In this document: in pieces, positions 1 through 61,305 of the stretch
How the letters are laid out: the number at the start of each line of letters is the position of its first letter
Position numbering within the stretch: position 1 is the stretch's first letter
DNA from: Desulfosporosinus sp. Sb-LF
Lineage (GTDB): Bacteria; Bacillota; Desulfitobacteriia; Desulfitobacteriales; Desulfitobacteriaceae
Direction: 5' to 3'
Assembly: GCF_004766055.1 (NCBI RefSeq)
Contig: NZ_SPQR01000017.1
Span: forward strand, 1 to 61,305
Length of the DNA: 61,305 nucleotides
Position numbers and translations under genes: made by a program
The notes under the pieces: generated by a model
The model's database searches: none
Seen by the model: only the letters and a program-made list of their open reading frames with translations
What the model was told of the DNA's origin: nothing

Positions 1-249
1 TGGGATATAGAGAACTCAATCTTTAATAACTTGAAAAATGAATGTGGCTTAGAACATTGCTTCGTGCACGGCGGGAAGGCAGTGGAAGCAGTGCTTTATT
101 TGATATTTATTGCATCCAATATCATGCAATTATTTTTATTAAGACGACTGAAAAAGCAATTTTCAACTCAAAGAGAAATGGTAAGGCTTTTATTAAAAGG
201 ACTATATCTGCTGAAGTATAAAGCCGAATTGGTTTTGAACAGCGCATAG
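1..249 (+). pseudogene. Transposase C-terminal fragment (copy 1)
   Basis: The reading frame is open from the window edge and carries the C-terminal catalytic segment of a DDE transposase: a WDIEN...FNNLK...ECGLEHCFVHG block with the acidic catalytic residue, then a hydrophobic AVLYLIFIASNIMQLF helix. It is about 80-90% identical to the equivalent parts at 709-1095 and 3897-4640. Only the 3' end is visible, so it cannot be told whether the copy was intact. The WxIEN/FNxLK/EH pattern fits the IS4-like superfamily; I do not assign a named IS. Confidence 0.7.
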
Positions 250-399
250 AGATTATACAGTTAAATAAGAAGACTAATTCTGGGGTAGGGGGAGGTGTAT
301 CCATTTTTAAGGAAAATTAGGCAAAAGGGAGGATAATTCGCAAAATAATTGAAATTAACAATAAGGGTCTGAGAGAATCATACAAAGGCTAAGGTGCTG
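1..399 (+). mobile_element. 3' part of DDE insertion sequence, copy 1
   Basis: This is the right part of an insertion sequence whose left part lies outside the window. It holds a transposase 3' end, a roughly 130-base non-coding tail beginning with a run like TGGGGTAGGGG, and a right terminal repeat at 385-399 (AAGGCTAAGGTGCTG). The same tail and end occur in the copies ending at 1245 and 4792. Sequence matching the interior of a second copy begins immediately after 399, so this copy probably inserted into copy 2. Confidence 0.75.
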
Positions 400-1095
400 G
401 TACAAGCCCGGACAAGATTCAGTTTCAAAGGATGAAGGCGAGTTGAACGTTGGGAAAAGACTGATTGCAGACGTCGCGAAGAGTCATAGAAACTTGATGG
501 ATGTTGTAGTTTATGAGGCACTGGCCTGTAATTCCATTTGGATTAACCACTGCCAGAATTTAGGTATCGATGCAATTGTCCGAGCAAAAAACAATAACAA
601 TAATAGTTTGCGGTTAGAAGAAAGACGGTCAATAAGACGCAGGCCATAGAGGTTTGGGAGTGTGAGAAGGGATTTGAGAAAGTCGAGGTTTACGAGTCAA
701 CTTTTATTATGGACAACGTGGAGCAACTGCTGCGTTTTGTGAAATTTGCCATTAAACATACTAACAAGCAACGCACACAGATTATGATGATAACGACTTG
801 TATGGAGATGGCACTGAAGACATCGTTTAAAATAATGAGAGCACGTTGGGATATTGAAAACTCAATTTTTAATAACTTGAAACGCGAATGTGGCTTAGAG
901 CATTGCTTTGTGCATGGAGGGAAAGCAGTAGAAGCTGTGCTTTATCTGATATTTATTGCTTCTAATATAATGCAATTATTTCTATTTAGGCGATTGAAAA
1001 AACACTTTACAACTCAACGAGAAATGGTAAGGCTTTTATTAAAAGAGCTATTTCTGATGAAGTATAAAGCCGAATTGGTTTTTAGCAGCTCGTAG
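400..1095 (+). pseudogene. Transposase pseudogene (copy 2)
   Basis: Homologous to the transposase at 3897-4640. It starts inside the protein (YKPGQDSVSKDEGELNVGKR region) and is broken by a one-base loss near 620, where the copy-3 segment TTAGCAAAAAAGACGG is shortened, so the frame ends at 649 and resumes at 709. The C-terminal WDIEN...FNNLKRECGLEHCFVHG block is present. Both truncation and frameshift make it non-functional. Confidence 0.75.
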
Positions 1096-1245
1096 AAATT
1101 GCCAATTTAATTAGGATCTATAATTTTGGGGTAGGGGAAGGTATAGCCATTCTTAATGAAAATAAGACAAATGGGAGGATAATTCGTACAATAATTGGAA
1201 TTAACAATAAGAGGCTGTGAAATTCATGCAGAGGCTAAATTGCTG
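400..1245 (+). mobile_element. Truncated DDE insertion sequence, copy 2
   Basis: The left end begins mid-element, matching the nearly complete copy from about 3947, directly after the right end of copy 1. The right terminal repeat AGAGGCTAAATTGCTG is at 1230-1245, identical to 4777-4792. The missing 5' part probably lies left of the window, beyond the inserted copy 1. Immediately to the right is a truncated YdbC-like gene, so this copy seems to have interrupted that gene. Confidence 0.72.
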
Positions 1246-1246
1246 A

Positions 1247-1423
1247 TCCGAATCAACAAAAGGCTGGTCGAAAGAACTAAACCTTGTTAGTTGGAATGAT
1301 GCAGCCCCAAAGTATGACATTCGTGAATGGTCGCCGGATCATACGAAGATGGGGAAAGGTGTAACTCTTACCAAAGAGGAATTGTTGAAATCGAGAGATT
1401 TTTTGGGCGGGATGAGTTTGTAA
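1247..1423 (+). pseudogene. 3' remnant of YdbC/PC4-like transcriptional coactivator gene
   Basis: Directly after the IS end at 1245 an open frame reads SESTKGWSKELNLVSWND, then PPKYDIREWSPDH.KMGKGVTLTKEEL, ending TAA at 1421-1423. WNxxxPKYDIRxWxPDHxKMGKGxTLTxEE is the hallmark of the small YdbC family, single-stranded-nucleic-acid-binding proteins of the p15/PC4 fold. There is no start codon and the N-terminal strand is missing. I infer that IS copy 2 truncated a resident ydbC gene; the C-terminus is also slightly divergent (ending FLGGMSL). Confidence 0.72.
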
Positions 1424-1495
1424 AGGCTGACCCCGATGTACAAAGACTCGCCCTATAATTTGTGTTCAATTATTATAATAATGGAGGCGTAAACA

Positions 1496-1963
1496 TTGAG
1501 AGAATTTCTATTTGACCAACTAAAAGTTATACGTAATAACACGATTAATGCGGTGAAAGAACTCAGTGAAAGGCAGGTGGATTCAGTACCTGAAGGTTTT
1601 AATAATAACATCCGTTGGAATCTGGGCCATGTTTATGTAGTACAAGAACGCTTTGCTTTTGGCTTCATAAAAGAACCAATGCTAATGCCAGAAGGATTTA
1701 CAGAGCTTTTTGGGCGTGACTCTAAACCCTCTGAGTGGAAGGTACAACCGCCAACATTACCCGAGCTGATTAAATTATTGGAAGATCAAACTAGTCGAAT
1801 CGAAGAAAAGCTAAGCAACCGCCTGGACGAAGTCGTTGAAAAGCCATACGCTATGCCTTCGGGATTAACCTTAAAGACTCCAGGCGAATTCCTTACATTT
1901 TCTATGTATCATGAAGGTATGCATGTTCAAACAATTAAAATGTTGAAGAGGTTTGGCTTATAG
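1496..1963 (+). CDS. DinB-family four-helix metalloprotein
   Basis: A 155-residue protein of the usual DinB/YfiT-like size. The DinB metal triad is visible: a His in NLGHV near residue 49, and the two His of YHEGMHVQ near 138 and 142, which in this superfamily bind a divalent metal. Members include thiol-dependent transferases and many of unknown role, so the substrate cannot be given. The start is TTG at 1496, chosen because GGAGG lies eight bases upstream; no nearby ATG fits the alignment. It sits alone between an IS remnant and a terminator hairpin, 72 bases after the YdbC remnant. Confidence 0.8.
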   Translation: MREFLFDQLKVIRNNTINAVKELSERQVDSVPEGFNNNIRWNLGHVYVVQERFAFGFIKEPMLMPEGFTELFGRDSKPSEWKVQPPTLPELIKLLEDQTSRIEEKLSNRLDEVVEKPYAMPSGLTLKTPGEFLTFSMYHEGMHVQTIKMLKRFGL

Positions 1964-2245
1964 TGCATTTTCGTTGCGAGTTACGCGAAGTCCTATAGTA
2001 AAGTGATTCAAATTCATCTCTTTGACATGTTCAACTCGGGCCTTGAGATTTTGTCGTCCAAACGTCACAAACAGACCCCAAAGTAAAACATCCCATATCC
2101 CCTCGCCCGGATCATTCCCAGATAGGGGAAGAATGAACCGGCTTGGTAAAGAAGCTCTGGTGTAGTTAAGTGATTTTCTGGGTGGGTTGAATCTATAATC
2201 GTTCATAAAATCGTGCGCATAAAGGCTCTAATACAGAGCAACTAT

Positions 2246-2277
2246 CCCCTACACTATTGAAGTGTAGGGGTATTTTT
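2246..2277 (+). terminator. Rho-independent terminator
   Basis: A perfect 10-bp stem (CCCCTACACT / AGTGTAGGGG) with a 5-base loop, followed by TATTTTTT on the plus strand. It could end transcripts from the DinB gene after a long 3' region of about 280 bases in which I see no convincing gene. Confidence 0.8.
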
Positions 2278-2458
2278 TCCATCATTCACTTTTTCGCCAT
2301 GTTTCGCCGTCAATGTGGAATATAGTTGTCTGTAAGGAGTTTTTAGTAGGTGAATTAAACTATACGTGAGGCAGTTACACATTGGCTAATATGAAGTAAC
2401 ATATTTTTGTCCTGTGCTTGTGGTAAAGTTAAATTATTAGATAAAGCTGGAGGCAAAT

Positions 2459-3280
2459 ATGAATAAACATGAGTTAAATAAATATGCAATATCTTTAGCT
2501 GAAAAGTCTTTCCAAGACCGGGGGTTTAAGATTGAAGATGCTTTGCCCGCCGCTCAAGTTGATTTTCTTGCAGTTTTGAGTAGTAGTAAAAGAATGAAGA
2601 TCAAAGTAAGAGCAATCTCACAACTTGGTAGCTACGTTTTTATTCCTAAGAGGAAATTCAATATTGAAGATCCTGATCTCTATATGGTGGTACAATATAT
2701 TCCTCATGAAAACAATGAAAGAATAATGTACATAATCCCAGCTACTGAGTGGGGGAAAGACATTTATCCATTCAAGGGTAAGGATTATGATAAACCAGGA
2801 CAAGTTTCAGAACCAGAATGGGGTATTTCTTTTTCCGGGAAAGCAAAAGATGCAATGGAGCCATACCGATTCACTAAGTACGTGATGAAATTGTTGGCAG
2901 ATGAAGATTGCAGGAGATTGGTAAGTCACATCAATTATTTTGAGAATAATACCAAGTTTTACGACGTAGATGAAGGGGGAATGCATAATAACGTAATTCA
3001 GTTGCCGTGCTATCATTACAATGAAGGGTTTATCAATTTCATAGACGATTTTTACAAGTCGAGCTTAAGTGAACCGAACTATTTGGAATTAATTCAACCA
3101 TATCTTGATAAAAAACTGAATTTAAATGATTTGATTAAGTCTGCAGACTATAATCTGTTACGGGTAATATTTACTTTTAACGTTCGAGGAGAACACTTCT
3201 GCGATGGATTTTGGGCGGGAGCACTTGAAAATAAAACCTTCCTCAATATCTTATACAGGTTGAAAGAACTCATAGAATAG
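2459..3280 (+). CDS. Nuclease-like N-domain plus DUF6508-like C-domain protein
   Basis: 273 residues; start ATG with GGAGG upstream. Residues about 5-110 resemble the restriction-endonuclease-like fold of many uncharacterised proteins: an N-terminal helix, then VDFLAVL and IKVRAI spaced like the D...(E/Q)xK strands of PD-(D/E)XK enzymes, then YMVVQYIP. The acidic residue before K is replaced (IKVR), so catalytic activity is uncertain. Residues about 190-273 (FINFIDDFYKSS...LLRVIFTFNVRGEHFCDGFW...FLNILYRLKELI) match the DUF6508 pattern of a terminal helical domain with an RF/EHFCDG motif. Its stop codon abuts the left end of the next IS (3281). Position among mobile elements suggests an accessory role; no function is established. 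Confidence 0.6.
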   Translation: MNKHELNKYAISLAEKSFQDRGFKIEDALPAAQVDFLAVLSSSKRMKIKVRAISQLGSYVFIPKRKFNIEDPDLYMVVQYIPHENNERIMYIIPATEWGKDIYPFKGKDYDKPGQVSEPEWGISFSGKAKDAMEPYRFTKYVMKLLADEDCRRLVSHINYFENNTKFYDVDEGGMHNNVIQLPCYHYNEGFINFIDDFYKSSLSEPNYLELIQPYLDKKLNLNDLIKSADYNLLRVIFTFNVRGEHFCDGFWAGALENKTFLNILYRLKELIE

Positions 3281-4792
3281 CAGCACTTTAGCCTCTACCA
3301 CTGTCAACCCATTGATTTCGCTTGTATTTCTACCGATTTCAAAAGTGTATCAAATTCGGAGTTTTTAAATGCTTTTGTCAGACCTTTCATTCTGCTAAAA
3401 TCAGAGGGAGAGAGAGGATGAAATGCGAAAAATTACTTTGTAAAATTAGTGAGATATATTAAGAATGTTTATCATCTCGAACGTGGTTTAAATAAACTGA
3501 CTGACGGAAGAGTTAACCCAACTTATAGCACAGGTCAAGTAATTCTGCCTGTGCTTTTTGGTTTTTTGCTTAGAGTAAAAAGCTTTAATGAACTAAGTTT
3601 GATGATCAAAAATCATGAGTTTAGTCAACTATTTCCCCGAGGAACAAAGCTGCCGCAGATTGATGCCATCAGAGATACACTTAAAGTCATGGATATCAAC
3701 GGACTAAAACAAATCAATCATCACATAATAAAAACGGCAGTTGAGAATAAGACTTTTGAAAACGGAACCATAGACGGATATATGGTGGTTGCAATCGATG
3801 GAACAAAATTCTTCGGGAGCAATAGGAAAAGCTGTTCAGAATGCTTGAAAAATACCAAACGGTAAAACGACTCATTGTTTCCATAGTGGCGCTGTCATGT
3901 CAACGGTAGGGATGGGTCCCAAATTGGTTATTGGCTTTGAGATGTACAAGCCCGGACAAGATCCCATTTCAAAGGATGAAGGGGAGTTGAGCGTAGGGAA
4001 AAGGCTGATTTCAAGCGTCGTGAAGAGTCATAGAAAACTGATTGATGTTGTAGTTTATGATGCCCTGGCCTGTAATTCCATCTGGATTAACCACTGCAAA
4101 AATTTAGGTATTGATGCAATTGTCCGAGCAAAAAACAATAACAATAAGAGTTTGCGTTTAGCAAAAAAGACGGTCAATAAGACGGAGGCTGTTGAGGTTT
4201 GGGTAGATGAAAAAGGATTTGAGAAAGTAGAAGTTTACCAGTCAACGTTCACAATGGACAACGTGGAGCAACCGTTGAATTTTGTAAAATTTGCAATTAA
4301 ACATAAGAAAAAGCAGCGCACACAGATTATGATCGTAACGACTTGTATGGATATGGCGCTGAAAACATCGTTTAAAATAATAAGAGCACGCTGGGATATT
4401 GAGAACTCGATTTTCAATAACTTGAAACGTGAATGTGGCTTAGAGCATTGCTTCGTACATGGAAAGAATGCCGTAGAAGCTGTGCTATATTTGATCTTTA
4501 TCGCATCAAATATTATGCAAATATTTCTAGTTAGACGACTGAGAAACCATTTTACAACTCAACGAGAAATGGTAAGGCTTTTATTAAAAGGGCTATATCT
4601 GATGAAGTATAAAGCTGAATTGGTTTTTAGCAGCTCATAGAAATTAGCCAATTTAATTAGGATCTATAATTTTGGGGTAGGGGAAGGTGTATTCTTTTTT
4701 AAAGAGAATTAGACAAATGTAGAGGACAATTCGAAAAGTCATATAAATATAGGATTTGATACGGAAGAATTTTTACAGAGGCTAAATTGCTG
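3281..4792 (+). mobile_element. Nearly complete DDE insertion sequence, copy 3 (1512 bp)
   Basis: Bounded by inverted repeats CAGCACTTTAGCCTCT (3281-3296) and AGAGGCTAAATTGCTG (4777-4792), which match at 15 of 16 positions. One transposase gene fills the interior, followed by the non-coding tail shared with copies 1 and 2. I find no direct target duplication beside the ends (left flank GAATAG, right flank GGTAGG). It inserted exactly after the stop codon of the 2459-3280 gene. Confidence 0.85.
3418..4640 (+). pseudogene. DDE transposase, frameshifted (copy 3)
   Basis: Three frames together give one transposase of about 400 residues. An ATG at 3418 after GAGAGAGG starts a frame that is lost near 3450. 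The frame open from 3449 carries the N-terminal part and the first catalytic Asp (VVAIDGTKFFGS) and stops at 3865. The rest resumes one base out of frame at 3861 (GKTTHCFHSGAVMS...) and runs to 4640, with a second Asp in VVYDALACNSIW and the Glu in RWDIENSIFNNLK. With at least one and probably two frameshifts the copy should not make a full protein. I considered programmed frameshifting, but the site near 3860 has no slippery heptamer with a stimulatory structure that I can see. Confidence 0.8.
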
Positions 4793-4807
4793 GGTAGGTG
4801 AGGTATC

Positions 4808-5537
4808 ATGAGGACAAAAACCGTTGAATCGATTGAAACGATGATGACAAAGCTCCATCTTGATAAAGTAGATTTTCTGAGTCTTTTCCAAGGGGAACAT
4901 AGTCCCTTGGAAAGCATTGATCTTTTCCTCTCCGAGCAGATCCGTCTTAAAGGTCAAAAGGCTGCTGAAAGTCGGATCAAGCGATCTGGAATGCCACAAA
5001 TGAAGACACTCAAGGATTTGACTTTGGTTTTCAGCAGAGTATCACAAAAGAGCAAATGCTTAGGTTATCCGATTTCACTTGGATCGAACAAGCTTATAAC
5101 ATTATGTTTTTGGGACCGCCCAGTGTGGGTAAATCTCATTTGGCCACAGCCCTACTACATGGCTCTTCACAAAGGCTACACGGTATCATTTCTTTGCCTT
5201 GATGAATTGTTCAAAATACTCAAAACAGCCGAAATCACCACATCGTCAAGGCGAAGGCTTAAATACCTGTATAAGGCAGACCTGATTATTATTGATGAAG
5301 TAGGATTCCTGCCTGTTAGTAAGACCGAATCCAATCTGTTTTTCACATTCATTGCAGCGATGCATGAAAAAACTTCGCTTATCATTACATCCAACAAGGG
5401 GTTTAGTGAATGGAGTGGTTTCTTAGGGGATGAAGTAATAACGACGGCAATCCCTAGATCGATTGGTCTACAAGTGTGAGATTTTTAATATGACTGGGGA
5501 AGGCTACCGACTTAAAAACCGAAAATCTATTTTATGA
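4808..5537 (+). pseudogene. IstB-like ATPase of IS21 family, multiply frameshifted
   Basis: Start ATG and N-terminus ([13 protein letters not shown]...) are those of IS21 helper ATPase IstB. Frameshifts occur near 5030, near 5150 and near 5455. The Walker A segment ([18 protein letters not shown]) is readable only in another frame at about 5100-5155. Walker B ([15 protein letters not shown]) and the Ser/Asn sensor region ([12 protein letters not shown]) are in the main frame. The true C-terminus ([20 protein letters not shown]...) lies in a third frame ending TGA at 5537. Summed length, about 243 codons, is normal for IstB. Intact transposase istA is not present in the window. Confidence 0.82.
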
Positions 5538-5778
5538 TCTAGCCCTCATGATTTTGAGATGAAGGCGGTTAAAAACCGATCAATTTGTGGCCAAAAAACG
5601 ATCATTTTACTTGACCGCTTACAACCTGACCTTTGATCTGTCGCGATGCGAGGTTTATTATCCTGTTTATCATCTTCTAACTACCAAGGCGTTTTGAAAT
5701 CCCCCTCAGTAGATCAAAGTGAACCTACGTAGTGCTAGTTGATATATTAATAACAGGAAGAAGTAGAGGGTAGCTAAT
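5538..5778. other. IS21-type right-end remnant and upstream region of the PHP-ATPase gene
   Basis: No gene. Bases 5565-5625 hold two similar blocks, AACCGATCAATTTGTGGCC and AACGATCATTTTACTTG, of the kind that forms the subterminal repeats of IS21-type elements, so the right end of the broken element is probably here. The remaining bases form the leader of the next gene, ending with AGAGGG before its TTG start. Confidence 0.4.
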
Positions 5779-8352
5779 TTGGGGAATTCAAATATTATAT
5801 CACCTAATTTTTTAATTCAAAAAATGTATAAAAGTATCATAGATATAAAGAAAGGTAAATTTGGAACTTTTCACAAGTGCCTATTTCACCTTCATACACC
5901 AGCTTCATATGATTATTGCTTATATGTCGCTAAAAAAGATGATAGAGATTATTATAAGAATCTATCCGATTCTGTGATGTATAAAATAGCTTTGGATGAG
6001 GGCCTATTTACCATAGCTATTTTCTCCTCGCACAAAGAAATAGAATACGATAATAGTGTCTTTTCTTCTGTCAAAGAATACTTAACATACCTCCTAATTG
6101 CTCAGAATCTTTGTAAGAATGATATTAAATTGGTTATAATTTCTGACCATAATACTATTAGTGGCTATAAAAAACTCTGCATTGCAGTTGACAATTACTG
6201 TAAGGACAGAAACGTTATTTATCCTACAGTTTTACTCGGCATGGAAATATCTTGTGGCGATAAAAATCATATTGTAGGAATTTTCAACTTAAATTCAAAA
6301 GGCATTACAGAAGACACAATAAACAATTGGATATCAGATCATGTAATGTCCAAAGAAGATGGCACATATCTAACTAGTATTGATGTTCTTTCGCAAATTA
6401 ATGACATGGGTGGGGTGGGGTACCTTGCACATCTTGATACATCAAATATTTTTAAGGATTCGTATTTGAGTGATAGCTATAGAAGAAGACTATTTAATTT
6501 AGAGTGTTTTAAAGTTATTGGACTGTCAGATCGCCATAAGGCTGCGGACATTGAAGGAAGAATTTCGAAATATAGAGAAGGTGGGATATGCTTTGTAATT
6601 GATTCTGACTCACACTCTATAGATACCATAAAAGATAAAACCTTTTGGATTAAAGGACAAAAATGCAACTTTAAAATGATAAAAAAAGCATTTCGAGATT
6701 ATCCTACTTCAGTCGAGCTGGACAAACCACAGAAACCAACAAAATATATTAAAGGTATATCAGTGATCTCTAAAGAAGGCGGTTTCTTATCAATAAAACC
6801 TAATTCAGATAAAAGTGTTGATAATATATTTAGTATATCTTTCTCCGAATCTCTAAATTGTTTCATTGGAGGTAGAGGTACGGGAAAGAGCACAATCATA
6901 AATATACTCGAATTTGTCTTGGGGATGAAATGTCGTAGTAAGGAAACCTTGGAATTAATATGTAAACATACAAATGCAATGGTTTTATACCGTTACCATG
7001 ATAATGATTATATTATTGTATTTTCCGCACCAGAAAAAGAATATTCGGATGATGACATATTAAAATCCTTTGAAAGGCAAACATATAAACAAAGCTATGG
7101 ACGCCGATATTTCTTTTATAAGGACAGAATTGCAGATTATGCCATCATACATTATATTGAAGTTTATCGCCTAGTAAATCAAAATTCAGAACTTCAATTA
7201 GAGAAAGTAAACAGACGTGATTATTTGAACAAATTTTTTAATATTGGATTTTCTGTTAATGAATTAGTCCAAACCGCAGGCTCTGACGATATCAATAAAT
7301 TTATAAATGATCTATTATTCAAAAATCAAATTGTTGCCACCTCTCCAGATGTGGGCAAAGTTAGAAGTATAAGAACGTTGAGTAATCTATTTTCATCAAT
7401 TGATGACTTATTAATGAAAAGAAATGTACAAGTACATAATATTATTGAAGAATATAATGAGAAACAACATGGGCAATTAAGAATTGTTTATAACCAAGAT
7501 AAATACTCTTCACATAATATTATTGCCGAGAATTTATTTAATCAAATTTCTGGTAAACCGCAGCAGTATTATATGAATTATAATATTAGAAATATTGACT
7601 TATTGGGTTACATAGATGGAATTCTTAGTAATATCGGTTTTGTGGAATTTCTAAAGCTATTTTATTATGATAAATTTGAAGAATTAAATCTAATAATACC
7701 AATAACGAATTTTTGTGAGGAAATGGATCAAAATCTAGTTGAACGAGAAGTCGTATCTATAAAACCTGAAAACATAATTAAAGTATTTGAGGATATAAAA
7801 AGTGATATTCTCAATCAAGCTAATTTAAAGATTCTAAAGGAATCTCTGCAATCCTATATAACTAGCATAGAATATTTCGAGTTAGAATTTAACGTAAACA
7901 ATAAAGAGCAAGCTGATAGCCGAAAAACAGACTACAGGAGGGTTAAGAATCTGTCACTTGGCCAAAAGGTCGTTGCGATGCTTTCGTTTATTCTTAGCTA
8001 TGGAGAATATTCAGGGGACAATACTCCCTTGATTATCGATCAGCCTGAAGATAACCTTGATAATCGATATATTTTTAAAAATCTGGTTCGAGATTTAAGG
8101 GATTTAAAGTCAAAACGACAAGTTATTCTTGCTACTCACAGTGCTACGATAGTAACTAATGCAAAGGCTGAGCAAGTAATTGTTATGGAATCAGATGGAG
8201 TAAAAGGGTGGGTAGAAAAAACGGGATATCCTACAGAACCTATAATAGTAAAGTATATCATCAACTTACTCGAAGGCGGAATTGACTCTTTTAACCATAA
8301 AAGATTTACGTATAGTGATATTTTAAAGGATGAAGATAATTTGGATAATTAG
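5779..8352 (+). CDS. TrlF-type protein: PHP phosphoesterase domain fused to SMC/ABC-like ATPase
   Basis: 857 residues; TTG start eight bases after AGAGGG. The N-terminal PHP metallo-hydrolase is complete: HLH (37-39), SDHN (122-125), GME (154-156), H164, AHLD (217-220) and DSDSH (275-279), all metal-ligand positions of PHP domains. After residue 330 an SMC/RecN-like ATPase begins: Walker A GGRGTGKS (364-371), a long helical middle, signature LSLGQK (725-730), Walker B LIIDQPED with D754, and H-loop H787 (LATHS). This is the arrangement of the TrlF family. Its role is unknown; PHP-ATPase fusions are suspected to act in nucleic-acid metabolism or anti-phage conflict. The gene is visibly more AT-rich than the housekeeping genes to its right and sits beside IS remnants, suggesting transfer. 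No partner gene is seen. Confidence 0.85.
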
Positions 8353-8691
8353 TAGGTAATTATCTGAAAGTTTGGGGGTAACCCCATGATGCTGCTTTTG
8401 CAGAATTAGATATTTTACATACGCTAGATATTTTAAGGATGAAATAAAAGCAGAAGCCCTACTATGCGTTAAATAGGCATTTAGCGCATAGTTGAAACGA
8501 CTACAGAAGTGTCTCTACGTAAAAAGGTTAATCATCGTCTGAACCAGATTAAACTCACTCAGTCTAATCGATCTACAACCCAATTCAGGTGCTTTAGTAA
8601 TGTCTTGTTAGTTAAATTAGTAAGATGATCTTACGCACATACTTAGGCCAATCACCATGGATTCTGTGGATCAGATGGATTCTATACTGAA

Positions 8692-8724
8692 CTAGAATCC
8701 TCAATGCATTACAGAGGATTCTAG
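8692..8724. repeat. 11-bp perfect inverted repeat
   Basis: CTAGAATCCTC at 8692-8702 pairs with GAGGATTCTAG at 8714-8724 around an 11-base loop. There is no T-run on either side. The related half-motif GGATTCTAT also appears just before it near 8678. Confidence 0.6.
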
Positions 8725-8874
8725 AGGCTGATTTTACATGGACAAAAACTAAACCTTTAACCTTAGTACAGTAGCAAAACGAGTCACACAGAAAAACGGT
8801 AACTGATTACAGGTTACTGGCAGAAGTTATAAAGAAAATCAACATTCGTTCCTGTCAACATTCAATGCGAAGAC

Positions 8875-8942
8875 GTACCCATATAATAGCCCAATCGATG
8901 GATTCGGTTAAAAATCTATCGATTGGGCTATTATATGGGTAC
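8875..8942. repeat. Long hairpin, 30-bp stem with one G-T pair
   Basis: Bases 8875-8899 are the exact reverse complement of 8918-8942 (25 bp). The pairing continues inward through 8900-8904/8913-8917 with one G-T wobble, leaving an 8-base loop. The arms contain CCCAATCGAT. There is no T-tract, so a terminator role is doubtful; a small non-autonomous mobile element, a structured RNA or a recombination site are alternatives. Confidence 0.85.
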
Positions 8943-9110
8943 TCCCCCACGGTATCAAATACTCTACTTTACATAATATCTATTATCGGACCCATGTTAA
9001 AATAAATTCCTGCTGTATTAAAAGTTTGTCTAAGCCACTTGAAACACGCCAAAAAGTTCATGATAGAATTCCTAACTCATAGGCGTGTTCAAGTTCAATG
9101 CATAACTATG

Positions 9111-9305
9111 TCAATGTTGGTCCGGGTCTTCCGTATTTAACAATATATCGTCAATCTCGATTTCTGCAAAATCACCATCAGGGGTTTTAATACAGTGGCA
9201 GCAATTATCACATTGTTTTGTCGGATCAAGGTCACAAAGATCACACTCGCCGCATTCAGTACATGAACGATCTTCTAGTACGCATGGTTCACCAAGGCTT
9301 TTCAA
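9111..9305 (-). CDS. Small Cys-rich protein
   Basis: 64 residues, TTG start six bases after GGAGGGG. The middle holds nine Cys in about 28 residues (CTECGECDLCDLDPTKQC then CDNCCHC), arranged mostly as CxxC pairs, with an acidic C-terminus. It resembles a small metal-binding (zinc or iron-sulfur) protein, but the spacing is not that of a standard 2[4Fe-4S] ferredoxin (no CxxCxxCxxxCP). Function unknown. It lies 31 bases downstream of a carboxypeptidase gene on the same strand, so the two may be co-transcribed. Confidence 0.65.
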   Translation of the reverse strand: MKSLGEPCVLEDRSCTECGECDLCDLDPTKQCDNCCHCIKTPDGDFAEIEIDDILLNTEDPDQH

Positions 9306-9335
9306 GTTCTTCCCCTCCAGATTAAATGTATAGAA

Positions 9336-10316
9336 TTAAAAAATACCAGGACTCATAATAAGGGCTTTTGGGTCTTTAGCTAGGCTTCGAAGCGCTGCAT
9401 TGGACCGCTGGACTGCCCAACCTTCATCAAGTAAGTTAATAGTATCTCTGTAGCGTTGCTTGCTACCGAGTAAGACAAGTAATAAATCCCCGTCTGACCT
9501 TGTGACATAGGATACAAGGCACTGCCCTGCTTCTTGGGTCGTACCAGTTTTCAAACCACTGTCTCCTGGGTAGAGCCCAAGGAGGCTGTTCGTATTCTGC
9601 ACCTCAGCGTAACGGTTTATTCCCCGTGCATCTTTCCATTGAACCCGAGCACTGGCCTGTTTAACATATTTCATAAGTTCTTCATTCTTAAGAAATAAAC
9701 TAGCAATTTTACCAAGATCATTCGCAGTCGTATAGTGGTTAGAGTCAGGCATCCCATGAGGATTTGTAAAGTGTGTATGTTCACACCCTAGTTTGGCAGC
9801 GTATTTGTTCATTTCTTCAGCAAAGGCAGGGATTGAACCACTAACTTTCACTGCTATAGCGGCAGCGGCATCATTGGCACTGTGGACATATAGAGCTGTT
9901 AGAAGGTCATGGACAGATATTTCGTCTCCAGGCCTGAGTCCAAGACGGGATCCGTCAATATTCACTTCAGTTCCAACGCGCACAATATCCGTCTCTTTCA
10001 ACGTCTGTAACGCCACTAGCCCAGTAAGAAGTTTTGTCGTACTGGCCGGAGCACGTTGTATATCAGCGTTACTTGTTTTCAAGACCTGCGTCGTTTGTGT
10101 ATCTATAAGTACGTAGCATAAATCGGGCGCTGAGGGTTCCGACGGTGTTTTAGAACTAGTTGTGTTAGGTGTAGTTGCCGCTATAGTAGTAAATCCTTTG
10201 GCAATAGACTGGTTTAAGTTGCGTAATCCAATAAGCGCAAAAATACTAACAATTATCACTAAAAGATATAGTTTTGTCTTGGTAAAACTGAAAAAACTGT
10301 TCTGAAAACGTTTCAA
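9336..10316 (-). CDS. D-alanyl-D-alanine carboxypeptidase (peptidase S11)
   Basis: Trims the terminal D-Ala from peptidoglycan stem peptides outside the membrane. 326 residues: a membrane anchor at about 15-34, a low-complexity Thr/Ser/Pro linker (42-65), then the S11 catalytic domain with ASTTK (Ser92, Lys95), SAN (146-148) and KTGTT (256-260). The C-terminal PBP5-like domain is absent and the protein is anchored N-terminally, unlike the second S11 gene here (32793-34049). TTG start with AGAGGGG upstream. It is followed by the Cys-rich small gene. Confidence 0.88.
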   Translation of the reverse strand: MKRFQNSFFSFTKTKLYLLVIIVSIFALIGLRNLNQSIAKGFTTIAATTPNTTSSKTPSEPSAPDLCYVLIDTQTTQVLKTSNADIQRAPASTTKLLTGLVALQTLKETDIVRVGTEVNIDGSRLGLRPGDEISVHDLLTALYVHSANDAAAAIAVKVSGSIPAFAEEMNKYAAKLGCEHTHFTNPHGMPDSNHYTTANDLGKIASLFLKNEELMKYVKQASARVQWKDARGINRYAEVQNTNSLLGLYPGDSGLKTGTTQEAGQCLVSYVTRSDGDLLLVLLGSKQRYRDTINLLDEGWAVQRSNAALRSLAKDPKALIMSPGIF

Positions 10317-10432
10317 TGAATAGCCCCTCTTTTTATAAGTCGAACGCGTCTTGACTTCTACTTCTTAGTGGTATGAATACGAACAACGTAATTATAACGA
10401 ATCTAAGTGCATAGGGCAAGTCTCACTCATCA

Positions 10433-11236
10433 TTACTGAGATTGCCCCTCTTCTCCCCAATATTGCCATACTGCCAGAAACGGATAGGGGTTGATCCATT
10501 GTCCATTTGGAAGTTCAATACCAAAATGAAGATGGTCAGGTGTTGTTAAAGCATCACCAGTATGCCCCATGCTTCCCACAATTTCTCCAGCTTCAATTCG
10601 CCTACCCTTTACAAGAAATGGGGAAATTGATTGTAGGTGAGCATAATAATAATAATTTCCATCATCACCTCGTACACCTACACGTTCTCCACCCAGCCTG
10701 TTCCAACCTAATTGTTCAACACAGCCTCCAGAAATATTAACTATAGGAGTTCCTTCTTTACCAAAGAGATCTGTCCCTTCATGCCTGCGTTTTCCTCCAT
10801 CTCGATCTGCTCCAAAACTATCTTCGTACCAAGTAATTCCTTTAACAGGGAATCTATACTTATTGGGAGAATAGTAAGTATATTGTTTCAGAATTCCACA
10901 ACGTCTTTGAACAGTTTTAACAGTATTGGGTGGGATTGATCCCCAATTCAATGCTGAAAAAGGAACACGGAGATTAAGCTGATCAATTAACCTTTGCGCA
11001 TCTTTTTCTGATAATGTCGACCGTATTGACAGAAGATCTTCATAGGAAATGGATGATGATATACGATGTTCTTGTGTACACTGCTTCACCAGTGCTGGAG
11101 ATAGTGAAGATAAATACTGATAGACATCTGAAGGAATGGACGGTGGGCGATGAATTAGCTGCCATGAAATCAGCGCAAGAAACAACAAAATACTAATCTG
11201 AGCCAAGCCCCGTTTAAAGTTCACTAAAAGTTTCAT
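10433..11236 (-). CDS. M23 (LytM-like) metallopeptidase, membrane-anchored
   Basis: About 267 residues from ATG at 11236, preceded by GGGGG; an upstream in-frame start at 11257 lacks a ribosome site. One membrane segment (ISILLFLALISWQL) is followed by a domain of unknown fold and a C-terminal M23 domain with the zinc motifs HEGTD (H and D ligands) and HLHFGIEL, plus YYYYAHLQSI. M23 enzymes cut peptidoglycan cross-bridges; all ligands look present. It is divergent from lexA with 108 bases between, and the single SOS box there may control both genes. Confidence 0.85.
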   Translation of the reverse strand: MKLLVNFKRGLAQISILLFLALISWQLIHRPPSIPSDVYQYLSSLSPALVKQCTQEHRISSSISYEDLLSIRSTLSEKDAQRLIDQLNLRVPFSALNWGSIPPNTVKTVQRRCGILKQYTYYSPNKYRFPVKGITWYEDSFGADRDGGKRRHEGTDLFGKEGTPIVNISGGCVEQLGWNRLGGERVGVRGDDGNYYYYAHLQSISPFLVKGRRIEAGEIVGSMGHTGDALTTPDHLHFGIELPNGQWINPYPFLAVWQYWGEEGQSQ

Positions 11237-11275
11237 TATCCGTCCCCCACTTTCCATAATCTTTTGATTTTACGA

Positions 11276-11315
11276 CGAACATTTGTTTGCAGTTTGTTTC
11301 TATGAATGATACAAT
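11276..11315 (+). promoter_or_regulatory. lexA promoter with overlapping SOS (LexA) box
   Basis: CGAACATTTGTTTG at 11276-11289 matches the Gram-positive LexA/DinR box (CGAAC-N4-GTTYG-like). It overlaps a -35 element TTGCAG (11287-11292), with a 17-base spacer to -10 TACAAT (11310-11315). lexA starts 29 bases beyond. This fits autorepression; the box also lies 40 bases ahead of the divergent M23 gene. Confidence 0.8.
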
Positions 11316-11344
11316 ATTTTCTGTGAAGATGGAGGTGTGAGACT

Positions 11345-11959
11345 ATGTACCCGGATTTATCGCAGCGGCAAACAAAAATCTTAGAGTTCATTAAACAAGA
11401 AATACGAAAAAAAGGATATCCTCCAGCCGTTCGGGAAATTGGCGAAGCAGTAGGTTTGCTATCAAGCTCTACTGTGCATGGCCATCTCCAGACGTTAGAA
11501 GAAAAAGGATATATCCGACGTGATCCTACAAAGCCTCGGGCGATCGAGATTTTGGATAGTTCCAGTGACATGTCTATTTCGAAGAAAGTCGTACATATAC
11601 CCATTGTAGGCCGTGTCATCGCCGGACAACCTGTTTTGGCGGTCGAAAACATTGAAGGCACCTTTCCTCTATCCGCTGACCTTGTTCGGCAAGATGATGT
11701 TTTTATGCTGCGGGTTCATGGAGAAAGTATGATTGACGCAGGAATTTTAGATGGAGATTTTATTATTGTCCGTCAACAAAATGAAGCGCGAAACGGCGAA
11801 ATTGTCATCGCTTTAATAGGTGAAGAAGCAACAGTTAAACGCTTTTTTAAAGAAAGAACGCTTATTCGACTTCAGCCTGAAAACTCATCCATGGAACCGA
11901 TCTATTCCCAAAATGTTTCGATTTTGGGAAAAGTTATTGGGGTCTTCCGTACCTTCTAA
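11345..11959 (+). CDS. lexA: SOS repressor LexA
   Basis: 204 residues, normal for LexA. The N-terminal winged helix ([27 protein letters not shown]) binds DNA. The C-terminal S24 self-cleavage domain has the cut site Ala93-Gly94 (RVIAGQP), catalytic Ser128 (GESMIDAGI) and Lys165 (EATVKRF). On DNA damage RecA filaments stimulate self-cleavage and derepress SOS genes. ATG start after GGAGGTGTGAGACT. It is the only plus-strand gene in a long minus-strand block, and ends at a bidirectional terminator shared with ddl. Confidence 0.96.
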
Positions 11960-12014
11960 TAAAACGACCCTTAGTCAAAGATATGCTCTAAGAAAATCAG
12001 TTATCCTTCGAGTT

Positions 12015-12092
12015 TTAAATTCTCCCTCACAATAAAGGAGAGCAGATGGAAGTTCATCCACCAGCTCTCCTTTATTGTGAGGGAGAATTTAA
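12015..12092. terminator. Bidirectional terminator between lexA and ddl
   Basis: A perfect 29-bp inverted repeat (12015-12043 with 12064-12092) whose arms contain CTCCCTCACAATAAAGGAG; the 20-base loop can also partly pair. AAATT/TTT runs at the outer edges act as weak T-tracts on both strands. The repeat overlaps the ddl stop codon. Confidence 0.8.
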
Positions 12093-13192
12093 TTACATGA
12101 AATTTTACAGGTTTGCTTATCTTTAAAACGTTCTAAGCCTAATGATATTAACTGGTCGATTAACTCTGAATAAGAAATTCCTGTAGCCTCCCAAAGCTTA
12201 GGGTACATTGAAATTTCAGTGAATCCAGGTAAAGTATTAATCTCATTTAAATATATTTCGTTTCGTGAGGTAACAAAGAAATCGACCCGACTTAGTCCAC
12301 ACGCTTCAACAGCGCGGAAGGCTTCGAGAGCCATTTCCTGCATCCGTGTTGCCACGGATTCATTGACTGGAGCAGGAATCAATAAGCTAGAGCCAATATT
12401 AGAATACTTAGCTTCGTAAGAGTAAAACTCATGTGCAGGTTTTACTTCACCTGGAACTGAAGCTTTTGGTGTATCATTTCCCAAAACAGCGACTTCAATT
12501 TCTCGTCCATTAATAGATTCCTCTACGACGATTTTACGATCATATAATGCCGCAATATCTAAAGCATTTTTTAATTCCTCACGGTCGTGTGCTTTAGAAA
12601 TGCCTACACTTGACCCTAAATTGGCTGGTTTTACAAAACAAGGATAGCCTATATTAGCTTCAATTTCATTAAGGCAATCTTCTGGCCGATCGATAAAGTC
12701 GACGCGCAAAAGAGTTACATAGCGTGCTAAAGGTAAATTTTTCTCTCGGAAGACCGCTTTCATACGATCTTTATCCATCCCTAGTGAGGATCCTAATACT
12801 CCAGAGCCTACATATGGGACATTGGCCATCTCCAGTAAGCCCTGAAGAGTTCCATCTTCTCCGTAGGGTCCATGAAGCACTGGGAAGATAAGATCAAAAT
12901 GACCATCATTGGGAAGTACGCTACCATCTAAAGCCATAAAACGCGGGTGTGTAAGGTCAAGGACCAAAGTAACTTGGCGAGATTGATCTACCGAAGAAAA
13001 TCCTTCTTTTATCGCATCCTCTGGGCGAACACCCCAAAACCATTGGCCTTGTTTATTAATTCCTACCGTCTCTACACTGTAGCGGTTACGATCAATAGCC
13101 TTGAAAATAGACTGGGCTGAATTTAAAGAAACCTCATGCTCACCTGAGCGACCGCCAAATAAAAGAACCACTCGAAGTTTGTGATCTTCCAA
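12089..13192 (-). CDS. ddl: D-alanine--D-alanine ligase
   Basis: ATP-grasp enzyme joining two D-Ala for peptidoglycan precursors in the cytoplasm. About 367 residues if started at TTG 13192 (LEDHKLRVVLLFGGRSGEHE), which follows GAGGGTGGGG; an upstream in-frame start at 13249 has no ribosome site. Visible motifs: GGRSGEHEVSL (N-terminal substrate loop), HGPYGEDGTLQG, the ATP-grasp KPANLGSSVGI and EVKPAHEFYSYEAKY, and the metal-ligand EINTLPGFTE. The Tyr of EFYSYEAKY suggests the D-Ala-D-Ala rather than D-Ala-D-lactate type, though this is inference. Convergent with lexA. Confidence 0.93.
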   Translation of the reverse strand: MEDHKLRVVLLFGGRSGEHEVSLNSAQSIFKAIDRNRYSVETVGINKQGQWFWGVRPEDAIKEGFSSVDQSRQVTLVLDLTHPRFMALDGSVLPNDGHFDLIFPVLHGPYGEDGTLQGLLEMANVPYVGSGVLGSSLGMDKDRMKAVFREKNLPLARYVTLLRVDFIDRPEDCLNEIEANIGYPCFVKPANLGSSVGISKAHDREELKNALDIAALYDRKIVVEESINGREIEVAVLGNDTPKASVPGEVKPAHEFYSYEAKYSNIGSSLLIPAPVNESVATRMQEMALEAFRAVEACGLSRVDFFVTSRNEIYLNEINTLPGFTEISMYPKLWEATGISYSELIDQLISLGLERFKDKQTCKISCN

Positions 13193-13331
13193 AATGCCCC
13201 ACCCTCTCAATAAGTAATTGAAATTAAGTAATTGAAATTTAAAAACCATGTTATGTTATGCGAAGTCCCTTAATGGAGATACGTCTGTCACTATTAGTAG
13301 TATATGCCTGAAAAAGAAAAAAGGCTCCCAC

Positions 13332-13877
13332 CTATCGAGCAAGAGCACCTATTTGATTAAGAGGCCAATAGCGAAAGAGAGTTCGCCCAGTGATGTTTTC
13401 TATTGGTAAAAATCCCCATTCTCTTGAGTCAGCACTATTATTACGATTGTCTCCCATAACAAATACCGAGTTATTAGGAACGACGATCGGGCCAAAGTCA
13501 TTTTTCGACTGATCTACTACATAGGGTTCATAGAGTGGTTGACCATTCACATAAGTTTTGTGATTGCGTATCTCAATTTTATCACCTGGTAAGCCGACAA
13601 CCCGTTTTATAAAGTCCTCCGTCGAATGGGCACTCGGTGGCGGATGGAAGACAATGATATCTCCAGGACTAATGTGGTCGAAATGTTTGAAAAATAACTT
13701 ATCCACTATGACACGGTCTTCGAGTTGAATGGTCGGAAGCATCGAACCAGTGGGTATTTTACGGGCCTCAATAACATACGTTCGCAATACCCAAGAAAGC
13801 GCAAATGCAATTAGAACTATTTCTATTAATTCTAGGACGAATCGCATTGTACTTTTCGGTGACTCAGAATCTTTCAT
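13332..13877 (-). CDS. lepB: Signal peptidase I
   Basis: 181 residues, typical of Gram-positive type I enzymes (SipS-like). One N-terminal membrane helix (VLELIEIVLIAFALSWVL) is followed by the external Ser/Lys catalytic domain: Ser45 in PTGSMLPTI, Lys91 in FIKRVVGLPGD, and the GDNRNNSADSR box. It removes signal peptides from secreted proteins. ATG start after a GGGGTGG-like site. It stands between ddl and the PLP-enzyme gene without clear operon partners. Confidence 0.94.
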   Translation of the reverse strand: MKDSESPKSTMRFVLELIEIVLIAFALSWVLRTYVIEARKIPTGSMLPTIQLEDRVIVDKLFFKHFDHISPGDIIVFHPPPSAHSTEDFIKRVVGLPGDKIEIRNHKTYVNGQPLYEPYVVDQSKNDFGPIVVPNNSVFVMGDNRNNSADSREWGFLPIENITGRTLFRYWPLNQIGALAR

Positions 13878-13987
13878 AATCCACCCCTTTCTAGCCTTTA
13901 TAATACCACAGTACGGTGAATCTTTGAAAGGAAGACTGTGATTAGCATTTAAATAAATTCAAGAAGTTCCAAACACAGATATATATT

Positions 13988-15253
13988 TTAGCTTAGAAGT
14001 CCCTGCTTCCATAAATTCAGTGCTGCTAAAATGTTACCTATCTTCACATACATATGCGAAATGCCACCTTGCTGATAGACAATATAGGGTTCCCGAAGAG
14101 GCCCATCTGCTGAAAATTCGCTGGTTGCTCCTTGAATAAATGTTCCACCAGACATGATGACCTCGTCTTCATATCCTGGCATTCCAGACGGTATGGGTAA
14201 AACATGAGAATCGATTGGCGAGCCTTTTTGAAGTCCCTGGCAGAACGCTATCATCTTTTCCCTCGATCCCAGTTTTACGGCTTGAATTAGGTCTGTTCTG
14301 GGTGCCTCGGGTTCAGGATGTACTTCGAATCCTAACGCTCGCCAAAATGCTGCGGAAAATACCGCACCTTTTATGGATTCCGAAACAGTTAGCGGGCTAA
14401 AGAATAACCCCTGATAAAAAAGCCGCTGCCATTCCAAGGTTGCTCCCACATGCTCGCCGATTCCTGGTGCTGTCAAGCGCTGGGCTGCAAGTTTAACCAA
14501 ATCAGAGCGACCCGCAACATATCCGCCAGTTGGAGCTAAACTTCCCCCCAGATTTTTTATTAACGATCCGGCCATCAAATCCGCGCCGATATCACCCGGT
14601 TCCAGCGTTTCGACCAATTCTCCGTAGCAATTATCTACGAAAATGATTAATTGAGGATAGTTTGTTCGTGTAAAATCTACGAGTTCCTTAAGCTGGGATA
14701 TTGTTAGAGAGTTTCGCCAAGCATATCCACATGAACGCTGAACAATCAGCATTCGAGTTTTATTTGTTATTGTCTCGCTCAAAAGAGCATATTGTAGTTT
14801 ACCCTGGGAATCCAGAGGAATGGCATCATAGGATATGCCAAAATCCATAAGGCTCCCTTGCCCTTTTCCCCGTAGTCCGATAACTTCATCCAGCGTATCG
14901 TAAGGGGTCCCGCTGACAGAAATAACATGATCTCCTGGTCTTAAAACACCAAATAACGCAGCAGCGATAGCGTGGGTACCTGAAACAAACTGACCACGCA
15001 CAAGGGCGGCTTGGGAACCCAAAATTCGGGCAACCACGCGGTCGAGGACTTCACGACCTGAATCACCCAGGCCATAACCCGTTGTTCCCTGTAAATGATA
15101 TGAGGATACTCGTTCTTCCTGAAAGGCATTTAAGACCTTTTCGTGGTTTCGAGTTGCTGTTTTTTGCAATGCAGGAAGTCGTTGTAAAAGTGTTTCTTCT
15201 GCTTTGTCTATCGCTTCGCGAATTAAACTCGGCCATTCGGGATTTGAATACAA
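13988..15253 (-). CDS. PLP-dependent methionine gamma-lyase/YnbB family protein
   Basis: 421 residues of the cystathionine-beta-lyase-like family once labelled aluminium-resistance proteins (YnbB in Bacillus). Visible: YGLGDSGREVLDRV at the N-terminus, a cofactor-stacking region VSGTPYDTLDEVIG, the aspartate DNCYGE that contacts the pyridine N, and the PLP lysine in SLIKNLGGSLAPTGGYVAG. TTG start with AAGGAGG nine bases upstream. It follows hflX by 39 bases, the same hflX-ynbB order as in Bacillus. The physiological substrate is not settled. Confidence 0.85.
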   Translation of the reverse strand: MYSNPEWPSLIREAIDKAEETLLQRLPALQKTATRNHEKVLNAFQEERVSSYHLQGTTGYGLGDSGREVLDRVVARILGSQAALVRGQFVSGTHAIAAALFGVLRPGDHVISVSGTPYDTLDEVIGLRGKGQGSLMDFGISYDAIPLDSQGKLQYALLSETITNKTRMLIVQRSCGYAWRNSLTISQLKELVDFTRTNYPQLIIFVDNCYGELVETLEPGDIGADLMAGSLIKNLGGSLAPTGGYVAGRSDLVKLAAQRLTAPGIGEHVGATLEWQRLFYQGLFFSPLTVSESIKGAVFSAAFWRALGFEVHPEPEAPRTDLIQAVKLGSREKMIAFCQGLQKGSPIDSHVLPIPSGMPGYEDEVIMSGGTFIQGATSEFSADGPLREPYIVYQQGGISHMYVKIGNILAALNLWKQGLLS

Positions 15254-15292
15254 AAAAATTTCCTCCTTACAAAGGGAACATCACAAATAGAG

Positions 15293-16906
15293 TTAAGTCA
15301 CTAAGGAGCTCATTAGTTTCCATACTGGTTTTAAAGAATCCCCGCGTTTGAGAGACAACTGAATTGGATGAGGAAGCTGTTGAGCTAGGATGTTTAGATC
15401 GACTTCATCCATGACTAGATCAACCTTATTAAGCAAAGTAATGGTGGGTTTATCATTACTTTTTAATTGCGTTAGCACTTCGTGGACGGTCTCCGCATGT
15501 TGAAATGCTTGTGGATGGCTCGCATCAACAATATGTAATAAAACATCCGCTTGTTGGACTTCTTCTAACGTCGCTAGAAATGCCCGAAGTAATTGAGTGG
15601 GTAATTTTCGTATAAAACCAACAGTGTCGCTCAACAGCACTTCCAAGGAAGAGTTAACTCTAATTGAACGGACAATAGGATCTAATGTAGCAAATAATTT
15701 ATTTTCACCAATTGGTATGTCGGATTGACTTCCAGCTTGTTCCATCGCTGCTTTCATAAAAGTTGTTTTACCAGCATTCGTATAACCCACTAAAGCTATT
15801 GTAGGTAGGCCACTTTTCGTTCTTTGACGACGTTGAACCTCGCGATGCTGTAAGACAAGTTTCAATTCTTTCTCCAGCTGGTTAATGCGGTCCCTCATTC
15901 GCCGCCGGTCAAGCTCCAGTTTCGTTTCTCCGGGACCACGTGATCCAACTCCTCCACCCAAGCGGGAAAGAGCTTGTCCCTGACCTGTCAAGTAAGGTAA
16001 CAGATGTTTGAGCTGTGCTAATTCGACTTGAAGCTTACCTTCGCGTGACTGAGCCCGCTGTGCGAATATATCTAGGATCAAGCCAGTACGATCTAATACT
16101 TTGACTCCGGTTTCAGTTTCTAAAGTCCGTAATTGTGTTGTAGATAGCTCATCATCACAAATTACGACATTGGCTTCAGTTTCTTGTAAACGATGACTTA
16201 GTTCTTCGAGTTTGCCACTTCCTAGGTAGCTACGGGACTGACCATAACGACGTAGCTGGGCAAGTTGTCCGACTACGTCCACACCTGCCGAGCGAGCTAA
16301 TTCTCTCAGTTCCGTCAAATCTTCATTACTTCCTTGGTCACTATCTTCCAGTGCGATTAGGAATGCACGTTCCTTGCCCGATGCAGTCTTTGTGATTGTC
16401 AAACTCAAACCCTGCGAAACGTTTGAAAGCGAATCACGATAGTCAAACGTTTTCCAATGATCGGAATCCAAATTAACAATAAAAGGGTCACTTTCTCCGG
16501 AACGATAGGCTATTTGAAGACCAGTGAAATTTCCATCACGAACTCCGATAGAAGCCATGCTTTCGAGTTCAAGTGAAGCCAATGCACTCAGATCTAAAGG
16601 GCTTAAACGAAATTCCCCATTAGGGTGCGTATGAATACAACGCAAATGCTTCCCTTGGGACCTTCCCTTAATTGGCGGAAGGGCTACAGTCGCATGACGA
16701 CCAACTGAGGCTGCTATAAGTGTGCCAGGACGAGTTATATATACGGCAATCTCTCGATTCCAAAGTTCCGTAAGGCGCATTAGCTCTGCAAGAATCTCCT
16801 CATGGATAAGTTCTGAACGTTCAGTATTTATCTCTGAAAGATTTTTAAGTTCTTGTATCTGGCTTGCACGAATCCCAGACAAATCTCCCGAAATATCTAT
16901 GTCCAT
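15293..16906 (-). CDS. hflX: GTPase HflX with N-terminal JAMM-like domain
   Basis: Ribosome-associated GTPase that splits stalled or hibernating ribosomes. 537 residues from ATG 16906 (AAGAGG seven bases upstream; the longer frame to 16951 has no site). Residues about 180-365 form the HflX N-domain with GGGVGSRGPGETKLE; the G-domain follows with G1 GYTNAGKTT (374-382), DTVGFIRKLP, and NKVD. The extra first 160 residues carry H92-T-H94-P, then seven residues to S102-P-L-D105, an exact H-x-H-x7-S-x2-D JAMM metalloprotease pattern. HflX is usually about 420-430 residues in other bacteria. It lies 54 bases downstream of spoVK on the same strand. Confidence 0.92.
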   Translation of the reverse strand: MDIDISGDLSGIRASQIQELKNLSEINTERSELIHEEILAELMRLTELWNREIAVYITRPGTLIAASVGRHATVALPPIKGRSQGKHLRCIHTHPNGEFRLSPLDLSALASLELESMASIGVRDGNFTGLQIAYRSGESDPFIVNLDSDHWKTFDYRDSLSNVSQGLSLTITKTASGKERAFLIALEDSDQGSNEDLTELRELARSAGVDVVGQLAQLRRYGQSRSYLGSGKLEELSHRLQETEANVVICDDELSTTQLRTLETETGVKVLDRTGLILDIFAQRAQSREGKLQVELAQLKHLLPYLTGQGQALSRLGGGVGSRGPGETKLELDRRRMRDRINQLEKELKLVLQHREVQRRQRTKSGLPTIALVGYTNAGKTTFMKAAMEQAGSQSDIPIGENKLFATLDPIVRSIRVNSSLEVLLSDTVGFIRKLPTQLLRAFLATLEEVQQADVLLHIVDASHPQAFQHAETVHEVLTQLKSNDKPTITLLNKVDLVMDEVDLNILAQQLPHPIQLSLKRGDSLKPVWKLMSSLVT

Positions 16907-16960
16907 ACCATAACCTCTTATTCTAAGATTTCCTTTTATTAAAATAACCAAAAAATAAGG

Positions 16961-17929
16961 TTATAAATCTTCCAGATTGATATCTACAGGTAAAATCTGT
17001 ATTAGTTCTTCACGACTAGAGCTTGACTTTTGAAACAGCCGAACTGCCTGTCTTCGCACAGTTTTTTCTACAAGGTTACGGACAAGCCGAGCATTTCCAG
17101 CATAAGGTTGGCTATTAAGCAAACTTTGTAGGTGAGAGCGAAGGGCCTCCATCCCCTCTGGAGTTAGCTCATATTGTCGAGACTTCAGCATTGAATTCCC
17201 GATAGACAACAATTCATCAAGCGTGTAATCTGGAAAGTCAATATGTATAGGGAAACGGGAGCGAAGCCCAGGATTGGATTGCAAGAACCATTCCATTTCT
17301 TGACGATATCCAGCTAAGATGAGCACGAGATTCTCCTTATTGTCCTCCATCGCCTTAACTAAGGCATCTATAGCTTCTTTGCCAAAATCCTTCTCTCCTC
17401 CACGGGCTAACGAATAGGCTTCATCAATAAACAGAACCCCACCTAACGCCTTTTTTAGTTGTTCTCTTGTCTTCTGTGCGGTATGTCCTATATACTCGCC
17501 GACAAGATCTGCTCGCTCACATTCAATCACATGACCTTTCTGAAGAACTCCCAATTCTTTAAACAGTCGCCCGACTAAACGTGCCACTGTTGTTTTACCG
17601 GTTCCTGGGTTCCCCCGAAAGATCATATGAAGAACCATTGGCTCTGCTATTAGTTTTTCTCGAGTACGTCGCTTTTGAATTTCTACAAAAGCAAGCAATT
17701 CGCGGATGAGGAGTTTAACAGTTACTAATCCTATGAATGCTTCTAACTCATCAAGGATTTCCGCAAGTTTATCTTTGTCTTTTTCAAGGGGGGAAGAATT
17801 ACTCTTGCGGACTCGCCCTATCCCCGTCGGTTCTTGCGTAGTAATAATATGTGCTGGCTCATTTGGTAAGGGAGATTGAATGACCGGAGGTAGGTGATTG
17901 TCCGGTCTAAATGTTACACGTATTGTCAT
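16961..17929 (-). CDS. spoVK: Stage V sporulation protein K-like AAA ATPase
   Basis: About 322 residues of the CbxX/CfxQ/SpoVK AAA family. After an about 60-residue variable N-terminus come LDELEAFIGL.TVK, Walker A FRGNPGTGKTTVAR, the pore-loop region ADLVGEYIGHTAQKT, Walker B GGVLFIDEAYSL, sensor VLILAGY, and arginine finger region NPGLRSRFPIHIDFPDY. In Bacillus spoVK is needed for spore maturation and lies next to ynbA (hflX), as here. Start ATG 17929 with GGGAGG upstream; a GTG 12 bases earlier is possible. The spoVK role is inferred from family and order. Confidence 0.85.
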   Translation of the reverse strand: MTIRVTFRPDNHLPPVIQSPLPNEPAHIITTQEPTGIGRVRKSNSSPLEKDKDKLAEILDELEAFIGLVTVKLLIRELLAFVEIQKRRTREKLIAEPMVLHMIFRGNPGTGKTTVARLVGRLFKELGVLQKGHVIECERADLVGEYIGHTAQKTREQLKKALGGVLFIDEAYSLARGGEKDFGKEAIDALVKAMEDNKENLVLILAGYRQEMEWFLQSNPGLRSRFPIHIDFPDYTLDELLSIGNSMLKSRQYELTPEGMEALRSHLQSLLNSQPYAGNARLVRNLVEKTVRRQAVRLFQKSSSSREELIQILPVDINLEDL

Positions 17930-18001
17930 AAGTACAGGCACCTCCCATCCTTACTACTATACGCAAGTAAGGACAAAAGGTGTCCTAGAAAGCGGTTGTT
18001 A

Positions 18002-19825
18002 TTATTTCCCTGTTAAGGTCTTTGAATAACGTACGCGTGACTGGTGATCTAAGAATTTCTTACGGAGACGGACACTTTTTGGGGTAATTTCGACCAACTC
18101 ATCGTCATTAATGAATTCTAGTGATTGCTCCAAGGAAAACTCTCTTGGCTTGTCAAGGCGTAACGCTTCATCGGCCGAACTAGTACGCATATTGGTGAGC
18201 TGCTTTTTCTTGCAAACGTTAACTTCAATATCTTGCTCACGCTTATTCTCTCCAACAATCATACCTGCATATACATGAAGACCTGGGTCGACAAACAAGT
18301 TACCTCGTTCTTGAGCAGAATAAAGGCCGTAAGCATTTGTTTCTCCCTCTTCAAAGGCTATGAGTGCTCCACGATTTCGGCCGGGAATATCCCCTTTATA
18401 AGGTTCATAACCTAGGAAAACGTGACTCATTAATCCTTCACCGCGTGTTTGGGATAAGAAATCCCCACGGAAGCCGATGAGGCCCCGAGCCGGAATTTTA
18501 AATTCCAGGCGAAGTTGTGTTTCGGAAAGGTTTGTCATATTAGACATTTCCGCTTTGCGCTTTCCGAGAAGTTCCATGATGGCTCCTAGTGCATTTTCAT
18601 GAAGATCACAGGTCAAAAACTCGATCGGTTCGCATTTAACGCCGTCAATCGTTTTATAAATAACTTCGGGTTTAGAAACTTGAAGCTCAAACCCTTCCCT
18701 ACGCATGTTTTCAATCAAAATAGATAGGTGAAGTTCCCCTCTACCCGATACTTGAAAACAATCGGCCGAGTCTGTTTCTTCTACCCTTAGGCTGACATTG
18801 GTTTCGACTTCTTTCCAAAGACGCTCGCGTATCTTACGAGAAGTTACGAAATGCCCCTCGCGTCCGGCAAAGGGACTATTATTAACCATAAAATTCATGG
18901 ACAAGGTCGGCTCATCCACTTCAATGGTTGGTAATGCCTCAGGAGATAGTGCACAAGCTACAGTCTCTCCGATATTAGCACTGCTTAATCCTGTAAGTGC
19001 AACAATTTCTCCGGCCGATGCTTCGAGAACGTCTTGACGTTTCAGTCCGTCGTAAATCATTACTTTCCCTACTTTAGTTCGTTCAATACTTTCATCACGC
19101 TTGATTAAGGTAACATTTTCGTTCGTATGAATCGTCCCTCGAACAATTCGACCAACTACGATTTTGCCAACATAATCATCATAGTCCAGAGTGGTAACGA
19201 GCATCTGGAAAGGCGCTTCTAGGTCAACGACAGGGGCAGGAATGTGCTCCAAGATTACAGAGAAGAGTGGCACTAAAGAGTCTGCTAGTGTGTCTGCTGA
19301 GAGCCCAGCAGTTCCTGCACGCGCGGAAGCATATACAACTGGAAAGTCCAACTGATCATCTTCTGCTCCAAGTTCGATAAAAAGATCTAAGACTTCATCT
19401 ACCACTTCAGCTGGTCGAGCATCGGGGCGGTCAATCTTATTAATTACGACAATAGGAACAAGCTTAAGTTCTAAGGCTTTCCGCAGTACAAAACGTGTTT
19501 GAGGCATCGGCCCCTCAAAAGAATCGACAATAAGGAGTACCCCATTTACCATTTGTAAGACACGTTCGACTTCACCACCAAAGTCAGCATGCCCTGGGGT
19601 GTCAATAATATTAATTTTTGTCCCTTGCCATTGAACGGCGGTGTTTTTTGATAGAATGGTAATTCCACGTTCACGCTCTAAATCATTGGAATCCATAACG
19701 CGTTCAACAACTTGTTGGTTAGATCGGAAAGTTCCACTCTGTTTTAACATGGCATCAACAAGCGTTGTTTTTCCATGATCGACGTGAGCGATAATTGCAA
19801 TGTTTCTTAAATTTCGAGTTTCCAT
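18002..19825 (-). CDS. typA: Ribosome-associated translational GTPase TypA/BipA
   Basis: 607 residues, the usual length. G-motifs: G1 [10 protein letters not shown] (14-23), [29 protein letters not shown]. These are followed by domain II, the EF-G-like domains III and V, and the TypA-specific C-terminal domain ([29 protein letters not shown]). It binds 70S ribosomes and helps assembly and growth at low temperature or stress. It sits between hfq and spoVK, separated from hfq by a terminator, so it probably has its own promoter. Confidence 0.96.
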
Positions 19826-19906
19826 AGTTGGGTTGAGTTCCTTTCTTTCACTAAGATAAAAGCATATAGTTTTAAGATATCATAGTTAAGTTATGAATTC
19901 AAGTAA

Positions 19907-19943
19907 AAGAACTAAGTCCGATTAAATATCGTACTTAGTTCTA
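19907..19943 (-). terminator. Terminator downstream of hfq
   Basis: AGAACTAAGT (19909-19918) pairs with ACTTAGTTCT (19933-19942); read on the minus strand the stem is followed by a TTTT run. It probably ends the mutS-to-hfq transcript before typA. Confidence 0.72.
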
Positions 19944-20047
19944 CTCTAGAAAACACTGTTTTAACTTATATTCCCAAATAACATCGATGGTAGTAGGAAT
20001 ATCTTTCTGAGAACTATCATTTTTTTGGTGTTATTGACTGGACTTGT

Positions 20048-20293
20048 TTAATTATTCGACTCTGCACTCAGGGCCACTAAGTTAATTGGACGTATCGGCA
20101 TAACAGTTGAAATTGCATGTTTATAAACCATTTGCTGTCTTCCTTCAAATTCAATGACTACCGTAAAATTATCAAACCCCTTGATAAGTCCCTTAAGTTG
20201 AAACCCGTTAACCAAATAAATAGTCACAGGTAGGTTTTCCTTGCGAACCTGATTCAAAAAGGTATCTTGTAAATTGATGGGCGATTTATTCAT
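20048..20293 (-). CDS. hfq: RNA chaperone Hfq
   Basis: 81 residues, the length of Gram-positive Hfq. Sm1 motif [21 protein letters not shown], then [10 protein letters not shown], and the Sm2 signature [12 protein letters not shown] (YKHA). The hexamer binds small RNAs and mRNAs. The tail after PIRPIN is short, as in Firmicutes. ATG start after GATGGAGGG. It is the last gene of the mutS-mutL-miaA-hfq run, 34 bases after miaA, and is followed by a terminator. Confidence 0.97.
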
Positions 20294-20327
20294 AAATTTC
20301 CCTCCATCACCTTATTTTTCTTCTTTA

Positions 20328-21269
20328 CTATTCTACACGAGTTTGGTAGGCTCTGCAAGTCTCGATAATCGAATTGAGAATTTCGTATGGTTCGGTCTCG
20401 ATATCGTACCATCTTACCCGAGGATCACGTCGAAACCAGGTCAGTTGACGTTTTGCGAAATGACGTGTATCCCTTTGGAGCAAACGTAACATTTCTGGTT
20501 GAGTTATAAGTCCTTTAATGTACCAGTGAGCATGGCGATAGCCAATGCTTTGTAACGGCTTTAAGGTCGAATCATAACCACTCTTTAAAAGTGACAGTGT
20601 TTCTTCTATTAAACCCTGGGAAAGCATCGCTACGCAGCGTTGATTAATCCGTTCGTATATTACTTCACGTGGAGCTGTAAGCCCAATATAGACGATAGAT
20701 GGATCAAGCGGCTGATATTCGTTATCTCGAAACTGACGCTGGCTGGATAATGTTTCACCCGTTAATTCCAATACTTCAAGGGCCCTGATAATCCGAAAAA
20801 CATCATTAGGATGTAATTGACGAGCTGTTTCAGGGTCAAGTTTTTGCAGTTCCTCATGTAGTGATAAATTGCCGTATAAGACAACATATTCCTTCCATTT
20901 GGAACGGATTTCCTCAGAGCCATGCTGGGAGAAGTCATAAGGATCAAGTAAAGACCGAATATATAATCCTGTTCCGCCAACAACAATTGGAAAATGCCCA
21001 CGACTCCTAATCTCCCTGATTAATGAAGTCGCCGTTAACTTAAACTGAGCTGCGGTAAAAGGCTCTGCGGGATCCAAGAAATCAATACAGTGATGTGGAA
21101 CAAGTTTAAGTTCTTCGGCAGTTGGCTTTGCCGATCCAATATCAAGTTTCTGATAGACTTGAACGGAATCTCCTGAAATGATTTCTCCCCCGATTTCTCG
21201 TGCCAATTCTATCCCCAAGGAAGACTTGCCAACGCCTGTTGGACCGATAATTATTATCAGTGGATACAC
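20328..21269 (-). CDS. miaA: tRNA dimethylallyltransferase
   Basis: Adds the dimethylallyl group to A37 of tRNAs reading U-starting codons; the MiaB encoded at 30288-31619 then methylthiolates it. About 313 residues. P-loop GPTGVGKSSLG, DSVQVYQKLDIGSAKP, HHCIDFLDP, VVGGTGLYIRSLL, and R-Q-x-T-W-F-R-R at the C-terminus (RQLTWFRRDPRV). I prefer GTG 21269 (eight bases after GGAGG) to the ATG at 21284, which overlaps the upstream stop as TAATG but has no ribosome site. Translational coupling with the methyltransferase gene is likely either way. Confidence 0.95.
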   Translation of the reverse strand: MYPLIIIIGPTGVGKSSLGIELAREIGGEIISGDSVQVYQKLDIGSAKPTAEELKLVPHHCIDFLDPAEPFTAAQFKLTATSLIREIRSRGHFPIVVGGTGLYIRSLLDPYDFSQHGSEEIRSKWKEYVVLYGNLSLHEELQKLDPETARQLHPNDVFRIIRALEVLELTGETLSSQRQFRDNEYQPLDPSIVYIGLTAPREVIYERINQRCVAMLSQGLIEETLSLLKSGYDSTLKPLQSIGYRHAHWYIKGLITQPEMLRLLQRDTRHFAKRQLTWFRRDPRVRWYDIETEPYEILNSIIETCRAYQTRVE

Positions 21270-21283
21270 CAAACCATCCTCCA

Positions 21284-22084
21284 TTAAACTAAAATCACGC
21301 CATAATCGATAGGACTATACCGACCTCCGAGTAATGTTTCAAACCCCAGACGTCGAAACTCAGTACTGTTTTTGCGCTCTTTGAGCACAACTCTGTGCCG
21401 AGCAATTCGACAAGCTTCTATAACTGCTTCGTGATGTAAGGGACTATGATCAGACCATTGGTGCAAGGGTTGGATTGAGCCGGATTGTTCAAGAGTATGG
21501 CGAAACATAGGGTCAAAGTATACAACATCAACAGAATTTGAAGGGATATTGGCTAAGATCTTACCGTGGTCTCCCCAATGTACTTGAATTTGCCGAGAAG
21601 CTTCCACCAAGGCAGCCCAGGAGTTCTGCTTATCCACATTTTTCGGATTGTGAATGATCTCAGAGAAATGATTCAGACCATCACGAACCAATGCGGCCAA
21701 AACCGGGGATTGTTCCAGCGCTAGGACACTTCCCATATTTCCTACAGCCCAAGCCCCAATAAGCGCATCAGTTCCTAAACCCAGAGTCGCATCAATTAAT
21801 GAGTCTCCGGCATTTAACTGAGTGGCTTCAAGATAGCGGTCAGTTCCACCACGCTGGAGATTAATTAGTCGAATTAGAGCCATGCTCGGATGAAAAGATA
21901 GTCTTTCACTACCAATACTTAAGCAAACACCTCTACGTGAAATTGTAAGTTCTGGTAGTTTTTCTTCTCCACTCTGAGTTAAGATCCAGGTGCATCCAGG
22001 TTGTTCGAGGAACCACTCGAGTCTTTTTAAAAGTTCTGTATCAGAATGAGTTGTTTTGAGAAGGATGGGAATTTTATCAAACAT
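21284..22084 (-). CDS. Class I SAM-dependent methyltransferase
   Basis: About 266 residues from ATG 22084, which follows GGAGG by four bases; the longer frame to 22114 lacks a site. Motif I is DATLGLGTDALIGAWAVG, motif II VLALEQSP, and VVYFDPMFRH resembles the DPPY-like motif IV of the RsmJ/YhiQ group, which methylates 16S rRNA. The target here is unproven. It is embedded between mutL and miaA with very tight spacing, so it is co-expressed with both. Confidence 0.78.
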   Translation of the reverse strand: MFDKIPILLKTTHSDTELLKRLEWFLEQPGCTWILTQSGEEKLPELTISRRGVCLSIGSERLSFHPSMALIRLINLQRGGTDRYLEATQLNAGDSLIDATLGLGTDALIGAWAVGNMGSVLALEQSPVLAALVRDGLNHFSEIIHNPKNVDKQNSWAALVEASRQIQVHWGDHGKILANIPSNSVDVVYFDPMFRHTLEQSGSIQPLHQWSDHSPLHHEAVIEACRIARHRVVLKERKNSTEFRRLGFETLLGGRYSPIDYGVILV

Positions 22085-22172
22085 AGAGCCTCCGGTTTTT
22101 TGCTTGTTATACAAATTGCAATCTGTTCTCCAAAGTAGTCTGTCCGCAAAACATTACACACAAACTTGTAGA

Positions 22173-24074
22173 TTATGCGCGATAAAAACGTTTTTCAAAT
22201 TCCGAACGAGTCATTTTAACCATTGTTGGGCGTCCATGTGGACATGTATAGGGATTAGTGGTCTGGCCAAGTCTCGCAATCAGTTGTTCCATTTCCAGTA
22301 AGGAAAGTGAATCTTGCGCTTTTATGGATTCTTTGCACGCTAACAGATAAATCCATTCCTCTAACAATTTATCTAAAGTAGGTGTTGTATTCTTTTGTAG
22401 GATTTCCTCTATAAATTGACGAAGTAATCTGTCTGCTTGAAAAGTTCCAGTTTGAACTGGGACGCCGCGTAATAAGTATGTTTGTGAACCAAACTGCTCC
22501 AGTATGAATCCCATTTCAGTGAGAACCCATAAATGTTCTAAAAGAACTTGTTCTTCTTGTAATGTTAATTCTATAGGAATTGGTATTAGAAGAGCCTGAC
22601 TGGGGTGTTCAGCTAATTTAAACTCTATTAACAATCGTTCATAGTTAATCCGTTCATGAGCGGCATGTTGGTCAATCACAAGAAGTATTTCACCGTCAGT
22701 CGCTAAGATATAGGTGTTGAAAAGCTGAGCTAAAGGCCAGATGCGGGGTAAAATATCTTGGATTTGCGGATTAACTTGGGTAGTAGAACGTTCTTGAGTT
22801 TCATGCATTATTTGGATCGAGGAATTACCCTCGGGCATTCTAATCTCTTCATGTGTACGTTCAAAAAATTTCGGTCGATTGAGGGTTTCGTTGGGTTGAT
22901 AGGTCAATTCATACTGAGTTTTCACTACTGGGGATGAAGCTATTGTCTCGAGGATTTGCAACGATGCCTTGGATTTCGACGTAAGAGCAGATACTTCGAT
23001 TGGAAGAGTTTGTGGCGAAAAGGAAGTCTTTGATTTATGAGAAGATTCAGGCGTCTGTCTGGTTTGAAATGAGGGTAAAGGTTTACTATTAATTAGAGCT
23101 TGATAGACTGCCTTACTAATAAAAGAACTTAAGTCCTTTTCATTTTTAAATCTGACATTCATTTTTGTGGGATGTACATTCACATCATAATCAGAGGGTG
23201 GAACATGCAAATGGAGAACTGCTACAGGGTGAAGCTTAACCGGAACTAAGGTATGATAGCCTTCCTCTAGTGCTCTGCTTAAAAATGAAGAACGGATAAT
23301 ACGTCCATTAATCATAAAACTTTGGGCTTGCTTCGAAGAACGAACCAGATCTGGTGGACTGATAAAGCCTTCTAAATTCCACTCTTCGTACTGTACGCAT
23401 ATCTGAATAAGTTGTCGAGCGATAGTATGACCGAGAATCGCGCCGATAGTCTCACGTAAATCACCGCGCCCAGACGTTTGCAAAATGACTTGATGTGGAT
23501 GAGTCAAGGAAAACGCGATGTCAGGATGCGCAAGTGCGATTCGTCCTATAGTATCACTTATTAAACCAAATTCCGTCGCGGTGGATTTTAGAAATTTTAA
23601 TCGTGCTGGAGTGTTAAAGAATAGATTTCTTACCGTCACAGATGTCCCAACGGGGCACCCGACTTCCTTACATTCCCCTTGTTTTCCACCGTCAATTGTC
23701 AGGCACAATCCGGCCACTTCATCCGCAGTACGTGAAGATATTTCCATTTGCGAGACCGAAGCAATACTCGGTAGAGCTTCCCCCCTAAAACCGAGTGTTC
23801 TTAGATGATCAAGATCCTCAATCCGGCTTATTTTACTCGTTGCATGACGTATCACTGCTAAAGTTAAATCTGAAACTCCGATCCCACAACCATCATCTCG
23901 CACCCGAATTAACTGAACACCATTCCCTTCGATGGTTATATCAATGTGTTTTGCCCCAGCATCTAAGGCGTTTTCAACCAACTCCTTGACAACAGAGGCA
24001 GGGCGTTCAACGACTTCTCCAGCGGCAATTTGGTTTGCCGAGTGCGAATCCAGGATATGAATCCCCGGTGTCAC
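22173..24074 (-). CDS. mutL: DNA mismatch repair protein MutL
   Basis: About 633 residues. GHKL ATPase N-domain: ANQIAAGEVVERPASVVKE, ENALDAGA (catalytic Glu), DDGCGI, GFRGEALPSIASVS. The middle is a low-conservation linker. The C-terminal dimerisation/endonuclease domain has DQHAAHERINYE (the DQHAxxExxxYE endonuclease motif), ACKESIKA and CPHGRP(T), so it should nick DNA as in other MutL without MutH. GTG 24074 after GGAAGG shares its G with the TAG stop of the upstream gene; an ATG at 24101 is possible but lies inside it. It works with the MutS at 27111-29660. Confidence 0.95.
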   Translation of the reverse strand: MTPGIHILDSHSANQIAAGEVVERPASVVKELVENALDAGAKHIDITIEGNGVQLIRVRDDGCGIGVSDLTLAVIRHATSKISRIEDLDHLRTLGFRGEALPSIASVSQMEISSRTADEVAGLCLTIDGGKQGECKEVGCPVGTSVTVRNLFFNTPARLKFLKSTATEFGLISDTIGRIALAHPDIAFSLTHPHQVILQTSGRGDLRETIGAILGHTIARQLIQICVQYEEWNLEGFISPPDLVRSSKQAQSFMINGRIIRSSFLSRALEEGYHTLVPVKLHPVAVLHLHVPPSDYDVNVHPTKMNVRFKNEKDLSSFISKAVYQALINSKPLPSFQTRQTPESSHKSKTSFSPQTLPIEVSALTSKSKASLQILETIASSPVVKTQYELTYQPNETLNRPKFFERTHEEIRMPEGNSSIQIMHETQERSTTQVNPQIQDILPRIWPLAQLFNTYILATDGEILLVIDQHAAHERINYERLLIEFKLAEHPSQALLIPIPIELTLQEEQVLLEHLWVLTEMGFILEQFGSQTYLLRGVPVQTGTFQADRLLRQFIEEILQKNTTPTLDKLLEEWIYLLACKESIKAQDSLSLLEMEQLIARLGQTTNPYTCPHGRPTMVKMTRSEFEKRFYRA

Positions 24075-25408
24075 TATCTCAATCCTTCCTTCCTCTGCCA
24101 TAAATCTTGTTTATCGTGAAGCTGGTTCTGTAGTAAACCATAGTCGGCATCTTCACGCTGATGTTGAAGATGATCCCAAAGTTCGTAACCTGCTTGCTCA
24201 CACTCTGAGCAGGCCATGAACGGAATACGAACTAATATCGACTTACCAGGAAAAGAAGAGCGACTACTCTCTATATAGACAGTACCACCACAATAACTAC
24301 ATTGTCGGATGTAATCGTGTCGTATTTCTTGGAACCCCTCCGTGTCATAATATACGGAATGAGGAATATATATCCAATCCCCTTTAGGGAAAAAGTATTT
24401 ATTCTGGATTGTCCAATGAGGATTAATCGTTTGGTGTTGATTTTTCAATCCTTCAATATAAGGTTTAATGCTCGACAGAGTCAGTACGGAACGATCTAGT
24501 TTCTGCGGTTCACGAACATGATAATAGTCCTCTCCTGCGAGAGCAAGCAATATTGCCAAGTTAACATAAGGCAATGCTCCCTCGATGGAATATCCACCTT
24601 CTAGAACTGCTAAATCTGGTTGAAGAAGCTCTGTGATCCGCCCATATCCGCCCGCAGTAAGATTCATTGAGGCCAGTGGGTCTGTAAAATGATTATCTTG
24701 TCCCGCAGAATTAATAATCAAATCAGGTGCAAAGACTTGCAAACGCGGAAGCACCCAGTTTTCTAGGACATAGTGGTACCCTTCATCTCCAGTTCCGGGC
24801 GGAAGCGGAATGTTTAAGGTCTGACCCCATGCATTTGGCCCCCCTTTTTCATTAACAAAACCACTCCCAGGATAAAGTGTTCGCCCATCTTGATGGAGGG
24901 AGATGAAAAGAACATTTGGATCGTGATAAAAGATATCTTGTGTTCCATCACCATGATGAACATCGGTGTCAACAATTGCGATCTTCTTAATCCCGAAATG
25001 AGCCCTTAAGTGGTTCACAAGAATTGCTTCGTTATTTAGCGTACAGAACCCCCGATTTCCCCAAACCGTCGCCCCAGAATGATGTCCAGGGGGACGTGCT
25101 AGTACAAAACCATTGGCAATGTCACCGCGGACTCTTGCTTCACCTAGTAAAATAGCACTCCCAGCTGCAATGAGGTGCGCATCTAACGCTTCTAGATGGA
25201 ACTGAGGGGTTGGGAATAAGGCTTGGGCTCGTAACCCCTCATGTATCGAAGCAATACGAGGAGAAAACTGTTTTATCCGGGGTAAGTCAAGAATCCCTTC
25301 TTCAAACAATTGCTCTTGAGTATAAAGAAGACGTTCTTCTCGTTCAGGATGTGATTCACCAAGTGACCAGTCAAAGGCTGGAAAAAACAAAATTCCAGTA
25401 TGTCTCAT
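24074..25408 (-). CDS. Histone-deacetylase-family amidohydrolase with C-terminal Zn-ribbon-like region
   Basis: 444 residues. Residues 1-310 are a class II-like HDAC/acetylpolyamine amidohydrolase domain: RPPGHHSG (catalytic HH), DTDVHHGDGTQDIF (Zn Asp/His), SLHQDGRTLYPGSGF, SAGQDNHFTDPL (Asp), EGGYS. Bacterial members deacetylate small molecules, acetoin-metabolism proteins or polyamines; the substrate is unknown. The extension holds CSYCGG...CSECE, a probable zinc ribbon. Start ATG after GGGAGGG overlaps the upstream stop as ATGA; the stop overlaps the mutL start by one base, so the three genes are translationally coupled. Confidence 0.87.
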   Translation of the reverse strand: MRHTGILFFPAFDWSLGESHPEREERLLYTQEQLFEEGILDLPRIKQFSPRIASIHEGLRAQALFPTPQFHLEALDAHLIAAGSAILLGEARVRGDIANGFVLARPPGHHSGATVWGNRGFCTLNNEAILVNHLRAHFGIKKIAIVDTDVHHGDGTQDIFYHDPNVLFISLHQDGRTLYPGSGFVNEKGGPNAWGQTLNIPLPPGTGDEGYHYVLENWVLPRLQVFAPDLIINSAGQDNHFTDPLASMNLTAGGYGRITELLQPDLAVLEGGYSIEGALPYVNLAILLALAGEDYYHVREPQKLDRSVLTLSSIKPYIEGLKNQHQTINPHWTIQNKYFFPKGDWIYIPHSVYYDTEGFQEIRHDYIRQCSYCGGTVYIESSRSSFPGKSILVRIPFMACSECEQAGYELWDHLQHQREDADYGLLQNQLHDKQDLWQRKEGLR

Positions 25409-27072
25409 ACATGTACCCTCCCGATGACACCAGGCCTTAAATGAACGGCCCCACGAACAATTTGACCTACAGTTCTATAATCTTGAACAATAGGAAAAAA
25501 ATCAAAGGGCTCTTTTTCCAAGTCATAAATCGCAACCTCATATTGTTTAGCTTGCTTCTGAGCAAGGGTATTTATAAAGTTCTCTACTTCCCGATGGGGT
25601 CGAAGAGATCCGGTCCATTTCCCTTGTTCGCCTGTCTCAGCTACGCGATAATATTTCATATATGTATCAAGATGAAGGGTGCAATCAAAGGTGGGTCTGG
25701 CCATAGCGGCACCTAGGGCATTCGAAACTTCAGAAAAAAGTCCTAGTTGAACAGGATTGTTTAGGCGTTTCCCCAAGGCTGTTATAAGACCACGAGCACC
25801 TCCACCACTGACCACCGTGTAAAACGCTTTAGTTTCATGAGGATGGAGAACCTCCCAGACCTTATAAGCTGGCTCTTCCTCCCACTCATGTTTAAGAGAA
25901 TCAACAGCATCTGCAATCCGATCGACCACCCTGTCAATAATAGCTGTAGCAAGTTCCCGCAAATACTTTGGTGTTCGCCTCTCAGTAGGCAAGATTGAAG
26001 CAAGGCCTTCTTCAGCCAACCGTTCGTTCCCATAGTCAATAAGACCGAGATAACGCATTGCATCCGTCGGAGTCGGTACATTGCCACCTAAGCAATAAGC
26101 TGGACCAAGTCGGTAACTTTCGAGAAAAAAACCCTGATCTGTGGCACGAATGACGGAGTCCCCTCCCACTGGAATAGAACGGACTGAAAGTGATCGCACA
26201 AGGGTCGAAAAAGGTCCAATTTGCGCCCCTTTAGTGCTTAGTAACGGGTTACCAGAAAGAACGAGTCCTAAATCTGTCGTAGTTCCACCAATGTCAATTA
26301 TGATAGAAGAATCCTTAGGATCACTTTGAGCTAAACCTGCAAGTACGCTTGCGGCTGGCCCTGAGTAAATTGAATCAATGGGCCGTATTTTGGCAAGTGG
26401 TAAGGTTCCTCCATCCGCCTTTAAAATAGAAACTGGGGCATGTATTTTCCGTGCACTTAACGCTGTTTGTAACTGCTCGGAAAAGTTAGTATACATATCT
26501 GAAACACCTAAATTAAGATACGTCGTCATGCTACGTCGGAAAAAATTTGCTTGCCCCCACTCATGTCCCAAAGCTACATGTATAGAAGGATAAAGATTCC
26601 TCAGGTAGGCAGCAAGTTGTTCCTCATGAAGACAGTTTCTGTGGGAGAATTTACCGACTATAGCGACATGAACCAGATTCTCACTAAAATCTGATGTCTG
26701 AAGTTTTTCCCATTCTCTGAGATCAGGAGGTTCAATCTCTCTCCCCCTGAAATCTATTTCCCCGGAGAGTTCAAGATAACTGAGTGGCCATGGTAGTGCA
26801 TCAATACTCATCCCATTTCCAGAAAAAAGAAGTAATGACACAGGAGAAATTCGGTCTTGAAGAATTGCATTGGTTACTAATGTGGTACTCACAGTAACGT
26901 TGTTGATCGAAGGTACATTTGTAATTTTTAACGCATCAAAAGCATCTAATAGGGTTTCTACCAAATTTTCAGCCCGAGTGGGTACTTTTGCTGTATTTTG
27001 GATTTTTCCATTCTGAATAAACACGGCGTCAGTATAAGTACCGCCCACATCGATCCCTACTTGATTAGGCAT
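25405..27072 (-). CDS. Hydantoinase/oxoprolinase family protein
   Basis: 555 residues. The ASKHA-type fold begins GIDVGGTYTDAVF; the signature GGTLP, then IYSGPAASVLAG, and SIIIDIGGTTTDLGLV match the hydantoinase A/5-oxoprolinase family of ATP-dependent ring-opening enzymes. It is about 100-150 residues shorter than typical HyuA, and no hydantoinase B partner is nearby, so the usual pairing is absent and the substrate unknown. It sits 38 bases after mutS and overlaps the HDAC-like gene by four bases. Confidence 0.82.
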   Translation of the reverse strand: MPNQVGIDVGGTYTDAVFIQNGKIQNTAKVPTRAENLVETLLDAFDALKITNVPSINNVTVSTTLVTNAILQDRISPVSLLLFSGNGMSIDALPWPLSYLELSGEIDFRGREIEPPDLREWEKLQTSDFSENLVHVAIVGKFSHRNCLHEEQLAAYLRNLYPSIHVALGHEWGQANFFRRSMTTYLNLGVSDMYTNFSEQLQTALSARKIHAPVSILKADGGTLPLAKIRPIDSIYSGPAASVLAGLAQSDPKDSSIIIDIGGTTTDLGLVLSGNPLLSTKGAQIGPFSTLVRSLSVRSIPVGGDSVIRATDQGFFLESYRLGPAYCLGGNVPTPTDAMRYLGLIDYGNERLAEEGLASILPTERRTPKYLRELATAIIDRVVDRIADAVDSLKHEWEEEPAYKVWEVLHPHETKAFYTVVSGGGARGLITALGKRLNNPVQLGLFSEVSNALGAAMARPTFDCTLHLDTYMKYYRVAETGEQGKWTGSLRPHREVENFINTLAQKQAKQYEVAIYDLEKEPFDFFPIVQDYRTVGQIVRGAVHLRPGVIGRVHV

Positions 27073-27110
27073 GGTTACTCCCCTCCTTCTGGGCTTTTGG
27101 ACTTTTGGAA

Positions 27111-29660
27111 CTATATAGATTCTATAGCCTGAATACGCTCTTGCAAATCAAATAGATATTGAAGGGCTTGACGCGCAGTCATGTCCTCTAGGACTAGTTG
27201 AGTAATTTCTTGCAAAATCGGGTGAGTATGCGGAACATCAAAGAGTGCCAATTGAGAAACAACCTTAGCCGGATTTTCCGCAGAATGCACTGGTTCGGAA
27301 GATTCTAATTCCAAGAGTAGGATTTTAGCTCGTTGAAGAAGTTCTTGGGGAAGACCAGCTAGGCGCGCTACTTGAATACCATAACTGCGGTCCGCCCGAC
27401 CGGGTAGTATCTTGTGTAAAAAAACGATGTCGTCCCCCCGTTCCTTTACACCAACATGAAGGTTAAAAAGCCTAGGGAATTCGTCTTGTAATTGCGTCAG
27501 CTCATGATAATGCGTAGCAAAAAGGGTCTTAGGATTGAACTCAGGATGCTGAACTAGATATTCTGTGACTGCCCATGCAATACTAAGTCCATCAAATGTT
27601 GCAGTCCCCCGTCCGATTTCATCTAAAATGATTAGGCTCTTCCCTGTAGCGTATTTCAGAATGTGTGCTACCTCTTGCATCTCAACCATAAAAGTACTTT
27701 GTCCAGCAGATAAATCATCGGAAGCACCCACACGAGTAAAAATTCGGTCGACCAGAGTGATGGTTGCCTTCTTAGCAGGTACAAAGGACCCTATATGTGC
27801 CATGAGAACAATTAAGGCCACCTGTCGCATATAGGTTGATTTACCTGCCATATTAGGCCCTGTGATGAGAGCTAACTGGTGACTATCTGAGATCGACGTA
27901 TCATTGGGAACGAACACACCAGGTTCGAGCATTTGTTCTACAACAGGATGTCGACCTTCTGTAATAAGAATCTGCCCGTCTATTTGAATCTGAGGGCGGA
28001 TATAGTGGTAACGAACAGCGACTTCTGCTAAACTGACAAAGACATCGATTTCGGCTAGTACCTGCGCTATATGCAAAACAACTCCAGAATAAGTACGGAC
28101 ATCTTCTCGCAGGGTCAAGAATAGTTCATACTCTAGTTCTTTGAGTTTTTCTTCTGCCCCCATGATTTTTTGTTCGTATTCTTTCAGTTCTGGGGTAATA
28201 AAGCGTTCAGCATTAGATAGAGTCTGCTTGCGTTGGTAGTCAGTAGGAATTAGATGCGCATTCGCATGGGTGATTTCAATATAGTAACCAAAAACTTTGT
28301 TATATCCTATCTTCAAAGAACGAATTCCGGAACGTTCGCGTTCAGCATTCTCAAGCTTGGCAACCCATTCTTTACCACCAGTTGAAATGGAGCGCAATTC
28401 ATCCACTTCTTGAGAATATCCAGTATGAATAATATTGCCATCTCGCAGTGATAGAGCGGGAGTAGGATTAATTGCCTTCTGCAGTTTATTAGCGAACGTG
28501 TCGAGTCCTTCCAGATGGGGAGCCATGATTCTAAGAGTTTCTGCTGAGCTAGACGAAAGGAGTGTTCGGATTTCAGGCAGTAGAGCCAAAGTTTGCGCCA
28601 AGGATAATATGTCTTTGGCATTTGCAGTCCCATAAGACACCTTTCCCATTAGGCGCTCCAAATCATATACTTCGGAAAGAAGCTTAGACAAGTCTTTGCG
28701 AAGAAATGAGTCAGATGTCAGTTCTTCGACAGCGTTAAGACGCCTCTCTATTTCATCTTGCATAAGCAAGGGCTTATCAATCCAGTTCTTTAAAAGCCTT
28801 CCACCGAAAGCAGTCTGTGTTAAATCCAGTACAGAAAGTAGTGTTCCTTTTTTTCCTTGATCTCGCAGGGATTCCGTGAGTTCGAGGTTACGACGGGTCC
28901 ACTGATCGAGGAACATCCAGTGTTCGGAACGAAACGTTTTTATCTCGATGATATGAGTCGGATCAACGCCAGGCATTGTTTCCAGTATATAGGTCCATAA
29001 AGAGTTTGCAGCCTGGGCAGCCACTGGAAATTCTTGCAATACCTCTAACTTTCCAAATCGATTCTGCAAGTCCTGACCGCAAAAGGTCTTTCGATCGCGC
29101 ATGCTACAATAATAACCTATCCAGGACTTAGGTTTTTTCACAAGTTCGGGAGGCAATAGAAGCTCGGCTGGATTAATCCTGGAAAGTTCCGCCTGGAGTA
29201 CCGCGATATCTGGGGTTTCGAAAATAGTAAATTCGCCAGTGGATAAATCAAGAAAGGCAAGTCCCCAGTGTTCGTCATGGTACACACTAGCTAAATAATG
29301 GTTGGTACGTTCAGAGACAGATTCGATGAGTGTACCTGGAGAAACGATACGAATAATATCGCGTTTCACAATTCCCTTAGCATTTTTAGCATCTTCCACT
29401 TGTTCACAAATCGCGACCTTATGGCCTGCATTGACCAACTTCGACAAATAGTTATCTAAAGCATGATAAGGGACGCCGCACATAGCGATGCGTTTCCCTC
29501 CCCCAGCATCACGACCAGTCAATGCAATTTGCAAAACAGGTGCTGCAACCTCTGCATCTTCCCCAAACATTTCATAAAAATCGCCAAGCCGATAAAAAAG
29601 AATAGCATCGGATGCTTTTGCTTTAATCCCTTGATATTGTTGCATCATCGGGGTGGTCAT
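27111..29660 (-). CDS. mutS: DNA mismatch repair protein MutS
   Basis: 849 residues, normal for MutS1. N-terminal mismatch-binding domain with GDFYEMF (the Phe-X-Glu wedge), then the connector, lever and clamp domains, and the ABC ATPase: Walker A GPNMAGKSTYMRQ (from 601), ASDDLSAGQSTFMVEM signature, Walker B SLIILDEIGRGTATFDG, and ATHYHELT. It binds mismatches and recruits MutL. First gene of the mutS-to-hfq run; start GTG or ATG at the 5' end is supported by AAAAGGGGAGGATACTAGGC upstream. Confidence 0.96.
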   Translation of the reverse strand: MTTPMMQQYQGIKAKASDAILFYRLGDFYEMFGEDAEVAAPVLQIALTGRDAGGGKRIAMCGVPYHALDNYLSKLVNAGHKVAICEQVEDAKNAKGIVKRDIIRIVSPGTLIESVSERTNHYLASVYHDEHWGLAFLDLSTGEFTIFETPDIAVLQAELSRINPAELLLPPELVKKPKSWIGYYCSMRDRKTFCGQDLQNRFGKLEVLQEFPVAAQAANSLWTYILETMPGVDPTHIIEIKTFRSEHWMFLDQWTRRNLELTESLRDQGKKGTLLSVLDLTQTAFGGRLLKNWIDKPLLMQDEIERRLNAVEELTSDSFLRKDLSKLLSEVYDLERLMGKVSYGTANAKDILSLAQTLALLPEIRTLLSSSSAETLRIMAPHLEGLDTFANKLQKAINPTPALSLRDGNIIHTGYSQEVDELRSISTGGKEWVAKLENAERERSGIRSLKIGYNKVFGYYIEITHANAHLIPTDYQRKQTLSNAERFITPELKEYEQKIMGAEEKLKELEYELFLTLREDVRTYSGVVLHIAQVLAEIDVFVSLAEVAVRYHYIRPQIQIDGQILITEGRHPVVEQMLEPGVFVPNDTSISDSHQLALITGPNMAGKSTYMRQVALIVLMAHIGSFVPAKKATITLVDRIFTRVGASDDLSAGQSTFMVEMQEVAHILKYATGKSLIILDEIGRGTATFDGLSIAWAVTEYLVQHPEFNPKTLFATHYHELTQLQDEFPRLFNLHVGVKERGDDIVFLHKILPGRADRSYGIQVARLAGLPQELLQRAKILLLELESSEPVHSAENPAKVVSQLALFDVPHTHPILQEITQLVLEDMTARQALQYLFDLQERIQAIESI

Positions 29661-29726
29661 GCCTAGTATCCTCCCCTTTTGAGAATTATTTCCAAAATAG
29701 AATAATTAAGTTATCTAAATAATCCT

Positions 29727-29761
29727 AAAAGGGAAGAGCTACAGAATTAGCCCTCCCCTTT
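29727..29761 (-). terminator. Terminator downstream of ylbF-like gene
   Basis: AAAAGGGAAGAGCT pairs imperfectly with AGCCCTCCCCTTTT, with loop ACAGAATT; the minus strand ends in CCCTTTTAGG. It lies 30 bases after the ylbF-like gene and ahead of mutS. Confidence 0.7.
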
Positions 29762-29790
29762 TCATGATTGATTTTTGTAGTTGTCTTGGA

Positions 29791-30207
29791 TTAGTGTCCG
29801 CCACAACCACAGCCACCACTACTACCACACCCACCGCTAGAACAACTGTCATCCGAACACGAACAACCGTTATCAGAACCAGCGATCGCTCCTGCTAAAA
29901 TAGAGTTAACACTATCTAACATTTGCGTGAATTTGTCTTGGGCATTCATGTAGGCTGCAATAGAAGGATTCGCTTCCACTTTGGTTTCGATTTCATCGAC
30001 CGCATTTTTATCTGCTTCAGAAAGTTCTTGATCGCTTTGTTGCATTTCCATAAAGCGTTCTTGAGCTTTCTGTAATTCTGCAATCAATAATTGGGCTGAA
30101 ACGTCAGCAGACATTGCATCTTCCATGCTGTGTAATTCAGCTAGTTCGGGGCTTCGGGCAATGGCATCAGCTAATAATCGGGCATTTTCTAAAATCTCAT
30201 TTGTCAT
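29791..30207 (-). CDS. YlbF/YmcA family protein with Cys/Gly-rich tail
   Basis: 138 residues. Residues 1-105 match the helical YlbF/YmcA fold (ARLLADAIARSPEL, LIAELQKAQERFMEMQQ, AQDKFTQMLDSVNSILAGAI). In Bacillus YlbF, YmcA and YaaT form a complex that carries iron-sulfur clusters and affects RNase Y, sporulation and competence. The last 25 residues hold seven Cys among Gly/Ser (CSCSDDSC...GCGSSGGCGCGGH), which could bind metal. It is 81 bases after miaB on the same strand, with a terminator following. Confidence 0.8.
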   Translation of the reverse strand: MTNEILENARLLADAIARSPELAELHSMEDAMSADVSAQLLIAELQKAQERFMEMQQSDQELSEADKNAVDEIETKVEANPSIAAYMNAQDKFTQMLDSVNSILAGAIAGSDNGCSCSDDSCSSGGCGSSGGCGCGGH

Positions 30208-30287
30208 TGTTACACCTCCGCATAATACATTCTACATTAGGCTGCTTAATTCCTGCATTAAATATTAAGTTAAAACAAATTCTACAT

Positions 30288-31619
30288 TTAAAGATTTTCA
30301 ATGTCACCGACTAAAGTCCATGATCCTGCTTCATGGATCCGAACGTTAACTAATGAACCTATAATCTCCGAATCACCACTAAATACTACAAGTTCGTTTC
30401 CACGAGTTCGTCCTGTTAGACGCTCAGAATTTGTTCTACTGAGCCCCTCGACGAGCACCTCGTAGATTTTTCCAATCATACTTTGCCGCCATTTCAAACT
30501 GTTTTGGTTTTGTACACTCATTAACCTTTGTAACCGACGTTTCTTGACATCAAGAGGAATCTGACTATTCATTTCAGCTGCAGGCGTACCCGAACGCTTA
30601 GAATACATAAAGGTGAATGCTTGCCCATAATGAACTGTGTCCATTATAGCTAGGGTTTGCTCAAAATCCTCATCTGATTCACCGGGAAATCCAACAATAA
30701 TATCTGTCGTTAAGCTAGCGTGCGGAAGGAGTTCACGAATTTTCCGAACTCGACTCAAATAGTATTCCCTAGTGTATTTCCGATTCATACGCTGTAAAAT
30801 AAAATTACTTCCTGATTGAATAGGGAGATGGAAATGCTCACAAAGCTTCTGCCCCTCAGCAATCGTATTGATCAACTTATCCGATAGATCCTTGGGGTGA
30901 GACGTAATAAAACGCACCCGCAAAAGAAGGGGAATTTGATCTACCTTTTGTAACAAATCCGCAAAGTCATAGGCTGGAGAAAATTCCTTCCCGTAAGAGT
31001 TTACATTCTGTCCGAGTAAAGTTACTTCTCGACACCCTCTTTTTACAAGATCTTCTATTTCTTGAATAATTTCTTCGGGCTTACGGCTGCGTTCTCTGCC
31101 GCGCACATGTGGAACAATGCAATAAGAGCAGAAATTATCGCAACCGTACATGATATTAACGTTCGCTTTCAACTTTCCCTTCTCGGCAAGAGGGGTAGAT
31201 TCTTCGGTTATATTAGGTTCTTGCCAAACTTCTGCAGCTTTTCCTCCCTGATCGACTTGCTGAAGAAGAGCTGAAAAGTTGTGTAAATTATGCGTTCCAG
31301 CCCAAATATCTACGTGAGGTGCACGTTTCTGCAGTCGTTCTAAAGCACCTGGTTGTTGAACCATGCAGCCACTAATAGCAATTTTAAGGTTTGGATTTCT
31401 TTCTTTCAGTTTCTTAAGTTCACCGATTTTACCCATTATCTTATTTTCTGCGCTTTCTCTTACGCAACAAGTGTTAATGATAACTAAGTCTGCATTTTCA
31501 AGTTCATCTGAACTTGTGTAGCCTTTTTGTCTGGTGATGTCTGTCAATGTTTCTGCATCCCGTTCAGACATCTGGCAACCATAAGCTAGTGTAACAACTT
31601 TCTTGTTCTTTTCCACCAA
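30288..31619 (-). CDS. miaB: tRNA-2-methylthio-N6-dimethylallyladenosine synthase
   Basis: Radical-SAM methylthiotransferase acting after MiaA. 443 residues. UPF0004 domain with three cluster Cys (YGCQM, NTCCVRESAE, SGCMVQQ), radical SAM CDNFCSYC (CxxxCxxC), and a C-terminal TRAM domain (VLVEGLSRTNSERLTGRT). Start is TTG 31619 or the adjacent GTG, after TAGGAGC. Upstream 124 bases are free of genes. Confidence 0.95.
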   Translation of the reverse strand: MVEKNKKVVTLAYGCQMSERDAETLTDITRQKGYTSSDELENADLVIINTCCVRESAENKIMGKIGELKKLKERNPNLKIAISGCMVQQPGALERLQKRAPHVDIWAGTHNLHNFSALLQQVDQGGKAAEVWQEPNITEESTPLAEKGKLKANVNIMYGCDNFCSYCIVPHVRGRERSRKPEEIIQEIEDLVKRGCREVTLLGQNVNSYGKEFSPAYDFADLLQKVDQIPLLLRVRFITSHPKDLSDKLINTIAEGQKLCEHFHLPIQSGSNFILQRMNRKYTREYYLSRVRKIRELLPHASLTTDIIVGFPGESDEDFEQTLAIMDTVHYGQAFTFMYSKRSGTPAAEMNSQIPLDVKKRRLQRLMSVQNQNSLKWRQSMIGKIYEVLVEGLSRTNSERLTGRTRGNELVVFSGDSEIIGSLVNVRIHEAGSWTLVGDIENL

Positions 31620-31743
31620 AAGTCAGCTCCTAAATCGTGACCTTAATATTTCTAAACTCATTATAATGTAAACAATGATGAAAAGCCAAAACAAAAGCCC
31701 ATTGGCGATTTGCAATGCTGTGGTTTTCTTGTAATGAAACCCT

Positions 31744-32793
31744 TTAAAGATTACGGAACACCCCAGCCTTTTTTAAAGCTTGATAAGCAATAAGCACAAA
31801 AGGCCCTAAGATTAATCCGATTACACCAGTTGAGGCCAGGCCAATGTACATACTCACGAGAACGAAAAGCGGATCAAGTCCTACATTATCTCCAAGAATT
31901 TTAGGCTCAATGATGTGCCTCAAAATAGTGATAACCGTTGTAAGTAGTAATAGTTCTACAGCAAACAGAGTATGACCGCTTAAAAAGGCTAAAATAGCCC
32001 AAGGAAAAAGAATAATACCTACCCCTAAAACTGGGAGTATTCCAAAAATTCCAGTGATAGTTCCTACTGCAATCGCATATTTGGCATGGAAAATAATTAA
32101 TCCCATTATGGACAGAAACAGTGTAATCAGAAAAACTATAAATTCTGCCCGAACAAAACCTGCAAAGGCTCGAGAAAAATCACGACCTAATTCGCTGAGG
32201 TCCTCACGCCATTCCAGAGGAAAAATATGCGAAAATTCACTGAGGTATCGTTTTGAGGCTATCGACATAAAAAACGTTGCAACTAGGGCAATTACAATCA
32301 CAATAATGATTTCGGGGATCTTAGCGGCTAACGATAAAACACTTGCAAGTACGGCAGGAATATTATTGATGAATTCTTTCACAGTATTATTAAGTGCGTC
32401 AAGATTATTTCCAGGAAGTTTTAAATAATAAACTTCCACTTTGGTGATCCAATGCATAAAAAAGTGTTGTAATAATTGATTATAATAGGGCCAGTGTATA
32501 TAAATATCCTGAACTTCTCGAACTAATCGTATAATCAGTAGCGTTATAATAACGCCTAATCCTCCGATTTCAATAATCATGGCCGTTAAAACTGCAGCTA
32601 CATGTGGGAGGCGAACCTTTTGAGCCAGAAAGTTCCTTAAAGGACTAATAGTTACGGTCAAGATAAATGCCAGAATAAAGGGCAAGAATAAATGGATAAA
32701 GTGTCCAATAAGATAAATAAGCCCTCCTGTTATAACCCAGAAGGCTATGAACTTTAAACTTCGATTCATAAATGTTTTGGTTACTTGATTCAC
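31744..32793 (-). CDS. AI-2E family transporter/permease
   Basis: About 349 residues from GTG 32793, which shares its G with the TAG stop of the upstream carboxypeptidase gene; a start 45 bases earlier would lie inside that gene. Seven to eight membrane helices (FIAFWVITGGLIYLIGHF, LFLPFILAFILTVTISPL, AAVLTAMIIEIGGLGVIITL, VALVATFFMS and four near the C-terminus) and the late GLILGPFVLIAYQAL match the AI-2E/YdiK/TqsA permease family. Members export diverse small solutes; no autoinducer role should be assumed. Confidence 0.85.
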   Translation of the reverse strand: MNQVTKTFMNRSLKFIAFWVITGGLIYLIGHFIHLFLPFILAFILTVTISPLRNFLAQKVRLPHVAAVLTAMIIEIGGLGVIITLLIIRLVREVQDIYIHWPYYNQLLQHFFMHWITKVEVYYLKLPGNNLDALNNTVKEFINNIPAVLASVLSLAAKIPEIIIVIVIALVATFFMSIASKRYLSEFSHIFPLEWREDLSELGRDFSRAFAGFVRAEFIVFLITLFLSIMGLIIFHAKYAIAVGTITGIFGILPVLGVGIILFPWAILAFLSGHTLFAVELLLLTTVITILRHIIEPKILGDNVGLDPLFVLVSMYIGLASTGVIGLILGPFVLIAYQALKKAGVFRNL

Positions 32794-34049
32794 TAATTGG
32801 ATGACTCCCTTCTTCGGGTAAACCGTCTTTGCTTGCATCTTTGGAAATCAGAATATCTTTTGTTCCAAATGAAGAGTGGTAAAATGATACCCATAATAAT
32901 TATTCCAATAACCCAGGGCAGATATGAATGTGTTTTTACTTGCTTGGTTGGCGCAGAAATTGATCGTGAGGATTTTAAGGGTAACGTGTTTAACAGTGTG
33001 CCTTTATTCAAAACCTCGACATTGGCAAGAACTTGTCCTTCTTCTACTGAAGTAAGAGCACTGGTGTAAGTAGGTATTACGCGTAAATCCAGTGTAGGAC
33101 TTTGTTCATTGAGTTTCGTCGTTATATAAATTGGACGATCGATGATGAGATTCATTGGTTCGTTATTCACCATCGCTGTGGAAATGACAGAGCCTGTAGG
33201 TTTTAATATCGTTTGCTTATATTGAGTAAAACCATATTCAAACATATCCTGCATGTCTGTGTAGATTTCACGACCTGGGGATTTAAGGATCACGCCAATA
33301 AGCTGGCGGCCATCCTTTGTTACCGATGCGACAAGACAGTTCTGCGCAGCTGCTGTATAACCAGTCTTAATACCATCTACTGCAGAGTCTCTCCATAACA
33401 ATTTATTTTCATTAACCATTTGTATCGGAAGATCGGCTTTTGATCGAGATATGGCCTGAGATTTCGTACGTACGTACTGTGCAAAAACAGGATTCTGATA
33501 AGCGACCCTGGCTATTAGCGCGAGATCATGTGCTGTTGTGACATGCCCAGACTCTGTTAAGCCACTTGGATTTTGAAAATGGGTCTCTGTCGCTCCAATT
33601 TCCAAAGCACGTTGATTCATCATATCAACGAAGTTTGGCAAATCACTTCCTATATATTCCGCAATATCGACTGCGGCATCGTTGGCAGAGTTTAATAGTA
33701 ATGCATAGAGAAGATCCTTTAATAGCAACTTTTCACCGGGCGCTAGATAAATTTGCGTACCATATACAAGTTTATTATTAAGCATTGTTGTACTTGCTGT
33801 AACAGTTTCATTCAAATTACCACGTTCAATAGCCAAAAGCCCCGTCATAATTTTTGTGGTACTTGCAGGAGCCAGTGGCTTATCAGGATTTTTCATAAAA
33901 AGAGTTTGCCCCGACTTTACATCGATCAAATAGGCACCTTCTCCGTGAACTTGAGGTAATTTTACAAGAGTAGCGTCTTCAGCGAACGCAGTAGAAGTAA
34001 CACTAACCATCATGAAAATTGCAAGAAGAAAAGCAGTGATGAATTTCAA
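32793..34049 (-). CDS. D-alanyl-D-alanine carboxypeptidase (DacF-type)
   Basis: 418 residues. Signal peptide 1-23 (cleavage after AFA), S11 domain with PASTTK (Ser63, Lys66), SAND (121-124), KTGYT (228-232), a C-terminal beta-rich PBP5-like domain (about 255-345), and a membrane anchor near 375-397. This is the standard PBP5/DacF layout. It trims peptidoglycan pentapeptides, with DacF-type members serving in spores. SD AGAGGTG. It is 27 bases after degV and translationally coupled to the permease gene. Confidence 0.93.
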   Translation of the reverse strand: MKFITAFLLAIFMMVSVTSTAFAEDATLVKLPQVHGEGAYLIDVKSGQTLFMKNPDKPLAPASTTKIMTGLLAIERGNLNETVTASTTMLNNKLVYGTQIYLAPGEKLLLKDLLYALLLNSANDAAVDIAEYIGSDLPNFVDMMNQRALEIGATETHFQNPSGLTESGHVTTAHDLALIARVAYQNPVFAQYVRTKSQAISRSKADLPIQMVNENKLLWRDSAVDGIKTGYTAAAQNCLVASVTKDGRQLIGVILKSPGREIYTDMQDMFEYGFTQYKQTILKPTGSVISTAMVNNEPMNLIIDRPIYITTKLNEQSPTLDLRVIPTYTSALTSVEEGQVLANVEVLNKGTLLNTLPLKSSRSISAPTKQVKTHSYLPWVIGIIIMGIILPLFIWNKRYSDFQRCKQRRFTRRRESSN

Positions 34050-34076
34050 TGAAGTACACCTCTTATTCTGTCGTGT

Positions 34077-34922
34077 TCATACCTGATAAAATAGTGCAAG
34101 TGTTCCAGGTCCAGTATGACTTCCGACGACACACCCAATTTCACTAATCCAGATATCCTTTACCGTGAAGCGTTGTCGAATTTCATCTACTAAAATCTGG
34201 GCATCATCTAAACATGCAGAATGAGAAATCCCCAAAATTTGCTGTTCGGGATGAGCTATTTCTCGAGCCATTACTTCTACTAATTTGCGAATTGCTGCTC
34301 GTCGGGATCGAACTTTGGCAAAAGGTTCAATTTTACCATCTGGGGTAATATGCAAGACGGGTTTAATATCGAGTAGTCCACCAAAAAATCCTGTTGTTTT
34401 GCTCACTCTTCCACCCTTTACGAGATGTTCTAGTGTATCTAGCGCAAAAACATAACGCATGTTTTTGCGAATTTCAAATAGTTTGGGTTCCACTTCAGCC
34501 CAAGATGCCTTATTTTTTAGGATTTCCTGCGCATTCAGCGCAAGCAAACCATATCCAAATGATGCTCCCAAGCTATCAATAATATACACCCGATCTGGAG
34601 CAGAGGTCATTTCACGTAACAGTTGAGCCGTCGAAAACGTCGAACTTAACTTGGAAGAAAGATGAATCGCCACTACTTCATGCCCCTCGGACAAGATTCT
34701 CTCATAATGTTCCAAAAGAATTTTCGGATTGGGTTGTGATGTTTTCGGCAATTCTCTAAAGTTTTTAAATTGGGCATAGAAATCTTTAGTTGTTAATTCA
34801 AACCCTTCTAAATAGGTCTTCCCATTTATGTTAACAGCCATAGGAACAGTGACTATACCTGCGGTGGTTGCAAGGTGAATGGGTATATCGGATGCACTGT
34901 CCACAATAATTTTGAAGGACAT
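34077..34922 (-). CDS. DegV family fatty-acid-binding protein
   Basis: 281 residues, usual for the family. N-terminal IIVDSASDIPIHLA, VAIHLSSKLSSTFSTAQL, VYIIDSLGASFGYGLLA, the central KGGRVSKTTGFFGGLLDIKPVL and the C-terminal GCVVGSHTGPGTLALFY are DegV signatures. These proteins bind fatty acids for the FakA/FakB kinase; no fakA is in the window. GGAGGTG precedes ATG. Followed at 27 bases by the carboxypeptidase gene. Confidence 0.93.
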   Translation of the reverse strand: MSFKIIVDSASDIPIHLATTAGIVTVPMAVNINGKTYLEGFELTTKDFYAQFKNFRELPKTSQPNPKILLEHYERILSEGHEVVAIHLSSKLSSTFSTAQLLREMTSAPDRVYIIDSLGASFGYGLLALNAQEILKNKASWAEVEPKLFEIRKNMRYVFALDTLEHLVKGGRVSKTTGFFGGLLDIKPVLHITPDGKIEPFAKVRSRRAAIRKLVEVMAREIAHPEQQILGISHSACLDDAQILVDEIRQRFTVKDIWISEIGCVVGSHTGPGTLALFYQV

Positions 34923-34995
34923 TAAAACACCTCCTACAAGACAATGCGACCTAATTATAATTCGGGTAAAACTAGGATAATCCTGCTAAACGTAT

Positions 34996-35031
34996 AAAAA
35001 AAATGCTCATCATCTTCGATAAGCATTTTAT
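34996..35031 (-). terminator. Terminator after the 40-codon gene
   Basis: AAAATGCTCATC pairs with GATAAGCATTTT around a short loop; the minus-strand exit is a T-rich run (RC of TATAAAAAAA). It lies 50 bases past the small gene at 35080-35202. Confidence 0.7.
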
Positions 35032-35079
35032 ATATTTTAGAAAATCTAACGAGCATACGATCTAGAAATGACCGTTTCA

Positions 35080-35202
35080 TTAAGATGCGAATTTCTGAAT
35101 GATTGCATGTTGCCCAAGGGTAGCCATCAGTGACGAAAGTTCCTGCTTCTTTACGAGCCGATAATTAACTTCTTCTCCTTCGATCCACGTTACAAGAAAC
35201 AT
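35080..35202 (-). CDS. Small protein, 40 residues
   Basis: Reads MFLVTWIEGEEVNYRLV, then KKQELSSLMATLGQH, then AIIQKFAS, stop TAA. The ATG follows a very strong ribosome site (GGGGAGGG, five bases before it) and the gene ends shortly before a terminator, so it is probably real. No recognised family. It has no membrane segment and is mildly amphipathic. Confidence 0.6.
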   Translation of the reverse strand: MFLVTWIEGEEVNYRLVKKQELSSLMATLGQHAIIQKFAS

Positions 35203-35284
35203 AGAATCCCTCCCCATCTGTATTATGTATACATAATACCATAACAAAAGAAGGAATACAATAGATTTATTATACCTTCTCCGA

Positions 35285-35704
35285 CTAAGGGATTAGATCA
35301 CTACTAACGGGTTGCAAAAGTGACCAAATTGGGTATCTATGTACGTCAGCCATACGACCTTCTTTATTAATAAACACATGCACTGTTTTCCCTTCTGCTA
35401 ACAGGGTTTCATCACGATAGACGAGATAAGAAAAACTAACAGAACGCGATGATATTTTATCTATTTCGGTAACAATCACAAGTTCATCATCATAATGAGT
35501 TGGCTTACGGTAACGGCAGCTAGCTTCTACGACTGCCAAGCCTAAACCTTGTTCTTCGAACTTCGTATAGGGAAGGCCTATTTCCCGAAAGAGTTCTGAC
35601 CTTCCCACCTCGAACCAAATAAGATAATTCGAATGATAAACAATACCCATTTGATCGGTTTCAGCATAACGAACACGCAAACGTGTTTTAGAAGATAATC
35701 CCAT
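35285..35704 (-). CDS. Acyl-CoA thioesterase (YbgC/4HBT hot-dog fold)
   Basis: 139 residues from ATG 35704 (GAGGAGGG upstream). RVRYAETDQMGIVYHSNYLIWFEVGR is the 4-hydroxybenzoyl-CoA thioesterase signature with the catalytic Asp (DQMGIVYHSNY); ASCRYRKPTHYDD follows. These enzymes hydrolyse acyl-CoAs in the cytoplasm; the natural substrate is unknown. It stands alone, with 82 bases to the small gene downstream. Confidence 0.9.
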   Translation of the reverse strand: MGLSSKTRLRVRYAETDQMGIVYHSNYLIWFEVGRSELFREIGLPYTKFEEQGLGLAVVEASCRYRKPTHYDDELVIVTEIDKISSRSVSFSYLVYRDETLLAEGKTVHVFINKEGRMADVHRYPIWSLLQPVSSDLIP

Positions 35705-35868
35705 CAATGACCCTCCTCAAATCATCCAGAATCTTATATGTAGTTTATAATTTACTAGTAATCTTAACCCCATATGTTCCAAGGAAATCACATTAATTCC
35801 CAATCTGCTACACTAATAAAATTACAACTGTAGACTTTAAATTAGAGCACCACTGATACTCTGGATTC

Positions 35869-37323
35869 TTAACGAAGGTAGTTCAGAGGATTGACTGTAT
35901 CACCATTGAGGATGACTTCAAAATGTAGATGAGGACCCGTCGAGTTGCCTGTCGTGCCGACCAATCCAATGGTCTGGCCTTGGCTCACGTGTTGCCCAAC
36001 AGATACTAGTAGTCGTGAAGCATGCCCATAACGTGTCATTACGCCATTTCCATGGTCAATGAGTATCATATTACCGTAACCTCCACCCCATCCAGCTGCA
36101 ACGATCGTTCCCGAAGCAGCGGCAGAATAAGGTTCTCCTACATCAGCTCCGATGTCTAATCCCGTGTGAAAACTACCCCAACGTGAACCAAAATAAGAAT
36201 TAATCGGTCCTCTAACGGGCCAGGCAATCTTTGAAGTGCTCCCAGATCCTCTGGACCCAGAAACTATGTAGGCCACATTTACTGGCGTTTTTGGTCCTTT
36301 GGCAATTACCTGTGGAACAGGTGACTTAGTTACCTTCTCGTCCACAACTTGTTTAGTGACATCATCCCCATTCTTTCGAACATAGGAGTATGTAACAAGT
36401 TTGGAACCATCGCTTCCTTGTTCTTTTACCACAGTTTCTCCTCTAGAAAGCTTTGCATCTGTATTTGTCACCACATCAAAGGCGATAATTTCCGATTGCG
36501 TTAAGATTCCTTTACTGACGACAGTCAAGTAAGGGCTAGCAGAGACTATTTTCACCTTCTGTCCTGTCAGAATCTTACTATCCTCAGTCATTCCCGGGTT
36601 ACCAGCTAGGACTTCTTTTGTCTTCATGTTATTTTTGCGAGCAATCAGCCACCATGAGTCATTCGCTTGGGCTATATATTCAGTTGTCGCCATCTTCCCG
36701 TCTTTTAACATTTTAAAGGCTTGATCAAGCAGTTTTACCTGGTCAGGTTGAGCTTCGACTTGCTTAGTGGAAATGGATTCAGTAAACTCGACAGATGTCA
36801 ATTTATTGCTTTCACTCGGATTCGTATAGAAATCTTGATATGTTTTAAGAAGTTTTTGAACATCTTCTTGGTTTGGTAAGATCACGACCTGTGTTCCTTC
36901 GACCTCTAATGCATACCCATCGATATAGGAGGTAAGATTTTTTTGAAGCTCATTTTCGGTTGAAAATTCCCCCAAAAGTGCTGCCTTTTTAACTCGAACT
37001 CGTTCAAATTTAATATTGTCGTGAGTTTTAGCAACCGTACCTATAGCTTGTCCACGTTTTGCAAGAATGGTGTCAACAATATGTTGGCCTTTATCTACAT
37101 TTGCCACTATACCAGCCCTATGTCCATTGATGGTAATATAAGCTGCCGAAGCTGTACTATAAAGGTATGTGGTTGCACTGCTAACGACCAAAACAACGGT
37201 TACCGTTCCAACGATCAATTTAGGTGATCGCCAAGATATTGCACGGAAGTACTTTGGTACCCATGATTTCCAATTAAGAAAAAATTCTTTAATTAAAACG
37301 AATGACTTTTCAATTTTTTTCAT
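35869..37323 (-). CDS. M23 endopeptidase with LysM and G5 domains
   Basis: About 484 residues from ATG 37323 (GGGGGC upstream; the ATG at 37335 is less well placed). Membrane helix near 40-65 (LIVGTVTVVLVVSSATTYLY), a long external region, a LysM peptidoglycan-binding domain about 215-262 (YIAQANDSWWLIARKNNM...GQKVKI), a G5 domain about 270-345, then M23: HTGLDIGAD, TRYGHASRLL and GPHLHFEV carry the zinc ligands. It probably cuts or remodels cross-bridges at the cell surface. No operon partner. Confidence 0.92.
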   Translation of the reverse strand: MKKIEKSFVLIKEFFLNWKSWVPKYFRAISWRSPKLIVGTVTVVLVVSSATTYLYSTASAAYITINGHRAGIVANVDKGQHIVDTILAKRGQAIGTVAKTHDNIKFERVRVKKAALLGEFSTENELQKNLTSYIDGYALEVEGTQVVILPNQEDVQKLLKTYQDFYTNPSESNKLTSVEFTESISTKQVEAQPDQVKLLDQAFKMLKDGKMATTEYIAQANDSWWLIARKNNMKTKEVLAGNPGMTEDSKILTGQKVKIVSASPYLTVVSKGILTQSEIIAFDVVTNTDAKLSRGETVVKEQGSDGSKLVTYSYVRKNGDDVTKQVVDEKVTKSPVPQVIAKGPKTPVNVAYIVSGSRGSGSTSKIAWPVRGPINSYFGSRWGSFHTGLDIGADVGEPYSAAASGTIVAAGWGGGYGNMILIDHGNGVMTRYGHASRLLVSVGQHVSQGQTIGLVGTTGNSTGPHLHFEVILNGDTVNPLNYLR

Positions 37324-37474
37324 CCTAGCCCCCATTCGTCTGATAGACGTTTTTCGTTTATTATAGCATTCATTCGCCAGTATAGGAATAAATCTGTCAT
37401 TGTTTTTGTCAATATGCTATAATGTGGTAAAAAAATTAATCTGTTTACAGAATTAGACAAAAGGAGAATTAAGA

Positions 37475-37669
37475 ATGAAAACTTCACCCATTAATGTAAT
37501 GATCGAACGTATTAATGAACTTGCGAGAAAGCAAAAGACAGTTGGACTCGAAGAGTGGGAACGCGATGAACAAGAATCATTGCGTCAGGAATATCTATCT
37601 TTTATTCGGGGACAAGTGAAAGATACCCTAAATAAAGTACAGATTTCCAAGAATACCCCTTTACACTAA
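37475..37669 (+). CDS. DUF896 (YnzC-like) small protein
   Basis: 64 residues with AAAAGGAG before ATG. IERINELARKQKTVGLEEWER.EQ..LRQEYL..IRGQVK is the DUF896 two-helix hairpin pattern. In Bacillus the yneA-yneB-ynzC operon is SOS-induced, but I see no LexA box here. Function unknown. The stop is 8 bases from the convergent hydrolase gene. Confidence 0.88.
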   Translation: MKTSPINVMIERINELARKQKTVGLEEWERDEQESLRQEYLSFIRGQVKDTLNKVQISKNTPLH

Positions 37670-37677
37670 AACGATTT

Positions 37678-38331
37678 CTACTTTTTTATCGAATTTTGTA
37701 GTTTGTCAAGCCAATGACTCGATGCAGGGGTTGCAGGACCATGTCCAGGCAAAATCCATCGTAGTGGACGTTCAATTACTGCTTGGGCGGATTCCTTCAA
37801 TTTATCTATATCCCAAGTGAAATAACTTGGAGCTAAACGTATCTCTCCCCCCTGAAAGAGGTCGCCAACGATTGCGACACCGTTACGATAAAGCACAATG
37901 TGCCCAGGAGTATGACCAGGAGTATGAATGATTTCCCAATCCTTAAATAGTTCCGCGTTTACTAATGATCGAAGATTTGTTGGAGAAATTAACTTTCCGT
38001 AAGGTCTAGTAGCTAGTGGTAACCAACGTTTAATACCAATGCGTTTTTTTTGACCAAGTACATAAGGTATCTCGATAGTATGTGCATAAATGGGACATTT
38101 AGCGAGTTGCTGCATTGCTACAATGCTTCCAACATGATCCACGTCATAATGAGTTATTACAATACCATCAAGTGCGCAAGGTTCAATTCCATTAGCCCTT
38201 AGATAATCACAAATTCGATGTTCTTGACCAGGCAAGCCAGTGTCAATTAGAAATAATTGTGAACCGGTCACAAGGTAAACGTGTGCTCCCTTTACCCCTT
38301 CTACCATATGTATGCCATCAGTAACTAACAC
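37678..38331 (-). CDS. MBL-fold metallo-hydrolase
   Basis: About 217 residues from GTG 38331, ten bases after GGATGGAGG; the first in-frame start at 38352 lacks spacing. Metal motifs: THYDVDHVG (HxxxDH type), HTPGHTPGH, GDLFQGG, and GHGPATP, all present. The family includes glyoxalase II and lactonases; the substrate is unknown. Convergent with the DUF896 gene. Confidence 0.87.
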   Translation of the reverse strand: MLVTDGIHMVEGVKGAHVYLVTGSQLFLIDTGLPGQEHRICDYLRANGIEPCALDGIVITHYDVDHVGSIVAMQQLAKCPIYAHTIEIPYVLGQKKRIGIKRWLPLATRPYGKLISPTNLRSLVNAELFKDWEIIHTPGHTPGHIVLYRNGVAIVGDLFQGGEIRLAPSYFTWDIDKLKESAQAVIERPLRWILPGHGPATPASSHWLDKLQNSIKK

Positions 38332-38532
38332 AGGAATATTTCCTCCATCCACTAACTAATTAGTATAATTTTTACAAGGAATAAAAGTACCTTAAGTTCG
38401 CTAATAGGCTAGCATATCTTACCATTCTTTGCAATAGCTCTTTTCTCTCTGAATGTATTTGTTTCGGCAATCAGGCAAATAATAAATGCAGGTAATTGTT
38501 ACTTATATTTATTATAAAGGAGGAGAATATCT

Positions 38533-38820
38533 TTGCCAGAACGCATTTTGAAGTACGGAGGAGCCAAAATCCGGAATCTTGTCCCACCTGTCAAAATTAA
38601 TCGATTTGTAAATCGTTTACCTAAGAATAAACGTGATTCACTTTTTGAAATTGCTAGTGAACTTCAAGCAGCAGGATTAATCGATGTATTAAATGGCCGT
38701 TCGCAAAGTACAATTGACAAGGATACGATTGATGATCAAATGACTAACACGGGCAATTCCGCTCATGATATTCAAGGATTGAAAAGAAATACTAAAGACA
38801 CACTAAATCTTCCCAAATAG
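38533..38820 (+). CDS. Uncharacterised 95-residue protein
   Basis: TTG start nine bases after AAAGGAGG. Basic N-terminus (ILKYGGAKIRNLVPPVKINRFVNRLPKNKR), one helix (LFEIASELQAAGLIDVL), then a polar, probably disordered tail. No domain recognised. Followed at 20 bases by a clear terminator, so it is likely a monocistronic gene. Confidence 0.62.
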   Translation: MPERILKYGGAKIRNLVPPVKINRFVNRLPKNKRDSLFEIASELQAAGLIDVLNGRSQSTIDKDTIDDQMTNTGNSAHDIQGLKRNTKDTLNLPK

Positions 38821-38840
38821 CCTTTAATTAATAAAATGCA

Positions 38841-38885
38841 AAAACGCGTGCAGTAGATCATTGTCTTACTGTACGCGTTTTATAT
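38841..38885 (+). terminator. Terminator of the 95-residue gene
   Basis: AAAACGCGTGCAGTA pairs with TACTGTACGCGTTTT with one mismatch, followed by TTTTATATTTG. Confidence 0.85.
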
Positions 38886-39047
38886 TTGCATTTAGAAAGC
38901 AACTTTCTAACAAGCCTCTCCTTTTTATTTGTCCATGGTTCTTCTGCCTTTCCTAATGTATTCCGTAACCGTAGTAGTCTGTAATAAAAGTATAAGCACT
39001 ATCCCAAAGAGCAAATAGGGATTGAATTCATTCACCTCTCGCTTACG

Positions 39048-40781
39048 TTAAAGAATACTAACAGAACCCTCATACAGCAGGCCTGTCAGGGCATCGACTG
39101 TCACAGTCTGACCATTAATTACGTTTGAAATAGCACTTTGAGCACCAACGATCGTCGGTATTCCATAGTGTAAGGCAACAATGGCAGCGTGTGATGTTAA
39201 ACCGCCCTCTTCTACAACTAACGCTCCGGCCCGTGCAATCAATGGAACAAAGTTAGCATCGGTCCTCTCAGAGATCAGAATATCCCCATCATTAAAAAAG
39301 TCCTTCTCCGGTAGCTGGATTTTACGTGCGAATCCAGAGTATGACTTTCGACCGACTCCGATTCCTCTAGCTAATATATTTCCCATAATTTGGACTTTGA
39401 TCATATTCGTGGAACCGACTTTACCAATTGGAACTCCTGCAGTGATTACCACGACATCACCGGCTTGAATATAATTCTGATTTAAGGCGGTATTCACAGA
39501 AATTGACAACATTTGATCGGTTTCCGAGCTCTGAGGGACTACAAGAGGTTGAACACCCCATTGCAGGGATAATTTCCTTGCTGTTAAGGCAAATGGGGTT
39601 GCTGCAATGATCAGGGCATTGGGCCGATATTTAGAAATCATACGTGCCGTCAAGCCCGAATGAGTTGGCGTAATAATTGCTGCAGCGTCGAGGTCTTTAG
39701 CAATAGTATAACTCGCAAAACTGATTGCTTCTGCAATGTTAAGTTGAGGATGTCTAGTAGCTTGTTTGTCCAGACAGGTTTGCTCAGTTCTCGTAGAAAT
39801 TTTAGCCATCATTTGAACAGCTTCAACTGGAAAGAGACCCGCAGCAGTTTCACCAGATAACATAATGGCATCCGTTCCATCCAAAATTGCGTTAGCAACA
39901 TCACTTGCCTCTGCTCTCGTGGGCCGAGGTTGTCGAATCATAGAATCTAACATTTGTGTCGCGACAATAACTGGTTTACCCAATAAATTGCATTTACGAA
40001 TCATTTCTTTCTGACTGACTGGAACTTCTTCAACAGGAATTTCTACTCCAAGGTCTCCGCGAGCAACCATAAGACCATCAGCGACTTCTAGAATAGCGTC
40101 TAAGTTAGTCAATCCTTCTTGACTTTCGATCTTGGCTATGATTTGGATATCCGCACCCATTTCTTCAACGACCCTTCGTACAGCCAAAACATCTAAGGCC
40201 TTACGAGTAAAAGAAGCGGCAATAAAATCAATTCCTTGTGAAATACCAAAACGAATATCCTCAATATCCTTTTCCGTTACGGCTGGAAGGTCGATAGGGG
40301 CACCAGGGACGTTTACCCCCTTTTGTGACTTAAGAACTCCACCGTTTCGAACAATGGTTCGAATAATTTCGCACTCTACAGAGGTAACCTCTAAATCGAT
40401 TTGACCATCATCAATGAGAATATGGGTACCTGGGTCAACTTCTTGCCACAGGTTAACATAAGTAATTCCAACCTGTTGTGTATTACCAATGTCGAGATTC
40501 GTATTCAAAGAAAAGGCAGCTCCGATTTCAAGAGTAATCCCCTCTTTAGGAACCATACCAGTGCGCACTTCCGGCCCTTTGGTGTCGAGAAGAATACCTA
40601 AATGTTTCCCTATTTTTGTGGCTTCCTCTTTCAATACAGCAATTCTACGACCATGTTCTTCATGGGTTCCATGTGAAAAATTTAGGCGAGCAACATCCAT
40701 TCCTGCAGCTAGAAGAGATTGAACCTTTTCTTTGGACTCACTTGCTGGGCCAATTGTACAAACAATTTTAGTCCTTCGCAT
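39048..40781 (-). CDS. pyk: Pyruvate kinase with C-terminal PEP-utilising-like domain
   Basis: 577 residues, the long Bacillus-type. TKIVCTIGPAS, RLNFSHGTHEEH, DTKGPEVRTG, the catalytic IIAKIESQEG and MVARGDLGVEIP, then MLDSM. The last about 90 residues (ILISERTDANFVPLI...GGLTSHAAIVALHYGIPTIVG) are the phosphohistidine-like domain with TSHAA, as in Bacillus. Converts PEP and ADP to pyruvate and ATP. 17 bases after gap, so a gap-pyk operon. Confidence 0.96.
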   Translation of the reverse strand: MRRTKIVCTIGPASESKEKVQSLLAAGMDVARLNFSHGTHEEHGRRIAVLKEEATKIGKHLGILLDTKGPEVRTGMVPKEGITLEIGAAFSLNTNLDIGNTQQVGITYVNLWQEVDPGTHILIDDGQIDLEVTSVECEIIRTIVRNGGVLKSQKGVNVPGAPIDLPAVTEKDIEDIRFGISQGIDFIAASFTRKALDVLAVRRVVEEMGADIQIIAKIESQEGLTNLDAILEVADGLMVARGDLGVEIPVEEVPVSQKEMIRKCNLLGKPVIVATQMLDSMIRQPRPTRAEASDVANAILDGTDAIMLSGETAAGLFPVEAVQMMAKISTRTEQTCLDKQATRHPQLNIAEAISFASYTIAKDLDAAAIITPTHSGLTARMISKYRPNALIIAATPFALTARKLSLQWGVQPLVVPQSSETDQMLSISVNTALNQNYIQAGDVVVITAGVPIGKVGSTNMIKVQIMGNILARGIGVGRKSYSGFARKIQLPEKDFFNDGDILISERTDANFVPLIARAGALVVEEGGLTSHAAIVALHYGIPTIVGAQSAISNVINGQTVTVDALTGLLYEGSVSIL

Positions 40782-40798
40782 TGTGCCTTCCCTCCAGC

Positions 40799-41809
40799 CT
40801 ATAAGCCTTTATTTACAATCATTGTAACTAAATCAACGATACGATTTGAATAGCCGGATTCATTATCGTACCAAGCCAATACTTTAACCATCCGATCTCC
40901 AATCATCATAGTTGATAATCCATCAACTATGGAACTTGCAGGATTACCGTTGAAATCACGGGAAACAAGTGGTAGTTCCGTATATTCGAGGTATCGCTTA
41001 AATTTACCATCTGCAGCCTGGCGTAAGGTGGCATTTACTTCTTCTTTGGTAGTAGGCTTAGATAAATTGGCAACAAAATCAATCAGCGAAACATTGGGTG
41101 TTGGAACCCGAACAGCGAGCCCATTCATTCTGCCTTCCAATTCTGGTATGACTAACGTAACCGCTTTTGCTGCGCCCGTAGTAGTCGGAATCATCGATTG
41201 ATAGGCAGCTCTAGCTCTACGCCAATCTTTATGTTCCAGGTCCAAAATACGTTGGTCATTCGTTACTGAATGTGTAGTTGTCATCATCCCTTGTTCAATT
41301 CCAAAAGTTTCAAGCAAAACTTTAGCCACGGGAGCAAGACAATTAGTTGTACAAGAAGCATTTGAAATTACATGATGTTTTGCTGGATCATATTTATCGT
41401 CGTTGACCCCCATAACAATCGTGATATCTTCATTTTTGGCTGGAGCAGAAATGACGACTTTTTTTGCCCCTGCAGTAAGATGTTGTGCAGCAGCATCTCG
41501 CTTTGTGAAATGACCTGTCGACTCGATGACGATATCCACATTATGTTTGCTCCAGGGCAAATCTAAAGGACTTTTTTCTGCGAAGATTTCAATTCGTTTT
41601 CCGTCGATGATCATCGTTTTTCCATCAATCTCCACAGAATTTGGAAGGATTCCATGGATTGAATCATATTTGAACAAATGTGCTAATAAATCAGGACTTC
41701 CCAAATCGTTGATGGCAACAACTTCGAAAGGAACCGATTGATTTAGGGCTGCACGAAGCGTAAGCCGACCAATTCTTCCAAAACCATTTATTGCTACTCT
41801 TAAACTCAT
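40799..41809 (-). CDS. gap: Glyceraldehyde-3-phosphate dehydrogenase, type I
   Basis: 336 residues. [14 protein letters not shown] (NAD site; Asn and Asp in VVAINDLG), catalytic Cys in [28 protein letters not shown]-terminus. Asp in NDLG favours NAD over NADP. It oxidises G3P to 1,3-bisphosphoglycerate. SD GAGGAGG. First gene of a gap-pyk pair behind nested palindromes at 41852-41907. Confidence 0.96.
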
Positions 41810-41851
41810 ATGGTTAAACCTCCTCTTAATTATCCAAACTAAAATTTGCCT

Positions 41852-41907
41852 ATGTAAACACTATTCTGTTCAATTGAACAAATTCCTGCTAATATTATGT
41901 TTACATC
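41852..41907 (-). promoter_or_regulatory. Nested palindromes upstream of gap-pyk
   Basis: A perfect 14-bp palindrome TGTTCAATTGAACA (41867-41880) lies inside an inverted repeat ATGTAAACA (41852-41860) / TGTTTACAT (41899-41907). The outer arm pair is 43-98 bases ahead of gap. Likely an operator region; the regulator is unknown and no gap-linked repressor is in the window. Confidence 0.6.
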
Positions 41908-41951
41908 CACATTTTTTCACTTAATTAATAATTATAGTTCCCCAAAAGAAT

Positions 41952-41986
41952 AAAAAACTTGCAAAGCATTGCTCTTCAAGTTTTTT
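41952..41986 (-). terminator. Terminator of the tandem P-loop gene
   Basis: AAAAAACTTG (41952-41961) pairs with CAAGTTTTTT (41977-41986); the A/T-rich outer arms give a T-tract on both strands. It is about 40 bases after the gene ending at 42027. Confidence 0.8.
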
Positions 41987-42026
41987 ACACTAAAGTTCAT
42001 TTACCCCAAGGAGGACAAGAATATAA

Positions 42027-43172
42027 TTATACTTTCGTCGAGGAACTGCTAGCCGCGGCAGCAATAGCAGTTTCTTCAGCAAAGGCTAGAATTCTTTCGA
42101 ACACCGAATTGTATTTCTCTTCAATTGATTTGAAATTCATAGCTGGTATATAATACGTTTCCATGAGGTCATGGGTTTGTTTCGCTTTTTTGGAATGCCC
42201 AAGAGCACGACCAATATGTTGATTAACCCTAACCCGGCAGTCCCTGATCTCATCACCACAGTCTATCATCAGTTGACTTGCATTAAGGCTCTTATCAAAA
42301 TTCAAAGCAATAATTTCATGGCTAAACTTTGTGATATAGTTATAGGGCTCGCAATTAATGACCAATGCGATTCGGAGATCGGGAAGGATGATTAGGTCAA
42401 GTTGCTTGGGATCCAATGTATTATGATAATACTCAACATCTAAACCGTATGTTAGTGCACGGTCAGCGATCTTCGAAAGAAATGTTGATTTACCCGTCCC
42501 CGGTTGTCCTTCAAGCGTGTATAGTGTATTCGTATCGTATAGTAGTGTATCTATAAACTCAGTTTTTCCTTGAGGAGTATGACCCCATGCGAACAAATGA
42601 CGTTCATTCGCACAAGCATTGGGCGTGGTAATTTTAAAGATATCTCTTTCAATACTCAAAGTCATTTGATTTATCTGGTTCCAATCTTGATAATTACTTG
42701 TATAATATTTCCATTCACTTAGCGCAACCTTTGCTTCTTGTAGAGCGAAATAGGCTCTTTGAAAATAGCTACTGACTTTTAAATTGCAGGCCAGAATTTC
42801 ATCATGAGACTGTTTTATCAAGGCTTCATCCCAATATTCGCCGAGGTTAATGATTTCATCGACTGCACCGGGGTTCTTTGGATCCACGATGTGTGGAGCA
42901 GTTCCATCTAATAAAGCAATTTTCAATTCAGGAATAACAACCCCGTCAATAGAACCATTATCTGAAGAACAGCAGTGATATTCGATATCGTAACCTCGAT
43001 CTAACATTGATTGCCCAATTTTTTTCATAAACGTCGATTTCCCTACACCCGGGCCCCCTTTTATAACGAAAATGTGTTTAGCGTTTTGCTGGATCATGTG
43101 ATGATAGTACGAAAAAAAGCCTTGGGAAGTTACAGCACCGGGAAACATCTTCTTTGTATGTACATTTGACAT
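42027..43172 (-). CDS. Tandem-duplicated P-loop ATPase (PRK06851-like)
   Basis: 381 residues. Two homologous nucleotide-binding halves: first Walker A GGPGVGKST (39-47), then DRGYDIEYHCCSSDN and VVIPELKIALLDG; second EGQPGTGKST (221-230), then TYGLDVEYYHNTLDP and IILPDLRIALVINC. Matching motif order shows an internal duplication. A conserved but unstudied family of spore-forming Firmicutes; function unknown. SD AAGGAG before ATG. A terminator follows and 185 bases precede, so it is probably monocistronic. Confidence 0.82.
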   Translation of the reverse strand: MSNVHTKKMFPGAVTSQGFFSYYHHMIQQNAKHIFVIKGGPGVGKSTFMKKIGQSMLDRGYDIEYHCCSSDNGSIDGVVIPELKIALLDGTAPHIVDPKNPGAVDEIINLGEYWDEALIKQSHDEILACNLKVSSYFQRAYFALQEAKVALSEWKYYTSNYQDWNQINQMTLSIERDIFKITTPNACANERHLFAWGHTPQGKTEFIDTLLYDTNTLYTLEGQPGTGKSTFLSKIADRALTYGLDVEYYHNTLDPKQLDLIILPDLRIALVINCEPYNYITKFSHEIIALNFDKSLNASQLMIDCGDEIRDCRVRVNQHIGRALGHSKKAKQTHDLMETYYIPAMNFKSIEEKYNSVFERILAFAEETAIAAAASSSSTKV

Positions 43173-43277
43173 GTTAAAATCTCCTTTCTGCTTTGCGTCT
43201 GCAAGTCATCTTATTCATAGAGAGAGGATTTCGTTCCAATATTTAAAAATAATCTCAAACTATTTAGTGTCCTGAAT

Positions 43278-43324
43278 CACAAAATAAGACCAACTGATTA
43301 ATCATCAGTTGGTCTTATTTTGTG
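43278..43324 (-). terminator. Long hairpin downstream of thlA
   Basis: 21-bp perfect stem CACAAAATAAGACCAACTGAT (43278-43298) with its complement at 43304-43324. T-rich arms. It lies 33 bases after thlA. Confidence 0.78.
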
Positions 43325-43357
43325 TGAATTTTTTGATAATCGTTCGATATAAATTTA

Positions 43358-44536
43358 TTAGCGTTCTACAACAATGGCGATTCCTTGTCCCCCGCCGATA
43401 CATAGAGTAGCCAACCCACGATGTACATCCTTACGTTTCATTTCGTGTAACAAAGTCACAAAAATACGCGTTCCAGAAGCACCAACTGGATGACCCAAGG
43501 CAATCGCACCGCCGTTCACATTCGTCTTCTCCATATCAAGTTGTAAATCTCTAGCACATATCAAAGTTTGTGAAGCAAACGCTTCGTTGGCCTCCACGAG
43601 GTCTATATCTTCGATTTTCAACCCGGCTTTTTGCAACGCTTTTCGGCTTGCTGGGATGGGGCCTGTTCCCATAATCTTTGGATCTACGCCTGCTGAAGCC
43701 CATGATTTAATGGTACAAAGAGGGGTTAAGCCAAGTTCTTCAGCTTTCTCTTTCGCCATGACGACGACAGCGGCAGCACCGTCATTAATCCCCGAAGCAT
43801 TTGCGGCAGTGACGGTTCCATCCTTTTTAAAAGCACCTCGTAACTTTGCAACTGCTTCATAAGTTGCGCCAAAACGTGGGAATTCGTCCTCTGAGACAAC
43901 AACGGGATCTCCTTTGCGTTGCGGAATGGACACTGGTACAATTTCCTCAACAAACTTTCCGGCTTTAATGGCCACTTCTGCACGATTTTGACTGGACACC
44001 GCATAATGGTCTTGTTCTTCGCGGGAAATACCAAACTGAACTGCAATGTTTTCAGCCGTTAAGCCCATGTGAATGTTATTCATGGCATCTGTTAATCCGT
44101 CGTTAATCATGGTATCGATAAGTGTACCATTGCCCATCCGATACCCTGTACGTGCTTTAGGAAGCGCATAGGGCGCAAGGGACATACTCTCCATCCCGCC
44201 CGCTACAACAATATCGGCGTCTCCAGCTATAATAGCCTGAGCGGCACAAACGATGGTCTTAATTCCGGATCCGCATACCTTATTAAGTGTCCAGGAAGGA
44301 ATATCCTCAGGAATTCCGGCTTTAAGAGACGCTTGTCGAGCAGGATTCTGTCCTAGCGCACTCTGTAGTACGTTACCCATAATAACCTCATCAACTTGCT
44401 CCGGGGTAATCCCCGCTCTTTGTATCGCTTCTTTAATGGCCAATCCACCCAAATCGGCAGCTGGTATTTGCCCTAACGTACCACAAAAAGAACCAACGGG
44501 TGTGCGGACCGCACTCACAATAACAACTTCTCTCAT
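43358..44536 (-). CDS. thlA: Acetyl-CoA acetyltransferase (thiolase)
   Basis: 392 residues. Active-site Cys in [10 protein letters not shown] (near 88), GHPVGASG (His near 348), and CIGGGQGIA (Cys near 378) are complete. It joins two acetyl-CoA into acetoacetyl-CoA, feeding the hbd-crt-bcd route on the same strand. SD AAGGAG before ATG. The 348 bases upstream hold a terminator, so it has its own promoter; I see no -24/-12 element there. Confidence 0.95.
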
Positions 44537-44840
44537 TAATAGTCATCTCCTTCAATTAAACTCAATAATCTCTTGGATTGAACAATAACGGAGTTCTCTA
44601 TGCTAGTAACTTAATATCATAATTTTGCAGCTTCGAGAACCATTTGTCTTAGCATTAAGACCCTGATCCTGGACTATGCACCGAGTTTTGATATCAACTG
44701 TCACAACATGTTTTGATGTTAAATAGGCAATACTCAGACAATTCGACGTATAATTAGAACTAAAACCTAAGCACAATTATCTCAACTATACATCTTATAA
44801 CCAATATGCTTAAACTTACAAGATCTATTACTACATACCT
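44537..44840. other. Intergenic stretch upstream of thlA
   Basis: AT-rich, no open frame of note. It should contain the thlA promoter. I find no sigma-54 element and no recognisable riboswitch. Confidence 0.5.
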
Positions 44841-44875
44841 AATTAGCGAAGCACCTCAGAGGCGCTTCGCTAATT
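44841..44875 (-). terminator. Terminator downstream of etfA
   Basis: AATTAGCGAAGC pairs with GCTTCGCTAATT, with an inner pairing CCTC/GAGG. The same core TTAGCGAAGCACC recurs at the terminator of bcd (47160-47196). Confidence 0.8.
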
Positions 44876-44884
44876 GATATATGA

Positions 44885-45874
44885 TTATTCCTTAACCAGT
44901 TTCTTGAATTCTTCGGTCAAAATGGGAACTACTTCAAAAAGGTCACCCACGATACCGTAATCAGCCACTGTAAAAATATTAGCTTCAGGGTCTTTGTTCA
45001 CAGCAACAATGAACTTCGAGGATCCCATGCCCGCAAGGTGTTGAATAGCTCCAGAAATACCACAAGCGATATATAGTGTTGGTGCAACTGTTTTCCCAGT
45101 TTGTCCTACTTGGAACTTCTGTTCTATCCATCCCGCATCAACGGCTGCACGTGAAGCTCCAACAGCAGCGCCGATCACATCCGCTAGTTGTTCAAGAATA
45201 CCGTAATTTTCAGGTCCTTTCATCCCGCGCCCGCCTGAGATGATAATGTTTGATTCTGTTAGCTCTGGGCGTTTAGAAGCGGCAATGGCAACTTCTTTAA
45301 GTATTGCACGTAAATCCGCGGCATCGATATCGGCCGTCTCTTTGATGATTTCTGCCTGACGTGATGCATCAGGAGCAGTTACAGGGAATGTATTGGGGCG
45401 AATCGTCGCCATAATCGGACGAACATTAGAAGCGAGATGTTCAAACGCTTTGCCTGCATATATAGGGCGAATAAATGTTAAGAAGCTATTCGCATCAGTT
45501 TCCATTCCTGTGCAATCTGAAGCTAGTCCGACTCCCAAACGATGGGCTAGACGTGGTGCAAGATCTTTTCCGACTGCCGTGTTTCCCAGTAAAACGGCTT
45601 GAGGCTCTTCTTTACGGATAAGCTTGTTAAGCACAGAGGTATAAGCGCCAGTTGTATATTCGGTTAATTTCTCATCATCAACGAGGATGACCTTGTCCGC
45701 TCCATAAGCGGCAACATTTGTAGCAAGTCCTTCAACACTACTACCAAGTACTACTGCGACGAGGGACTCGCCAGTTTCATCGGCAATTTTTCGCCCTTGA
45801 CTGAGAAGTTCTAATGAAACTTTACGAATCTGTGAATTCCGTTGTTCGACAATAACCCAAATTCCTTTTGCCAT
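44885..45874 (-). CDS. etfA: Electron transfer flavoprotein subunit alpha
   Basis: 329 residues. N-terminal IWVIVEQRNSQIRKVSLELL, then RPIYAGKAFEH, C-terminal FAD domain ISGGRGM, AAVGASRAAVDAGW, VGQTGKTVAP, and YIACGISGAIQHLAGM. EtfAB shuttles electrons to or from acyl-CoA dehydrogenases; with butyryl-CoA dehydrogenases of anaerobes it often bifurcates, but that cannot be judged here. No extra ferredoxin domain. 14 bases after etfB. Confidence 0.95.
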   Translation of the reverse strand: MAKGIWVIVEQRNSQIRKVSLELLSQGRKIADETGESLVAVVLGSSVEGLATNVAAYGADKVILVDDEKLTEYTTGAYTSVLNKLIRKEEPQAVLLGNTAVGKDLAPRLAHRLGVGLASDCTGMETDANSFLTFIRPIYAGKAFEHLASNVRPIMATIRPNTFPVTAPDASRQAEIIKETADIDAADLRAILKEVAIAASKRPELTESNIIISGGRGMKGPENYGILEQLADVIGAAVGASRAAVDAGWIEQKFQVGQTGKTVAPTLYIACGISGAIQHLAGMGSSKFIVAVNKDPEANIFTVADYGIVGDLFEVVPILTEEFKKLVKE

Positions 45875-45888
45875 GTTAATTCCTCCCT

Positions 45889-46662
45889 TTACAGAACCTT
45901 AGCTTCTTCACGCAAGAGTCGTGCCAATTCTTGAGCAGCTTGTGCAGCATCACCAGGAATCAAACGACCCCCTTGGCGAGGACTCGGTAAACTAATCTTT
46001 TGTACATCCATTTTTCTAGCAATATCTCCAGCGCTAAACCCAAGATCTGCAAGGGTAAAGGTTTTTAATTCTTTCTTCTTCGCTTTCATAATTCCCGCGA
46101 CGGTTGGATAACGAGGGTCGTTGAGCCCTTTTTGAGCAGTGATGACTACAGGTAAGTTTACCTCAATTAACTCTGTGCCTCCGTCGATTTCACGAGTGGC
46201 CGCTACTAAAGTATCGGTAACATCAAGTTTAATGACACTGCTTACAGACGGTATATTTAATACTTCTGCTAAACGTACTGCAAGTTGACTTGCACCATCA
46301 TCGACTGCGATACGACCTACTAAAATGATGTCGTAAGGAATTGGTGAGATCGCTTTAGCTAGAATCTCTGCGTTGGTCCATTCATCTGTGTTTTCCAGGG
46401 CAGGATCACTGACTAAAACGGCTTTGTCAGCACCCATGGCCAAGGAGGTACGGAGTGCTTCTTGGCCCCGCGCGCCACCCATAGTGACAACGGTTACTTC
46501 ACCGCCAAATTTTGTTTTGAGACGGATTCCCTCTTCAATGGCATATTCGTCGTAAGGGTTAATAATCAAATTTACCCCAGTGGCATCGATCTTACCACTA
46601 CCATCAAGTACGATTTTAGCCTCAGTATCAAAAGTTTGTTTGATATAGACGACAATATTCAC
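45889..46662 (-). CDS. etfB: Electron transfer flavoprotein subunit beta
   Basis: 257 residues. IVVYIKQTFDTE start, LIINPYDEYAIEEG, TMGGARGQEALRTSLAMGADKAVLV, and the AMP/FAD-binding GRIAVDDGASQLAVRLAE. GTG start after AAGGGGG. The first 16 upstream bases run into a decayed bcd fragment, so its promoter must lie in or beyond that pseudogene or it is read through from bcd. Confidence 0.95.
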   Translation of the reverse strand: MNIVVYIKQTFDTEAKIVLDGSGKIDATGVNLIINPYDEYAIEEGIRLKTKFGGEVTVVTMGGARGQEALRTSLAMGADKAVLVSDPALENTDEWTNAEILAKAISPIPYDIILVGRIAVDDGASQLAVRLAEVLNIPSVSSVIKLDVTDTLVAATREIDGGTELIEVNLPVVITAQKGLNDPRYPTVAGIMKAKKKELKTFTLADLGFSAGDIARKMDVQKISLPSPRQGGRLIPGDAAQAAQELARLLREEAKVL

Positions 46663-46678
46663 GCTATTTCCCCCTTAA

Positions 46679-46868
46679 GAATGTGACTACTGATTACAAC
46701 GCATTGATTTTCATTGTTGCCATAGTACTTTCAGTAATTTTCGCATTCCGCATTTACGCGCTCTACTGGGTAACGGTGGATTAACCGATGCCGTGGATCC
46801 AAACGGCCTGAATGGGTTACCCACATTACAGTCTCGGAAGCGAAAATTTACTATTGCGGATGCCTTGG
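46679..46868 (-). pseudogene. Decayed fragment of acyl-CoA dehydrogenase (bcd) 3' end
   Basis: This stretch aligns along its length with the 3' end of bcd (47239-47432). Examples: TTTCAGTAATTTTCGCATTC against TTTCAGTAATTTTGGCATCC, and AGTCTCGGAAGCGAAAATTT against AGTCTCGGAAGCAAATAATT. Several indels break any frame. I infer an old partial duplication, or remains of a second bcd copy replaced by the current layout. Confidence 0.8.
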
Positions 46869-47159
46869 AAGGTCTTCCTTTTAGTTTAGAATAGACGTTC
46901 GGGATTACCGCATTAATTCAGAGGTTTCCTCGAACCAACCTTATAACATCTTCATACGCATAAAAAATATTACATCAAAACTCTTTCAAATTCCGAGCAA
47001 TACTCATTAATCTAAACGTAACAAAATGCACAAGGTATTCAAAACTAATCTTCTCCACGAAGTAAGACTAGCACTGAGGGCCTAATAAGTCAATATGACT
47101 CTAATTAATATATCATATTGCGAAATCGTTCAATAATAATTTTCTATCACCAATTTACT
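46869..47159. other. Intergenic region between bcd remnant and bcd terminator
   Basis: AT-rich; no gene or clear signal seen. It may once have held more of the decayed bcd copy, but I cannot align it. Confidence 0.4.
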
Positions 47160-47196
47160 TTAGCGAAGCACCTTTTGAAAAATGGTGCTTCGCTAA
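47160..47196 (-). terminator. Terminator downstream of bcd
   Basis: TTAGCGAAGCACC (47160-47172) pairs perfectly with GGTGCTTCGCTAA (47184-47196). It lies 32 bases after bcd and shares its stem with the etfA terminator. Confidence 0.82.
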
Positions 47197-47227
47197 GAAT
47201 CAATTATACGGTGATTTCAATAATGTA

Positions 47228-48370
47228 CTATCCTTTGAGAATGTTAGCCGCAATGACAACGCGTTGGATCTCACTGGTTCCTTCATAAATTTCAGTAATT
47301 TTGGCATCCCGCATCATGCGCTCAACCGGGTAATCGCGTGTATAACCATATCCACCGTGAAGTTGAACTGCCATTGTGGTTACAGCCATTGCAGTCTCGG
47401 AAGCAAATAATTTAGCCATTGCGGATGCCTTTCCTACGGGCTTATGCTGTGATGCCAAATAAGCGGCTTGATAGACGAGGAGACGAGCTGCTTCAATTTG
47501 TGTCGCCATGTCTGCTAGCTTAAATTGAGTGTTTTGTAATGCAGAAATAGGTTTACCAAACTGAACTCTTTCCTTGGTGTATTTTAGGGCTTGTTCATAA
47601 GCGCCTTGGGCAATCCCCAATGCTTGTGAAGCAATACCGATTCTACCAAAATCGAGTGTTTGCATTGCAACTTTAAAACCTTGCCCTTCTTGACCAAGCA
47701 GGTTTTCCGCAGGAATACGGCAATCTTCAAAAACTAATTCATAGGTTGCCGAAGAACGGATCCCCATCTTTTTCTCTTTTTTACCGAAGGAGAATCCAGG
47801 CGTTCCTTTTTCCAGAATGAAGGCGGCTATTCCTTTATTTCCTTTGGTCTTATCCATTTGAGCAGTTACTATATATGTGTCAGCGTAATAGCCGTTAGTG
47901 ATGAAGCATTTACTGCCATTTAAAACGTATTCATTTCCATCACGTACAGCAGTTGTACGTGTCCCTGAAGCATCTGAACCAGCCATAGCCTCTGTCAGGC
48001 CGAAAGCACCGAGTTTTTCGCCAGTAGCCAGTGGAGTTAAGTATTTCTTCTTTTGCTCTTCTGTGCCAAACATAGCAATAGGATTAGCACATAAACTAGC
48101 ATGCGCAGAAATGGTAACGCCGACGGATGCGTCAACACGAGACAGTTCCTCTACAGTGATAGCATAAGAGATGTAGTCAGCTCCTACACCGCCATACTCT
48201 TCAGGGAAGGTAACCCCAGCGAGGCCCAGCTCACCGCATTTTTTCCATATATCTACTGAAAATTCTTCGTGTTCATCGCGTTCTTCCGCTCCTGCAGCAC
48301 ACTCATTCTCAGCAAAATCGCGAACCATTTTACGCATCATGATGTGGTCTTCTGTTAAATCAAAAATCAT
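47228..48370 (-). CDS. bcd: Butyryl-CoA/short-chain acyl-CoA dehydrogenase
   Basis: 380 residues. FTLTEDH-like N-terminus ([19 protein letters not shown]), [48 protein letters not shown], and catalytic-base Glu in [11 protein letters not shown]. Most similar in layout to clostridial butyryl-CoA dehydrogenase; the exact chain length is inferred. It reduces crotonyl-CoA to butyryl-CoA or runs the reverse in beta-oxidation, with EtfAB. 110 bases after crt on the same strand. Confidence 0.93.
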
Positions 48371-48480
48371 TCTAAATACACCCTCTCTTTTTTAACTTCA
48401 CTTCAACATTACTTCTATACCTTTCCACCGAGATCCAATATTCGAATTAGATTTCGAGGTTGGGGTTCTAAGAATAGATA

Positions 48481-49263
48481 TTATCGGCCTTCAAAAACCG
48501 GTTTACGCTTTTCAACGAAAGCAGTACAGCCCTCTGTTTGATCTTGCGTACTAAAAGTTAGTCCGAAAACCTCAGATTCGTAGGCCTGCGCGCTGTCAAG
48601 GTCCATATTAATACCACGCTGGATAGCGCTCTTACTTAGTTGGACTGCAGCTGGTGCCCGTCCTGCGATTTTTTTTGCAAGCTTGTGAGCTTCTTCCATA
48701 AGGTTGTCTATTGCATAGACACGATTCACTAATCCAATACGATAAGCTTCCTGGGCATCAATTATGTCTCCAGTAAAAAGCAACTCGCTAGCAAGACCTG
48801 TACCTACTATACGAGGTAAACGTTGAGTTCCTCCAAATCCAGCCGTTAGCCCAAGAGTTACTTCAGGTTGGCCAAACTTTGCATTTTCACTTGCTAAACG
48901 TATATCACATGACATGGCTAACTCACATCCACCGCCCAAGGCAAATCCGTTGATTGCTGCGATCACTGGTTGAGGCAAAAGCTCAAGCTTCCGGAAGGTT
49001 GCTTGCCCTAATTGCCCAAAACGTCGCCCTTCCAAAGAGTTGAAATCTTTCATCTGAGAAATATCTGCACCAGCTATAAAAGCCTTCTCACCACTTCCTG
49101 TGATAATAACTACTTTAACATTGGAATCCCTGCCTAGCTCATCGAGCACTATGGACAGTTCAGCCAAAGTATCACTATTCAATGCATTTAATGCTTTAGG
49201 ACGATTGATAGTCAGTACAGCGATAGCGCCGCTCTTTTCAAGTAGAAGGTTTGTATACTCCAC
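48481..49263 (-). CDS. crt: 3-hydroxybutyryl-CoA dehydratase (crotonase)
   Basis: 260 residues from GTG 49263, seven bases after GGAGG, which gives the standard length; the frame extends to 49296 without a site. AFIAGADISQM (oxyanion-hole region), NGFALGGGCELAMSCDIR, and the catalytic Glu segments FGQPEVTLGLTAGFGGTQRL are all present. Converts 3-hydroxybutyryl-CoA to crotonyl-CoA. 103 bases after hbd and 110 before bcd. Confidence 0.94.
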   Translation of the reverse strand: MEYTNLLLEKSGAIAVLTINRPKALNALNSDTLAELSIVLDELGRDSNVKVVIITGSGEKAFIAGADISQMKDFNSLEGRRFGQLGQATFRKLELLPQPVIAAINGFALGGGCELAMSCDIRLASENAKFGQPEVTLGLTAGFGGTQRLPRIVGTGLASELLFTGDIIDAQEAYRIGLVNRVYAIDNLMEEAHKLAKKIAGRAPAAVQLSKSAIQRGINMDLDSAQAYESEVFGLTFSTQDQTEGCTAFVEKRKPVFEGR

Positions 49264-49366
49264 GATTGGTCCTCCTCGTTTAACGAATCTCTTCAATGAG
49301 TGTGATACTTCTTGGGGAGGGGGCGCCTATTTAAGCTTGTATCATACTTATTTCGTGTGACTAGAT

Positions 49367-50212
49367 TTATGCTTCGTATTTATAAAAACCACGACCGGAT
49401 TTTCGTCCAAGCCAACCCGCTTTTACATATTTGCGGAGCAACGGACATGGGCGATACTTATCGCCGAGTCCCTCATGAAGAACCTCCATGATAGATAAAA
49501 CGGTGTCTAGACCGATTAAATCAGCTAATGCTAAAGGACCCATTGGATGATTCATACCCAATTTCATAACATTATCAATCGCCTCAACTGTTGCAATCCC
49601 CTCGTTGAGCGTATAAACTGCCTCGTTGAGCATAGGAATTAAAACCCGATTAGCAACAAATCCAGGGGCATCATTAACTTCGACAGGTGTTTTGCCCATT
49701 TTTTGACTGAGAGTTTCGATAGTCTTATACACTTCATCACTAGTGGCCAGACCACGAATAACCTCAACGAGCTTCATTACAGGAACGGGATTCATAAAGT
49801 GCATCCCGATCACTCTATCCGGTCGTTTTGTAAAAGCACCGATCTCAGTAATTGGTAACGAAGAAGTATTTGTCGACAGAATCGTATGTTGTGGACATAT
49901 GACGTCTAATTGTGAGAAAACTTGGGCTTTAATAGCCATATTTTCTACTGCCGCTTCAATAACCAAATCAGCAGATACAGCATCTTGAAGAGAAGTTGAT
50001 TTAGTAATTCGCCCTAAGATAGCCCCTTTTTCACTTGCTTCAAGCTTCCCTTTTTCGACACTACGACTGAGATTCTTTTCAATAATTCCGAGGCCACGAG
50101 ATACAAATTCCTCTTTTATGTCATTTAAAATGACAGAGTAGCCCGCTTGGGCAGCAACCTGGGCGATTCCGCCACCCATCTGTCCAGCTCCAATGACCAT
50201 GATTGTCTTCAC
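49367..50212 (-). CDS. hbd: 3-hydroxybutyryl-CoA dehydrogenase
   Basis: 281 residues. NAD-binding [28 protein letters not shown], catalytic His in [17 protein letters not shown], and the C-terminal helical domain [19 protein letters not shown]...[19 protein letters not shown] start after GGAGGAG. It reduces acetoacetyl-CoA to 3-hydroxybutyryl-CoA. First gene behind the -24/-12 promoter at 50282-50298. Confidence 0.96.
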
Positions 50213-50281
50213 GCTTACTCCTCCTTATTTTTATGGAATTACAACCCCGTTTTCGGAATTTGTAATCTATTGACTATTATC

Positions 50282-50298
50282 TTGCAATTCCTGTGCCA
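50282..50298 (-). promoter_or_regulatory. Sigma-54 (-24/-12) promoter of hbd
   Basis: On the minus strand the bases read TGGCACAGGAATTGCAA, a full match to the TGGCAC-N5-TTGCW consensus with the correct GG-GC spacing. Transcription would start about 55-60 bases ahead of hbd. The adjacent gene (50572-52299) encodes a sigma-54 activator. A near-palindrome GATTCGGAATC at about 50313-50323 may be part of an activator site. Confidence 0.9.
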
Positions 50299-50453
50299 GT
50301 GATAATTCAGTAGATTCGGAATCTTCCGTTTATCGTCAATACCAGTCGGTACAAGCTTTTTCCATGATTGATCCTGAAAAACATAGATCTATAGGATGTC
50401 CACGAAAGTAGACACAATTTTTAGATACGGACCTCTATTTGTCTTACATCCCG

Positions 50454-50513
50454 AATTAATTTGTGTGTCAACAAATGGACGCATGTATACGTTTGTTGAC
50501 ACACAAATTAATT
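50454..50513. repeat. 22-bp perfect inverted repeat between regulator and hbd
   Basis: AATTAATTTGTGTGTCAACAAA at 50454-50475 is exactly repeated inverted at 50492-50513 with a 16-base loop. It follows the regulator gene by 59 bases, so it may be its terminator, but without a T-tract; a regulator binding site upstream of the -24/-12 promoter is the alternative. Confidence 0.7.
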
Positions 50514-50571
50514 TTATAAAATACCAATCTTTCCTTAATTTGTATTATACAATAGCTTTGTATATAGATTG

Positions 50572-52299
50572 TTATAAATGATGCTTTTTAAGTTTCTTAT
50601 ATAAACCTGCCCTAGATAAACCAAGGGTTTTAGCCGCCTCCACTTTATTCCCTTTTGATATATCAAGGGCATATATAAGAGCCTCTTTTTCTACTTCATT
50701 AAGAATATGTTCCAATGACCCTGTGGCAAAAGTACGCGTTTCGCTCCCAGACAATATTTGTAAATAGTTTGGTAAGTGTTTTAGCTGAATTTCTGAGCCA
50801 TCTACCATGTTGAAGGCCCTTTCAATAATATTTTCAAGCTCACGGATGTTACCAGGCCAACAATGTTTCATAAGGACGTTTTTCGTCTCTACGGATACTC
50901 CTGTCACATATTGTGCAAACTGAAGATTAAATTTCTTCAAGAATGTTCCAATTAAAGCTTCAATGTCATCCCGCCTTTCTCTTAAAGGCGGGATATTCAA
51001 GGTCACTACGTTTAAGCGATAATAAAGGTCCTCACGAAATTGTTTATCGCGAATCATAGCTTCAAGATCACGATTGGTAGCAGCAACGAGTCGTACATCC
51101 ACTTTACGAGGCTTGCTGCTTCCTAAACGTTCTATTTCCCATTCTTGGATGACACGCAGTAATTTTACTTGCATGGCCATTTCCATATCCCCGATTTCAT
51201 CAAGAAACAGGGTTCCTCCATCCGCCAACTCGAATTTGCCAATTTGCCCTCCTTTGCGGGCACCAGTAAATGCCCCGTCTTCATACCCGAACAATTCGGA
51301 CTCAAGTAAGTTTTCAGGTACCGCAGCACAGTTCACTTTAATAAAGGGACCTTGCCAACGAGTACTTTCTGTATGAAGAAGTTGAGCAAATAATTCCTTT
51401 CCAGTCCCACTTTCTCCCCTAATGAGAACAGTAGATCCTGACTTAGCAACACGTAGCGTTGTTTGAACTAATGAGTTCATTAAAGGGTTTTTTCCCCTTA
51501 AGAGTTCTGATGCCGATATATTCTTCTGTAACATGTTTTTTTTGTAGTAGTCAAGTTCCGAGCGCAACGAATCTACTTTTTTAGCTAATGCATAAAGTTC
51601 ATTAGGATCCTTGAAAACGACTTTCCCTAAGGCACCCACAATTTGTCCATCTTGAATAATCGGGATTCTGCTTGCGATAATTTCATGTCCATTTAAGTCA
51701 TGAAGATACCCGTGAACTGAAAGGCCCGTTTCAAGAACATCTGTAAATTTTGGGTTTTCATAGATTTCAGTTATAGGTTTACCGATCAAATCCCCCGGGG
51801 ATTTGTGAAAGAAATTTGCAAAGGATTGATTGGTCATAGTAACAATTCCTTTTTTATTAACCACAATTAACCCATCATAGGCTGTATTGAGGACAATTTC
51901 GAGGATACATTTCAGTTGCTTCGTTTTCTCATGCTCTAAAACAATGCTGTCAAAGAAATTTTGAAGGATGGTAATGTCCTGAAATACGGACACGGCTCCA
52001 ACTAATTTACCATTTACATAGATTGGTGTTTGACTACTTAATAAAACGCAATTATTAAGCGTCATCTGTTTACTCAATTCTGCAATTCCATTTTCAAAAA
52101 TTCCGAGTAATTCAGTTTCTGGAAAATGGGTCATTGCAGATTCTCCTATAAGATCCTTAACAGGAATTTTCAATATATTATAAACGGCACGATTAGCGTA
52201 AATAATACGACCTTTAGGATCAACTGCAATAATAGCGTTATTAGCATTGTCTAGAATCTCATCAAGGGTGATCGAAATGGTTTGTCCATCCAGTAACAT
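50572..52299 (-). CDS. PAS-PAS sigma-54-dependent transcriptional activator
   Basis: 575 residues. Two PAS domains (about 10-110 and 125-225: NAIIAVDPKGRIIYANRA and DGLIVVNKKGIVTMTNQS), AAA+ domain with Walker A GESGTGKE (295-302), the sigma-54-contacting GAFTGA (342-347), GTLFLDEIGDM, and a C-terminal Fis-type HTH (AAKTLGLSRAGLYKKLKK). PAS sensors of this type bind small molecules or cofactors. It lies upstream of hbd with the same orientation and probably activates the hbd promoter. SD GGGGG. Confidence 0.93.
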   Translation of the reverse strand: MLLDGQTISITLDEILDNANNAIIAVDPKGRIIYANRAVYNILKIPVKDLIGESAMTHFPETELLGIFENGIAELSKQMTLNNCVLLSSQTPIYVNGKLVGAVSVFQDITILQNFFDSIVLEHEKTKQLKCILEIVLNTAYDGLIVVNKKGIVTMTNQSFANFFHKSPGDLIGKPITEIYENPKFTDVLETGLSVHGYLHDLNGHEIIASRIPIIQDGQIVGALGKVVFKDPNELYALAKKVDSLRSELDYYKKNMLQKNISASELLRGKNPLMNSLVQTTLRVAKSGSTVLIRGESGTGKELFAQLLHTESTRWQGPFIKVNCAAVPENLLESELFGYEDGAFTGARKGGQIGKFELADGGTLFLDEIGDMEMAMQVKLLRVIQEWEIERLGSSKPRKVDVRLVAATNRDLEAMIRDKQFREDLYYRLNVVTLNIPPLRERRDDIEALIGTFLKKFNLQFAQYVTGVSVETKNVLMKHCWPGNIRELENIIERAFNMVDGSEIQLKHLPNYLQILSGSETRTFATGSLEHILNEVEKEALIYALDISKGNKVEAAKTLGLSRAGLYKKLKKHHL

Positions 52300-52616
52300 T
52301 TGCTAGACCCCCAGCTATTTTTACATTATCCTAAACTGTTCGACTAAAAAGGAAAAATTCCTTCTTGAACTTACGACTTCACGGCTTCTTATTCGACTAG
52401 TAAGAATTCTTTTCTCAACGCGTGCTTGGAAACTATATTTATATAAACCGCAAGGACAAGTTAAGGTGCTTCATGAAGGAGTAAAGGCTAGCTACCGCTT
52501 AGTTCCACAGATTACTTTAAGAACTTCCTCTTCTCTCACGTACAATGTTATTCAAATGTAGCCAAAGGAACCTGCGCACTCAAGAACTTGAATAATACGA
52601 ATATTACTTTCCTCAT
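52300..52616. other. Intergenic region upstream of the sigma-54 activator
   Basis: Holds the activator promoter region and, at about 52400-52560, unannotated sequence in which I see no gene. Confidence 0.4.
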
Positions 52617-52652
52617 AAAAGAAAGAGTGTGCTATTGCACACTCTTTCTTTT
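52617..52652. terminator. Bidirectional terminator
   Basis: A 16-bp perfect stem AAAAGAAAGAGTGTGC / GCACACTCTTTCTTTT with a 4-base loop; T-rich ends on both strands. It lies 21 bases after the 35-codon gene on the minus strand. Confidence 0.88.
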
Positions 52653-52673
52653 AAAGTTTTTACGAGGTAACGG

Positions 52674-52781
52674 TTACGGTCTCTGAATATTTCGCTCTTT
52701 TTGCGTGTCAAACTCAGTGTAGTGCGGATCTCGAACAGTAACAGGGGATTTAGGTCTCGAAACTTTCTTATGAGCGCCCAT
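52674..52781 (-). CDS. Small basic protein, 35 residues
   Basis: Reads MGAHKKVSRPKSPVTVRD, then PHYTEFDTQKERNIQRP, stop TAA. Strong ribosome site (AAGGAAGG) before ATG and a terminator directly after. Highly charged, no membrane part, no known family. Probably a real small gene. Confidence 0.6.
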   Translation of the reverse strand: MGAHKKVSRPKSPVTVRDPHYTEFDTQKERNIQRP

Positions 52782-53018
52782 ATCTAACCTTCCTTTCAAG
52801 TCAGAATGTCCAAGCGAACCCGAGAATAGTTTCTCCATAAAGAAATTCAATATGCTATATTTCGATAATGGTGTTCAGTTTCTTAAAAGAAAGGTTAATT
52901 TTTTGGATTTCTAGGTCAGATAATGAGCATTGAAGGATATTCACGACTAGGCAACGAATTAGAAATACATGTTGTGCAGACAATTATCTAACAACCATTT
53001 AAAAGCAGGAGGATTAAC

Positions 53019-53738
53019 GTGTCAAAAGAGCAACAAATTCGTGAGATTTTAGCACATAAACTATTTTCTGGAAGAATGCCACCTGAATTCGTTGATTTCT
53101 GCCTAGCGCATGGCCGAATTCGCCACTATGCTCCCAAGCAATACCTGTATTTCTCAGGTGACGAAGCGAGTACGGTCTATTTCCTCATCGCTGGAAGAAT
53201 TAGGTTGTATCTAATGGGTGAGTTTTCAGAAAAGATTATTCGCGTACTTAATCCGCCAGTTTTTTTTCCAGAAGTAGTTTTAGACGGTAAACCCTATCCG
53301 CATGCGGCGTTATGCATCGAAGAGACAGGAGTTTTGGCACTTGATCGGCAGATCTTTATGCGTTTTATAGAAAATAATCCTACCGTGCTGTGGGTCTTTT
53401 ATCAGGAACTCGCTTTGGACTTGCGCCGTTCTTACCGTCAAATCAGGAACCTTTCGATTGGCGATGCGCGTTTGCGCTTAGGTGCTAAACTTTTTGCATT
53501 AGCCCATGTGCATGGACAGCCATCACCTGACGGAATTATTATTACTATTCCCCTATCCGCAACAGAACTTGCAGGAATGTGCAGTCTTGCTCGCGAATCA
53601 GTAAGCCGTATTTTGAGCGAGTTAAAAGGAGTAAAAATTATTGCAATAGATAAGAAGAATATTACGATTATCAGTCTTGAAAATCTGAGTCGTTGGATTC
53701 ACGATCGTGCAGCTCGTTCGCGCTCTACTATAGACTAG
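53019..53738 (+). CDS. Crp/Fnr family transcriptional regulator
   Basis: 239 residues. Residues about 20-130 form the cyclic-nucleotide-binding-like effector domain (YLYFSGDEASTVYFLIAGRIRLYL); residues about 165-225 form the Crp HTH (SATELAGMCSLARESVSRILSEL). No Fnr-type N-terminal Cys cluster. The effector is unknown; CprK-like regulators of related organisms bind organohalides, but no reductive-dehalogenase gene is in the window. GTG start after GGAGG. Convergent with the Fe-S gene, six bases apart. Confidence 0.9.
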   Translation: MSKEQQIREILAHKLFSGRMPPEFVDFCLAHGRIRHYAPKQYLYFSGDEASTVYFLIAGRIRLYLMGEFSEKIIRVLNPPVFFPEVVLDGKPYPHAALCIEETGVLALDRQIFMRFIENNPTVLWVFYQELALDLRRSYRQIRNLSIGDARLRLGAKLFALAHVHGQPSPDGIIITIPLSATELAGMCSLARESVSRILSELKGVKIIAIDKKNITIISLENLSRWIHDRAARSRSTID

Positions 53739-53744
53739 AATTAT

Positions 53745-54329
53745 TTATCGTTCAAGGAAGTGAGTTAACCTTTCTTGTGGATGCCCTTCTTTAATAAAGC
53801 GTAGCATAGTATCTATAATCCACGCTACAACTTGCTGATCTGTTGAAACTTGACCTGCGGACTTGCCAAATTTAGGGTGTCGACCTACTCGACCGCCATA
53901 GCGCAATGTCCAACCGCTTTCTCCAGAGGTCAGTGTCCCAGAAGGACAGATGCTTTGACAATCTCCACAAGACAGGCACCGTGTATTGTCGATAATTATC
54001 CCATTTGGTTTCATAGTTATGGCCCTTTCTAAACAAGATCGGACACAGGCTCCGCACCCTGAACACGGAGAATCAGTAATTCGAGGGAACACATATCCGG
54101 AAATACCGAAATCCTTAATATTAGGATGTGAACATCCGTTGGGACATCCAGCCAAACATACCTTAGGCAGATGGTGATGGTGAACAGGAGTAAACTTTTT
54201 TTCAAGCGTTTGACGTAAATTTAACTCATTTAAATTCAAAGTCAGTTCTTCAGATAAATCGTGCCAGTGACGGGCTGCTTTCGGACAATTTGGGCGGCAA
54301 TGCTCAATCTCAAATCCTTTTTGTTGCAT
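53745..54329 (-). CDS. Siroheme-type/4Fe-4S ferredoxin-domain protein
   Basis: 194 residues. The N-terminal part has HCRPNC and CLAGCPNGC, the Cys pattern (C-x5-C...C-x3-C-like) that binds a siroheme-coupled [4Fe-4S] cluster in nitrite/sulfite reductases. Residues about 85-140 form a two-cluster ferredoxin: CSGCGACVRSCLERA and CLSCGDCQSICPSG. It resembles small AsrC-like or nitrite/sulfite reductase ferredoxin-domain proteins; without a partner reductase its role is unclear. SD GGGGGG before ATG. Confidence 0.82.
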   Translation of the reverse strand: MQQKGFEIEHCRPNCPKAARHWHDLSEELTLNLNELNLRQTLEKKFTPVHHHHLPKVCLAGCPNGCSHPNIKDFGISGYVFPRITDSPCSGCGACVRSCLERAITMKPNGIIIDNTRCLSCGDCQSICPSGTLTSGESGWTLRYGGRVGRHPKFGKSAGQVSTDQQVVAWIIDTMLRFIKEGHPQERLTHFLER

Positions 54330-54420
54330 AATTGATTCCCCCCAAAGATTAATTGTTTTTTGATCATCTGGGGTAGTATAGCAAAAGTTTCAGTTTTATA
54401 GTGTGGATTGAATCACAGTT

Positions 54421-54855
54421 TTATTTGGTTGTGCTATTAATGCGCGCAAGATTGTTTTCAGATTGTTTAGAGTAGTATTCGATCATTTCTCTCCGGCGAA
54501 CAATTCCTATAAAAATCTGTTGATCATCAACCACTGGGACAAAATTTTGTTCCACTGCTCTTGAAATTAAGTCCTCCATTTGAGCATCGATCGTGACTGG
54601 CAAATTCTGAACATGCTGTTCCACCTCGTTAAGAAAAATGTCCTGGGTATTAAAGAACGTCAATCCAGGTGTATTTTTAAGTTTCCAAAGTAAATCTCCT
54701 TCAGTGATCGTTCCAACATATTTTCCCTCGCCATTAATAAGGGGGACTGCAGAGTAACTGTGATACTCCATCCTCTCTAGGGCCTGGCGCATTGTTGCTG
54801 TTTCCTTCAAGTATACAATGTCTTTTTTTGGTATGAGAAAAAAGGCTACATTCAT
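54421..54855 (-). CDS. CBS-domain-pair protein
   Basis: 144 residues forming one Bateman module: ETATMRQALERMEYHSYSAVPLIN..GKYVGTITEGDLLW, and MEDLISRAVEQNFVPVVDDQQIFIGIVRRREMIEY. Such modules bind adenosine nucleotides and may regulate partners; the target is unknown. Start ATG after a GGAG some 13 bases before it; spacing is long. 85 bases past the tRNA-Lys gene, whose terminator lies between. Confidence 0.85.
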   Translation of the reverse strand: MNVAFFLIPKKDIVYLKETATMRQALERMEYHSYSAVPLINGEGKYVGTITEGDLLWKLKNTPGLTFFNTQDIFLNEVEQHVQNLPVTIDAQMEDLISRAVEQNFVPVVDDQQIFIGIVRRREMIEYYSKQSENNLARINSTTK

Positions 54856-54908
54856 TATGATTACGCTCCATTTGCATATTTCTACACCGTTTCAAAACAA
54901 AAACAAAA

Positions 54909-54928
54909 TCCCGCAATAAATTGCGGGA
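54909..54928 (-). terminator. Terminator of tRNA-Lys gene
   Basis: CCCGCAA (54910-54916) pairs with TTGCGGG (54921-54927); on the minus strand it is followed by ATTTTGTTTTTG. It is 12 bases after the tRNA. Confidence 0.88.
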
Positions 54929-54939
54929 AAAGTTTCGAT

Positions 54940-55015
54940 TGGTGCGCCACCCAGGGATCGAACCAGGGACCTGCCGATTAAGAGTCGGATGCTCTACCAG
55001 CTGAGCTAGTGGCGC
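54940..55015 (-). tRNA. tRNA-Lys (anticodon CTT)
   Basis: Cloverleaf on the minus strand: acceptor GCGCCAC/GTGGCGC with encoded ACCA, D-arm GCTCAGCTGGTAGAGC, anticodon loop CTCTTAA (anticodon CTT), TTCGATC T-loop. Oddity: the T-stem reads CCTGG/CCTGG, which leaves a central T-T mismatch; CCAGG would be expected. The anticodon stem also has a T-C pair at its outer end. Either sequence variation, error or a weakened tRNA. Confidence 0.93.
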
Positions 55016-55068
55016 AATAACAACAAAACGTATTATACTCCTAAATGATAGAATGGTCAAGCTCTTCA

Positions 55069-56472
55069 TTATCTACTTTCTAGGTCAGCTGCCAAATTAA
55101 GAATAGCTTGGGCATATATTTTAGTTGTTAAGAGTAGGTTGTCGATTGGAATGTATTCATCAGCACAGTGAATCACTTCAGGTTCACCTGGAAAAGTAGG
55201 TCCAAAGGCAACGCCTTGGGGGAGAGCTTTAGCATAAGTTCCACCGCCTATAGCAAAAGCAAATGGCTCAAGACCAGTTACATCTGTATAGGCTTTGAGC
55301 AGCGATTGAACTAACGCACTTTCTTTTGGAACGTGATGTGCTCCCTGATGGTTTAATACATTAAGCCTAAAGTGTTTACATTGTGCTATTTCTTCGATTG
55401 GTTGAAAAACGTCATCCCGTTGATACGTAACTGGGTAACGAATATCAATGACTAAGCGGACCGTATCTGATGACAACTCTAAAATACCCAGGTTGAGCGA
55501 AAGCTTACCAGAGGGTTCATCGCTTAGAGCGATGCCAAAACCTTCGCCATGAAATCCATTGCCAGGGTGTGTCAAAATAAATTCGAGAGTGTTTTGTTCT
55601 TCCGCATTAAGAGGTAAAGTTCGCAGAAACTGCAAAGCATAAATAATTGCGTTTTTTCCGTCTTGAGGGAGACTACCATGTGCCCCCACTCCCCTAAAGA
55701 TAAGCTTCGATTCCTGTTCATTATCTTGCCAATTGAGAAGGCCGCTAACCCCTTCTGGAAAAGAGAAGTCACTCAATTTTTGGTTAACAACATCATAAGC
55801 TATCCCCTTTAGAGTAACTTCACAAACATCTGGGACGATATTGGCCCGTTCTCCGCCCTGAACTCGGACAATATGAGGAAAAGGGGTCGCCTGGGCTTGA
55901 CTTAATTCAAGGTGAAGAATTCCCTTTTCTGCATGAATCACCGGAAACTCGGCATCTGGGGCAAACCCTATTTGAGGAACTTCTTCCTTATTGAAATAGT
56001 AATCCATATCTGCCCACCCTGATTCTTCATCCGTACCTATAATCAGACGCACTCGCATGTTTAAGGTGATATTGGCATCCTTAATTGCTTTCATAGCAAA
56101 AAGAGCCGCTAACGATGGCCCTTTGTCATCTAATGCACCCCGACCGAAGATTTTGCCGTCTTTAATGGTCGCACTATAAGGGGGCACCGACCATCCATCT
56201 CCTTCCGGTACAACATCAATATGGCCCAGAATTCCCAGAAGATCCCCCGTGCCCATTTCAATATGACCAGCATACCCATCAACATTTTTAACGGTAAATC
56301 CAAATTTCTCTCCCAAACCTAAAGTCCACTCTAAGGCCTCACTGATTCCATGTCCAAAAGGAGCACCCGCGGCGACATCTTTAATATCCTTGACACTCTT
56401 AATCTGAATACATGCTTGGGTGGCAGCAATTATGTCTTCTTTCATCAAATCAATCTGTTGGTCAAGACGCAT
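55069..56472 (-). CDS. pepV: Dipeptidase PepV (M20 family)
   Basis: 467 residues from ATG 56472 (AAGGA nine bases before; the ATG at 56481 sits on the ribosome site). GILGHIDVVPEGDGW (Zn His/Asp), GRGALDDKGPSLAALFAMK, GTDEESGWADMDYYF (catalytic Glu), and the C-terminal ADEYIPIDNLL are PepV/PepA Xaa-His-type motifs. Cleaves dipeptides in the cytoplasm. It ends 53 bases before the tRNA-Lys. Confidence 0.94.
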   Translation of the reverse strand: MRLDQQIDLMKEDIIAATQACIQIKSVKDIKDVAAGAPFGHGISEALEWTLGLGEKFGFTVKNVDGYAGHIEMGTGDLLGILGHIDVVPEGDGWSVPPYSATIKDGKIFGRGALDDKGPSLAALFAMKAIKDANITLNMRVRLIIGTDEESGWADMDYYFNKEEVPQIGFAPDAEFPVIHAEKGILHLELSQAQATPFPHIVRVQGGERANIVPDVCEVTLKGIAYDVVNQKLSDFSFPEGVSGLLNWQDNEQESKLIFRGVGAHGSLPQDGKNAIIYALQFLRTLPLNAEEQNTLEFILTHPGNGFHGEGFGIALSDEPSGKLSLNLGILELSSDTVRLVIDIRYPVTYQRDDVFQPIEEIAQCKHFRLNVLNHQGAHHVPKESALVQSLLKAYTDVTGLEPFAFAIGGGTYAKALPQGVAFGPTFPGEPEVIHCADEYIPIDNLLLTTKIYAQAILNLAADLESR

Positions 56473-56574
56473 TTTTATCATTCCTTCGTGATTTAATATT
56501 TACAACTCATCCAAGCATACCCATATTAAGAAATGAAGTTGCATTAGAGATAAAATAAAATTATACGTGAGCTG

Positions 56575-58590
56575 TTACGGAGTTAATGGAGAAAACTTAA
56601 CATCGATACTTGTTCCCTTTGTCACAACTTTTCCAGCCTGTGGTAATTGTTGATTCACCAATCCACTACCCGTAAAGTTAAAGTGTAATTCCGATTTCGT
56701 CAGCGTGTCACCAACCTGGCGCATAGTCATGCCCGTCAAGTCCGGAATAACAACTTCCCCCCCCACTGGTGTACGTTCTGGGACTACCGATTTTGGTGAT
56801 GGTCTTACAGCAGAATCGCTAGGAGCAATGGAAACTGTGCTTTGGGTATCCTTAGCCACAGGAAGGCCGTAGTATTGCAAAGCTCCTTCAATTATGGCTT
56901 TAGCCCTTGGTCCCCCCAACGACCCACCTTGATGCCCTTCCGGTGTTTTAGGCGAATCGATAATTATCAGCACAGCAATTTTAGGATCTTCTGCGGGGGC
57001 AAAAGCTGCAAATGAAGCAATAAAGTCTGTTGTAGAATATTGCCCAGTTTTAGGATCTACTTTTTGAGCAGTTCCGGTTTTACCTGCCACATTTATACCA
57101 GGAATTGCGGCAAGATGTCCCGTTCCATCAGAAACAACTTGTTCGAGGACTTTAGTCATTTGCGAAGCGGTTGCTTTTGAGACTACTTGACGTATAGGAG
57201 TCGGTTTTTGTTGTTGAATGAGTTGGCCATCTGGCGTCGTAATTTTATCGACAATATAAGGGCGATAAAGTGTCCCTCCATTGGCAACCGCAGAAATGGC
57301 AGATATTAATTGGATCGGTGTGACCGAATTAGCTTGACCAAAAGACATAGTTGCCAAATCAATATCTCGCACTTTGTCTTGTGGAATGAGCAATCCACTT
57401 TCTTCACCGGAAATATCAATTCCTGTTTTAGAGCCGAAACCAAAAGCTTTTAAATAAGAATAGAAAGAATTTTTACCTAACTTCATTCCAACTTGGGCCA
57501 ATACGACATTGGAAGACAACTGCATACCTTGAGTAAATGTAGGGTTACCGTGAGGCTTTTGATCGGAATCCCAGTTTGTAATTATTCGTGGCGGAATTCG
57601 TAGGTAGCCAGGATCGGGGAACGTATCATCTGGGCGAATTACCCCTTCTTCCAAAGCGGCTGAACCAGTAACAATCTTAAAGGTTGATCCTGGTTCATAA
57701 GACATTCCTATCCCTAGATTACGGCGGGATTCGGGTGTGGCTTTATCATAGTCTGTCGGATCAAACGTGGGACGGGATCCCATCCCTAAAACACGTCCTG
57801 TCTTCGGATCAATCGCCAGAATAGTAACACTATTGGCATTAGTGGATTTCTGTGCATCATCAAGTTGTTGCTCGATGAAATATTGAATTGTGGAATCTAA
57901 TGTTAAGAACACAGAGTTTCCTGGGCTTGAAGGGTCGTTTTGGTGAAGAGCATCCAGGATAGATCGCGCTCTAGTATCCTGTTCCTGGGATTGAAAACCG
58001 GGCTTTCCAAACAATATTTTATCATAATAAGATTCCACTCCTTCCACTCCATGTCCGTCTCTATTTACAATTCCAAGTGCTGAGGCGGCAAATTCCCCCA
58101 TAGGATAGACGCGTTTTTCTTCTTCATTGAGAGCAACACCGGGAATTTTCAGGGCCATAATCTCATCTGCTTTTTGAATATCTACTTGATGTGCAATGCT
58201 AATCCATGATAAATCTTTGTTTAGTTTATTAAAAATATCTTGTGTATTTATTCCTAAGATACCGCCAAGTTGCTTAGCTATGTCTTCTTTAGTACTCTTT
58301 AATTTCTTTTGAGTAATCAAATCACTCAACGTTTTCGGGTCCGCATAAATTTCTTTAACCGGAATGCTCTGAGCTAAGACATTGCCTTGGGCATCAAAGA
58401 TAGAGCCTCTATCTGGTCGAATGCTCTGATCCGTCGTTCGACGTTCAATCCCTTTGGCTTTGAGATCTGAAGCTTGTACTATTTGAAGGGTCACGAGCCT
58501 CCCAAACACCACAAGAATCACGCCCAACAATAGATATTGGACCCATCGATCGCGTGAAAAATAACTAATTGCTCGTTTATTTTTCCTCAA
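56575..58590 (-). CDS. Penicillin-binding protein, class B with PASTA domain
   Basis: About 671 residues. N-terminal membrane helix (VQYLLLGVILVVFGRLVTL), dimerisation domain with RPDRGSIFDAQGNVLAQS, transpeptidase with STFK (Ser304-Lys307 counting from ATG 58596), SSN (361-363) and KTGTA (506-510), and one PASTA domain at the C-terminus. FtsI/SpoVD-type D,D-transpeptidase; SpoVD for the spore cortex or FtsI for division cannot be separated. TTG 58590 follows GAGGGG by six bases and is preferred to ATG 58596, which overlaps it. Not in a division cluster. Confidence 0.92.
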   Translation of the reverse strand: MRKNKRAISYFSRDRWVQYLLLGVILVVFGRLVTLQIVQASDLKAKGIERRTTDQSIRPDRGSIFDAQGNVLAQSIPVKEIYADPKTLSDLITQKKLKSTKEDIAKQLGGILGINTQDIFNKLNKDLSWISIAHQVDIQKADEIMALKIPGVALNEEEKRVYPMGEFAASALGIVNRDGHGVEGVESYYDKILFGKPGFQSQEQDTRARSILDALHQNDPSSPGNSVFLTLDSTIQYFIEQQLDDAQKSTNANSVTILAIDPKTGRVLGMGSRPTFDPTDYDKATPESRRNLGIGMSYEPGSTFKIVTGSAALEEGVIRPDDTFPDPGYLRIPPRIITNWDSDQKPHGNPTFTQGMQLSSNVVLAQVGMKLGKNSFYSYLKAFGFGSKTGIDISGEESGLLIPQDKVRDIDLATMSFGQANSVTPIQLISAISAVANGGTLYRPYIVDKITTPDGQLIQQQKPTPIRQVVSKATASQMTKVLEQVVSDGTGHLAAIPGINVAGKTGTAQKVDPKTGQYSTTDFIASFAAFAPAEDPKIAVLIIIDSPKTPEGHQGGSLGGPRAKAIIEGALQYYGLPVAKDTQSTVSIAPSDSAVRPSPKSVVPERTPVGGEVVIPDLTGMTMRQVGDTLTKSELHFNFTGSGLVNQQLPQAGKVVTKGTSIDVKFSPLTP

Positions 58591-58739
58591 GAGCATCCCC
58601 TCTTTTCTCCATTAATATTATATAACATTTAACGACGAGGTTCCTAGTCCTTTTTTAAGTAAAGGTGATCTAAATCCTTTTGCACGCTTCTTCTTAGTGA
58701 ATCATACAATAATAAAAAAGACGAAAGGAGACTTGAGAT

Positions 58740-58907
58740 ATGAATAGCCCTCAAGAAATTGCCACTCGAATTACCATGGCATGGCTAAATGCCTTTGCGA
58801 CCGTCACAAAAGAGTTAGGTCATGTGGATCAACATATTCCAACTCCCCAAGAAGTTAGTGAATTTTTTATTGAAATACACCACACAGCGCAAAAAACTAA
58901 TACTTAA
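58740..58907 (+). CDS. Small protein, 55 residues
   Basis: Reads MNSPQEIATRITMAWLNAF, ATVTKELGHVDQHIPTPQEV, then SEFFIEIHHTAQKTNT. Strong site (GAAAGGAG) before ATG. Probably a helical soluble protein; no known domain. Divergent from the PBP gene. Confidence 0.62.
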   Translation: MNSPQEIATRITMAWLNAFATVTKELGHVDQHIPTPQEVSEFFIEIHHTAQKTNT

Positions 58908-59042
58908 CCTAAGTCTACTTTCACTAAAATTGTTCAATTTGGAAAATCTCATAATAAGAGCTTCCGCTTTCTTAACTAACGATGGCAATTTTTATAAGCC
59001 ACCTCGCTAAGAAATCGCAAGCTCTTGATTGTATTTTGTCCT

Positions 59043-59071
59043 TTGAAGGGGGAAAAATATGCTAAGATAAT
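59043..59071 (+). promoter_or_regulatory. Possible sigma-A promoter on the plus strand, antisense to rhomboid gene
   Basis: TTGAAG, a 17-base spacer and GATAAT. Transcription would run into the 3' end of the rhomboid gene in antisense. A 38-codon frame beginning at 59083 (MKIWYTIGIIVLLYHF...) follows only 12 bases after the -10, too close for a normal leader. Confidence 0.35.
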
Positions 59072-59123
59072 GAGGTATTTTTATGAAAATTTGGTACACC
59101 ATAGGCATTATCGTACTACTGTA

Positions 59124-60071
59124 TCACTTCAAAGGTGCTAGTTTGGAAAAAAGAACACTTATAATTGTTCCGGTAAGCAGTCCACCCAGATGGGCATAGT
59201 TATCAATACCTGGCTGGATAAAACCGAATCCTAAATTTACAACAATTACAACCATCAGATTCATCCCTAAGCCAGATTTCCATAGATAGGGCCGTTTAAA
59301 ACAATAATACAGTAGCGAACCCAAAAGGCCAAAAATTGCCCCAGAGGCTCCTGCAGAAAGAGCAGAAGAAAACAGAAAACTTGCAATGGATCCTCCAATG
59401 CCACTAAATATATAGATCATCAAGAATCTTCGATGCCCAAAACTCTCTTCGGTCAAGGGACCCAATGACCACAAAGCATAAAGGTTAAAGAAGAGATGCA
59501 TTGCACCAATATGAATAAAATTGCTCGTGAGAAAACGCCAAATCTCACCTGCTCGAATCAGGGTATTGACTTTAGCACCAAAAGCGATAAGAACACGTTG
59601 ATCTGTCGATCCACCAGCAAAAGTCATAAGCAGAAAAACCGCAATGTTAATGCCCAATACGAAATACGTAAAAAAGGGGATGAACGTTTTTTTTAGTTCT
59701 AACTGTCCTATAATCTCCGACTTTCCACTCGCAAGTTGCTTTAACCACCGAGGTATCATCTGATCGTTGGTCGGAGGATACGGAAATAGATTCCCTCGTT
59801 GTGTATCCCAGTACCAAAGCTGTATATCATAGAAACGATGCTGCCTCAAGTGTGAAGAATCAACTCCTTCAAGGCAAAAAACAATAACGTCCCACTTGCG
59901 AATGTCAACAAACTCAAAAATCCATGGTTCAAAATCTTGAGGAAGTTCATTGAAATTACCGAATAAAAGCCCATGTGTCTGTGCCTCGTGCGTGGCGCAA
60001 ACCCAGCTATTTTCTAGTTTAACTAGCGTCCATCCTGATTGTATGAGGTTTTTAGTTATTTGTTCAAGCAC
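59124..60071 (-). CDS. Rhomboid family intramembrane serine protease
   Basis: 315 residues. A soluble N-terminal domain of about 125 residues precedes six helices. Catalytic Ser243 in GASGAIFG and His294 in NYAHLGGLL, with the HxxxN-type HLFFNLYALWSLG (Asn near 196), are all present, so it should be active. Substrates unknown. GTG start after AGAGGTG. Lies 163 bases after larE on the same strand. Confidence 0.93.
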   Translation of the reverse strand: MLEQITKNLIQSGWTLVKLENSWVCATHEAQTHGLLFGNFNELPQDFEPWIFEFVDIRKWDVIVFCLEGVDSSHLRQHRFYDIQLWYWDTQRGNLFPYPPTNDQMIPRWLKQLASGKSEIIGQLELKKTFIPFFTYFVLGINIAVFLLMTFAGGSTDQRVLIAFGAKVNTLIRAGEIWRFLTSNFIHIGAMHLFFNLYALWSLGPLTEESFGHRRFLMIYIFSGIGGSIASFLFSSALSAGASGAIFGLLGSLLYYCFKRPYLWKSGLGMNLMVVIVVNLGFGFIQPGIDNYAHLGGLLTGTIISVLFSKLAPLK

Positions 60072-60234
60072 GTTATCACCTCTAGTTTTAGATCTTTTCT
60101 AAAACCCCTCGCAAAAACTCGGAAATAATGTAATCCTTTTCTTGTGTCAAAACTCAAAGTTGAGATGCTCATACATAAATAAGATCGGCTCTCTTTCGAG
60201 TACAGAGATCCTGTAGAAATGGTGAATTCTCTTA

Positions 60235-60993
60235 CTAAATAGGGTTTAAACTTCCTGAACGGAGACCCATTAGGTCTAGTGTTACAAATCGAAAGCCGAT
60301 TGTTTGCAAGGGAGTCGCGATTTCTGAATGTTCCTGAACTATTTTTAAAAAATGATTTATAGGAACCTCTATACGGGCTATATCTCCATGTACCCTTACC
60401 CTGCATTCTGTGTAGCCTTTCTGATAAAGAACAGCTTCAGCCTGTGCAATACGTTGAAGTAATTCTGCAGTGATAGAATCTCCAAAAGGTACTCGCGATG
60501 CTAGACAAGCCATGGAAGGCTTATTCCACGTGGGTAAATTTCGGCGTTCAGATAGAACACGGATTTCCGCTTTAGTAAGGCCCACTTCTAGTAGCGGGCT
60601 AAGGATCCCTAACTCTTCAAGCGCTATCCGCCCAGGACGATAGTCCGTGGAGTCCGAAGCGTTAGTACCCTCGATAACCGTCGAGTAACCAAATGTTTTA
60701 CTAAAACACTGAAAAGTCTCGAAAAGTATCTTTTTACAAAAATAACAGCGATCAGGCGGATTCTTACGAAACGCTTCTAACGCCAAGATATCCAAGTCAA
60801 GAACTTCTACTGGAAAATGAAGACTATCCACAAGAGCTAGAGCTTCCTTTTCTTCCTGAGGAGAAATCATAGGACCCCTCGCTAAAACGGCCTTACAATT
60901 TTGGCCTAAGGATTCGTGAGCAATTGCCAAAAGGTAAGTAGAATCCACTCCGCCGGAAAAGGCAACCAAGACTTTTTTGAAGGACTTTATCAC
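60235..60993 (-). CDS. larE: LarE: ATP-dependent sacrificial sulfur transferase
   Basis: 252 residues from GTG 60993. PP-loop VAFSGGVDSTYLL (10-22), DRCYFCKK, EGTNASDSTDYRPGR, and CLASRVPFG, whose Cys is the expected sacrificial or cluster site. LarE installs sulfurs on the pyridinium cofactor of lactate racemase and related nickel-pincer enzymes. larB and larC are not in the window. The start is doubtful: the frame stays open upstream with KLLEDALRKEAYLIK, which looks like the genuine family N-terminus, but the only upstream starts are CTG (61035) or ATA, with no ribosome site. Confidence 0.88.
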   Translation of the reverse strand: MIKSFKKVLVAFSGGVDSTYLLAIAHESLGQNCKAVLARGPMISPQEEKEALALVDSLHFPVEVLDLDILALEAFRKNPPDRCYFCKKILFETFQCFSKTFGYSTVIEGTNASDSTDYRPGRIALEELGILSPLLEVGLTKAEIRVLSERRNLPTWNKPSMACLASRVPFGDSITAELLQRIAQAEAVLYQKGYTECRVRVHGDIARIEVPINHFLKIVQEHSEIATPLQTIGFRFVTLDLMGLRSGSLNPI

Positions 60994-61145
60994 CTTAATG
61001 AGATATGCCTCTTTTCTAAGGGCATCTTCTAGCAGTTTTATATTTTGTATGTTTTATCACTTCTTTCGTCCTAATTCTATCCATTCGTTGTATGGTTGTC
61101 AAAGAAGATCTGCCCCCATGGGCATTATACTTTGACATGAAAATC

Positions 61146-61183
61146 AAAGAGCAGAGGTGGCATAAAAGCCTACCCTGCTCTTT
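61146..61183 (-). terminator. Terminator of the gene at the right edge
   Basis: AAAGAGCAG pairs with CTGCTCTTT, with further imperfect pairing inside; the minus strand continues TTTGATTTTC. Confidence 0.75.
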
Positions 61184-61222
61184 ATCTACTTCGACTAGTT
61201 TAAAGGTTATAAAGACAGACAC

Positions 61223-61305
61223 TTAGCCGTTTTTCCACGAAACTCCAAATCCACCTCTAGGGTATTTCCAGTTAATGTTACCAAACGGACAGCCTATGAG
61301 GCATG
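61223..61305 (-). CDS. 3' end of an unidentified gene (partial)
   Basis: A frame open from the right window edge reads CLIGCPFGNINWKYPRGG, then FGVSWKNG, stop TAA at 61223-61225. A terminator follows at 61146-61183, supporting a genuine gene end. CxxxCPFG resembles a cluster-binding motif, but 26 residues are too few to name a family. Confidence 0.35.
   Translation of the reverse strand, partial: CLIGCPFGNINWKYPRGGFGVSWKNG

Follow-up and report, generated by a model that had tools for sequence, protein, structure and literature searches.

The window analysed here, a stretch of 61,305 nucleotides from Desulfosporosinus sp. Sb-LF, carries an hflX gene on its minus strand (15293..16906), and the ORF translation together with NCBIfam describes a product of 537 residues in which a predicted N-terminal JAMM/MPN module precedes an HflX GTPase. 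The gene starts with the ATG at 16904-16906 (protein sequence beginning MDIDISGDLSG), and 7 nt ahead of this codon the sequence reads AGAGG (16914..16918, minus strand), which resembles a ribosome-binding site. Both neighbours also lie on the minus strand: upstream is an AAA ATPase (16961..17941; Pfam AAA and AAA_lid_6), presumably SpoVK-like, and downstream a protein matching Pfam Met_gamma_lyase (13988..15253) that I take to be YnbB-like. A search of window positions 12000-20500 against Rfam gave zero matches. Elsewhere in the window, two ORFs (709-1095 and 3897-4640) with near-identical C-terminal sequences look transposase-like by eye, and the shorter resembles a truncated copy.

HflX, known from E. 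coli and from its B. subtilis counterpart YnbA, is a ribosome-splitting GTPase. In the window protein the HflX part comprises residues 180-533 (15308..16369, minus strand), to which TIGR03156 (GTP_HflX, NCBIfam) assigns 418.4 bits, the cut-off being 216.75; the match takes in profile positions 1-348 of 351, and by this model the HflX part is therefore complete, as the initial annotation had held. Three Pfam domains support the assignment, and GTP-bdg_N, GTP-bdg_M and the G domain (MMR_HSR1 is among the Pfam matches) are whole and over the curated cut-off, as in other HflX proteins. GYTNAGKT, DTVGF and NKVD, presumably the G-domain motifs, are all present. The protein nevertheless departs from ordinary HflX at both ends, since about 180 extra N-terminal residues form a JAMM-like module and the C-terminal HflX extension is missing in this genus. 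That extension, which brings many relatives to 600-620 aa, is absent from the window HflX; compared with most JAMM-bearing relatives, the HflX proteins of this genus and most others read from family f1 stop about 70 residues sooner.

Ahead of residue 178 the window protein has zero Pfam or NCBIfam matches even at E 10. Residues 92-105 (16592..16633, minus strand) read HTHPNGEFRLSPLD, an exact HxHx7SxxD (H92, H94, S102 and D105) just where it had first been reported, and this predicted zinc site aligns to AMSH-LP and RadC. Forty residues before H92 stands Glu52 (16751..16753, minus strand), the predicted catalytic glutamate. In the AlphaFold2 model the MPN/JAMM core spans residues about 30-161 (16424..16819, minus strand), the aligned ranges of most VIA rows lying inside 29-161. 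Residues 1-29 ahead of the core (16820..16906, minus strand) add an extra strand (4-7) and a helix (14-25), with G7 and G11 conserved in the alignments, and a linker of residues about 165-179 (16370..16414, minus strand), with low model confidence around 170-177, leads to the GTPase.

Predicted fold and remote relatives of the N-terminal module

The AlphaFold2 model of residues 1-194, built from a 26-row alignment, has a pLDDT of 84.9 and a pTM of 0.78 and is MPN/JAMM-like, in keeping with the module first proposed for this part of the protein. Its strands cover residues 52-57, 63-69, 89-94, 116-123, 126-134 and 142-146 and its helices 36-49 and 103-111; the HxH closes strand 89-94, the Asp lies near the beginning of helix 103-111, and E52 is predicted to fill the position of the catalytic glutamate. 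The full-length model (pLDDT 79.3, pTM 0.57) has the same N-terminal elements, and its low confidence at residues 170-176 means that the mutual orientation of the JAMM and GTPase parts is not fixed by the model.

Structure comparison with VIA found its best PDB match in P. furiosus JAMM1 (Z 8.5 over 113 residues, and 8.4), followed by AMSH (7.2), BubCD (7.1), RadC (7.1) and the Rpn11 homologue of Caldiarchaeum (7.0). By title or recall, nearly all of the best 50 of 999 rows are MPN/JAMM proteins, including the EMC and Prp8 entries, which I assume to belong here (2kks was not identified), although Z reaches 8 in 3 of the 999 chains and lower values can mean a common arrangement. Foldseek supports the same class with modest scores. 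Its best E is 7.6e-4, to CSN5; among the 50 listed rows the TM-score ranges from 0.13 to 0.38 when scaled to the query length and does not exceed 0.47 when scaled to that of the target, and a few of these rows are unrelated by title. When the sequence profile was compared with the PDB, AMSH-type JAMM proteases headed the entries (E 0.01), HTHP and LSSVD falling within the alignment, and Prp8 was also among the best. The Pfam Prok-JAB model (PF14464) touched 15 of 26 domain members at E up to 10 (best E 2.8e-4); the window domain lay below the curated cut-off, with no match at E 10, and no member of the 26 was shown above the JAB cut-off, a score being printed for the first member only. Weak matches to PF04002, the RadC JAB model, were found in 7 of 26 relatives (best E 0.028). 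Judged from these models and profiles, the N-terminal module of HflX almost certainly has a JAMM/MPN fold. It resembles the JAMM/MPN+ metalloproteases (PfJAMM1, AMSH/AMSH-LP, Rpn11, CSN5, Cap3 and the bacterial Ubl deconjugases) in its predicted fold, its HxHx7SxxD and its upstream Glu, but differs from them in being joined to a ribosome-splitting GTPase, in having no known ubiquitin-like partner and in being too divergent for the Pfam JAB models.

The same genome also encodes RadC (L001:1426-2199), which has a stretch of similar form, HxHPxGxxxxSxxD, and belongs to the JAMM fold class; it is, however, a separate gene on contig C9, the single place listed when the genome was searched with Prok-JAB, and the hhalign match leaves the N-terminal part of RadC without an equivalent. 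The motif region of the window resembles RadC HNHPSGDPTPSQED (hhalign E 7.1e-4), and RadC-clade JAB domains have been proposed, on contextual grounds according to the part of PMC3482391 available, to be nucleases. An HflX-borne domain might thus act on RNA or a tRNA ester, the more so as its fusion partner handles ribosomes. Yet the hhalign probability to RadC is 26%, the nuclease activity of RadC is itself a proposal, the best-matching solved sequences are AMSH-type peptidases and Prp8, and most of the top folds are the JAMM1, AMSH and Rpn11 peptidases, though RadC is among them. I therefore consider action on RNA improbable.

Conservation and distribution of the predicted site

If the extension were unrelated to known proteins the motif could have arisen in it by chance, and the want of Pfam and NCBIfam matches to the window extension would fit. 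Among 503 other stop-to-stop ORFs of at least 300 aa, however, HxHx7SxxD occurs once in 219,260 residues; at that rate about 0.001 motif is expected per 194-aa domain, so that the observed one is far above chance. Taken with the fold and profile evidence and with the conservation that follows, this background led me to reject a chance motif, the probability of which I regard as negligible.

In the window and 14 aligned Desulfosporosinus-type relatives (one of them titled simply Bacillota MAG), with domains 67-77% identical to that of the window, every predicted catalytic position is invariant, and the fifteenth long hflX locus (L011), left unaligned, carries the motif too. Loss of the motif in close relatives would have spoken against the JAMM assignment, but each of the long hflX ORFs that were read from the genus retains it, and its loss is encountered only in distant families. 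Across 26 sequences with identities down to 26% the invariant columns are E52, R59, G61, G69, V74, R89, C90, H92, T93, H94, P95, L101, S102, D105, L109 and M117, which include the whole predicted JAMM set. A wider set of 62 non-redundant domains, not conditioned on the motif, retains E52 in 58, H92 in 56, and H94, S102 and D105 in 57 each, the alignment bearing out the importance first attached to these histidines, the aspartate and an upstream Glu. Five other columns (G61, G69, R59, R89 and G7) are kept in 60-62 of the 62, at or above the level of the catalytic residues, so the predicted site shares its place among the best-kept columns with others. Between the 56 motif-intact non-redundant domains the pairwise identity has a median of 31% and falls as low as 20%; all 56 have E52, which is gone from four of the six motif-less rows. 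As the two classes were set by the motif itself, E52 is the sole independent test between them. On this evidence the HflX N-domain very probably holds a metal-binding catalytic site.

It had been suggested that the extension may be common in Clostridia, and its distribution supports this for Clostridia-like relatives, the domain being present in 59 of 82 genomes of the class; across the phylum it is patchy, in at least 73 of 398 sampled genomes. The latter count is a lower bound, because at most seven candidates were scored per genome and at least one divergent copy (in G227) was missed. HflX itself was found at E 1e-70 in at least 305 of the 398, with at most five candidates scored per genome, so that many relatives possess an HflX lacking the domain. 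Among 22 of the 23 domain-less class genomes (G067 was left out, and several of the 22 are incomplete), eight have a short open HflX frame of 390-496 aa and 14 no HflX match at E 1e-60. These 14 are G001, G002, G041, G079, G080 and nine others, some of them incomplete. A second genome sample, centred elsewhere, led to the same phylum again (19 of 101).

At all 73 loci read, a single frame encodes both the domain and the HflX GTPase fused to it (at L134 the frame runs into the contig end). A 74th, in G227, was found through its long frame and is likewise fused, with the motif lost; the G440 locus, examined for its long frame, encodes HflX with no JAMM domain. No free-standing JAMM copy of this kind was seen among the best candidates scored per genome in the class and the phylum. 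Outside Bacillota, the HflX of Fusobacterium animalis and F. vincentii carries the fusion with its motif intact, the F. animalis protein being annotated only as 'GTPase HflX', and Ilyobacter, of the same family, has a short HflX in the record read. Phage sequences searched with the N-domain gave zero matches, and viral contigs a single one (L225), an HflX with intact motif whose contig neighbours look bacterial by eye. The predicted fold, the residue conservation and this distribution together uphold the JAMM identity first suggested for the extension.

Several loci have peculiarities of their own. The two Fusobacterium genes (L226 and L227) come from records that are described as plasmids and measure 219 kb and 2.1 Mb; the larger is more likely a chromosome. 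At L229 (G076:C1:2538900-2542200) the JAMM part of hflX is split by about 1.8 kb, within which Rfam matches two group II intron models (RF02001 and RF01998) and an ORF resembles a reverse transcriptase. In family f52 (L174:1423-3642, L178, L180 and L183) the C-terminus of HflX is fused to a tRNA-dihydrouridine synthase, identified by Pfam Dus in L174 (E 1.4e-97) and by eye in the other three.

Loss of the site and evolution of the fusion

HxHx7SxxD is intact at 60 of the 73 loci and lost at 13, which belong to families f42 (five), f94 (one) and f86 (seven). In f42, H92 is replaced by Tyr and E52 is usually altered as well; in f94 one of the five aligned catalytic residues is left; and in f86 E52 is kept and both His are lost, S102 and D105 remaining in the non-redundant example. 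From their sequences, the HflX proteins of f42, f94, f86 and f85 (L143-L146, L148-L154 and L231-L233) are likely MPN- pseudoenzyme versions.

MPN- scaffolds are common in eukaryotic complexes, and it is worth asking whether the HflX domain is a scaffold throughout, one that positions HflX on the ribosome or a partner, or in which metal serves stability or zinc sensing. The 13 of 73 loci that keep the domain without the site, and the 74th in G227, imply that the domain has a role without it, and the high conservation of G61, G69, R59, R89 and G7 in the 62 rows would suit a docking surface or sensor. The mycobacterial N-terminal extension, in the available text of PMC12493154, works structurally on 23S rRNA. 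What a scaffold leaves unexplained is the behaviour of E52, ever-present in motif-intact rows and lost from most of the motif-less ones, and I hold it unlikely as the general explanation, although a metal-dependent scaffold is the strongest competitor of the enzyme reading. Retention of the full catalytic set over deep divergence, with several residues lost in some lineages, is as expected for an enzyme that is sometimes dispensable, and the loci with a domain but no site indicate that part of the domain's role may be non-catalytic. The HflX N-domain is probably an active metallopeptidase, for which either peptidase or isopeptidase activity may be supposed.

A tree was built from the GTPase parts of 95 HflX proteins, of which 56 have the motif, 33 lack the domain and six have a dead site; it requires seven changes for presence of the domain and two for the dead state. 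With 28 of the 92 inner branches left open and the root not fixed, the weak deep branches do not separate one old gain followed by many losses from several gains. The gene order miaA-hfq-spoVK-hflX-ynbB, in which other genes may intervene and whose neighbour names I have assigned presumptively, occurs at nine of 30 intact fusions and five of 11 short hflX genes, with lexA after it in nine and four, respectively. In this partly shared neighbourhood the fusion again resembles ordinary HflX, and it appears that the fusion occupies the usual hflX locus where the order survives. When 44 neighbourhoods (30 intact, three dead and 11 short) were clustered, no partner gene recurred beside most intact fusions, the best fusion-specific cluster reaching six of 30. 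Clusters c10, c12, c13 and c20 stand within five genes of hflX in six, five, five and four of the 30 intact neighbourhoods, and in none of the 14 others; by eye only, they look membrane-protein-like, signal-peptidase-like, regulator-like and PHP-like, respectively. Cluster c1 merges YnbB with a D-Ala-D-Ala-ligase-like protein via single linkage.

A putative metallopeptidase on a ribosome-splitting GTPase

What might such a module do on HflX? HflX binds the 50S subunit in the intersubunit space, and in S. aureus, where it is a minor heat-induced factor, it dissociates 70S and 100S ribosomes (both from the available portion of PMC7196661). A parallel is the mycobacterial HflX, which also has an N-terminal addition, of 39-58 aa; as described in the accessible passages of PMC12493154, this contacts uL16 and H38 and reaches H69-71, and by that example an N-terminal module would be near the subunit interface. 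The mycobacterial extension is, however, a short peptide on 23S rRNA helices, whereas that of the window is a 180-aa folded domain. The same passages place HflX with an extension in several Clostridium and Paenibacilli as well, and do not name a JAMM module.

The reading I favour, with somewhat better than even confidence, is that this is the lineage's ordinary hflX equipped with an MPN+ JAMM module, HflX bringing a putative metallopeptidase to a ribosome-bound protein. The JAMM domain, joined to the GTPase by a flexible linker, would bind zinc and hydrolyse a peptide or isopeptide bond. HflX, on the intersubunit face of the 50S, would carry it to a protein on stalled or hibernating ribosomes, and the domain, by analogy with the mycobacterial extension, may sweep the interface side of the 50S on its linker. 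The target, possibly the linker of a hibernation factor, a modified ribosomal protein or a tailed nascent chain, would then be cut around the time of ribosome splitting. That the substrate lies on or near the ribosome I put at about an even chance, and for any single named substrate the chance is small. The processing of a ribosome-linked peptide or tag, which had been suggested from the start, is plausible for the putative JAMM peptidase.

Candidate substrates were judged by gene presence in 50 chosen genomes, comprising 30 with an intact fusion, three with a dead site, 14 with a short HflX and three with no HflX match. The protease Prp processes L27, and I considered whether the JAMM domain replaces it. 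Prp is present in 22 of 30 intact-fusion genomes, in all three dead-site genomes and in ten of 14 with short HflX; as it is still there in most intact-fusion genomes, L27 processing does not look taken over, and replacement of Prp is not supported. HPF, by its C-terminal domain, is found in 29 of 30 intact-fusion genomes and 49 of 50 overall, and RqcH in all 30 and all 50; being near-universal, they leave HPF and Ala tails compatible as substrates, and gene presence is not discriminating.

The module could also strip a ubiquitin-like modifier of the ThiS/MoaD type from ribosome-bound proteins, a notion for which HvJAMM1 (in the part of PMC4443979 available) can be cited. Against this, a small ThiS/MoaD ORF occurs in just 20 of 30 intact-fusion genomes compared with 11 of 14 with short HflX (22 and 13, respectively, when any match is counted); eight of the 30 intact-site genomes have no match and two more have one only inside an ORF of more than 700 aa. 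ThiS/MoaD is consequently not a general substrate. Nor did a ThiS-like gene recur beside hflX when the neighbours were clustered, a comparison made without a ThiS-specific search. Modifier removal of this kind seems to me very improbable.

HflX and JAMM proteins are each of known kinds, and it is their conserved combination that appears to be undescribed in the literature searched: a search of 5.39 million open papers (subscription papers were outside it) for HflX with a JAMM, MPN or JAB domain or a peptidase gave, among the papers listed, none describing the fusion, the nearest being the mention in PMC12493154 of extended HflX in several Clostridium and Paenibacilli; in the available text of PMC1779556, which in 2006 surveyed the ubiquitin-like and JAB proteins of prokaryotes, 'HflX' does not occur. 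More tentatively, and with less than even confidence, I suggest that this is a protease delivered to the ribosome by a GTPase: HflX may split a stalled or hibernating ribosome and its own JAMM domain cut a ribosome-bound protein or tail in the same reaction, an arrangement that would be old in Bacillota and Fusobacteriota and repeatedly lost or inactivated. In the usual picture of bacterial ribosome rescue, splitting comes first, and release, tagging or degradation are separate steps after it. If the suggestion is true, a GTPase-delivered protease would be a rescue step of a kind not described in the literature searched. A conserved metallopeptidase within the splitting GTPase would mean that some protein on the ribosome undergoes processing around splitting, and would hint at a ribosome-linked substrate. 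Finally, the HflX N-terminal extension of many Clostridia-like bacteria and of Fusobacterium gains an identity, and with it testable residues such as E52 and H92.
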